Source of the DNA: Verrucomicrobiota bacterium
Lineage (GTDB): Bacteria; Verrucomicrobiota; Verrucomicrobiia; Palsa-1439
Direction: 5' to 3'
Length of the DNA: 32,108 nt
NCBI GenBank assembly: GCA_016871575.1
Contig: VHCW01000053.1
Span: 1 to 32,108 of the forward strand
Part shown: positions 1-32,108 of the stretch, piece after piece
How positions within the stretch are numbered: position 1 is the stretch's first letter
How the letters are laid out: each line of letters begins with the position of its first letter
Position numbers and translations under genes: made by a program
Notes under the pieces: model-generated
Database searches by the model: none
Told to the model about the DNA's origin: nothing
The model's input: the letters and a program-made list of their open reading frames with translations, nothing else

Positions 1-189
1 GCGCACGAGCGACAGCGTTGGCTCGCTCACGACCCCGAAGGGAACCCCCTCCGGTACCCCGCTGATCACCACCGGCGGTCGCACCACGAGTGCCCGTTTG
101 CCGAACCCGTCAATGATGGCACCGAGTTCCTTCGCTCTGCCTGCGCCGAAGATGATGCGCGCGGCGGTTGCGAACTCGAAGGAGATCAT
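1..189 (-). CDS. Iron-containing alcohol dehydrogenase (N-terminal part, runs off window)
   Basis: Only the first 63 codons are in the window; the frame is open to base 1. The start of the protein ([20 protein letters not shown]) matches the N-terminus of group III iron-containing alcohol dehydrogenases, including maleylacetate reductase-like members. These are cytoplasmic NAD(P)-dependent oxidoreductases acting on alcohols, aldehydes or ketones. The catalytic metal-binding region lies beyond the edge, so the substrate cannot be judged. Its ATG overlaps the stop of the upstream LsrG-like gene (ATGA, 186-189), so the two are surely co-transcribed and probably act on related small carbonyl compounds. 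Family assignment rests on the N-terminal motif alone. Confidence 0.8.
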
Positions 190-473
190 GCGGCGGCGGC
201 GTATTTCACGCTGAAACGCGGCTCGGCCATCATGGGCGTGGCGGTATCGCGCCATGCGGCGTAGTGCGCGGTTTCCTTGTGGGTCGCCGGCGCGTCGGCA
301 GTGCGATAGGCCTCGATGAGAACGAAGCGGGTGGGGTCGTCTTGTTGTTGCAGGACGTCGAACTGCGCGATGCCGGGTTCCTGGCGGCTGTGGCGCGCGT
401 TTTCCAGGGAGGCGGCTTTGAACGCTTCCACGCAATCGGCCTTCACGTGGATATGAACGAGAACGATGAGCAT
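186..473 (-). CDS. ABM-domain protein, LsrG/YgiN-like
   Basis: A 95-residue protein of the antibiotic biosynthesis monooxygenase (ABM) fold, the usual length for a single-domain ferredoxin-like dimer. It begins [13 protein letters not shown] and has the family pattern of a central EPG..QFDVLQ strand (about 33-42), then RFVLIEAY and H..T.HY (about 65-71). These match LsrG, which isomerises phospho-AI-2, and YgiN-type quinol monooxygenases. It starts 19 bp after the fabH stop and overlaps the following iron-containing dehydrogenase, so it sits at the distal end of the lipid operon. The reaction is not deducible; small ABM proteins next to Fe-ADHs are probably detoxification or catabolic partners. 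Confidence 0.8.
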
Positions 474-492
474 GGTTGTTTCTCCGGGAACA

Positions 493-1524
493 TCACCACT
501 GGATGACGCAGGAGGCCCACGTCAAACCAGCGCCGAATACGACCAGCAGAATCAGGTCGCCGCGCTGAAACCGGCCTTCGCGGGCGGCTTCGTCCAGCGC
601 GATCGCCACGGAGGCGGCGCTGACGTTGCCGTAGCGGTGAAGGTTGATATAGACTTTTTCTTCCGGCGCGCCGAGACGGCTGGCAAGGGCGTCAATGATC
701 CGCAAGTTTGCCTGGTGTGGAATGACGCACTTGATGTCGGCCATGGTCAGGTTGCACTTCTTCAATGCCTCCTCGGCGGCGGTTTGCATGGCGATGACGG
801 CATTCTTGAAGACTTCCTTGCCTTCCATCTTGATGACGTGCATGCGGGCGCTGACGGTTTCCTTGGAAGCGGGAAACTTCGCGCCGCCGCCGGGCAGGGA
901 AAGGATGTCGGTCTGGCTGCCGTTGGCGCCCATGCAGGTGGCGAGAATGCCGTGTTCCTCGCTGCGGCTGCGGAGAACGGCGGCGCCGGCGCCATCGCCA
1001 AAGAGCACGCAGGTGGAGCGGTCCTGCCAGTCCACAATGGTGGACAGTTTCTCCGCGCCGATGACCAGCACCGTCTCGTACGCGCCGGAGGCGATGAACT
1101 GTTGGCCGATTTCCAGGCCGTAAATGAATCCGGAACAGGCGGCTTCGATGTCGAAGGCGGGCACGTGTCGCGCGCCGAGCTTGTGCTGAATGAAACAGGC
1201 GGTGTTGGGGAACGGCATGTCGGGCGTGACGGTGCCGCAGATGATGAGGTCAATTTCGTTCTCGTGGACGCCGGCTTGCTGCATGGCGCGCCGGGCGGCC
1301 TCGACGGCCATGTCGGAGGTGCACATCCAGTCGGGAGCGATTCGTCGTTCCTTGATGCCGGAGCGGGTGGTGATCCATTCGTCGGTGGTGTCCACCATTT
1401 TTTCGAGATCGGCGTTGGTCAGGATGCGGTCGGGAACGTAGGAGCCGGTGCCGACGATGTGGACGGGTCTAATGTGTCGTTTGGACTTTGGGCTGCGCAG
1501 ATTCGACTTGGCGGAGGTTGTCAT
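493..1524 (-). CDS. fabH: 3-oxoacyl-ACP synthase III (KAS III)
   Basis: FabH condenses acetyl-CoA with malonyl-ACP to start type II fatty acid synthesis in the cytoplasm. From the ATG at 1524 the protein is 343 residues. The catalytic triad is visible: Cys130 ([10 protein letters not shown]), His270 (IPHQANLRI) and Asn300 (YGNVSAAS). The [10 protein letters not shown] motif is also present. The conserved fold begins at [11 protein letters not shown] (residue 21), so this start adds about 20 residues compared with E. coli FabH and overlaps the end of plsX by 56 bp. No ATG lies closer, so a non-ATG start near 1470 is possible. The longer open frame up to 1890 is only the plsX shadow. It follows plsX in the classical plsX-fabH order. 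Confidence 0.96.
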
Positions 1525-2518
1525 GAAGTTTCTTGATTTCCTTGACGATATGTTCGTTGAACTGTCCCGCGACGCACTGGGCGGCGACGCGCAGGGCATT
1601 CTTGACGGCCTTGGGCGAGCTGGCGCCGTGGGCTTTGATGCAAATGCCGTTGACGCCGAGCAAGAAGGCCCCGCCGTATTCGTCGGGATCGGCCTTGCGC
1701 TTGAGCGCCCGGAACGCGCCGGAGGCGAGCAACGCGCCAAATTTGCGGAGTGGATTTTTCTGAAACTCGTCCTTGAGCCAGTGGGCGATGAGACGGGCGG
1801 TGCTTTCGCAGGCCTTGAGGACGGCGTTGCCGACGAAGGCGTCGGCGACGATGACATCGGCGACGTTGCCAAAAAGATCGTGACCGTCAATGTTGCCGAT
1901 AAAATTCAGGCTGGTCTGTTTCAGGAGGCGATGCGATTCCAGCGTCAGTTCGTTGCCCTTCATTTCCTCGGTCCCGAGGGAGAAGACGGCGACGCGGGGA
2001 TTTTTGTAGCCCACGATCTGTTGGGAGTACAAGCTGCCCATCACCGCGTATTGGACGAGGTTGATGGGGTGCGGTTCGAGGTTCGCGCCGGCGTCCATGA
2101 GGACGAAGACGTTGTGGGGCGACGGGATCAAACAAGCAAGACCGGGGCGGTCCACCCCCTCCAACGTGCGCAGTTTCAAGTGCGCCGCTGTCAGGAGCGC
2201 CCCGGTGTTGCCGGCGGACACAATCGCATCCGCATCGCCACGCTTGACGATGTCAATGGCGCGCGTCATCGAGCTGTCTTTCTTGCGGCGCACGGCCTGC
2301 ACCGCCGGGTCATTCATGGTGATGACCTCGCCCGCATGCACGACCTCGATGCGCGGGTCGCGCGGAGCCAATTTCGCCAGTTCAGCCTCGATGCGCGCCG
2401 TGTCGCCCACTAGAAACAGGCGGGTGATCTGGCGTTGCTCGCGCAACGCCTCCACGACGCCGGCCACGATGTTGCCCGGCGCGAAGTCCCCTCCCATCGC
2501 ATCAACGGCAATCTTCAT
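1469..2518 (-). CDS. plsX: Phosphate acyltransferase PlsX
   Basis: PlsX converts acyl-ACP to acyl-phosphate, the acyl donor for PlsY in phosphatidic acid synthesis; it is a peripheral membrane/cytoplasmic enzyme. The 349-residue protein has the family's opening (MKIAVDAMGGDFAPGNIVAG), the GNTGALL motif (about 105), the GANLEPHP segment (about 143) and NIDGHDLF / ADVIVADAFVGN in the C-terminal half. Length is normal. It lies 13 bp downstream of rpmF and overlaps fabH, an arrangement shared by many bacteria that couples ribosomal protein L32, phospholipid and fatty acid synthesis. Confidence 0.97.
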   Translation of the reverse strand: MKIAVDAMGGDFAPGNIVAGVVEALREQRQITRLFLVGDTARIEAELAKLAPRDPRIEVVHAGEVITMNDPAVQAVRRKKDSSMTRAIDIVKRGDADAIVSAGNTGALLTAAHLKLRTLEGVDRPGLACLIPSPHNVFVLMDAGANLEPHPINLVQYAVMGSLYSQQIVGYKNPRVAVFSLGTEEMKGNELTLESHRLLKQTSLNFIGNIDGHDLFGNVADVIVADAFVGNAVLKACESTARLIAHWLKDEFQKNPLRKFGALLASGAFRALKRKADPDEYGGAFLLGVNGICIKAHGASSPKAVKNALRVAAQCVAGQFNEHIVKEIKKLHDNLRQVESAQPKVQTTH

Positions 2519-2531
2519 CGCAATCTGTTTT

Positions 2532-2714
2532 TCAAGCGGCGTTCACGGACACGACCTGGCGTCCCTTGTAATAGCCGCAGGACGGGCAGACCCGGTGCGG
2601 GCGCGCCGCGGCGCCGCACTGCGGGCATTTTGACAATTGCGGCGCAACAGGCCGGTGCGACGCCTTGCGTGTGCGCAGGCGCATTTTGGACATTCGGCGT
2701 TTTGGGACACCCAT
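2532..2714 (-). CDS. rpmF: 50S ribosomal protein L32
   Basis: A 60-residue basic protein starting MGVPKRRMSKMRLRTRKASH, the typical L32 N-terminus. It carries two zinc knuckle pairs, CPQC (about 33-36) and CPSC (about 46-49), so this is the zinc-binding (C+) form of the protein. It sits between the DUF177 gene (13 bp upstream) and plsX (13 bp downstream), the standard yceD-rpmF-plsX context. Confidence 0.96.
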   Translation of the reverse strand: MGVPKRRMSKMRLRTRKASHRPVAPQLSKCPQCGAAARPHRVCPSCGYYKGRQVVSVNAA

Positions 2715-2727
2715 GATGGAAGTTCTC

Positions 2728-3186
2728 CTACGTTAGTTTCAACCGGTTCAGCGCCTGCCATCGCAAGTCCTCGCGGGAGACTTTGCAGCCGCAAGCGCCT
2801 TCGTTCAAATCCTTCCCACACACCGGACACAATCCTTTGCAATCTGACTGGCAAAGCACCCGTTGAGGAAGTTCGAGGATAATATCTTCCCGCATCTGGG
2901 GCGTCAAGTCCACGAAGTCCTCCCCGGTCAACTCCTGCAAACAGACAAATTCTGCCACGGCCACCGCCTGGCGGAACGCCCGCAAACACCGCCCGCAATG
3001 CATGGTCGCCTCCGTCCGCAACCGCCCTGTCACCAGCAGCGAATGCCCCTGCAATTGCGCGTGCAACCGGTACTCGATTGGCCGCTCAAACACCACATCC
3101 TCGCCGTTCAACTCCATGATCGCGGGCGGTTCACTGCCCTCGAAGTCCTCCCCGTCGGCCGGGATGCGTTTGACATTGATCTTCAC
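2728..3186 (-). CDS. yceD: DUF177 (YceD) family protein
   Basis: A 152-residue protein of the DUF177/YceD family, which nearly always precedes rpmF and has been linked to 23S rRNA accumulation and ribosome assembly in plants and bacteria. The conserved cysteine pattern is visible: CGRCLRAF (about 83-90) and, in the C-terminal third, CQSDCKGLCPVCGKDLN. The start is a GTG whose last bases overlap the coaD stop (GTGA, 3183-3186), so translation is probably coupled to coaD. The four C-terminal cysteines suggest a zinc site. The molecular function is still poorly defined in the family. Confidence 0.92.
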   Translation of the reverse strand: MKINVKRIPADGEDFEGSEPPAIMELNGEDVVFERPIEYRLHAQLQGHSLLVTGRLRTEATMHCGRCLRAFRQAVAVAEFVCLQELTGEDFVDLTPQMREDIILELPQRVLCQSDCKGLCPVCGKDLNEGACGCKVSREDLRWQALNRLKLT

Positions 3187-3662
3187 AGCGACAGTTTCCT
3201 CCGCAACGCAACCAGCACCTCGCGTGGCACGAAACAGCCGATGTTCCCGCCAAGACGGGCGATTTCCTTGATCATCCGCGAACTGACAAACGTGTACTCG
3301 TCCTTCGGCGCCAGGAAAATCGTTTCCACCTGCGGCGCCAGCTTGCGGTTCATCAGCGCAAACTGCAGCTCATACTCGAAATCCGACACCGCCCGCAGGC
3401 CGCGCACGATGGCGACTGCCTTCTTGCGGCGCGCATAATCCACCAATAACCCGCGAAAATGGTCCACCACCACACCGCGCAGGCCGCGCACGGCAGCCTG
3501 CACCAATTCGACCCGCTCTTGCGGCGTGAACAATGGCTGTTTGTCCGCATTCTCCGCCACGGCGACAATCACGCGGTCAAACAATTTCGCCGCCCGGCGC
3601 ACTACGTCCAGATGGCCGTTGGTGATCGGGTCGAAGCTGCCGGGATAGATTGCGGTCTTCAA
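3183..3662 (-). CDS. coaD: Phosphopantetheine adenylyltransferase (PPAT)
   Basis: CoaD catalyses the penultimate step of coenzyme A synthesis, transferring AMP to 4'-phosphopantetheine. The open frame extends to 3737, but a TTG at 3660-3662 preceded by a strong GGAGGA five bases upstream gives MKTAIYPGSFDPITNGHLD. That is the exact family N-terminus and yields 159 residues, the E. coli length. The nucleotidyltransferase TNGH motif lies at about 14-17 and the C-terminal VSSRMIKEIARLGGNI segment corresponds to the ISSxxVKE motif. It lies 85 bp after lgt and its stop overlaps the GTG of the DUF177 gene. The rare TTG start with an excellent ribosome site may keep expression low. Confidence 0.95.
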   Translation of the reverse strand: MKTAIYPGSFDPITNGHLDVVRRAAKLFDRVIVAVAENADKQPLFTPQERVELVQAAVRGLRGVVVDHFRGLLVDYARRKKAVAIVRGLRAVSDFEYELQFALMNRKLAPQVETIFLAPKDEYTFVSSRMIKEIARLGGNIGCFVPREVLVALRRKLSL

Positions 3663-3747
3663 GGCTTCCTCCAAAATTTCTGTGTCACGATAGATTCCCC
3701 CACCGCCCTTTGCAACTTTTCTTTTCTTTTCCGCCAATGCAGTTGCG

Positions 3748-4512
3748 TTACGGCGTTGCCCCGCGCCAGCGGGTGGTTCCCCACAAGCCGATGGCGGCGA
3801 TCATCATCAATGCGACGGCGATAAAATGGGCAATGGTGAAGACGCCGAAATAATGGACGGTGTAATCGCCCCGGAGAAACTCAATCGCAAACCGCATCGC
3901 GCCGTAGGCGAGCACGTACCACCACCAGACCTGGCCGTCGAAGCGTTTGCGCCGGGAGAACGCGCTGAGCAGACCGAACAGCACAAGGTTGCCGACCGCC
4001 TCGTAAAGTTGGGTCGGATGAACTGACTGGCTGTGCATGGCGTGATTGCCGGAAAACTTCACGGTCCACGGCATTGTGCTGGCGGCGCCGTAGCAGCACC
4101 CGTTGAAGAAACAGCCGAGCCGGCCGAAGGCGTGTCCGAGCGCGAGGCACGGCGCAAACAGGTCGGCCAGTTTCCAGAGCGGTTGTTGGCGTTTCCGGGC
4201 GAAGACGATGGTCGCGACCACCGCGCCGATGAAACCGCCAAAAAAAACAAACCCCTCGCGCAACGACCGCACCCCCTCGTGCCGCCACCCGGCAAGAAAG
4301 TCGTCCCAGAAGAAAACGAGGTGAAACAATTTCGCCCCGCCCATGCCGGCGACGATGAGCCAGATGCCGAGGTCGCTCACGGCGCGCGGATCGAGTCCCT
4401 GCGCCTTCGCGCGCCGCCCGGCCAGCATCAGGCCGGACAAAAACCCGGCGGCAACGAGCACGCCGTAGGTGTGGATGTCGAGCGGCCCGAGCCGGAAGAG
4501 GATGGGGTGCAT
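3748..4512 (-). CDS. lgt: Prolipoprotein diacylglyceryl transferase
   Basis: Lgt moves a diacylglyceryl group from phosphatidylglycerol to the lipobox cysteine of prolipoproteins at the inner membrane. The 254-residue protein has several hydrophobic segments. It carries the Lgt signature GRLGCFFNGCCYG (about 129-141), in place of the E. coli GRxGNFxNxExxG, and the HPTQLYEA motif (about 165). The N-terminal H-P-x-x-F...I-x-x-Y-G pattern is also typical. Four bases separate it from the upstream TolC-like gene. Its activity fits the lipobox proteins encoded at 15-18 kb. Confidence 0.96.
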   Translation of the reverse strand: MHPILFRLGPLDIHTYGVLVAAGFLSGLMLAGRRAKAQGLDPRAVSDLGIWLIVAGMGGAKLFHLVFFWDDFLAGWRHEGVRSLREGFVFFGGFIGAVVATIVFARKRQQPLWKLADLFAPCLALGHAFGRLGCFFNGCCYGAASTMPWTVKFSGNHAMHSQSVHPTQLYEAVGNLVLFGLLSAFSRRKRFDGQVWWWYVLAYGAMRFAIEFLRGDYTVHYFGVFTIAHFIAVALMMIAAIGLWGTTRWRGATP

Positions 4513-4516
4513 GATT

Positions 4517-5986
4517 TCAGAATTTGTCGTCGAGCACGATGTTGTTCTTCTGGAGCGTGGTGCCCTCGACGCGGGCCAGTTCGACCAGCGATTCGCTGTA
4601 GTCGGACCGCGCGCGGATTTCGGCGGAGCGGGCGGCGGCCAGTTGGGATTGGGCCTGCAACACCAGGAAACTCGTCGAGGTGCCGGCGCGCAATTTCGTT
4701 TCCTCGGCCTTGAGCGATTCTTCGCCCAGACGGCTCGCGGCGCGGGTGGCTTCCACGCGTTTCAGGTTGGTCTGGACGCGCCCGACGGCGTTGTCCACGG
4801 CCACGATGATGTTCTGTTCGAGTTGCTTCAACGCCAGCAACGACTGTTCGCGGTCGAGGCGGGCGATATTGTAGTTGGCGCGGGCCTGGCGGTTGCCGAT
4901 GGGGAAACTGATGGAGATGCCGACGCCCCATGCGTTGTTTTCGTTGCCGAGCTGGCGCCCGGTGAGCGTGTGGAAGCCGCTCTCGGCGAGGCCGTTCATG
5001 CCGTAGCTCGCTTTCAGGTCGAGTTCCGGCCACAGTTGGTTGCGGTTGTATTTGACGAGAATGTTCCGGCGTTCCACTTCGTGCCTGGCGGCGATGAAAT
5101 CCGGCCGTTGCTCCAGCGCGAGGCGCGTGCTGCGCGCAACGTCAGTCTCCACCACCTCCACCACCGGGTAATCCACGGGAACCAGGGTTTCGCCCAGCAG
5201 GAAGCGCACATCGGTGCTGATGAGCCGTTTGAGCGCGTTCTCGTTGTCCTTGATGGCACGCTCGGAAACGATGACCGCTTCTTCGCGTTCTGCGACGCCC
5301 GCTTCCGCCTGCGTCACGTCCAACGGCGACATTACGCCGACTTGCACGCGTTTGCGGTTCTCGTCGAGCAGGCGCTTGGCGCGATTGAGGTCTTCGAGCT
5401 TGGCCTTGTGGTCCTCGATGGCAAACACCAGTTCGTAATAGGCGCGGCTGACCTCGCTGACCTTGTTCATCACCAGCAACGCAAAGCTTTGCACGGCGAT
5501 GTCGCGGCTCTTTCGCGCCACGCGAATACGGGCGAGGTTCGGCTCGAAGCCGAAATTCTTCAACAACGGCTGTCTCAACGTGATGGCTGCCGTGCCGGTG
5601 TAGAGGTAATCGGAATAATCCGTGCCGCCGGTGCGGTAGTCCTTGAGGGACAGTCCATAGCCGGTGCCCGTCGGCAATAAGCCCGCCAAGCCGAGGCTGG
5701 GACTGAACTGGCGTTGGATGTCGGAATCGCTACCGAGGACCGGGGTGCGCGAATCGTTGTAGTTCGCAGCGGCGACGAATGCCGGGTCGAACACGCCCTC
5801 TTGCTGGAGAACACCCCACGTGGCAATGCTGGGATTGATCCGCTCGGCGCGGAGTTCCAAGTTGTCGGCCAGCGCCCGTTCGACGCAGGAGCGCAACGTC
5901 ACGGAACGAACCACTTGATTGACTTCGGCGGCTTGCGACCAGATCGCCGCCAGACAAAGATTGAGAAGCAACATGCGTGTCTTCAT
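4517..5986 (-). CDS. TolC-family outer-membrane efflux protein
   Basis: The 489-residue protein starts with a Sec signal peptide (MKTRMLLLNLCLAAIWSQAA) and continues with the two OEP repeats of TolC-type channels: long helices rich in E, R, A and L with LRQPLLKNFG at about 145 and GISISFPIGNRQARA at about 370. Trimers of such proteins form the outer-membrane and periplasmic tunnel of type I secretion or RND efflux. No membrane-fusion or pump partner is adjacent. The ATG at 5986 was chosen because it begins the signal peptide; upstream in-frame sequence is not protein-like. It precedes lgt by 4 bp. Confidence 0.92.
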   Translation of the reverse strand: MKTRMLLLNLCLAAIWSQAAEVNQVVRSVTLRSCVERALADNLELRAERINPSIATWGVLQQEGVFDPAFVAAANYNDSRTPVLGSDSDIQRQFSPSLGLAGLLPTGTGYGLSLKDYRTGGTDYSDYLYTGTAAITLRQPLLKNFGFEPNLARIRVARKSRDIAVQSFALLVMNKVSEVSRAYYELVFAIEDHKAKLEDLNRAKRLLDENRKRVQVGVMSPLDVTQAEAGVAEREEAVIVSERAIKDNENALKRLISTDVRFLLGETLVPVDYPVVEVVETDVARSTRLALEQRPDFIAARHEVERRNILVKYNRNQLWPELDLKASYGMNGLAESGFHTLTGRQLGNENNAWGVGISISFPIGNRQARANYNIARLDREQSLLALKQLEQNIIVAVDNAVGRVQTNLKRVEATRAASRLGEESLKAEETKLRAGTSTSFLVLQAQSQLAAARSAEIRARSDYSESLVELARVEGTTLQKNNIVLDDKF

Positions 5987-6035
5987 AGTAGGCGCGCACA
6001 TGATGCCCGAAGACCGCGCAAAGTCAATGCGCCGG

Positions 6036-6455
6036 TCAAGGCGCGCGGCGCACAATGATTTGCCGGGCAATATCGGCATCCAGCGCCAGTTCCGTCTCCC
6101 CGACACGCACGAGGTAGGCCGGCCGTTTCTGTTGGAGCGTCAACCGCGCTCCGGGCGTCATGCCGTACACCGCCAACGCCCGGCCGCGCCGTTCCGCGCC
6201 GTGCGCCATGCCGACAAATTCCACCGTCTCGCCCGCGGTCAGTTGCGTCAGTTCCAGCGCGCCGGCGCCGGTCATGGGTTTGTGAAACCATTTTGCCAGC
6301 CACCGCAGCGGATGCGATGGCTCGGGAAATTCGTACTGGCAACTCGGACACTTGATCAACTTGCAGAACTTGCCCATCGGGCAGCCGTGCGTGCAGACCG
6401 CATCGGTCTTCTCGAACTCAAACCCGCATAATGGACAATGAAGTCTCTCGCTCAT
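6036..6455 (-). CDS. feoA: FeoA-domain protein with N-terminal cysteine-rich region
   Basis: A 139-residue protein. The C-terminal 75 residues form a FeoA (SH3-like) domain: LTQLTAGETVEFVGM, then RGRALAVYGMTPGARLTLQQ, ending with ELALDADIARQIIV. FeoA assists FeoB in ferrous iron import. The first 45 residues hold seven cysteines in CPLC, CTHGC, FC and CPSC arrangements, which could bind zinc, iron or an Fe-S cluster; ordinary FeoA is about 75 residues and lacks this. The ATG at 6455 begins one base after the feoB stop, so the gene is translated with feoB. The cysteine-rich part may replace the Fe-S protein FeoC, but that is a guess. Confidence 0.88.
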   Translation of the reverse strand: MSERLHCPLCGFEFEKTDAVCTHGCPMGKFCKLIKCPSCQYEFPEPSHPLRWLAKWFHKPMTGAGALELTQLTAGETVEFVGMAHGAERRGRALAVYGMTPGARLTLQQKRPAYLVRVGETELALDADIARQIIVRRAP

Positions 6456-6456
6456 C

Positions 6457-8283
6457 TCAGAACCCCATCCAGTGCGCCGCCTTGTCCACGATGCCGCCGA
6501 CGAGGAACGCGAACACAAACACGAACAGCGTGATCCACGCCGCCGTTTTCTTGCCCAGTTCGCGCGCGATCATGAACAGCGTCGCGATGCACGGCATGAA
6601 CAACGTGATCGTCACCATCGCCACCAGCACGTTGTGTGGCGAGAGCCGGCCGTCCTTCGCCGCGTCCAGCAGGAAGACCGCGCCGTAGTCGCGCCGCAGG
6701 AACCCGACCAGGAACGCCTGGGCCGTCTCCGGCGGCAGGCCGAGCCAGCCTTTCACGAGCGGCTCGCCGAGGCGCGCGAGCTTGTCGAGCAGGCGCAACT
6801 TGTCGAGCACGAACAGAACCGCCGTGCCGAGCACGAACAACGGAATCACTTCCTTCAAGTACCATTCCAGCCGTGCCAGCGTTTTCATCGTGACATTGCC
6901 CAGCAGCGGCCGGCGCATCGGCGGCAGTTCGAGGATGAAATCGCTCGTGTCACCCTGGTAGAGTTTCGCCGCGAGCCAGCCGATCAGGAACGTCACGCCC
7001 ACCATCAACAAAAACCAGAACGCCGCCGCCGCCGCGGAGACACTGGCCATCATCGCCAGCAACACGCCGAGTTGCGCCGAGCACGGCACCGCCAGCGCCA
7101 GCAACAGCGTCGTGATCACGCGTTCCTTGCGCGTTTCGAGAATGCGCGTCGTCATTGTCGCCATCGTGTCGCAGCCGAGGCCGAGCACGATCGGCAGCAC
7201 CGCCTTGCCGTTCAACCCCATCGCGCGGAACACCCGGTTCACCATCACCGCCAGCCGCGGCAGATAACCCGAATCCTCCAGCACGCCGAACAACAGGAAA
7301 AACGTCAACACAATCGGCAGCACAATCGCGAACCCGTAACTCAACGCCATCGTGATCAAACCGTAGTCGCCAACGAAGAAATCGTGGATGAACCGCGTCA
7401 CCGGCTGATCCATCGGCAACAGCGCGTCGGCTACGCGCGTGGCCGCGGGACTGATGTAACCGTCGAAGACGGTTTTCTCCAGGAAGTTCACGCAGGTTCC
7501 GGCGCCAAACATGCCGACGAACCAGAACGTGAACAACAACGCCACCGCCCCCATCGCCAGCCCTTTCACCGGGTGCATCGCCCACCAGCCAAGGTTCTGC
7601 GCAAACGTCGCCCGTCGTGGTCGCACATGCGTGTACGTCTGGCCGAGCAGGTCGTTGATCGCCAGTAATCCCGGTTGTGCGCCGGTCTCCAGACCGCGCA
7701 CTTCCTCCGACCGAAGGTCTCCTGTTCCTCCATCGGAGACCTGACGGTCAGGCGCAACGGCGGGGTCAGGAGACCCCCGCCGAACATCGAAGCGCGGCAC
7801 CGAGGCCGTTCCCACGCTCTTCTGCACAAGATGGACGCCCGTGTTGGCCGTGGCAATCGTCGGCACGACCGGAATGCCAAGCAACTCACTGAGTTTGCGG
7901 GCATCAATGTGGCCGCCGCAGGCGTCCAGTTCATCCATCATGTTCAACACCAGCACGACCCGTCGCTGGAGCGTGGCCAGTTGGTGCGTCAACAACAACG
8001 CCCGCCGCAGGTTCTTCGCATCGGCCACCTGCACAATTACCGCGTCGGGATGATCGCGAACCACGTCGCACGTCACCCGCGCATCCTCGGTCCGCGCCGC
8101 CAGTTCATTGACGCCCGGCGAATCAATCACGGTGAACTTTTCGCCATCGAGCGACATCTCGCCACGGGTGATCTCGACGGTGGTGCCGGGGTAGTTGGAG
8201 ATGACGACGAATTTGCCGGTGAGCTTGCTGAAAAGCACGCTCTTGCCGACGTTCGGGTTGCCGACGAGGATGATCGTGTTCAT
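6457..8283 (-). CDS. feoB: Ferrous iron transport protein B
   Basis: The 608-residue inner-membrane ferrous iron transporter carries the G domain: GNPNVGKS (8-15), the NYPGTT switch, DSPG and NMMDELD. The C-terminal membrane part has the paired Gate motifs (GLGCDTMATM..R and VPCSAQLGVLLAMM). The ATG at 8283 overlaps the stop of the upstream gene (ATGA). Between the G domain and the first membrane helix lies a proline/glycine/arginine-rich stretch (about residues 167-202). It is encoded by a complex palindromic DNA element and looks like an in-frame insertion. The frame and all motifs are intact, so it is probably functional. It is shorter than the 773-residue E. coli FeoB. Confidence 0.96.
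   Translation of the reverse strand: MNTIILVGNPNVGKSVLFSKLTGKFVVISNYPGTTVEITRGEMSLDGEKFTVIDSPGVNELAARTEDARVTCDVVRDHPDAVIVQVADAKNLRRALLLTHQLATLQRRVVLVLNMMDELDACGGHIDARKLSELLGIPVVPTIATANTGVHLVQKSVGTASVPRFDVRRGSPDPAVAPDRQVSDGGTGDLRSEEVRGLETGAQPGLLAINDLLGQTYTHVRPRRATFAQNLGWWAMHPVKGLAMGAVALLFTFWFVGMFGAGTCVNFLEKTVFDGYISPAATRVADALLPMDQPVTRFIHDFFVGDYGLITMALSYGFAIVLPIVLTFFLLFGVLEDSGYLPRLAVMVNRVFRAMGLNGKAVLPIVLGLGCDTMATMTTRILETRKERVITTLLLALAVPCSAQLGVLLAMMASVSAAAAAFWFLLMVGVTFLIGWLAAKLYQGDTSDFILELPPMRRPLLGNVTMKTLARLEWYLKEVIPLFVLGTAVLFVLDKLRLLDKLARLGEPLVKGWLGLPPETAQAFLVGFLRRDYGAVFLLDAAKDGRLSPHNVLVAMVTITLFMPCIATLFMIARELGKKTAAWITLFVFVFAFLVGGIVDKAAHWMGF
7678..7784. repeat. Compound palindromic element inside feoB
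   Basis: This stretch contains several nested inverted repeats. TGCGC..GCGCA frames GGTCTCCAGACC (7678-7700). GGTCTCC and GGAGACC face each other across about 12 bases. GGCGGGG and CCCCGCC are separated by 8 bases near the right end. It encodes the low-complexity linker of FeoB and looks like a mobile palindromic repeat carried in frame. The boundaries are approximate; homology could extend to about 7818. Confidence 0.6.
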
Positions 8284-9050
8284 TTGCCCGGTCCAAACGT
8301 CCATGTTAGTCCGACAGTCGCCGTGACGTCGGGCGCGGGCCGGCGCAGGCCGCCGCCGATGGCGGCGTCGAGCACCAGCGAGTCGGTCAGTTGCCAGCGC
8401 ACGCCGCCGCGCACGTGGGCGTCAACGTCGTGCGTCGTGATCAACGGTGTTTCGGCGAACACCTCCGCAACAAGCTGCCACTTCGCTGCGACTTGGTAAT
8501 CCACTGCAAGACCGTAGTGCAGGACATCGGCAAACGTCTCGTCGGAACGGTCGCCCGTCCAAGTGTGGCCGATGTTGAGGTGCAGGTTGCACTTCTTTGT
8601 CAGTGCCTTTGACACAATCCACATCAGGTCAAAATCCGTCCGGCCCGTGCCCAACCCCTTCTCGTAGCTGGCCGTCGGGAATTTCACCGTCAACACGAGC
8701 GACTGGTCGGCCCAGAACCGGTCCGCGGTGAGCACTTTCAGCTTCGAGCCGAGCGTCAGGTCGCCCATGTCGGTCACGGCTTTTTCGGCGCCGAGCTCTT
8801 CCTTTTGTTCCTCGATCTGGCCACCGAAGCCGGCGCCGATTTCCCAGCGCGGCAACAACCCGTAGGCCAGCCCAAACGGGAAATCAAAATGCGTTAATCC
8901 GTTGTTACGGACGTAGCCGAGGCCCGCCTCGAACTCGAACTGCCGATGCGCGACCGGCTCCGCGTCGTCAATGGTCAAAGGACGCCCTGCATGAACGCTG
9001 GACGCGACACAGGCGAGCGCACTGAGCAGCAGGGCAAGAGACCAACTCAC
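8280..9050 (-). CDS. MetA-like outer-membrane protein (phenol-degradation MetA family)
   Basis: A 256-residue exported protein with a signal peptide (MSWSLALLLSALACVASSVH-A-G) followed by amphipathic beta strands. They have the typical alternation and phrases of the Phenol_MetA_deg outer-membrane family: FEFEAGLGYVRNNG, FPFGLAYGLLPRWEIGAGFG, and a C-terminal VTATVGLTWTFG strand. Members are predicted beta-barrel transporters of unclear substrate. The start is a GTG one base after the cytochrome c stop. Its end overlaps the feoB start. In this operon it may admit or sense iron or a chelate across the outer membrane; that is inferred from position only. Confidence 0.75.
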   Translation of the reverse strand: MSWSLALLLSALACVASSVHAGRPLTIDDAEPVAHRQFEFEAGLGYVRNNGLTHFDFPFGLAYGLLPRWEIGAGFGGQIEEQKEELGAEKAVTDMGDLTLGSKLKVLTADRFWADQSLVLTVKFPTASYEKGLGTGRTDFDLMWIVSKALTKKCNLHLNIGHTWTGDRSDETFADVLHYGLAVDYQVAAKWQLVAEVFAETPLITTHDVDAHVRGGVRWQLTDSLVLDAAIGGGLRRPAPDVTATVGLTWTFGPGK

Positions 9051-9051
9051 G

Positions 9052-9330
9052 TCAGCGACCTCCTTTCACTACCGCATTAGTGGTGAGGCGCGCGGCGGCA
9101 GCGTAAGCGTTCAAGTCAGCAATCTGTGACTCGGTGAGCGGGACTTTCTTCCGCATCTTCTGCATCCAACTATCCCACTCGGTTTCGTTGTACTTCGCCG
9201 GGTCGTAGAGCTTGTGGCAACTCGCACACTTGGCGACGTAGAGTTTGCGCCCGACAGGCGGCTCTGCGCCCGCCGCGCCGACGAGCGGCGCGGCGAGCAA
9301 CAGGCCGAGAATGACGGTACACATTCGCAT
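9052..9330 (-). CDS. Small exported cytochrome c
   Basis: A 92-residue monoheme c-type cytochrome. MRMCTVILGLLLAAPLVGAAGA is a signal peptide, followed by the heme site CASCH (about 34-38, in YVAKCASCHKLYD). A W..WMQKM segment could supply the axial methionine, and the C-terminal helix contains the LTESQIADLNAYAA pattern. It therefore acts in the periplasm as an electron carrier or redox domain. The ATG at 9330 overlaps the stop of the upstream beta-barrel gene (ATGA), which fixes the start; the open frame continues upstream to 9462 only as a shadow. Presence between two outer-membrane genes in an iron operon suggests ferric/ferrous redox chemistry (inference). Confidence 0.88.
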   Translation of the reverse strand: MRMCTVILGLLLAAPLVGAAGAEPPVGRKLYVAKCASCHKLYDPAKYNETEWDSWMQKMRKKVPLTESQIADLNAYAAAARLTTNAVVKGGR

Positions 9331-10151
9331 CAGAAGTGGATCCCAATCAGGAGACGGACCTCGACGCGCTCGTGGGCGTCGAGCACGAAGTTCGGATTGC
9401 CGTCCGGGTTGCCGACGAGGTTTCGCCCGTAAATCTGTGGTTGGACGGCGAGCGTGGCCCACCAGCGTTCACAGGTGTAGTTCACCGTCGGCCCGAGGAA
9501 CAGCGCAACGTGTTTCCACTCGCGATACTCCTCGATCTCGGAAACGACGCGGAACTCACAACCAAGCGACCAACGTTTGGCGATCTGTCGAGTCAGGCCA
9601 AAGTCCAGTTCGAGTTCACCTTCGGTCTCGTGCTCGTGGAGGTTCCATTCGGTTTCGTGGACGAGGTTGAGCGCCCATTTCCAGTCGCCGTGGCGCTGGC
9701 CGAGGATGATCTTTTGTTCAAGCGCGGCCTCCTCGCCGGAGTAACGCGGCTCCAGATACAACGTCAGCCCGACCTTATGCTCCGCCGGGTTCCAGAGCAT
9801 GTAACGGTTCTCCAGCGACACACCGCGGAACTTGAACTCCGAGGTCGAGATCCCCGTGTCGGTGTCCTTGTAACTGTCATGACGGCCATTGAGGTAGAGA
9901 GAGGCGGTGTAACGGTCAGTCACGCCGTACTCGAACTCTTCCCGGATGTCCCAACGAGTGAAGTTCGCCTTGCCTGCCTGGTCGCTGCGCCCGGCGCGCA
10001 AGGTCACCCACTGTTCGAATTCCGCCGCGCCTGCCGGCAGGACTTCCGGTTCATACGTGTATGCGAACCGCCGCTCCGTTGCGGAAGCGGCTCCGAGGCT
10101 CGCGGTCCACACGATCAATGCTACGATACATATCTTCTTGCTGCACTGCAT
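9330..10151 (-). CDS. Outer-membrane beta-barrel-like protein of the iron operon
   Basis: A 273-residue protein with a signal peptide (MQCSKKICIVALIVWTASLG, cut near ASA-TE). Its body is built of alternating aromatic/charged strands (RFAYTYEPEVLPAGAAEFEQ, REEFEYGVTDRYTASLYLNG, KVGLTLYLEPRYSGEE), ending in the phenylalanine expected of an outer-membrane barrel (LLIGIHF). The ATG at 10151 has AGGAGAT eight bases upstream; the open frame to 10406 is not coding beyond that. It resembles hypothetical barrel proteins of the DUF6662 type, but I am not certain of the family. It lies 191 bp after the DtxR-type gene and overlaps the cytochrome gene. Confidence 0.75.
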   Translation of the reverse strand: MQCSKKICIVALIVWTASLGAASATERRFAYTYEPEVLPAGAAEFEQWVTLRAGRSDQAGKANFTRWDIREEFEYGVTDRYTASLYLNGRHDSYKDTDTGISTSEFKFRGVSLENRYMLWNPAEHKVGLTLYLEPRYSGEEAALEQKIILGQRHGDWKWALNLVHETEWNLHEHETEGELELDFGLTRQIAKRWSLGCEFRVVSEIEEYREWKHVALFLGPTVNYTCERWWATLAVQPQIYGRNLVGNPDGNPNFVLDAHERVEVRLLIGIHF

Positions 10152-10242
10152 GGTCCATCTCCTGAATACTGAGACTGGCACGGGTCTCTTGTGTTGGGCG
10201 GGACGCACTTCGCTGTTGCCAGCGCTGAGCGTTCCCGCTACT

Positions 10243-10261
10243 GTTCGTTTCGAGAACGAAC
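10243..10261. promoter_or_regulatory. Inverted repeat upstream of the outer-membrane/Feo genes
   Basis: GTTCGTT and AACGAAC face each other across a 5-base spacer, about 92 bp upstream of the 10151 start. The 191-bp gap between the regulator gene and the barrel gene could hold a second, internal promoter, and this repeat is its best operator candidate. No clear promoter hexamers were assigned. Confidence 0.35.
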
Positions 10262-10342
10262 CTGTTTCGTTTCTCGCTGGGGGCTGCGATGCGGGGTGCC
10301 AATCCATGCTCGCGCCCTCAGTCTTTTTCTGTACGACAAATC

Positions 10343-10888
10343 CTAGGGCTGCGGTGACGCTCCTTCCTTCGGCGACAGCCGCGCCAACAGACATCGCCCC
10401 GCGCACAACTCACATCGCCCCGGCGTGGGACAGTCCGCCTCAAACCGGCGGAACCGCCGCAACAGGTCATTCGCCGAAGTGTCTTCAGAAGCCAGAAACT
10501 TCATGAACTGGACCAACCGCTCTGCCGTCTTGGGACTGATCAGGTGCTCAATCTTGCAACTGTCCACATCGGCTTGTTCCGGCGATAACCCCAACGCCTC
10601 GCACAAGAACATTTTCAGTGCCTCGCGCTTTGCCAGCACGGCATCCACAATCTCCTGACCATGCGGCGAGAGCTTGACCATCCGATGCTCGTCGGTCACC
10701 ACCAGCTTGCGCTTCTTTAGGGTGCGCATCGCAAGCGAGACGCTGCCGCGGGTGATGCCGAGTTGCTTGGCGATGTCGGAGACGCGCGCCCAGCCGCCGT
10801 ACTGCTGGCCCATCTCGTGGATGGCCAGCAGATGATGTGCGGCGCTGTGCGTCAGCTCGTTAGCGTCAAATTCCTTCCAAGTTTCCAT
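10343..10888 (-). CDS. DtxR/MntR-family metal-dependent transcriptional regulator
   Basis: A 181-residue regulator with a winged helix (about 30-75: VSDIAKQLGITRGSVSLAMR) and the DtxR dimerisation/metal-binding domain (about 95-135). The motif C111-K-I-E114-H115-LIS matches the Cys/Glu/His metal ligands of DtxR/MntR. There is no C-terminal SH3 domain. Instead the tail has C153, C159, C162 and C166 (CPTPGRCELCAGRC), unlike ordinary DtxR and able to bind zinc or an Fe-S cluster. It is the first gene of the iron operon and probably represses the operon when ferrous iron is plentiful. A palindrome overlapping its promoter suggests autoregulation. Confidence 0.9.
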   Translation of the reverse strand: METWKEFDANELTHSAAHHLLAIHEMGQQYGGWARVSDIAKQLGITRGSVSLAMRTLKKRKLVVTDEHRMVKLSPHGQEIVDAVLAKREALKMFLCEALGLSPEQADVDSCKIEHLISPKTAERLVQFMKFLASEDTSANDLLRRFRRFEADCPTPGRCELCAGRCLLARLSPKEGASPQP

Positions 10889-10900
10889 GGGCGCGTTGAG

Positions 10901-10930
10901 ATACTATACAACTGTTTGGTATGTCAAACA
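10901..10930 (-). promoter_or_regulatory. Promoter and operator-like palindrome of the dtxR-feo operon
   Basis: Reading the minus strand, TTGACA (10922-10927) and a -10-like TAGTAT (10901-10906) are 15 bp apart. A perfect palindrome TGTTTG-N6-CAAACA (10913-10930) overlaps the -35 box, 25 bp upstream of the regulator ATG. That is a natural position for metal-responsive autorepression. The spacing is short for a consensus promoter. Confidence 0.5.
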
Positions 10931-10935
10931 ATTTT

Positions 10936-12294
10936 CTAGTAAACGAATGCTTCCACTTCGTAACGAGCAACATACGGCTTAGGAAAAATCTGTAATCCCG
11001 CGCGGATTTCCTGTTCTTGGTTCCGGATTTGTTCCGGCGACAACAACGGCGCGTCGTACGCGCTCCCCGGCTTCACCACCAGCGGCGAGAAGTAAATGTA
11101 GTCGCCCTTGCCGAGCGGCAACGCGTTCAGCACGCGCACCGTCTCCCGCACGTGCGCTTCCGCAAACCGCTCCCCGCCCGCCCCGAGCAACACGATCACG
11201 CCGACTGATGTTCCGGCTGCCTTCGCTGCGGTCACGGTTGCCACAACGCTCTCCGCAGTCGCCGGCTTGCGGAGCCAACGCAACAGTTCATCGCTGCCGG
11301 TTTCCATGCCGACATAGATGCGACTAAGACCGAGTTGTGCAAGCGCAGCGAAGTCAGGCCGCCGCGTGAAGGTGTCAACAAACGATGCAATGCCGGTAAA
11401 TAGTGGAACGGGCGTCTCGCCTGTTCGGGATGGCGGGTTCCCCGAAGAAACGGGCGGGACGCCCATTCTACTACCGCTGCCGAAACAAAACCGGAACTTG
11501 TCGTGGATGATCCGCAACATCTCCATCAGCGTCTCGTGCGGCAACATCAGCGCGTTGGCTTCGCCGAGGAAGATCGAGTTGCGATGAGTCTTGCCGTGGA
11601 AGGCGACGACGGCGTCAACGTGCGCCACGAATTCTTCCGGCGTTTTCGCGCGGAACGAACGGTCCCGGTAAAAATCGCAGAACAGACAACCGTGATACGC
11701 GCAGCCTTCCGTCGCCTGGAACACGAGCGCGTTGTACTGGTCCGGCGGCAGGATCGCGACGTCGCGGTACAACGCCCGGAAACTGGCCGCGTCGGCGTGC
11801 GAGGCGGCAATGTCGAAGTGCGCAGCGAGTTCGAGGAGTGGCCGAAACAATTCCGGAGCATTTTCCGGCCGCGCGAATTCGATTCCGGAGGGCGACGCTC
11901 CGTCGTCGCCCTTCCCGCCCGTGGCGCTGACGGAGCAGCGCCCTCCGGAGAAAGCCTCCAAGACGCGCAGCACACGCTCGCGAGCGCGCTCGATGATCGA
12001 GTCGTCGGCGACGATTTCCCGACGGATGCCTTCGCTTTTGGTGGTGTGGAGGATTTTCCCGGAGAGCGAGCGTCGGTGGTAGTCGGCAAGCGTGACGAAC
12101 TTGGTGAACCGTCCTTGGAGGTCGTAGTGCAGCGCGATGTCATCGCTGAACGTCAGCGTGAACTCGGCGGGGCCGAGCGCGAGATAGACTTTGGTGTTGT
12201 CGGGAAGTCGAAGCTGGAGGCCGACACTGAATCCCGGCACGTCCGCGAGGGAGCGGTCGCGTTGGTAGCGGAGGATGTCAGGCTGGTTGTCCAC
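10936..12294 (-). CDS. Radical SAM protein of unknown function
   Basis: A 452-residue protein starting with GTG at 12294. The [4Fe-4S]/SAM site is EGCAYHGCLFCDFY (about 211-224), a C-x4-C-x2-C spacing like that of B12-independent radical SAM proteins with TEGCxxxxCTFC motifs. Downstream are a GEANALML glycine-rich strand and IYVGMETGSDELL (about 350), typical of the TIM barrel. The N-terminal 150 residues are unfamiliar. Two palindromic repeats (11401-11473 and 11884-11949) add low-complexity segments in frame. It is upstream of, and convergent in strand with, the iron operon. Truncated copies of its 5' end occur at 13964-14106 and 14745-14874. Substrate unknown. Confidence 0.85.
   Translation of the reverse strand: MDNQPDILRYQRDRSLADVPGFSVGLQLRLPDNTKVYLALGPAEFTLTFSDDIALHYDLQGRFTKFVTLADYHRRSLSGKILHTTKSEGIRREIVADDSIIERARERVLRVLEAFSGGRCSVSATGGKGDDGASPSGIEFARPENAPELFRPLLELAAHFDIAASHADAASFRALYRDVAILPPDQYNALVFQATEGCAYHGCLFCDFYRDRSFRAKTPEEFVAHVDAVVAFHGKTHRNSIFLGEANALMLPHETLMEMLRIIHDKFRFCFGSGSRMGVPPVSSGNPPSRTGETPVPLFTGIASFVDTFTRRPDFAALAQLGLSRIYVGMETGSDELLRWLRKPATAESVVATVTAAKAAGTSVGVIVLLGAGGERFAEAHVRETVRVLNALPLGKGDYIYFSPLVVKPGSAYDAPLLSPEQIRNQEQEIRAGLQIFPKPYVARYEVEAFVY
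11401..11473. repeat. Imperfect palindromic repeat inside the radical SAM gene (site 1)
   Basis: The left arm (11401-11426, starting TAGTGGAACGGGCGTCTCGC) and right arm (11447-11473) are inverted copies with about four mismatches around a GC-rich centre. It encodes the proline-rich insert MGVPPVSSGNPPSRTGETP between FGSGS and the FTGIASFVDTF strand of the enzyme. Confidence 0.7.
11884..11949. repeat. Imperfect palindromic repeat inside the radical SAM gene (site 2)
   Basis: Two 27-base arms (11884-11910 and 11923-11949), both beginning TCCGGAGGGCG when read inward, flank a 12-base centre; the arms differ at a few positions. The 66-bp unit is a multiple of three and encodes the insert SGGRCSVSATGGKGDDGASP, so the reading frame is kept. 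Confidence 0.72.
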
Positions 12295-12334
12295 GTAGGA
12301 AGTGTAGCGCGCCGCGGAAGTTCACGCCAGCGGC

Positions 12335-12353
12335 GAATGTTCCGGCTTGTTCC
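12335..12353. repeat. AATGTTCCGG motif upstream of the radical SAM gene
   Basis: GAATGTTCCGGCTTGTTCC lies 41 bp upstream of the radical SAM start, in the divergent region shared with the MNT gene. A near-identical block occurs at 14990-15011, upstream of the third copy of the gene's 5' end, and the core AATGTTCCG recurs at 13871 and 18051. It may be an operator or a remnant of duplicated upstream DNA. Confidence 0.4.
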
Positions 12354-12381
12354 TTGGTGGGGTGCAGGGCATATTATCAGC

Positions 12382-12672
12382 ATGAATCGTGATGAAGTCA
12401 TCCAACGACTCCGCCAACGGCAGGAGGAATTGCGTCGTCGCTTCCGGGTGCGGCGATTGGCGGTGTTCGGCTCGTATGCGCATGACGTTCAACGCCCCGA
12501 CAGCGATCTGGATTTGCTGGTGGAGTTTGAGGAGACGCCGGGGTTGTTTGATTTTGTCCGCTTGAAGGACGCCCTCACGCAGTTGCTCGGTGTGAAGGTG
12601 GATTTGGTGATGGAAGACGCCCTGCGGCCCCGGCTGCGCCAACAGGTGTTGCGCGACGCCATTGCAATATGA
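12382..12672 (+). CDS. mntA: MNT-type nucleotidyltransferase antitoxin (MntA-like)
   Basis: A 96-residue minimal nucleotidyltransferase. The Pol-beta active-site motif is visible: FGSY (29-32), then the catalytic pair in SDLDLLVEF (D42, D44). In HepT/MntA type VII toxin-antitoxin systems this protein transfers AMP to a tyrosine of the HEPN toxin and so silences it. The gene ends in an ATGA overlap with the HEPN gene, as is usual. The ATG at 12382 follows a TATTAT box by only a few bases, so the leader may be very short. Confidence 0.88.
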   Translation: MNRDEVIQRLRQRQEELRRRFRVRRLAVFGSYAHDVQRPDSDLDLLVEFEETPGLFDFVRLKDALTQLLGVKVDLVMEDALRPRLRQQVLRDAIAI

Positions 12673-13016
12673 CCGCGCCCCGCGACTTTGTGGCCTACCT
12701 GTGTGACATCCGAGATGCCGCCGTCAAGGCGCAGCAGTTTGTGGCGGGCATGACGTTTGAACAGTTCACGGCGGATGAAAAGACCTCTTTTGCGGTGGTG
12801 CGCTGCTTGGAAATCATTGGCGAGGCTGCTGGACGGATTCCCGCGTCGCTACAGGCGAAGTATCCGGGATTGCCGTGGCGGGAAATGACCGGGATGCGCC
12901 ACGTGCTGATTCACGATTACATGGGCATCAACTACGGCGTGGTCTGGAAGACGGTGCAAGAGGATTTACCGCCCTTGTTGCCGCAACTCGACCAAATGAT
13001 CGCTGAGAATTCGTAA
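12669..13016 (+). CDS. hepT: HEPN-domain toxin (HepT-like, DUF86)
   Basis: A 115-residue all-helical HEPN RNase toxin. The active-site motif R-x4-H-x-Y is exact (R77, H82, Y84 in RHVLIHDY), and the tyrosine is the residue AMPylated by the partner MNT protein in characterised HepT/MntA pairs. The RCLEIIGEAA helix (about 45-54) is typical of DUF86. Start codon overlaps the antitoxin stop (ATGA), giving coupled translation. Confidence 0.9.
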   Translation: MTAPRDFVAYLCDIRDAAVKAQQFVAGMTFEQFTADEKTSFAVVRCLEIIGEAAGRIPASLQAKYPGLPWREMTGMRHVLIHDYMGINYGVVWKTVQEDLPPLLPQLDQMIAENS

Positions 13017-13047
13017 GCCGCTGCGGCTTGAAGTAGAAGCGCTACTT
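13015..13047. terminator. Tandem hairpins between convergent toxin-antitoxin genes
   Basis: AAGCCG-ctg-CGGCTT (13015-13029) and AAGTAG-aagcg-CTACTT (13031-13047) lie between the convergent HEPN gene and the AbiEii-like gene, whose stop is in the second hairpin. They could act as a bidirectional terminator, but there is no strong T run on either strand. Confidence 0.4.
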
Positions 13048-13503
13048 GTTCGCCGAGGATTTCAGTTTCTTGACTTCGCGGAGGATGCGGGCGTCGTCTT
13101 GATGGCGCGGGGTCGCAATCTTCGATTTGATGCGAATCAGACTGTCGAGATCAATCCAGTTGGCCGGGGCGCGGCCGTACCGGCCTCGGATTCGCTTGCC
13201 CCACGCCGTGGCGAAGCGGACGCCCGTGACTTGCTGGAGCAAATCAATGCGATTCGGCGGCAGCCCGATTTGTACAATCTGCTCAAGGTCACCGTGCTCC
13301 AACAACAACGGGCTGCCAAACTCCGTCAACGCTTGGTTGGCGCGGCGGATATTCTGCTCGGCAGGATCAATCCACAAATCAATGTCTTTCGTGAAGCGCG
13401 GCTTGGCGTGATAGATGAATGCCAAGCCGCCAATGATGAGGTAGCGGACACGATGCCGCGCCAGCAGGTTCAAGATGTCTTCGAAATCGCGGATGGTTTG
13501 CAT
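13042..13503 (-). CDS. AbiEii-like nucleotidyltransferase (putative toxin)
   Basis: A 153-residue protein with the nucleotidyltransferase core GGLAFIYHAKPRFTKDIDLW: the GG helix (about 25) and the catalytic D-x-D (KDIDLWID, about 39-46). This pattern is shared with AbiEii/DUF6036-type proteins, which in abortive-infection systems modify tRNA or other targets. The C-terminal part has LDSLIRIKSK, also seen in this group. It starts 6 bp after a small basic protein gene, its likely partner. Assignment as a toxin is by family analogy; the family also includes proteins of unknown role. Confidence 0.75.
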   Translation of the reverse strand: MQTIRDFEDILNLLARHRVRYLIIGGLAFIYHAKPRFTKDIDLWIDPAEQNIRRANQALTEFGSPLLLEHGDLEQIVQIGLPPNRIDLLQQVTGVRFATAWGKRIRGRYGRAPANWIDLDSLIRIKSKIATPRHQDDARILREVKKLKSSANK

Positions 13504-13509
13504 AGCCGG

Positions 13510-13704
13510 TCAGCGGCGACGGTGTTTGCGTCCAGCCGTGACTGCGGCGAGGTCGGCACGGAGTGCGACCAGTGCGGACAGGCGTTGCTCCGGTGTCTGA
13601 CGTTGCCAGAACTCCAAGTCCCACCGGTCGGCTTCCGCAAAACCGCGCGCTCGATGCGCGGTGATGATGCGTTTGCGTCGCCGTGTTCGTTCTTGGATGC
13701 TCAT
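13510..13704 (-). CDS. Small basic protein, putative partner of the AbiEii-like enzyme
   Basis: A 64-residue protein starting at the ATG 13704 (GGA four bases upstream); a GTG at 13716 would add four residues. It is rich in arginine at both ends and carries RWDLEFWQRQTPEQRLSALV in the middle, a pattern that accompanies nucleotidyltransferase genes in other genomes as I recall it. The position directly upstream and the 6-bp gap to that gene suggest an antitoxin or targeting partner. No known domain recognised. Confidence 0.6.
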   Translation of the reverse strand: MSIQERTRRRKRIITAHRARGFAEADRWDLEFWQRQTPEQRLSALVALRADLAAVTAGRKHRRR

Positions 13705-13758
13705 TTGTCCGAACACAGTCTATCGCAATCCATTGAGAGTCACAACACTGAACAACTT

Positions 13759-13863
13759 CTGTCATTCCGAGCTTGCGAGGAATCTCAAATCTTCTTTCGG
13801 AGGGATTCCAGACGCCGTCCTGAGTCCGACGAAGGAGATTCCTCGACAAGCTCGGAATGACAG
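13759..13863. repeat. MITE-like inverted repeat
   Basis: Left arm 13759-13786 and right arm 13835-13863 are inverted copies (CTGTCATTCCGAGCTTG, then CGAGGAATCTC) with one base missing in the left arm and a 48-base centre. The sequence matches a class of non-coding palindromic repeats scattered through many bacterial genomes. No transposase is present, so it would be non-autonomous. Confidence 0.7.
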
Positions 13864-13888
13864 GAGGGAAAATGTTCCGTCAAACTGG

Positions 13889-13908
13889 CATGCTAAAATT
13901 TTAGCATG
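13889..13908. repeat. Perfect 20-bp AT-centred palindrome
   Basis: CATGCTAAAATTTTAGCATG is a perfect palindrome between the MITE-like repeat and the second copy of the radical SAM 5' end. It could be an operator or a cruciform site; nothing adjacent clearly uses it. Confidence 0.55.
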
Positions 13909-13963
13909 GATTGTGTTCCGGAAATGGTACGGAGATTACGGCGTGTGTTTGTTGTCGCGGAAG

Positions 13964-14106
13964 GTCAGCGTGAACTCGGCGGGGCCGAGCGCGAGGTAAA
14001 CCTGCGTGCTGTCCGGTAGACGCAGTTGCAGCCCGACACTGAATCCCGGCACGTCCGCGAGGGAGCGGTCGCGTTGGTAGCGGAGGATGTCAGGTTGGTT
14101 GTCCAC
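13964..14106 (-). pseudogene. Truncated copy B of the radical SAM gene 5' end
   Basis: These 143 bp align without gaps to the first 143 bp of the radical SAM gene (12152-12294), starting at the same GTG. About 60 bp next to the start are nearly identical, but the next 48 bp differ at about 13 positions, mostly in third codon positions. So this copy derives from a diverged functional homologue, not from a recent duplication. Homology stops on both sides: at the start codon, and after FTLTF. The rest of the gene is missing. Confidence 0.75.
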
Positions 14107-14112
14107 GCGGCA

Positions 14113-14370
14113 TCAATCGCCCGACTCGATGGCGACGATGCGGATTTCCTTCACGGCGTGGTCGGGCCAATAGGTGATCAGGTGTTTGCCGTGCAGTTTG
14201 ACCTGTAACGGTCGCCCGGTGTCATCCGTCTCCACGAAGTCGCCTTCCAGACTCGGAGTTTCACGCAACTGTTCCAAGAAGCGGGTGAGAGCGCGTCGGC
14301 CGGAGGATTTGGAGGCCAGGAGGAACAGCACGGCATCTTCGTGCAGCACAATCTCCCAGCGGCGTGTCAT
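14113..14370 (-). CDS. RelE/ParE-superfamily toxin (HigB/Gp49-like)
   Basis: An 85-residue basic protein with features of RelE/ParE/HigB toxins: an N-terminal helix (EDAVLFLLASKSSGRRALTR), then TPSLEGDFVETDDTGRPLQV and the final strands KLHGKHLITYWPDHAVKEIRI. Such toxins cleave ribosome-bound mRNA or block gyrase. Its ATG overlaps the stop of the upstream partner gene (ATGA). The order antitoxin-toxin is common. Confidence 0.65.
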   Translation of the reverse strand: MTRRWEIVLHEDAVLFLLASKSSGRRALTRFLEQLRETPSLEGDFVETDDTGRPLQVKLHGKHLITYWPDHAVKEIRIVAIESGD

Positions 14371-14579
14371 AGACCGCTCTGGTCGAGTTGGCGGCAGAGA
14401 CGAGCCACCGTCTTGAGGGACACTTTCTTCCCGGCGTCCATCTGGCGCATCCGCGCGCCGAGTTTCTGGCGGTGGACGGGATCGTCAACGCGCGCCAAGT
14501 GCTTCAAGTAGGCACGCATGAACGCGCGGTTGGCGTCGCTCATCTGGTCAATGGATTGTTTCAGTTCCAGCGTGCTCAT
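14367..14579 (-). CDS. Putative antitoxin of the RelE/ParE-like toxin
   Basis: A 70-residue, helix-rich protein starting MSTLELKQSIDQMSDANRAF at the ATG 14579; the open frame goes on to 14615 but the sequence there is not protein-like. It has a short basic C-terminus (KKVSLKTVARLCRQLDQSGL) and overlaps the toxin start. No classical DNA-binding fold is obvious. Its role is inferred from gene pairing. Confidence 0.6.
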   Translation of the reverse strand: MSTLELKQSIDQMSDANRAFMRAYLKHLARVDDPVHRQKLGARMRQMDAGKKVSLKTVARLCRQLDQSGL

Positions 14580-14744
14580 CGCAAGGAATCTTACATGGCG
14601 ACGTCCGCATTGCAAGGCGCTTCTCCGTCAGAAACAAAACACGGCAAAATAGCCGCAAAGAGGCGCAAAATGCGCAACACACAGATCGCAATCCGATTCT
14701 TGTGTCTTCTGCGACTTTTTGCGGCCAATCAGGTTTTGTCGGCG

Positions 14745-14874
14745 CGGCGGGGCCGAGCGCGAGATAGACTTTGGTGTTGTCGGGAAGTCGAAGCTGGAGG
14801 CCGACACTGAATCCGGGCACGTCCGCGAGTGAGCGGTCGCGTTGGTAGCGGAGGATGTCAGGTTGGTTGTCCAC
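14745..14874 (-). pseudogene. Truncated copy C of the radical SAM gene 5' end
   Basis: These 130 bp match 12165-12294 with only three differences (127/130). The copy keeps the GTG start and about 43 codons (through LALGPA), then breaks into unrelated sequence. The open frame that continues to 14548 is a chance fusion. This copy is a recent duplicate of the intact gene, unlike copy B. Confidence 0.8.
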
Positions 14875-14989
14875 GCGCGCAATCTAGCGTGAGGCACGCC
14901 TTCCGGCTAGCGCAAGCTACGGATAGGTGGAAATGGGCGGCTTCCTCTTCGACCGATTCCGCGAATTCATCGAGAAGCAGTAGCCGAAC

Positions 14990-15011
14990 GAATGTTCCGG
15001 TTTTGTTCCGG
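14990..15011. repeat. Second AATGTTCCGG block
   Basis: The block here reads GAATGTTCCGG, then TTTTGTTCCGG, and resembles 12335-12353. It lies 116 bp upstream of copy C. Between them is a 16-codon reading frame (14934-14984) that may be the end of another lost gene. Confidence 0.4.
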
Positions 15012-15084
15012 CTGGACTGGAGCGCCGAAAGCGAACTGACAACACCACCGCAACCGGAACAAATGAAGTTTGTTTAGCGCGCTC

Positions 15085-15615
15085 TTACTCCTTCTCTAAA
15101 GTCGGTCGGAGAGAAAGCTCCGAACCTTTGCTGACGGTTATCTCTCTCTTGTAGGGTTTGTACCCGGATTTCTTGATCTCGATTACGTGGACGCCCGGGC
15201 CAAGCTTTAGTTTTGCTGGTGTGTTACCGACAAATGCACCGTCGGCAATCACGTCACAGCTTTCAACCTCCGTCACTACATTCACCACGCCGGATTGATC
15301 AACCTCGGCTGCCGGTGTTGGTGCAGGCAACACATAAACAGTGGGAGGACCTCCCACTGAACCACTTCCCGATCCGCCGCCTTGAACCACGATTTGGGAG
15401 CGGCTCGCTTGTGCATTCGCATACCCACTGGTGGCATTTCCCAGCGCAGCCATGCTCGCCGCGCTCTGCGGTGTCTTCCCAAAGGGTGCTATTGCACTAA
15501 GTAATCCTCCCGTTATTGCTGCATCTTGCGGAGTTTCACAACCAGCCAGAACGAGCACTGCCCCTGCCGCCATGCCGGTGCGTAACAATCCTAAACAGTC
15601 CGTGAACATTTTCAT
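15085..15615 (-). CDS. PEGA-domain lipoprotein with glycine-rich region
   Basis: A 176-residue protein with a lipoprotein signal (hydrophobic stretch ending LVLAGC, Cys about 25), so probably anchored to a membrane after Lgt processing. After a small-residue, glycine-zipper-like region (ITGGLLSAIAPFGKTPQSAA) and a glycine/serine linker comes a C-terminal PEGA domain (about 115-176): DVIADGAFVGNTPAKLKLGP, then HVIEIKKSGYKPYKREI. PEGA domains are surface beta-sandwich modules of unknown binding target. Last of four tandem PEGA genes and the most diverged. Confidence 0.82.
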   Translation of the reverse strand: MKMFTDCLGLLRTGMAAGAVLVLAGCETPQDAAITGGLLSAIAPFGKTPQSAASMAALGNATSGYANAQASRSQIVVQGGGSGSGSVGGPPTVYVLPAPTPAAEVDQSGVVNVVTEVESCDVIADGAFVGNTPAKLKLGPGVHVIEIKKSGYKPYKREITVSKGSELSLRPTLEKE

Positions 15616-15633
15616 TGTTTTCTCACCAATCTA

Positions 15634-16353
15634 TTATTGACCAAGTTCGGCACGAATAGAGATTTCTGAGCCTGCGTTTACCCGTATTTCGCGTTTGAAT
15701 GTTCCTCTTCCTTCTTTTTTGACCTCTATGGTGTGCAGACCCTCTTTCAGTAACAGCGTCGCGGGACAGTTACCCACAAACGCACCATCAACAAACACAT
15801 CCACGCCTTGTACAACACAGGAGACAACAACTTTCCCTTCCCTTGCTGACTGCTGTGCAGCTTGTTGTCCACCAGCAGGAACGACCGCTGGCTGCTTGGA
15901 TTGCAGTTGCGCAGTAAATTCCTTATGACCGCCGCAGAATCCCTGAAAGCACAAACCACTATCACTCTTGTCAACTTCTTCGTATATGCGGTACGGCAAG
16001 TAACCGTCCATTACCACAAAACACTTGAAGGTGGCACGGGAGGAAAAGTCTTGAAAGAAGATGCTCTTTCTTTTCCACGTAGTTTCTAGAGTTTCTTCAA
16101 CGGGAGCTGTTCCAACAAAAAGGTCAGGCATGGTGGGTCTGTAACGGATCTCGGTCGGCGTAGTGCCAATCAGAGAACCGATTCCTCCGCTTTTAACCCC
16201 GAAAACCTTGGCCCCTGTGGGAACGCTGTTTACAACAACTGTGAGGCAGTGCGACTTGTCCTCCAAAAGTTGTTTATCAGTTGCGCAACCGACTATGAAA
16301 AATGCACTGGCAAGGCCTAAGGAACCAACTCCTACAAGTGTAATTGTCTTCAT
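15634..16353 (-). CDS. PEGA-domain lipoprotein, paralogue 1
   Basis: A 239-residue lipoprotein: signal peptide with lipobox FIVGC (Cys about 23). The N-terminal domain is shared with the next two genes (CLTVVVNSVPTGAKVFGVKS, then IGTTPTEIRYR and a RATFKCFVVMDGYLPYRIYE strand). A QAAQQSAREGK linker leads to a C-terminal PEGA domain (about 175-239) ending GTFKREIRVNAGSEISIRAE. The repeated VNS.P.GAKVFG / IGTTP pattern shows the N-terminal half is itself PEGA-like, so there are two such domains. Codon use is more AT-rich than in the flanking genes. Function unknown; probably a structural or adhesive envelope protein. Confidence 0.85.
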   Translation of the reverse strand: MKTITLVGVGSLGLASAFFIVGCATDKQLLEDKSHCLTVVVNSVPTGAKVFGVKSGGIGSLIGTTPTEIRYRPTMPDLFVGTAPVEETLETTWKRKSIFFQDFSSRATFKCFVVMDGYLPYRIYEEVDKSDSGLCFQGFCGGHKEFTAQLQSKQPAVVPAGGQQAAQQSAREGKVVVSCVVQGVDVFVDGAFVGNCPATLLLKEGLHTIEVKKEGRGTFKREIRVNAGSEISIRAELGQ

Positions 16354-16391
16354 AGTTTATTTCGTTTTACTTCTCGTTGGTAGTGTAACGC

Positions 16392-17114
16392 CTACTGGTG
16401 TAGTTCAGCGCGGATCGAAATCTCTGAACCCGCTGACACTCGTATTTCACGTTTGAATGTACCGCGGCCTTCTTTCTTCACCTGTATGGTGTGTAGTCCT
16501 TCCCTGAGCAACAGCGTCGCGGGGCAGTTGCCCACAAACGCACCATCAACAAACACATCTACCCCTTGAACGATACAGGAAATAACGACTTTCCCCTCCT
16601 TTGTCGACTGCTGTGCAGCTTGTTGTCCACTAGCAGGAACGACCACCGGCTGCTTGGGTTCAAGTTTTGCAGTGAACTCTCGATGACCACCACGGAACGA
16701 TTTCCAATATGACGCCCCCTCGGTGTGGTCAACTTCTTCATAAATTCGATTCGGCAGATAGCCATCCATTACCACGTAACACTTGAAAGTGGCACGTGAA
16801 GTGAAGTTCAGAACAAGCACACTGTTCCTCCTGAAAAAGGTCTCCAACGTTTCATTTACAGGAGCTGTTCCAGCAAAAGTATTGACGTTATCTAAACTGT
16901 ATCTAATTTCGAGCGGCGTAGTGCCAATTAAAGTACCGACGCCACCGCTGCTATTAACACCAAAGACTTTTGCGCCGGATGGAACACTGGTCACCACAAC
17001 CGTAAGACACCGCGACTCATCCTGCTGGAGTTCTTGGTGGCTTACGCAACCTGCCAATGTCATTGCGCACATAAGTACCGCAAAACCATGTGGCGCAAAT
17101 TGTGATTTGTTCAT
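16392..17114 (-). CDS. PEGA-domain lipoprotein, paralogue 2
   Basis: A 240-residue close paralogue of its neighbours, with lipobox LAGC (Cys about 23), an N-terminal PEGA-like half (VVVTSVPSGAKVFGVNS, IGTTPLEIRYS) and a C-terminal PEGA domain (VDVFVDGAFVGNCPATLLLR, then KREIRVSAGSEISIRAEL). It is most similar to the 15634-16353 gene; the C-terminal domains are almost identical, which suggests recent duplication or gene conversion. It starts with ATG, 33 bp after the preceding gene. Confidence 0.85.
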   Translation of the reverse strand: MNKSQFAPHGFAVLMCAMTLAGCVSHQELQQDESRCLTVVVTSVPSGAKVFGVNSSGGVGTLIGTTPLEIRYSLDNVNTFAGTAPVNETLETFFRRNSVLVLNFTSRATFKCYVVMDGYLPNRIYEEVDHTEGASYWKSFRGGHREFTAKLEPKQPVVVPASGQQAAQQSTKEGKVVISCIVQGVDVFVDGAFVGNCPATLLLREGLHTIQVKKEGRGTFKREIRVSAGSEISIRAELHQ

Positions 17115-17147
17115 CGTTTACGTTTTACCATTGACCGGTTGCTCAGA

Positions 17148-17888
17148 CTACTGGCTGAGTTCAGCGCGCATTGAGGTTTCTGAACCTGCGAGTACACGTA
17201 TTTCCCGCTTGAATGCGCCTCGACCTTCTTTCTTTACCTCGATTGTGTGAGTGCCTTCGTTCAGCGCCAGCGTAGAAGGACAGTTGCCGACGAACTCGCC
17301 ATCGACAAATATGTCTGCGCCTTCGACATCACAGGACACCGCGACCTTTCCATCCTTCGCCGGCTGGGGTGTAGATCGTGTAGGAGCGAAAACTACCGGT
17401 TGCTTGGATTGTAGGTAAGCAGTAAACTCCCGTCGCCCACCAGCAAAAGCTTTGAATGCCACCGGATGGCTGTTGTCCACTTCTTCAATAATCCGATACG
17501 GTAAATAACCATCCATTATCACGAAGCACTTGAAGGTAGCTCGCGTAGTGCAATTGCCCCAGATGTCCTGACGAAACTGGGTTTCCAACGTTTCATTTAC
17601 AGGGGCCGTACCATAGAACGTACCGCCATTGTGACCGCCTATGAGGGCTTCTCCTAACCCAAGCTGGCGCGTGTATCTGATTTCTAACGGAGTTGTACCA
17701 ATCATCGTTCCTAGTGACTCGCCTCCGCCGTAGACCTTTGCTCCCGGAGGGTCACTGTTCACCACAACGGTAAGACACATCTCATTGTTCTGAATAGCCT
17801 GTTGTGGGGTGACTGTCGCACACCCGATCAAGACTAGCGAACCAGCTAGTCCGACGAAGGCGCATACCGCTCTCTTTGTTCTATTCAC
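17148..17888 (-). CDS. PEGA-domain lipoprotein, paralogue 3
   Basis: A 246-residue lipoprotein starting with GTG (GGAAGAA upstream), lipobox LIGC (Cys about 23). The N-terminal half has VVVNSDPPGAKVYGGGES and IGTTPLEIRYTR plus an extra GEALIGGHNGGTFYG loop missing in the paralogues. The C-terminal half is a PEGA domain (ADIFVDGEFVGNCPSTLALN). As first gene of the array it probably carries the promoter in the 174-bp gap upstream. All four proteins may coat the outer membrane or make a shared complex; that is conjecture. Confidence 0.85.
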   Translation of the reverse strand: MNRTKRAVCAFVGLAGSLVLIGCATVTPQQAIQNNEMCLTVVVNSDPPGAKVYGGGESLGTMIGTTPLEIRYTRQLGLGEALIGGHNGGTFYGTAPVNETLETQFRQDIWGNCTTRATFKCFVIMDGYLPYRIIEEVDNSHPVAFKAFAGGRREFTAYLQSKQPVVFAPTRSTPQPAKDGKVAVSCDVEGADIFVDGEFVGNCPSTLALNEGTHTIEVKKEGRGAFKREIRVLAGSETSMRAELSQ

Positions 17889-18062
17889 TGTTTTTCTTCC
17901 AGTGTCATTAGGCGCTGCTTGGACAGAATACGGCGCAGCTTTCCCACGTTTCGCATCGTACTCCTCACCCTTACCGACTCAAGCCCAAAACGCAGCGTCA
18001 TTTTACTTGGCGGGGACGACGCGGAGCCGTGAAAAAGTTTCGCGGCAACAAATGTTCCGGTG

Positions 18063-19253
18063 TCAGGATGCGCTGATCGTGCCGGCCGGGATGCCGATTT
18101 CTTCGTCGGTGAGGTAGCAGGCAGGGTCGGGGGCCCACGGGTCGTGGTGGACTTGGGCGGCACGGACGCGGAAGCTGCCGCCGCAAATCTCTTGGAACCG
18201 GCAGGAGCTGCACCGGCCTTTCAGGAGCGGACGGCGATTTCGGAGGTGACGAAGCAACGTAATCTTGTTGTCGGTCCAGATCTGGCTGAACGGGCGTTCG
18301 CGGACGTTGCCGAGGATGGCGGTCTGCCAGAATTGGTCGGGGTGGACGTTGCCTTGGGTGTCTATGTTGGAGATGCCGACGCCGCTGGAGTTGGCGCCGC
18401 CGCCGTTCCATTTCATCCACTGATAGACTTTGTCGGCGTAGGCGGGGTCGCGTTCGCGCAGCTTGAGGTAGATGTAGGCGTTGTCAACGTGGTTGTCCAC
18501 GGTGAGGATTTCCTTTTCGATGCCGCGTTTGTGGAAGTCCTCGGTGCGTTCGAGAATGATGTCGAGCGCGCCTCGGATCTCGGCGTTGGTCAACTCGTCG
18601 GCGGCGTTGCCGCGGCCGCTGTACACGAGGTGATAGAAGCAGGCGCGCTGGATGCCTTCCTTCTCGATGAAATCAAAAATCTGGTGGAGGTCCTGGCAGT
18701 TGCGCTTGGTCAGCGTGAGGCGGAGGCCGACTTTCTGGCCGACGGCCATGCAGTTGCGGAAGCCGCGGACGGCGCGGTCGAACGCGCCTTCGACGCCGCG
18801 GAACTGGTCGTTGGTCGGGCCGATGCCGTCGAGCGAGATGCCGACGTAGGTGAGGTTGTTGGCTTTGAGCTTGGCGGCGACGGCTTCATCAATGAGCGTG
18901 CCGTTGGTGGAGAGGGTGACGCGGAGGCCTTTGGCGACGGCGTAGGCGATGAGGTCGAGGAGGTCGGGGCGAGCGAGCGGTTCGCCGCCGGAGAAGAGGA
19001 CGGCGGGGACTTTGAAGGCGGAGATGTCGTCGAGGACGGTCTTCGCTTCGGCGCCGGTGAGTTCGCCTTCGTAGGGCTTGGCGTAGCTGTCGGAGTAACA
19101 GTGGACGCAACGGAGGTTGCAGGTGCGGGTGATGTTCCAGACGACGATGGGCCGGCGCGCGGCGGCGGACGTGGGCGCGCCGTGGCCGTGGCCGTAGCGG
19201 AGGGCGTCAGCCGGTTGGGCGGCGCCGCAGAAGAGTTTGGTCAGGTTAACCAC
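18063..19253 (-). CDS. ahbC: 12,18-didecarboxysiroheme deacetylase AhbC (radical SAM)
   Basis: A 396-residue radical SAM enzyme. The SAM cluster motif CNLRCVHC is at 45-52, followed by LFSGGEPLARPD and STNGTLID. The C-terminal SPASM-like region has CSSCRFQEICGG and the closing WAPDPACYLTDEE, a hallmark of AhbC/NirJ-type proteins. AhbC removes the acetate side chains of 12,18-didecarboxysiroheme to give Fe-coproporphyrin III in siroheme-dependent heme b synthesis. The GTG start at 19253 overlaps the ahbD stop by 8 bp. NirJ (heme d1 synthesis) is the main alternative; pairing with AhbD favours AhbC. The siroheme decarboxylase genes ahbAB are not in the window. Confidence 0.88.
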   Translation of the reverse strand: MVNLTKLFCGAAQPADALRYGHGHGAPTSAAARRPIVVWNITRTCNLRCVHCYSDSYAKPYEGELTGAEAKTVLDDISAFKVPAVLFSGGEPLARPDLLDLIAYAVAKGLRVTLSTNGTLIDEAVAAKLKANNLTYVGISLDGIGPTNDQFRGVEGAFDRAVRGFRNCMAVGQKVGLRLTLTKRNCQDLHQIFDFIEKEGIQRACFYHLVYSGRGNAADELTNAEIRGALDIILERTEDFHKRGIEKEILTVDNHVDNAYIYLKLRERDPAYADKVYQWMKWNGGGANSSGVGISNIDTQGNVHPDQFWQTAILGNVRERPFSQIWTDNKITLLRHLRNRRPLLKGRCSSCRFQEICGGSFRVRAAQVHHDPWAPDPACYLTDEEIGIPAGTISAS

Positions 19254-20403
19254 GCGCCTCCCTCTTCCCGCCGCGAACAGGGTTCGCGACTACAGATTTC
19301 GGTTCGTAAATGCAGTAGGGTTCCTCGGCCATGTAGTTACCGTCTTCCTCGTAGAAGGCGCGGGCGCGACAACCCATGCAGACTTTCTTGAACTCGCAAC
19401 AGCCGCATTTGCCTTCGAGCTGGTCGTCGTCGCGAAGACGTTGGAAGACCGGTGAATTATTCCAGATGTCAGCCATGCTCTGGCGTTTGATGTTACCGGC
19501 GGAGACGGGGAGGTAGCCGCACGGGAAAACGTCGCCGGTGTGGGAGACGAAACAAATCGCGCTGCCGGCGAGGCAGCCTTTGGTCATGGCTTCCATGCCG
19601 GGGCGCGTTGTAGTGGCCGCCGTCCCGGCGGCGCGGGAATGCGGATGAGCCGCCGGGACGGCGGCCACTACAATTTTGTCTTCAGCGCGACGCTGGTGAA
19701 AAATCCGGAAATAGTGCGGGGCACAGGTGGCTTTGAGGTGGAGTTCGCTGAGCTTGGATTTGTCGTACATCCAGTTGAGGACGCGCTCGTATTCCTCGGC
19801 GGGTAGCATGGCCGACTCGGCGATCTGGACGCCGCAGCCGACGGGGACGAGCATGAACAGGTGAAGCGCGTCGGCGCCGAGGTCGCGGGCCATCGCGTAG
19901 AGCGTGTCAACTTGGTGGACGTTGTGCTTTGTGACGGTGCAGTTGATCTGCATGGACATGCCGAGGCGCTTGAGGTTGCGGAAACCGTTGAGCGCGGCGG
20001 CGAGCGAGCCGGGCTGGCGTCGGAAATTGTCGTGGGTGGTTTCGTCGGCGCCGTCAATCGAGATGGCGACGCGTCGGATGCCGGCGGCGACGATCTTCTG
20101 GGCGACGGGTTCGGTGATGAGGGTGCCGTTGGTGGCGAGGGCGACGGCGAGGCCGCGGTCGCGTGCGTGCGTGGCGATGTCGAAGATGTCGGGACGAAAC
20201 AACGGTTCGCCGCCGGAGAGGACAAGGATCGGTTTGGCAAACTCGGCGAGATCAGTGATGAAACGGAACGACTCCTCGGTGGAGAGATCGTTCTTCATCA
20301 ATTCGCGGCTCACATCGAGCCGCCGGCAGTGGACGCACTCGAGGTTGCAACCTGCGGTGGTCTCCCAAAACAGGAGGCGGAGTTGATTCGATGGTGTCGT
20401 CAT
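19246..20403 (-). CDS. ahbD: AdoMet-dependent heme synthase AhbD (radical SAM)
   Basis: A 385-residue radical SAM enzyme that in the family oxidatively decarboxylates Fe-coproporphyrin III to heme b. The N-terminal LRLLFWETTAGCNLECVHC (cluster Cys 19, 23, 26) and VLSGGEPLFRPD are typical. The C-terminal auxiliary-cluster region contains CGYLPVSAGN, CGCCEFKKVCMGCRARAF and EEPYCIYEP. The ATG at 20403 overlaps the cytochrome stop (ATGA), so the upstream open frame to 21087 is a shadow. A 66-bp perfect inverted repeat (19608-19673) inserts about 22 residues before the KGCLAGSAIC strand, in frame. Confidence 0.9.
   Translation of the reverse strand: MTTPSNQLRLLFWETTAGCNLECVHCRRLDVSRELMKNDLSTEESFRFITDLAEFAKPILVLSGGEPLFRPDIFDIATHARDRGLAVALATNGTLITEPVAQKIVAAGIRRVAISIDGADETTHDNFRRQPGSLAAALNGFRNLKRLGMSMQINCTVTKHNVHQVDTLYAMARDLGADALHLFMLVPVGCGVQIAESAMLPAEEYERVLNWMYDKSKLSELHLKATCAPHYFRIFHQRRAEDKIVVAAVPAAHPHSRAAGTAATTTRPGMEAMTKGCLAGSAICFVSHTGDVFPCGYLPVSAGNIKRQSMADIWNNSPVFQRLRDDDQLEGKCGCCEFKKVCMGCRARAFYEEDGNYMAEEPYCIYEPKSVVANPVRGGKREARG
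19608..19673. repeat. 66-bp perfect inverted repeat inside ahbD
   Basis: Two 25-base arms (19608-19632 and 19649-19673, outer end TTGTAGTGGCCGCCG) are perfect inverted copies around a 16-base centre. The length is a multiple of three and ahbD stays open, encoding VVAAVPAAHPHSRAAGTAAT. The right arm recurs exactly in etfA (23014-23038). Confidence 0.88.
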
Positions 20404-21605
20404 TTGCCGTGGCAACCGGTAACATCGTTGCCGCGACGGGTCAAACGGCGGCCGGTCAGCCAGGCGGGATTCATGGGGAACACGTCGGGGTTGAGCACCA
20501 CGGCGTACAGGTGCCAGACCAGCACCGCCAACACCGCCAGCCACGCTTCGTAGTAATGAATCGCCCAAGCGATGTCGCACCAAATCACGGGCACAAACCG
20601 CAGCACTGTCTCGGCGTTCAGCATGACAAGTCCCGTCGCGCTGATCACGAACCCGCCGACCAACACTGACCAGTATTCGACCTTCTCGACGTAACCCCAT
20701 CGTCGCTCCGTCGGAATGCCGCCCAATGCGGCGGTCAAGTCGCGCCAGTCTTGCCGGCCGGGGCGAAGTTCTTTCAGGTGTTCGCGTCCGCGCCGCGTTC
20801 CAATGGTTGTCACCAGGTGCGTGACGAACAAGACGACGAACGCGATTCCGGCAACATGATGCAGCCGCGTCCCGAAAACGTGGTGGCCAAACCCCGTGCC
20901 GGCGAGAACCACAAACAACACGATCAACACAAAATGTTGCGCCCGCATCCAGACCGTGAGCCGCAACCCGTCGTCCGGCGGCGCGGGCGCGCGACGTCGG
21001 AGTTTCCGGAGAAAATCGAGCAGGTTGTGAACGGCCATCAAGCCCACGACCACCGCGATCAACACGAGGTAGAACCGCGCCACCCACCGGACGGCCGTCG
21101 GTTGTTTCGTGACGGTTCCCGCCGGAACATGGATGGGGACATTGCGCGCCACGAGCCGCGCCTCGACGCCGCGGTGACAGTGCCGGCAGCGGGACGTCAA
21201 CAGCGCGCTGCGCGTCGCGCCGTCCTCCTCAACGCAACGCCCGATGTCATGCGCGCCGTGACAGGCGGCGCAATTCGGGGCGCGGTCGAGTCCGCGTTGA
21301 ACGGCGCGGCCATGCGCGCTGGTCAGGAAACTTTCCGCCGCCGATTCGTGGCAGAAAGCGCAGTTGACCTTCTCCAGCTTGGCCGGGTGCGGCAGGTCGC
21401 GAATCTGCGTGTGACAACCGATGCAGTCGCCGCTGCCATGCACCGACTTCGTATAGTCGCGCATGTTCACGGCCGGCCCGTTTGTGGCGGTTTGCCCGCC
21501 GCTGTGGCAGGGCAGGCACTCGCGGTTTTCAATCTCCCGCGCCACTGTCGCCGTCGCTGCTAACAGCAACGCCAATCCGATTGCTATCTTCCGTTGCTCG
21601 TTCAT
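20400..21605 (-). CDS. Pentaheme cytochrome c / cytochrome b561-like fusion protein
   Basis: A 401-residue redox protein. After a signal/anchor segment (about 5-22) come five CxxCH heme sites: CLPCH (30), CIGCH (61), CAFCH (82), CAACH (112) and CRHCH (140). The C-terminal half (about 165-390) has four to five hydrophobic helices with conserved histidines (VHNLLDF, MRAQHFVL, GFGHHVFG, VLWVTHLV-type, IHYYEAWL), as in cytochrome b561/NapC-like quinol oxidoreductases. It would move electrons between the quinone pool and periplasmic partners. The ATG at 21605 begins the signal. It is the first gene of the ahbD-ahbC operon and is divergent from the ETF genes. Confidence 0.88.
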   Translation of the reverse strand: MNEQRKIAIGLALLLAATATVAREIENRECLPCHSGGQTATNGPAVNMRDYTKSVHGSGDCIGCHTQIRDLPHPAKLEKVNCAFCHESAAESFLTSAHGRAVQRGLDRAPNCAACHGAHDIGRCVEEDGATRSALLTSRCRHCHRGVEARLVARNVPIHVPAGTVTKQPTAVRWVARFYLVLIAVVVGLMAVHNLLDFLRKLRRRAPAPPDDGLRLTVWMRAQHFVLIVLFVVLAGTGFGHHVFGTRLHHVAGIAFVVLFVTHLVTTIGTRRGREHLKELRPGRQDWRDLTAALGGIPTERRWGYVEKVEYWSVLVGGFVISATGLVMLNAETVLRFVPVIWCDIAWAIHYYEAWLAVLAVLVWHLYAVVLNPDVFPMNPAWLTGRRLTRRGNDVTGCHGK

Positions 21606-21666
21606 GTTTCCGCAGTGAACCAACAACCTTTCCGCTTGTCCATCCCAAAGCCGCAATCAAGACTTG

Positions 21667-21690
21667 CTACTGTGCCACCGGACACGGTAG
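21667..21690. promoter_or_regulatory. Operator-like inverted repeat in the cytochrome/ETF divergent region
   Basis: CTACTGTG and CACGGTAG face each other over 8 bases with one mismatch, in the 111-bp gap between the cytochrome gene (minus) and etfB (plus). The position, 27 bp before etfB, suits a regulator shared by both operons; no regulator gene is nearby. Confidence 0.35.
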
Positions 21691-21716
21691 AGACAACACT
21701 GACAGGAGACCAATCA

Positions 21717-22526
21717 ATGAGCATAGCCTTTCAGATTGTCGTGTGCGGAAGCATCGTGCCCGACCCGCTCCAAACCTTGGAGCCGGTCACAACACCCGCC
21801 GGTCCGGCGTTGAAAAATGAAATGATGTTGCCCGCTGTCCTCGACCCGTGGGCGTGGCACTCGTTATTCGAGGCCGCCCACCTCGCGAAGAACAACCCCG
21901 GCAGCAAGGTCTGGCTTGTCTGCGTCGCCCCAAAAGCCAAACTCCAGCAGGTCATGATGACCGTCGCCCAGAAAGCTGGCTTCGAGTTGGTCGCGATTGA
22001 CGGTCCTGCCAGCGGATTCACCGAGGCCGCCGACGTTGCCAATGCGCTCGCTGACGCCATCAAAGCCATCCCCGGCCTCGACATGACCAAACTCCTCGTC
22101 TTTGGTGGCTGGGAATCCGCCTCCCGCGGCGCGGGCGCCACCATGCAGATTGTCGGCGAGAAACTCGGCATCACCGACCAGTTCCAGGGCGTTGACCAGA
22201 TCACTGTCGCTGCCGACGGCTCCTTTGAAGTGCTCGAACGCGTCGAAGGCGGCAAACACCAAGTCTCCAAGTGCGCCGGCGCGCCCGCCGTGCTCGGCTG
22301 GGCCACGGGCAACCTGCCCGAGCCGCCGAACAACCCGCAGATCGGCATGGCCAACATGCGCACGATGATGCCCGCGCTCCAGAAGGCCAAGCCCGCGAAG
22401 ATTGGCGCCGAAGGCGTCACCTTCGCCAGCGTCGCGCTCCCGAAACAGCAGCGCCAGACCAAGATCGTCAAGGACATGAGCGCCGACGACATCGCCAAGG
22501 AAATCATCGCCTGGATCCAGCAATAA
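21717..22526 (+). CDS. etfB: Divergent electron transfer flavoprotein beta subunit
   Basis: A 269-residue protein of the ETF alpha/beta nucleotide-binding fold. It begins MSIAFQIVVCGSIVPDP, follows with LDPWAWHSLFEAAHLAKNN (equivalent of LNPYDEYALEEAL) and LLVFGGWESASRGAGATMQI, where the usual DGDTGQVG AMP-binding motif is replaced. The start at 21717 has AGGAG nine bases upstream. It is 12 bp before etfA. ETFs carry electrons from flavin dehydrogenases to quinones or other acceptors; the changes in the nucleotide loop suggest altered cofactor binding. No acyl-CoA dehydrogenase is nearby. Confidence 0.8.
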   Translation: MSIAFQIVVCGSIVPDPLQTLEPVTTPAGPALKNEMMLPAVLDPWAWHSLFEAAHLAKNNPGSKVWLVCVAPKAKLQQVMMTVAQKAGFELVAIDGPASGFTEAADVANALADAIKAIPGLDMTKLLVFGGWESASRGAGATMQIVGEKLGITDQFQGVDQITVAADGSFEVLERVEGGKHQVSKCAGAPAVLGWATGNLPEPPNNPQIGMANMRTMMPALQKAKPAKIGAEGVTFASVALPKQQRQTKIVKDMSADDIAKEIIAWIQQ

Positions 22527-22538
22527 GGAGACACCGCC

Positions 22539-23534
22539 ATGGAAACCATTCTCATCCTCGCCCACACCGAAACCGATGGTTCGCTTGCCAAGCCCGCGCT
22601 CGAAGCCATCGCCGCCGGCAAGTCACTTGGCAGTTTCAGCGTCGGCCTCATCGGCGCCGACACCCAGAAAGCCGCCAACCAAATCGCCGGCTGCGGCGCC
22701 GCCAAATTCCTCGCCGTCACCGGCACGGATTTCGCGCAGCCGCGTTACGCCACCGATACCGCCGCCGCCGAAGCCATCGCCAAGGCCGCCGCGGCCACGA
22801 TGATCATCGTCCCGCACACCTCGCGCTGGGGACGCGTCGCCGCCGGCGTTGCCGCCCGGCTCAGTGGCCGCGCCGACACGCACGTCACCGGCGTGACCGC
22901 AAACAGCATCACGCGCTGGTATTACCGCCAACGCATGGAAGCCCAGATGACCCGCACGCAACGTCCGTGGGTCATCGCGCTCGATCCCGGTTGCGTCGCG
23001 CCCATCGAGTGTGCCGCCGGGACGGCGGCCACTACAACGGTGAGCGTGACGGCGGTGTCACGCACCCAAGTCACCGGCGTGAAAGCGCCGGAAGCCAGCC
23101 AGCAAACAATTCGTCCCGACGCCAAGCTCCTCTTCGTCGCCGGTGCCGGCTGGACGAAGAAGCAAGCCGACAGCAAGACGCACGTGCCGGAAGCGGCGGA
23201 ACTGATTCTCGGTTTTCTGAACGCAAGCAAGGCGTCGCTCGGCAGCAGCAAATCATTGGTGGACCTCAGCGGCGAGGGGCAGGCGGTGTTGCCGTTCATG
23301 AGCCACCTCAACCAAATCGGCCAGACCGGTTCGACGCCGCGTCATCCGAAAGGTCTCTCGACCTGCTGTCACGGCGAGGAGCCGCACACGGTCGGCTGGC
23401 GTTTCGTCAACGAGCGCCGCGCCATCAGTCTCGACCCGAACTGCGGCTGGGCGCGCGGCAAAGCCGACGTCCTCTACGTCGCCGACTCCTTCGCCGTGAT
23501 GCGCAAAGTCAACGCGCTGCTCGCCGGAAAATGA
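22539..23534 (+). CDS. etfA: Divergent electron transfer flavoprotein alpha subunit
   Basis: A 331-residue alpha-subunit-like protein: ILILAHTETDGSLAKPALEA at the N-terminus, then APHTSRWGRVAAGVAARL-type segment (VPHTSRWGR, about 87) for the nucleotide fold. The C-terminal FAD domain is unusual. The conserved SGAIQH...IN.DP.API...ADYG..GD region is replaced by CCHGEEPHTVGWRFVNERRA, then ISLDPNCGW and KADVLYVADSFAVM. FAD binding therefore needs testing. A 25-bp repeat (23014-23038) is inserted in frame and encodes AAGTAATT. It overlaps the next gene (ATGA). Confidence 0.8.
   Translation: METILILAHTETDGSLAKPALEAIAAGKSLGSFSVGLIGADTQKAANQIAGCGAAKFLAVTGTDFAQPRYATDTAAAEAIAKAAAATMIIVPHTSRWGRVAAGVAARLSGRADTHVTGVTANSITRWYYRQRMEAQMTRTQRPWVIALDPGCVAPIECAAGTAATTTVSVTAVSRTQVTGVKAPEASQQTIRPDAKLLFVAGAGWTKKQADSKTHVPEAAELILGFLNASKASLGSSKSLVDLSGEGQAVLPFMSHLNQIGQTGSTPRHPKGLSTCCHGEEPHTVGWRFVNERRAISLDPNCGWARGKADVLYVADSFAVMRKVNALLAGK
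23014..23038 (+). repeat. Single 25-bp repeat arm inside etfA
   Basis: An exact copy of one arm of the ahbD inverted repeat (GCCGCCGGGACGGCGGCCAC then TACAA). It is read in the same frame as in ahbD, so both proteins carry the peptide AAGTAATT. No partner arm is present nearby. Confidence 0.88.
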
Positions 23535-23881
23535 ACGATGCGCTGACAGTTTGGGTGCAGTCGTTTCCCGGGATGGTTTCGGTCTGCGATCCCGACGGGG
23601 TGATTCTCGCAATGAACGAGGCGGCGATCCGGGCTTTCGAGAAACGCGGCGGAGCGAAGTTGATCGGGCAGAACGCGCTGGACTGTCATCCGGGCAAGTC
23701 GCGCGAGCTGTTTGCCGAGCTGCTGCGCAATCCGCGCGTGAACGTTTATACGACGGAGAAGAACGGCGTTCACAAGATCATCTATCAGTGTCCGTGGCAC
23801 CGTGACGGCCAGTACGCCGGGCTGCTGGAGATCGTGGCGGAGATCCCGTCGAAGATGCCGCACTTTGTCCGCCAACCCTGA
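23531..23881 (+). CDS. Small PAS-domain protein (DUF438 C-terminal-like)
   Basis: A 116-residue stand-alone PAS domain. It has FPGMVSVCDPDGVILAMNEA (PAS strand A/B), the NALDCHPGKSRELFAELL helix and KIIYQCPWHRDGQYAGLLEI, matching the PAS domain at the C-terminus of DUF438 proteins (CHPxKS and RDxxGxYxGxLE). It probably binds a small ligand, flavin or heme and senses redox or oxygen. There is no output domain. Start overlaps the etfA stop (ATGA), so it is produced with the ETF. Confidence 0.75.
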   Translation: MNDALTVWVQSFPGMVSVCDPDGVILAMNEAAIRAFEKRGGAKLIGQNALDCHPGKSRELFAELLRNPRVNVYTTEKNGVHKIIYQCPWHRDGQYAGLLEIVAEIPSKMPHFVRQP

Positions 23882-23892
23882 TCGGAGAAACC

Positions 23893-24423
23893 ATGAAGAC
23901 TTCAGCCGAACTCGAGAAACAAGCTGCGCTCCAAGTCGCCGCGTTGATGGCGGCGGCGGCACGAACGTCGCCAAAGACTCGCGGCATTGATAATGTCCGC
24001 GTGCTGGCGATTGACGACGATGCGTCAAAACAGCGGCTCATCGCCAAAATGCGCGAGATCGCTGCGGCGGAGAATCGCCCCGGCCTCGCGCGCGACGCGG
24101 GGAACATCGAGAACTCGCCCGCCATCGTGGTGATCGGCGTCGAGTCGAACCCGGCAGGGTTAAACTGCGGGTTTTGCGGGAAGCCGACCTGCGACGAGCT
24201 GTCCGCTGCCGGCGGCGTCTGCGCGTTCAACTCGATGGACCTCGGCATCGCCACGTGCTCGGCGGCCGCCGTCGCGTCTCTGCATCACGTGGACAACCGG
24301 ATGATGTACTCCATCGGGCGCGCAGCGCTGGATTTACGGTTGTTCGGTGAGAACGTGAAACAGGCGCTCGGTCTGCCGCTCAGCATCACCGGCAAGAGTC
24401 CGTTCTTTGACCGGAAGCCGTGA
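23893..24423 (+). CDS. DUF2148 ferredoxin-domain-containing protein
   Basis: A 176-residue protein of the DUF2148 family, found mostly in anaerobes and often described as ferredoxin-like. The sequence has LNCGFCGKPTCDEL (about 90-103), GVCAFNSMDLGIA and TCSAAAVASLHHVDNRMMYS with five conserved cysteines that could bind an Fe-S cluster. It starts 11 bp after the PAS gene, and its last 38 bp overlap the convergent mnmA. In this operon it may exchange electrons with the ETF or the AhbC/D enzymes (inference). Confidence 0.85.
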   Translation: MKTSAELEKQAALQVAALMAAAARTSPKTRGIDNVRVLAIDDDASKQRLIAKMREIAAAENRPGLARDAGNIENSPAIVVIGVESNPAGLNCGFCGKPTCDELSAAGGVCAFNSMDLGIATCSAAAVASLHHVDNRMMYSIGRAALDLRLFGENVKQALGLPLSITGKSPFFDRKP

Positions 24424-25471
24424 TCATCGCACTCCCCAGACACTCCTCGCCTTGGTAGAAAACGCAGAATTGGCCGGGGGCGACACCGGGATCGGGCTGA
24501 CCTAACGTCACGTCCAGCGCGCCGTCGGCGCGGTGTTTCACTCGGCAGGCCACGAGATTCGGGCCGTGCCGGAGTTTGCAAGTCAGGTTCTCTTCGCCAT
24601 CGGCTACGGGCCGGTGAATCCAGTTCGGTTCAATGGCACGAAATTCCACGCGCGGTTCCTTGTGCGATACCATCACGATATTTGCCGCCGTGTCCTTGCC
24701 GACGACGTACCACGGGCCGGCGCTCAGGCCGAGGCCGCTGCGTTGGCCGATGGTGTGGAACCAGTAGCCTTTGTGCTGGCCGAGCACGCGCCGGGTGCCG
24801 GCCTCGACGATGTCGCCGGGTTTCTCGCCGAGGTAGTGGCGGATGAATTCGTTGTACGGAATCTTGCCGAGGAAACAGATGCCTTGCGAGTCGGGGCGCT
24901 GCTTGTTCGGGAGGTCGAACTGCTCGGCCAGCTTGCGGACGTCGGCTTTGCAAAGGTGGCCGATGGGGAACAACACGCGCGCCATCTGGTTCTGCCGGAG
25001 CCGGGACAGGAAGTAGGTCTGGTCCTTCACCGGGTCGGGTGAGCGGAACAACTTGTAGGCGCTGCCATCTTCATGGACCTGCGCGTAGTGGCCGGAGGCG
25101 ACCTTGTCGAACGGTTCGCTCACCCGGTCAAAGAACGCGCCGAACTTGATCTGCTGGTTGCAGAAGATGTCCGGCGACGGCGTCCGTCCGGCGCGCAGTT
25201 CGGCGAGCGCGTACTCGACGACCCGGTCGAAGTACTCCGATTGCAGCGACACGACGCGCAACGGCACGCCGGCTTGCTCGCAGGCGGCGCGGGCGAAACG
25301 GAGGTCTTCCTCCCAAGGGCAGTGGCCGAGTTGGGCGAGTTCGTCCTCGAGCCAGACTTTCAGGTAGAACGCGGTCACGTCCCGGTGGCCGGCCTGCAAG
25401 AGCAGGCGCATCGCCACCGAGCTGTCCACGCCGCCGGATACCAGGGCTGCAATTCTCACGGCTCCTGTCAT
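24386..25471 (-). CDS. mnmA: tRNA-specific 2-thiouridylase MnmA
   Basis: MnmA puts sulfur on the wobble uridine (s2U34) of tRNA-Lys, Glu and Gln. The 361-residue protein has the PP-loop SGGVDSS (12-18), the two catalytic cysteines C104 (TPSPDIFCNQQIKFG) and C199 (SQGICFLGKI), the tRNA-binding YWFHTIGQRSGLGLS segment and the C-terminal beta barrel. Its end overlaps DUF2148 on the other strand by 38 bp; the last twelve residues may be a readthrough extension beyond the usual end. It lies 80 bp after cdd. Confidence 0.95.
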   Translation of the reverse strand: MTGAVRIAALVSGGVDSSVAMRLLLQAGHRDVTAFYLKVWLEDELAQLGHCPWEEDLRFARAACEQAGVPLRVVSLQSEYFDRVVEYALAELRAGRTPSPDIFCNQQIKFGAFFDRVSEPFDKVASGHYAQVHEDGSAYKLFRSPDPVKDQTYFLSRLRQNQMARVLFPIGHLCKADVRKLAEQFDLPNKQRPDSQGICFLGKIPYNEFIRHYLGEKPGDIVEAGTRRVLGQHKGYWFHTIGQRSGLGLSAGPWYVVGKDTAANIVMVSHKEPRVEFRAIEPNWIHRPVADGEENLTCKLRHGPNLVACRVKHRADGALDVTLGQPDPGVAPGQFCVFYQGEECLGSAMITASGQRTDSCR

Positions 25472-25551
25472 AACACGACCAAGCGGGGCCGAGGAGGCAA
25501 AACAAAAGGCTTACGGGTGCGCCGGTTGTCTCTGGAGTGATGTTCAGCGGA

Positions 25552-25944
25552 TCACAGGCGGAAGATGTGCGGCAACAAGACGGACAACATCTCCAGCCGC
25601 AGCTGCCGCCGGTCCTTCGCGTCGGCGCAAATCACCGCGCAATCGCCAAATTCCGCCAGTACCTGACGGCACGCGCCACACGGCATCGCCGCGCCCGGCG
25701 CCACGATGGCGATGGCCACAAACTGCCGTTCGCCGGCGGCGACAGCGCTGCCGACGGCCACGCGCTCCGCGCAAATCGTCAGGCCGTAGCTGGCGTTTTC
25801 GACGTTGACGCCGGTGTACATCTTGCCGCTGGCAGCCAGTAACGCGGCGCCGACGCGGAATTTCGAGTACGGCGCGTGCGCGTGGCGACGCGCGCCGGCG
25901 GCAGCGGAGACGAGTTGTTGCGCGCGGGCAGCGGTCAGTTTCAT
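25552..25944 (-). CDS. cdd: Cytidine deaminase
   Basis: A 130-residue tetrameric-type cytidine deaminase, converting cytidine and deoxycytidine to uridine forms. The zinc site is visible: TICAERVA (the C-A-E motif, catalytic Glu) and PCGACRQ. GVNVENASYGLT (about 44-55) binds the nucleoside. It overlaps the PNP stop (ATGA) and is the last gene of a deoA-PNP-cdd nucleoside salvage operon. Confidence 0.96.
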   Translation of the reverse strand: MKLTAARAQQLVSAAAGARRHAHAPYSKFRVGAALLAASGKMYTGVNVENASYGLTICAERVAVGSAVAAGERQFVAIAIVAPGAAMPCGACRQVLAEFGDCAVICADAKDRRQLRLEMLSVLLPHIFRL

Positions 25945-26756
25945 AACGCCGCCAGAAACCCGCCGAGCAGTTTCACCAGTTTGCCTTCAGCGGCCTTCCC
26001 GACTTCCAGCACTTCCTCGTGCGAAAGTCTCCGGAGGGCGATGCCGGCGGCGAGGTTGGTGATGCAGGAAACGCCGAGCACCTCGATGTTGTGGTAGCGC
26101 GCGAGAATGACTTCGGGCACAGTGCTCATCCCGATGGCGTCGGCGCCGTGCCAGGCAAACGCCTTCACTTCGGCCGGTGTTTCGTAGTTTGGCCCCAACG
26201 TGGCCAAGTACACGCCCCGGCGCAGGGGAATCTGGAGTTTCTCGGCGGCATTTTCCATTTTTTCCCGAAGACGGGTCGAATAGGCTGCGGTCATGTCGAG
26301 GAACCGGACAGTGTTCTCGCCGTTGATGCCGCCCACGAGCGGATTGACAGCAAGGTGATTGATATGGTCCTCGATGAGCATGAGGTCGCCGGGATTGAAC
26401 TGCGGGTTGATGCCGCCGGCGGCGTTGGTGACGACAAGCACTTTCACGCCCAGCGAGTCAATCACGTGAACCGGATAGACAACCTCCGCCACCGACCGTC
26501 CTTCGTAGAGGTGGACCCGCCCGCACAACATCATCAGCTTCTTGCCTTCCAGTTCGCCAAACACGATGTCGCCGGTGTGTCCCGCGACGGACACCTTCGG
26601 GAAATTCGGCACTTCGTCGTAGGGAATCTTCAACGGCTTGTCCAACGCCGCCGCGAGGCCGTTAAGCCCCGATCCCACGATCAACGCCACATCGGGCCTG
26701 AACCCGTTGAGTTTCGATTCGAGAAACTCCTTCGTTTCTTTGACGGTTGCCATCAT
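25941..26756 (-). CDS. punA: Purine nucleoside phosphorylase
   Basis: A 271-residue protein of the trimeric PNP family (PNP-I, XapA/PunA). Motifs seen: VGSGLNGLA (about 28; phosphate-binding GSGLG), GRVHLYEG (about 77), TNAAGGIN, and LGPNYETPAE with GMSTVPEVI (substrate pocket). It cleaves inosine/guanosine with phosphate to free base and ribose-1-phosphate. The start at 26756 (or the next ATG, 26753) is 3 bp after the deoA stop with an AGGA upstream; 26777 is unlikely. It is in a salvage operon with deoA and cdd. Confidence 0.93.
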   Translation of the reverse strand: MMATVKETKEFLESKLNGFRPDVALIVGSGLNGLAAALDKPLKIPYDEVPNFPKVSVAGHTGDIVFGELEGKKLMMLCGRVHLYEGRSVAEVVYPVHVIDSLGVKVLVVTNAAGGINPQFNPGDLMLIEDHINHLAVNPLVGGINGENTVRFLDMTAAYSTRLREKMENAAEKLQIPLRRGVYLATLGPNYETPAEVKAFAWHGADAIGMSTVPEVILARYHNIEVLGVSCITNLAAGIALRRLSHEEVLEVGKAAEGKLVKLLGGFLAAL

Positions 26757-26758
26757 CG

Positions 26759-28057
26759 TTATACAATCCTCTCGCAAATCAATCGCGGCCGGGCCGGCGC
26801 CGGTGCGGGGCCGATGGCGTACGCCTGTCGGACCATCGCCGCCGCCTTCATTGCGCGGGCCGGGTCGTTGTGGTGCATCAACAGCAACGGTTCGCCGGCC
26901 TCGATTGGTTCGCCGATTTTCTTCGGGCGTTCGAAACCGACGGCGCGATCAATGGTTTCGCCGGCGGCCTTGCGTCCGCCGCCGAGCACAATCACCGCGT
27001 AACCGATTTCGTCGCACGCGATTGCCTGCACCACCCCCGTGACAGACGATCGCACCGGTTCGACAAATTGCGCTCTCGGCAGCTCCTGTCTCACATCGCC
27101 GCCTTGTGCCGCCGCCATTTCTTCAAACTTCCGCAGCGCTTCACCACTCGCGAGCTTTTTGTGCAACATTTCCCCGGCAACTGCAACATCTTTCGCCGCT
27201 CCCGCCATCACCAACATCTCCGCCGCCAACGCCAACGTCACCGCCTGCAAATCCGCCGCGCCCGGTTCCCCGCGCAGGATGTCGAGCGCCTCCCGGACCT
27301 CCAGCGCGTTGCCGATGCACGCGCCGAGCGGCTGGTTCATGTCGGTCTGCAACGCCACCATCTTTTTGCCGTACCGTTTTCCAACCCCCACCATGGCGCG
27401 CGCCAGTTCCTGCGACGCTTCGCGCGTCCGCATGAACGTGCCGCTGCCCCACTTCACATCGAGCACCAATCCATCCGCGTTCTCCGCCAGTTTCTTCGAC
27501 ATGATGCTGGCCACAATCAATGGCAGGCTCGACACCGTCGCCGTCACATCGCGGAGCGCGTACAGTTTCCGGTCCGCCGGCGCTAGCTCCGGCGTGGCGC
27601 CCGTGATGCAGCAGCCGACGCGCTCGGTGACCCGCATCAGTTCCGCCAGCGACAAATCGGCCCGGAACCCGGCGATGCTCTCCAGTTTGTCGAGCGTGCC
27701 GCCGGTGGGACCGAGGCCGCGGCCGGAAATCATCGGCACCTTGACGCCGCAACTGGCCACCAGCGGCGCGAGGATGAGCGATGTCTTGTCGCCGATGCCG
27801 CCGGTGCTGTGTTTGTCGCAGCAAAATGCGCCGCCGCGCGGCCATTCGATGACCTGCCCGCTGTCCACCATCGCGCGGGTCAGCCACAGCGTTTCCTCAG
27901 TATTCATGCCGTGGAAACACGTGGCCATGGCGAGCGCGGCCATCTGGTAATCAGGAATCGCGCCCCGCGTGAAACCGAGGACGAACATGCGAATTTCGTC
28001 CTCCGTCAACGCGCGACCATCGCGTTTGCGTTGAATGACCTGCGCCGGCAGAAACAT
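26759..28057 (-). CDS. deoA: Thymidine/pyrimidine-nucleoside phosphorylase
   Basis: A 432-residue class II nucleoside phosphorylase, splitting thymidine/uridine to base and (deoxy)ribose-1-phosphate. Seen: QRKRDGRALTEDEI at the N-terminus, CCDKHSTGGIGDKTSL (phosphate site, about 79-94), MISGRGLGPTGGTLDKLES, and the C-terminal EIGYAVIVLGGGRKAAGE domain. The ATG at 28057 has GAGG four bases upstream; a start at 28072 would only add MYSEG. First gene of the operon. It cannot be said from motifs whether it prefers thymidine (DeoA) or both pyrimidines (Pdp). Confidence 0.94.
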   Translation of the reverse strand: MFLPAQVIQRKRDGRALTEDEIRMFVLGFTRGAIPDYQMAALAMATCFHGMNTEETLWLTRAMVDSGQVIEWPRGGAFCCDKHSTGGIGDKTSLILAPLVASCGVKVPMISGRGLGPTGGTLDKLESIAGFRADLSLAELMRVTERVGCCITGATPELAPADRKLYALRDVTATVSSLPLIVASIMSKKLAENADGLVLDVKWGSGTFMRTREASQELARAMVGVGKRYGKKMVALQTDMNQPLGACIGNALEVREALDILRGEPGAADLQAVTLALAAEMLVMAGAAKDVAVAGEMLHKKLASGEALRKFEEMAAAQGGDVRQELPRAQFVEPVRSSVTGVVQAIACDEIGYAVIVLGGGRKAAGETIDRAVGFERPKKIGEPIEAGEPLLLMHHNDPARAMKAAAMVRQAYAIGPAPAPARPRLICERIV

Positions 28058-28072
28058 GCCCTCACTGTACAT

Positions 28073-28412
28073 CGCCGGCCATCAAACGACGAGCAAGAAC
28101 CTGTCATCATGAATTCTCTCGCGCCGTGATGGCTCTGCGCGGCTTTTGCGTTCTCCAATCGGTCAAGAACCGGTTGGCAACCTGGGGATTTGACTCTGTT
28201 TGGCTTTCGTTGTCCCTGATTTTCTTGGTGTGGGTTTTGGCTGCCTCGCTAGGACTCGAACCTGACACATTTTACACGCCGGTCGAGCCGGAATTGAGGC
28301 AGGCCCACATCTGGGCCCACAAAATTCTGGCACTGGTTGACTCCGATTGTCGCCGGTTGGCACAGTCGGTGAGCGGCGATGACGAAAGTGATCATCATGT
28401 GTCTAATCGGGT
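28073..28412. other. Intergenic region with a tRNA-like remnant
   Basis: This 340-bp gap between deoA and the DUF4143 ATPase gene has no convincing protein gene. It contains the tRNA 3'-end-like element (28238-28302), next to it the hairpin GGCCCA-catc-TGGGCC (about 28302-28317), and GC-neutral sequence. It marks the change from the core salvage operon to accessory genes. Confidence 0.5.
28238..28302 (-). tRNA. tRNA 3'-end remnant or tRNA-like element
   Basis: On the minus strand, AGGTTCGAGTCCTAGC followed by GAGGCAGCCA is what the T-arm, acceptor strand and CCA of a bacterial tRNA look like. CTGCCTC at the other end pairs perfectly with GAGGCAG. The element is only 65 nt and lacks room for a full D arm; it has a CCGG-ctcga-CCGG hairpin instead. 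The T stem has a C-A mismatch. Either it is the 3' fragment of a tRNA left by an integration event, or a tRNA-like structure. It is not a normal tRNA gene. Confidence 0.4.
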
Positions 28413-29600
28413 TCACTCCAACCAATGGGCGGCCGGCTTCGAAAGAAACTCCTCCAGAGAAACTCCCTGACCTCCGACCAGTAGTTTGCGTTGAGCATGA
28501 AAGCGTTTGTCGAACGCTTCCATGCCCGGGAGCGCCTCCCGCCGTCTCCCGCTCTTGACCTCAATGGCGGTTTTCTTCTTGCCCGACCGCAATATGAAAT
28601 CCACCTCCAAGTTCCGCTCCCGCCAGTAGGTCAGTTCCATGTTCGTCCCCATGCTGGTGTTCAACAGATGCGCACCCACTGTGGATTCAACCAACCGTCC
28701 CCAGTAATCGCCGTCTCGACGAGTCGCATTGAAGTCCTCGCTCCGCTGCGCCGTCACGAGGGCTGTGTCGAAAACCTGCAGCTTGGGGCTCGAACCCCGC
28801 TGTCTAACCTGTCCATGTGCGAATTTGGACAAACCTGTCACCATTCCGGCTCCCGTGAGCAAGTCCAAGTAATGAGCCAGCGTCACCGTATTGCCGGCAT
28901 CGACCAACTGGCCCAGCATCTTCTGATACGAAAGCATCTGCCCCGAGTACTCACAGGCGAGATGAAACAGGCGTCGCAGCAAGGCGGGCTTGTCAACCCG
29001 AGTCATCAGCAGGATGTCGCGGGAGATCGTTGTTTCGATGAGCGAATCGACGATGTACCGCTTCCAACGCTCTGGCTCATCGATGAGCGGCGCGGAGCCG
29101 GGATAGCCTCCGTAGTAGATGAACTGCTCCAGATCCCATCCGAATGCGGCCTTCATCTCACCAAACGACCAGTGTGGGAGGGGGATGATCTCGAATCGCC
29201 CCGCAAGGCTTTCTTGCAGTCCGCGTTGAATCAACAACGGCGCGGACCCGAGGATGACAACCTTCAGGGGGCACCTCGCATGCGTGTCAGCATCCCAAAG
29301 CAGTTTGACTGCATCTGACCAATTGGGAATCTTCTGGATCTCGTCGAGGACAAGGACCGCACCCTTCCTGCCTTCCTTGGCCTTGAGTCGCCCCAGATCC
29401 CACTGCTGGTCCAGCCAAGTTCTGTCGCGCAACGTGGGTTCATCCGCTGTTGCATAGTGGCTGGGCGCGTCCAATCCATCCAGAACCTGGCGCGCCAAGG
29501 TGGTCTTGCCGACCTGGCGAGGACCGGCCAGCACCTGCAGGAATCGGCGAGGCTCCCTCAGCCGCGCCAGCAGTTTGTCAAAGTAGGGTTTGCGTGTCAT
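28413..29600 (-). CDS. AAA-family ATPase with DUF4143 domain
   Basis: A 395-residue protein of the AAA_14/DUF4143 group. Walker A is GPRQVGKTT (26-34) and Walker B LVLDEIQ (about 82-88). The central part has GGYPGSAP and a winged-helix segment, and the C-terminal DUF4143 portion carries a nuclease-like E-VDFIL...AIEVKSG motif (about 345-360). These proteins are frequent in accessory DNA, and their exact task is unknown. A pair of ATTACTCA repeats lies just upstream of the start. No partner gene adjoins. Confidence 0.88.
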   Translation of the reverse strand: MTRKPYFDKLLARLREPRRFLQVLAGPRQVGKTTLARQVLDGLDAPSHYATADEPTLRDRTWLDQQWDLGRLKAKEGRKGAVLVLDEIQKIPNWSDAVKLLWDADTHARCPLKVVILGSAPLLIQRGLQESLAGRFEIIPLPHWSFGEMKAAFGWDLEQFIYYGGYPGSAPLIDEPERWKRYIVDSLIETTISRDILLMTRVDKPALLRRLFHLACEYSGQMLSYQKMLGQLVDAGNTVTLAHYLDLLTGAGMVTGLSKFAHGQVRQRGSSPKLQVFDTALVTAQRSEDFNATRRDGDYWGRLVESTVGAHLLNTSMGTNMELTYWRERNLEVDFILRSGKKKTAIEVKSGRRREALPGMEAFDKRFHAQRKLLVGGQGVSLEEFLSKPAAHWLE

Positions 29601-29604
29601 ACAA

Positions 29605-29634
29605 ATTACTCAATACGATGAGTATAATTACTCA
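29605..29634. promoter_or_regulatory. Operator-like repeats upstream of the DUF4143 gene
   Basis: ATTACTCA occurs twice in the same orientation (29605-29612 and 29627-29634), and between them ACTCA-N6-TGAGT is inverted. The cluster begins 5 bp upstream of the ATPase start, so it probably overlaps its promoter or ribosome site and may bind an autoregulator. Confidence 0.45.
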
Positions 29635-29830
29635 CGGCCGTGACTCCGTCAATCTCTTTTCTGCGATCACAGGAACCACCGACAACTGCTACACATGCGA
29701 CTTCGTCTGAAGTGGTAATCTGAAGTTACGTCATCTGGTTGTGTCTGGCATTTTTCGCACATTCAGTTTAAGGATTTTGGTGAGCGTATGTTACTTCTTG
29801 TGCGCCCGTACACTACAGAAGGTCATGCTG

Positions 29831-30535
29831 TCAAGACGGCATCAGAAGTTTCGCTTCGGATGGCTCTTTGAATGCATTACATTGTTGCAACAAACGGGAA
29901 GCACTTTCGTACGTTGAGAACGCTATTTGAGAAGTGAACTGTTGCGCAATATCCAACGCCCTGATCAGTGGGTTCATTCTTTCAGATCTGGATGCCGCCC
30001 GGAGCGCTGTTAAGTAATCATCGCGAAATACAGTAGGTATAATGATACGGCAGAGCCCTAGTTTTACCAATTCGGCGTTCATCATAATGCGGGCTATTCT
30101 TCCATTGCCGTCGTCAAACGGGTGAATCTCCGCAATCAGGAACATCATGAAAATCGCCCGCGCCAAACCAGCGTCCACGGCGCAGTACAGTTCATAGCCC
30201 TTTTGCAAGGTTCCACGAACAAGATCAGGTGAAACGAAAAACGTCTCACCTGCTCGGTTGGGCACCTGTTTGAACACCCCCGGAGCTTTATCAGGACGGG
30301 CAGCCATTATGGAGTGGTGACGGGTCTTTAGAAGAGTAACGAATTGCTCAAATGTCTCGGGTGTTCTGACCATTTCCTCTGAGTTTGAGACCACTCTGAA
30401 TGTTCCCAAAATGTCATGAGCGTCCTGCGGCCTCTGCGCTGGAATTCTTTGATGGAATACTATGTCATACGCTTCCGCAAGCTCGAATTCAGTGCCCTCG
30501 ATATAGTTTGAAAAATACGACTCGAAAAACGCCAT
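29831..30535 (-). CDS. Fic-family protein, N-terminally truncated
   Basis: A 234-residue protein with the Fic active site HPFDDGNGRIAR (138-149, catalytic His138), which AMPylates or otherwise modifies target proteins. Residues 9-14 (SNYIEG) look like the inhibitory S-x-x-x-E-G helix found inside class II Fic proteins. Typical relatives have more than 100 residues before this helix; here they are missing and the upstream DNA belongs to a different small gene on the plus strand. It may therefore be a 5'-truncated remnant, or a short form starting at 30535. The C-terminus is intact. Confidence 0.75.
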   Translation of the reverse strand: MAFFESYFSNYIEGTEFELAEAYDIVFHQRIPAQRPQDAHDILGTFRVVSNSEEMVRTPETFEQFVTLLKTRHHSIMAARPDKAPGVFKQVPNRAGETFFVSPDLVRGTLQKGYELYCAVDAGLARAIFMMFLIAEIHPFDDGNGRIARIMMNAELVKLGLCRIIIPTVFRDDYLTALRAASRSERMNPLIRALDIAQQFTSQIAFSTYESASRLLQQCNAFKEPSEAKLLMPS

Positions 30536-30538
30536 AAC

Positions 30539-30742
30539 TTGAATCTGATCTTGCGTAATAGAACTGGTCGTTTGATTGCACAGGTAATGACTGAAACCAA
30601 CGGAAACGTTACCTTGCTGAATCGTGTTGGTTATAAGCTCGGATATTACAGCAAAAGTAGCAACACAGTTTTTGATCGCAGCGGGCGTCGTATTGGTAGC
30701 GGCATAGAATTGTTATACAATCTGATACCTCACCAAGGGTAA
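30539..30742 (+). CDS. Small repeat protein with FDRxGRRxG motif
   Basis: A 67-residue protein, probably starting with TTG at 30539 (MNLILRNRTGRLIAQVMTET). It is built of short beta-repeats: NRTGRLIAQV, NRVGYKLGYYSK and FDRSGRRIGSG. Small phage- and plasmid-borne proteins with such G-R-x-x-G repeats are common, but I know no function. It is back to back with the Fic gene (3 bp apart) and followed at once by a degraded second copy. Confidence 0.6.
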   Translation: MNLILRNRTGRLIAQVMTETNGNVTLLNRVGYKLGYYSKSSNTVFDRSGRRIGSGIELLYNLIPHQG

Positions 30743-30883
30743 CCTCGCTAGCTCGGTTGCTAAGGATGATGCGGGGGAGCGAGTGTTGCCCGATACGATT
30801 TCCCTAGTAATGATACCGTGTTTACTCGCAACGGGCAACGTGTAGGCAATGGCGTAGTATTTTGGGTGACCTTGTTAAAATAG
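30738..30883 (+). pseudogene. Frameshifted second copy of the FDRxGRRxG protein
   Basis: Read from 30738, GNLASSVAKDDAGERV matches the start of the neighbouring gene's repeat region. A shift of frame at about 30785 continues it as ARYDFPSNDTVFTRNGQRVG and NGVVFWVTLLK, stop at 30883. Both copies share the S-x-N-T-V-F-x-R-x-G-x-R-x-G pattern. One indel thus breaks a tandem duplicate. Confidence 0.55.
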
Positions 30884-30932
30884 CTCCGAGGGGACATATG
30901 AGTATTCCACTTTCATCTGTGAATTAATCGGT

Positions 30933-31220
30933 TTACTCATCATCGTCCTGTATCGCTTTCAGCAATTCGTCCAAGTCAATTTCCTCAAGCAAGCGTCCGT
31001 CCTCATCAATGTGAACTGCTTTTCGGGAGCATGTTGTCGGCTCCGTCGAGTCTTTCTTCACGCTTTCCTGATTGGCGCAGCAGTAGCTCACCACCTTTTG
31101 CGGCTCAGAATGCTTCAGTTCGGCTGCTGCACTTCCCTGTGACGAGTTTAGTCTTGCTCCGCAGGAGAGACAAGTCTTCAACCCGAGTTCGATTTCTACT
31201 TGGCAAATTGTGCAATTCAT
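30933..31220 (-). CDS. Zinc-ribbon protein of unknown function
   Basis: A 95-residue protein with an N-terminal zinc ribbon: MNCTICQVEI (C3, C6) and CLSCGARL (C17, C20), followed by a polar middle with CC and a C-terminal acidic helix (LEEIDLDELLKAIQDDDE). It starts with ATG at 31220 and has GGAGG about 12 bases upstream. Function unknown; the ribbon/acidic tail suggests a protein- or nucleic-acid-binding adaptor. Confidence 0.6.
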   Translation of the reverse strand: MNCTICQVEIELGLKTCLSCGARLNSSQGSAAAELKHSEPQKVVSYCCANQESVKKDSTEPTTCSRKAVHIDEDGRLLEEIDLDELLKAIQDDDE

Positions 31221-32108
31221 ATTTCAGATTCCTCCATCATGCTGGGCAATGCATTTCGTTAGTTCATGCGTTCATTTATGAACAGGGGTTTCTCTAGAAT
31301 TCTGATTGCCGCTCTTGTTGGTCAACGTCACCATCAACCATTCGATGAATGCTCGTTGAACAGGCATTAACTCTTGCATAGTACCCTCGACAACTTGGCA
31401 ATTAGAACGGCTGCCGAACATGTCTACAAGTCTAAGGTGAGTTTATTTCCGGGCAAGAAATTTCCGACAAAAACTGAAAAACTTACTCTCCATTTACCTA
31501 GAGTGCAGCCAATGCAGCAGAAACAGGGCACTCTTGCACTCTCAGGCATTTGCGAGTTGTTTCTGGTGAGGTCAAAAAGGCAAGCGTAGCTGTCCGAAAT
31601 GGGTGCAGTGGCGCTGGATAGAAGGGGTTCCCAAATCGCAGTGCGACCACCCCACAGTGGTAAATCTTTCCACTCGCCCTGTGCCATCCGCCTCAGCCGC
31701 CTCGCCATTTTTATCTTGGCCACCGCTGTGTTTTCCGGCCTGATGCCCACAGCCATGACAAAGCGCCGTCTCGTAGTGCCGCCAAGACCAGCTGTCGTCC
31801 ATCGTTTCGGCAGGTTGATCCAACTGTTGTCACGGCCACAGCTGCCGCTGACCGTCACTCCCGTCGCCGAGGTCCCGGTGCTGATCCCGGACTCCGCCGT
31901 GCCAACGCTCCAGTGGTTGCCGGTGGGAACCAACGACGGCGAATGGCAGGGCGACCTCCACAGCGTGGTGTACCTTAGGGACAATACCGATTAGATTTTT
32001 CGTTCTTTGCTGGGGATGATTTCATATTGGATTGCGCCCTGCCATTCTTGGCGACGTAACAACCGGGGCCAACTTCCCACGGGTTGGCGCACCGCTCGTG
32101 GACAACTC
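31221..32108. other. Terminal region without a recognisable gene
   Basis: From 31221 to 31423 the sequence is AT-rich and no gene is seen. From about 31424 to 31994 long open frames overlap on both strands (minus 31424-31984, 186 codons; plus 31599-31994, 131 codons). Neither has a family motif I know or a clear ribosome site. The minus frame has a glycine/threonine-rich stretch (TGTSATGVTVSGSCG) that could be a fragment of a larger secreted protein. The last 110 bp show nothing recognisable. Confidence 0.4.

Follow-up and report, generated by a model that had tools for sequence, protein, structure and literature searches.

Introduction

In Geobacter sulfurreducens, a Fur-boxed operon with the order porin-feoA-feoA-feoB2 lies beside a Fur-boxed cytochrome c gene, genX (Rodionov et al., 2004; PMC545781). 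The locus analysed here resembles that system in having an outer-membrane porin ahead of the Feo genes, an adjoining single-signature cytochrome c gene and the site of an iron regulator, but the Geobacter porin is OprB, its regulator is Fur, its cytochrome belongs to a separate operon and no RNA leader has been described for it (PMC545781). An earlier note on this DNA suggested a possible envelope-spanning pathway not described for textbook Feo systems; the idea is not entirely new, as it has the Geobacter precedent (PMC545781).

With the textbook FeoABC system the locus shares a FeoB with G and Gate domains and a FeoA; it differs in having no recognised FeoC, in its extra barrels, cytochrome, own DtxR and leader RNA, and in a zinc-ribbon FeoA. 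Flavinylation-linked clusters, with FMN_bind, ApbE and PepSY-like proteins, are redox sets linked to iron reduction (PMC8238504). They likewise encode an extracytosolic redox protein with iron transport, and OMB1, the family of our first barrel, pairs in other genomes with an FMN_bind-ApbE-b561-like set; here, however, electrons would be carried by a monoheme cytochrome, and the locus adds a barrel and FeoB. Porin-cytochrome conduits and fused Cyc2 also bring an outer-membrane barrel together with c-type heme, whereas the present genes are separate, with one heme and a 12-stranded barrel that lacks a heme motif, and no conduit is implied. Finally, both barrels recall the COG4313/PF13557 channels, OMB1 by its fold and the MetA-like protein by PF13557 membership, with the difference that genetic linkage to FeoB and CbiMQO here suggests metal traffic.

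Results

The window (the whole 32,108-nucleotide stretch of Verrucomicrobiota DNA that was analysed) holds six genes on the minus strand in the order dtxR, OMB1 barrel, cytochrome c, MetA-like barrel, feoB, feoA; gene calls and Pfam searches agree with the earlier note on both the genes and their order. The features are as follows:

10936..12294, minus strand: radical SAM gene (PF04055)
10913..10930, minus strand: predicted palindromic operator, TGTTTGACATACCAAACA, over a -35-like TTGACA, 25-42 bp before dtxR
10343..10888, minus strand: dtxR, DtxR/MntR-family metalloregulator, 181 aa (PF02742, NCBIfam)
10152..10321, minus strand: conserved RNA leader of predicted structure, 170 nt (sequence conservation, covariance model, fold z)
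10277-10321, minus strand: leader P1, loop UUGGCAC
10251-10276, minus strand: leader P2
10171-10188, minus strand: leader P4, loop GUGCCA, which could kiss loop 1 (predicted)
9330..10151, minus strand: OMB1, signal peptide and 12-stranded outer-membrane barrel, DUF6662 family, 273 aa (PF20367, AlphaFold2)
9052..9330, minus strand: small monoheme c-type cytochrome with signal peptide, 92 aa (CASCH, candidate axial Met59)
8280..9050, minus strand: MetA-like outer-membrane barrel of PF13557/COG4313 type, 256 aa (Phenol_MetA_deg PF13557)
6457..8283, minus strand: feoB, FeoB1 lineage, 608 aa (PF02421, TIGR00437, tree)
6036..6455, minus strand: feoA, with Cys-rich zinc-ribbon-like N-terminus, 139 aa (PF04023)

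The junctions had been described as ATGA overlaps or 1-bp gaps, and four of the five are overlaps or 1-bp gaps (OMB1/cytochrome, TGATG overlap; cytochrome/MetA, 1 bp; MetA/feoB, ATGA overlap; feoB/feoA, 1 bp); the exception is dtxR/OMB1, where a 191-bp gap contains a conserved RNA-like element. In relatives the radical SAM gene, here 42% identical to the feoB1-adjoining gene of G010, stands directly before feoB1, and in the window the dtxR-MetA block separates the two.

The arrangement is more than chance, because it recurs in independent genomes. The co-occurrence search that the note had called for found the extra genes conserved with feoB elsewhere: barrel, cytochrome and Feo recur under the same DtxR in at least four other genomes, so that an arrangement confined to this genome is ruled out. 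OMB1-CytC stands with feoA/feoB in G005, G044 and G002, whose operons lack MetA, and G427, from another class, carries dtxR-OMB1-CytC-MetA-feoA-feoB with an internally deleted feoB (its contig could be misbinned). In the FeoB tree the OMB1-CytC pair is joined to two unrelated FeoB lineages. We conclude that this is a real, recurring bacterial ferrous-iron uptake operon. It has an iron-type regulator of its own and extends FeoAB by a pair of outer-membrane barrels and a small cytochrome of the periplasm.

The operon probably deals with iron, because related operons carry ferritin (PF00210), FTR1, TonB receptors or OprB porins, the last adjoining FeoB2 in G028 and G044; together with the DtxR-type operator, these relatives make a tie to iron likely. 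The regulator has the metal-binding and dimerisation domain Fe_dep_repr_C (PF02742; 2.4e-13, 50.3 bits, cut-off 27). Its N-terminal DNA-binding domain scores 15.7 bits with PF01325, against a cut-off of 26, and a generic winged helix scores higher. It is 57-69% identical to other dtxR products whose genes bear the same operator.

Upstream of dtxR lies a near-invariant palindrome, TGTTTGACATATCAAACA, found in 11 genomes. It is present at dtxR in all six loci compared and also at dtxR in G002, G003, G008, G010 and G427 and, more loosely, in G006, and in the window's own genome the copy at dtxR is the only site at three or fewer mismatches. This position at the target promoter marks it as a conserved, predicted DtxR-type operator. 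The upper limit that the first reading had set for the locus, 10930, coincides with the end of this palindrome.

OMB1 exceeds the gathering score of DUF6662 (PF20367; 6.4e-13, 49.3 bits, cut-off 27), a family for which our literature search found no paper. Its AlphaFold2 model (pLDDT 84, pTM 0.79, 12 strands) matches FapF (5o65) and the COG4313 channel 4rl8 with Z 21.6; OMB1 is predicted to be a channel with 12 strands and the FapF/COG4313 fold. The MetA-like protein likewise exceeds the gathering score of PF13557 (1.2e-17, 65.2 bits, cut-off 22), and a protein 63% identical to it occupies the same place in G427. FeoB has the full domain set, with FeoB_N (PF02421, 1.1e-47), Gate (PF07670) and FeoB_C (PF07664) and 343 bits, over cut-off, for TIGR00437; within its gene, a dispersed repeat follows the G domain in frame. 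Its FeoA partner (PF04023; 3.2e-11, 43.6 bits, cut-off 23) is 69% identical to the FeoA of G002, which has the same N-terminus.

The cytochrome falls just below the Pfam cut-offs (PF00034, 19.7 against 21.3; PF13442, 19.2 against 27) and shows the class I pattern of CXXCH plus a distal Met: C35, C38, H39 and M59 are invariant across 15 relatives (alignment A1), the ligand role being predicted. A fold search with the heme-free model gave no useful match, as expected without heme. A fused or multiheme conduit of the Cyc2 or MtrCAB kind is ruled out by the separate genes and the one CXXCH; to our knowledge, a single-heme protein is unable by itself to carry electrons across the outer membrane.

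The leader between dtxR and the barrel gene is 71% identical to the corresponding gap in G427. A covariance-model search of 196 genomes of the class detects it in eight, each with a single copy; G427 brings the total to nine genomes, and the leader always lies between dtxR, or dtxR and ferritin, and the uptake genes. G005 has the operon but yielded no copy. P3 is variable, and P4 is followed by the Shine-Dalgarno sequence of the barrel gene. Comparison tends to favour the predicted secondary structure: fold z values are -3.3 and -3.05, 88.9% of cells are paired versus 39-49% in slid controls, and covariation is moderate, with 8 two-sided changes, a count reached by 17 of 500 shuffles. Rfam gave no match above chance and none at a curated score, and at gathering thresholds returned nothing for the leader in L191, L020 or L209; literature searches on iron-sensing riboswitches and on conserved RNA in Verrucomicrobia found nothing relevant. 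The single leader copy per genome rules out a dispersed repeat. A coding extension of the barrel is rejected because relatives differ by single-base insertions and because in G006, G028 and G036 this leader stands ahead of unrelated genes (TonB receptor, FeoA).

Discussion

Our preferred model, to which we give a probability of roughly 0.6, is a DtxR-controlled, modular ferrous-iron uptake operon. With ample metal, DtxR would bind the palindrome that overlaps the -35 box of its own gene and repress from there, as the site, the family and its conservation suggest. OMB1 and MetA may admit iron, free or in small complexes, across the outer membrane, a role suggested by their fold and their linkage to inner-membrane metal importers. 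In what is the weakest step, the periplasmic monoheme cytochrome would hand on electrons so that incoming iron becomes or remains Fe2+, which FeoB and FeoA, as established for their families, would import. The leader would adjust how strongly the uptake genes are translated, independently of the regulator and, in relatives, of the ferritin storage gene, possibly through competition between the P4 hairpin, held by the kissing loop, and a helix covering the Shine-Dalgarno site.

Cytochrome-driven reduction of Fe(III) for FeoB remains only plausible, because most OMB1-CytC pairs lie away from iron genes, being solitary or following an AraC regulator or Cus-type RND efflux genes. For the same reason the pair may be a general outer-membrane and periplasmic redox module that disposes of electrons or counters metal stress, for example; an iron operon would then have captured it without giving it a direct role in import. 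Few of the 82 OMB1 loci are near iron genes; CytC lies directly downstream in 35 and FMN_bind in 14, and several follow the Cus-type or AraC genes. We regard such a capture as unlikely, though a serious alternative: where OMB1-CytC is joined to Feo it is always under the same DtxR, across both FeoB lineages, and FeoB also has other OMB1 relatives as neighbours in four f35 genomes and in G403, which belongs to another class. By analogy, the FMN_bind-ApbE-b561-like partner also favours the operon model, being a redox set of the kind tied to iron reduction.

The cytochrome might instead oxidise Fe2+, guarding the periplasm from Fenton chemistry or harvesting electrons, so that the operon balances import and detoxification. 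Ferritin lies within the same operon in relatives, a second CytC of this genome has a ferritin-like gene and one for a DUF4405 membrane protein next to it, and FTR1, whose yeast namesake works together with an oxidase, is encoded in the operon of two relatives. Oxidation would nevertheless work against FeoB, because FeoB imports Fe2+, and no oxidase-type partner is present, which makes this reading improbable. That the operon handles Mn or Co instead, DtxR being an MntR-type sensor, is more improbable still: the best NCBIfam match of the regulator is indeed MntR (7e-16, below cut-off), and relatives of the MetA-like barrel stand directly upstream of cobalt/nickel CbiM-CbiQ-CbiO in G007, but the recurrent partners of this DtxR are ferritin, FTR1 and FeoB.

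Within the uptake model, the greatest novelty of the operon lies in its previously undescribed RNA leader. We propose tentatively, at somewhat less than even odds, that the 170-nt element between dtxR(-ferritin) and iron-uptake genes represents a new cis-regulatory RNA class, possibly a metal- or cofactor-sensing riboswitch, that would uncouple import from the co-transcribed regulator and iron storage by opposing a kissing-loop-stabilised hairpin to a Shine-Dalgarno-masking helix.

Entry of Fe2+ through the outer membrane, the step ahead of FeoB, is commonly put down to diffusion through general porins. In this operon that step acquires named candidates, namely two specific barrels and a redox carrier encoded together with Feo and its regulator, and can therefore be tested by gene deletion. 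The MetA-like barrel, beside FeoB here and its relatives beside the cobalt transporter CbiMQO, suggests that outer-membrane channels dedicated to metals form a wider family. If it acts, the leader RNA would place bacterial iron uptake under an additional, post-transcriptional control; it also offers a small, well-defined element to examine for metal sensing.

Results

Operon layout

The 32,108-base contig C53, complete in the window, belongs to a genome of 5.19 Mb. The operon comprises the following features.

Features of the operon (window coordinates, strand)
10888-10343, minus: dtxR
10321-10152, minus: leader, a predicted structured RNA element
10151-9330, minus: OMB1, DUF6662-family outer-membrane barrel
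9330-9052, minus: CytC, small monoheme cytochrome c
9050-8280, minus: MetA-like barrel (PF13557)
8283-6457, minus: feoB (FeoB1 lineage)
6455-6036, minus: feoA, N-terminus a Cys-rich ribbon

The tight junctions that an earlier note had claimed for all six genes hold from OMB1 through feoA, each being TGATG, ATGA or 1 bp, but dtxR and OMB1 lie 191 bp apart. A TolC-family gene (4517-5990, minus) starts ~49 bp past feoA on the same strand, with lgt next, and may share a transcript with feoA. Within feoB, a dispersed repeat with 22 matches in the genome is inserted in frame after the G domain (7690-7800). A second, distant FeoB is encoded on contig C47 of the same genome, and a second gene of CytC type on contig C14 (locus L137, 6799-8396) adjoins a ferritin-like gene and one for a DUF4405 membrane protein. 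By eye, the region ~12380-13016 (plus) resembles an MNT-HEPN toxin-antitoxin pair, in that a gene for a small nucleotidyltransferase precedes a HEPN-like one.

OMB1 partners and iron-linked loci

Used as a query, OMB1 matched 23 named loci, for the most part in Verrucomicrobiota, with hosts of the Pedosphaera/Limisphaerales type. It also found loci in 68 of the 384 genomes from the class and in 13 of the 175 from the phylum. Among the 82 loci with enough room downstream to tell, the next gene 3' is CytC in 35, FMN_bind in 14 and neither in 33; these counts vary with HMM cut-offs and simple ORF calling, and many of the sampled genomes are draft assemblies from metagenomes. A periplasmic redox protein is thus a frequent partner of OMB1. 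Where FMN_bind follows OMB1, ApbE and a b561-like protein come next in most cases (FMN_bind replaces the cytochrome at loci L023, L024, L025, L048, L060, L061, L063-L069, L071 and L104). At three other loci, TolC-MFP-RND genes directly precede the OMB1-cytochrome pair (L027, L032, L033), the MFP of L033 carrying a heavy-metal-binding-like motif.

The proposal in the earlier note of an envelope-spanning iron pathway was followed up by checking whether the extra genes co-occur with feoB, and they do: OMB1-CytC recurs in relatives G005, G044 and G002, and OMB1-CytC-MetA in G427.

Gene orders in relatives' genomes
G005: dtxR-ferritin-OMB1-CytC-feoA-feoB
G044: dtxR-ferritin-OMB1 at one contig end; OMB1-CytC-(feoA)-feoB at another
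G013: dtxR-ferritin-OMB1-CytC
G002: contig end with the last OMB1 codons, then CytC-feoB1-feoA; dtxR and leader on another contig end
G427 (other class): dtxR-OMB1-CytC-MetA-feoA-feoB, the window order except that feoA and feoB are swapped; feoB internally deleted
G403 (other class): divergent dtxR beside OMB1-feoB
Four f35 genomes: distant OMB1 relative, then feoB, with feoA in between where called
Window-type dtxR heading other genes:
G010: ferritin-FTR1
G003: ferritin, 324-aa gene, FTR1
G028: ferritin-TonB receptor-TonB-FeoB2-OprB-CytC
G006: ferritin-TonB receptor-ABC genes-FeoB2
G036: ferritin-feoA-feoB2

The G427 contig is possibly misbinned, and of its feoB (locus L191, 5270-6030) only the G domain and ~50 C-terminal residues are left, either through an internal deletion or through an assembly error. 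In the FeoB tree the window protein and that of G002 group together (100/99), apart from those of G005, G044 and G028, so the association of OMB1/CytC with Feo has either arisen or been exchanged on more than one occasion.

The dtxR-led operon is probably an iron operon. At 6 of 6 loci the palindrome TGTTTGACATATCAAACA overlaps a TTGACA of -35 type ahead of dtxR; it occurs once in the window's own genome with up to 3 mismatches allowed, and is also found at dtxR in G427 and, in looser form, G006; in other genomes, the majority of near-perfect matches are located at dtxR.

A conserved leader RNA

The dtxR-OMB1 gap of the window shares 71% identity with its counterpart in G427 and 68% with the ferritin-OMB1 gap of G013. 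A covariance model of the 5' half of the leader found it in 8 of 196 class genomes, and in G427 additionally, always as a single copy. In all nine genomes it stands 3' of this operon's dtxR or ferritin and is followed by the first uptake gene (OMB1, TonB receptor, feoA or the 324-aa gene before FTR1), except in G002, where the contig ends.

The predicted leader comprises helix P1 (loop UUGGCAC), P2, an AUAG-like single-stranded stretch, a variable P3 and P4 (loop GUGCCA). Loops 1 and 4 could pair over 4-7 bp in 8 of 8 complete copies, and in G427 both are altered in concert (GGUAC/GUACC). Folding z-scores are -3.31 and -3.05, and P1/P2 positions are paired in 88.9% versus 39-49% for slid controls. 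Two-sided changes occur in 8 cells of P1/P2, and 17 of 500 shuffles attained that number, so that support for the structure is good without being overwhelming. Alternatively, the P4 3' strand can form base pairs with the Shine-Dalgarno region, over 7 bp in G003, over 6 bp in G006 and less strongly in the other copies, with G028 and G044 not above the shuffled level. The summed energy is -57.5 versus -35.6 +/- 5.2 for shuffled downstream sequence (0/2000), a significance that is overstated because the shuffle breaks purine clusters. The leader had zero matches in Rfam and, as far as these tools and the open-access literature show, is undescribed.

Barrels and cytochrome

OMB1 is predicted to form a 12-stranded barrel (pLDDT 84, pTM 0.79), with FapF and a COG4313 channel as the closest folds (Z 21.6 each); PF13557, the family of the MetA-like gene, is of COG4313 type. 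Among the nearest other MetA relatives, one is encoded immediately 5' of CbiM-CbiQ-CbiO in G007 and another adjoins CbiM in G161, so that this barrel, like OMB1, accompanies inner-membrane metal importers. CbiM lies directly 3' of a MetA-like barrel gene at L142 (548-3640, also with CbiQ and an ABC ATPase) and L143 (2363-4901), where the barrel may form a channel for cobalt or nickel in the outer membrane. CytC has a signal peptide, one heme motif and an invariant Met as candidate ligand; some relatives resemble lipoproteins, and a fold search with its heme-free model returned no useful match.

Discussion

Synteny suggests how the window arrangement arose. In G010, G008, G007, G044 and G036, feoB1-feoA is preceded by further genes, those identified being radical SAM genes. 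Those of G010 include one for a 462-aa radical SAM protein and others for AhbD-like and AhbC/NirJ1-like proteins from the siroheme-dependent route to heme (best NCBIfam matches, all below cut-off). An ortholog of the 462-aa protein (42% identity) is encoded at 10936-12294 of the window, and AhbC/NirJ1-like and AhbD-like radical SAM genes, of types that also occur near feoB1 in a relative, lie at 18063-20391 (minus). The dtxR-OMB1-CytC-MetA block between the radical SAM gene and feoB1 would thus reflect a fusion of two neighbourhoods. Inside that radical SAM gene (11420-11470), the peptide RMGVPPVSSGNPPSRTGETPVPL resembles another in-frame dispersed repeat and has no counterpart in the G010 ortholog when the two proteins are aligned.

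Fur-controlled porins with feoAB and an adjoining Fur-controlled cytochrome c were already proposed in Geobacter (Rodionov et al., 2004, PMC545781), and flavinylated extracytosolic iron reductases in a 2021 eLife study (PMC8238504). The window operon differs from the Geobacter system in its barrels, its DtxR control and a cytochrome within the operon. The analysis shows the gene order, its conservation, the palindrome, the conserved leader and a predicted barrel fold. In the proposed mechanism, DtxR would repress the operon transcript in the presence of metal, the barrels would let iron pass, and CytC would supply electrons so that iron arrives at FeoB as Fe2+. The weakest part of this proposal is the redox step, since OMB1-CytC pairs occur outside iron operons as well. 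The leader could tune the uptake genes apart from the dtxR and ferritin of the same transcript. We infer that dtxR-ferritin forms a stable head to these operons and that the uptake modules behind it are exchanged.
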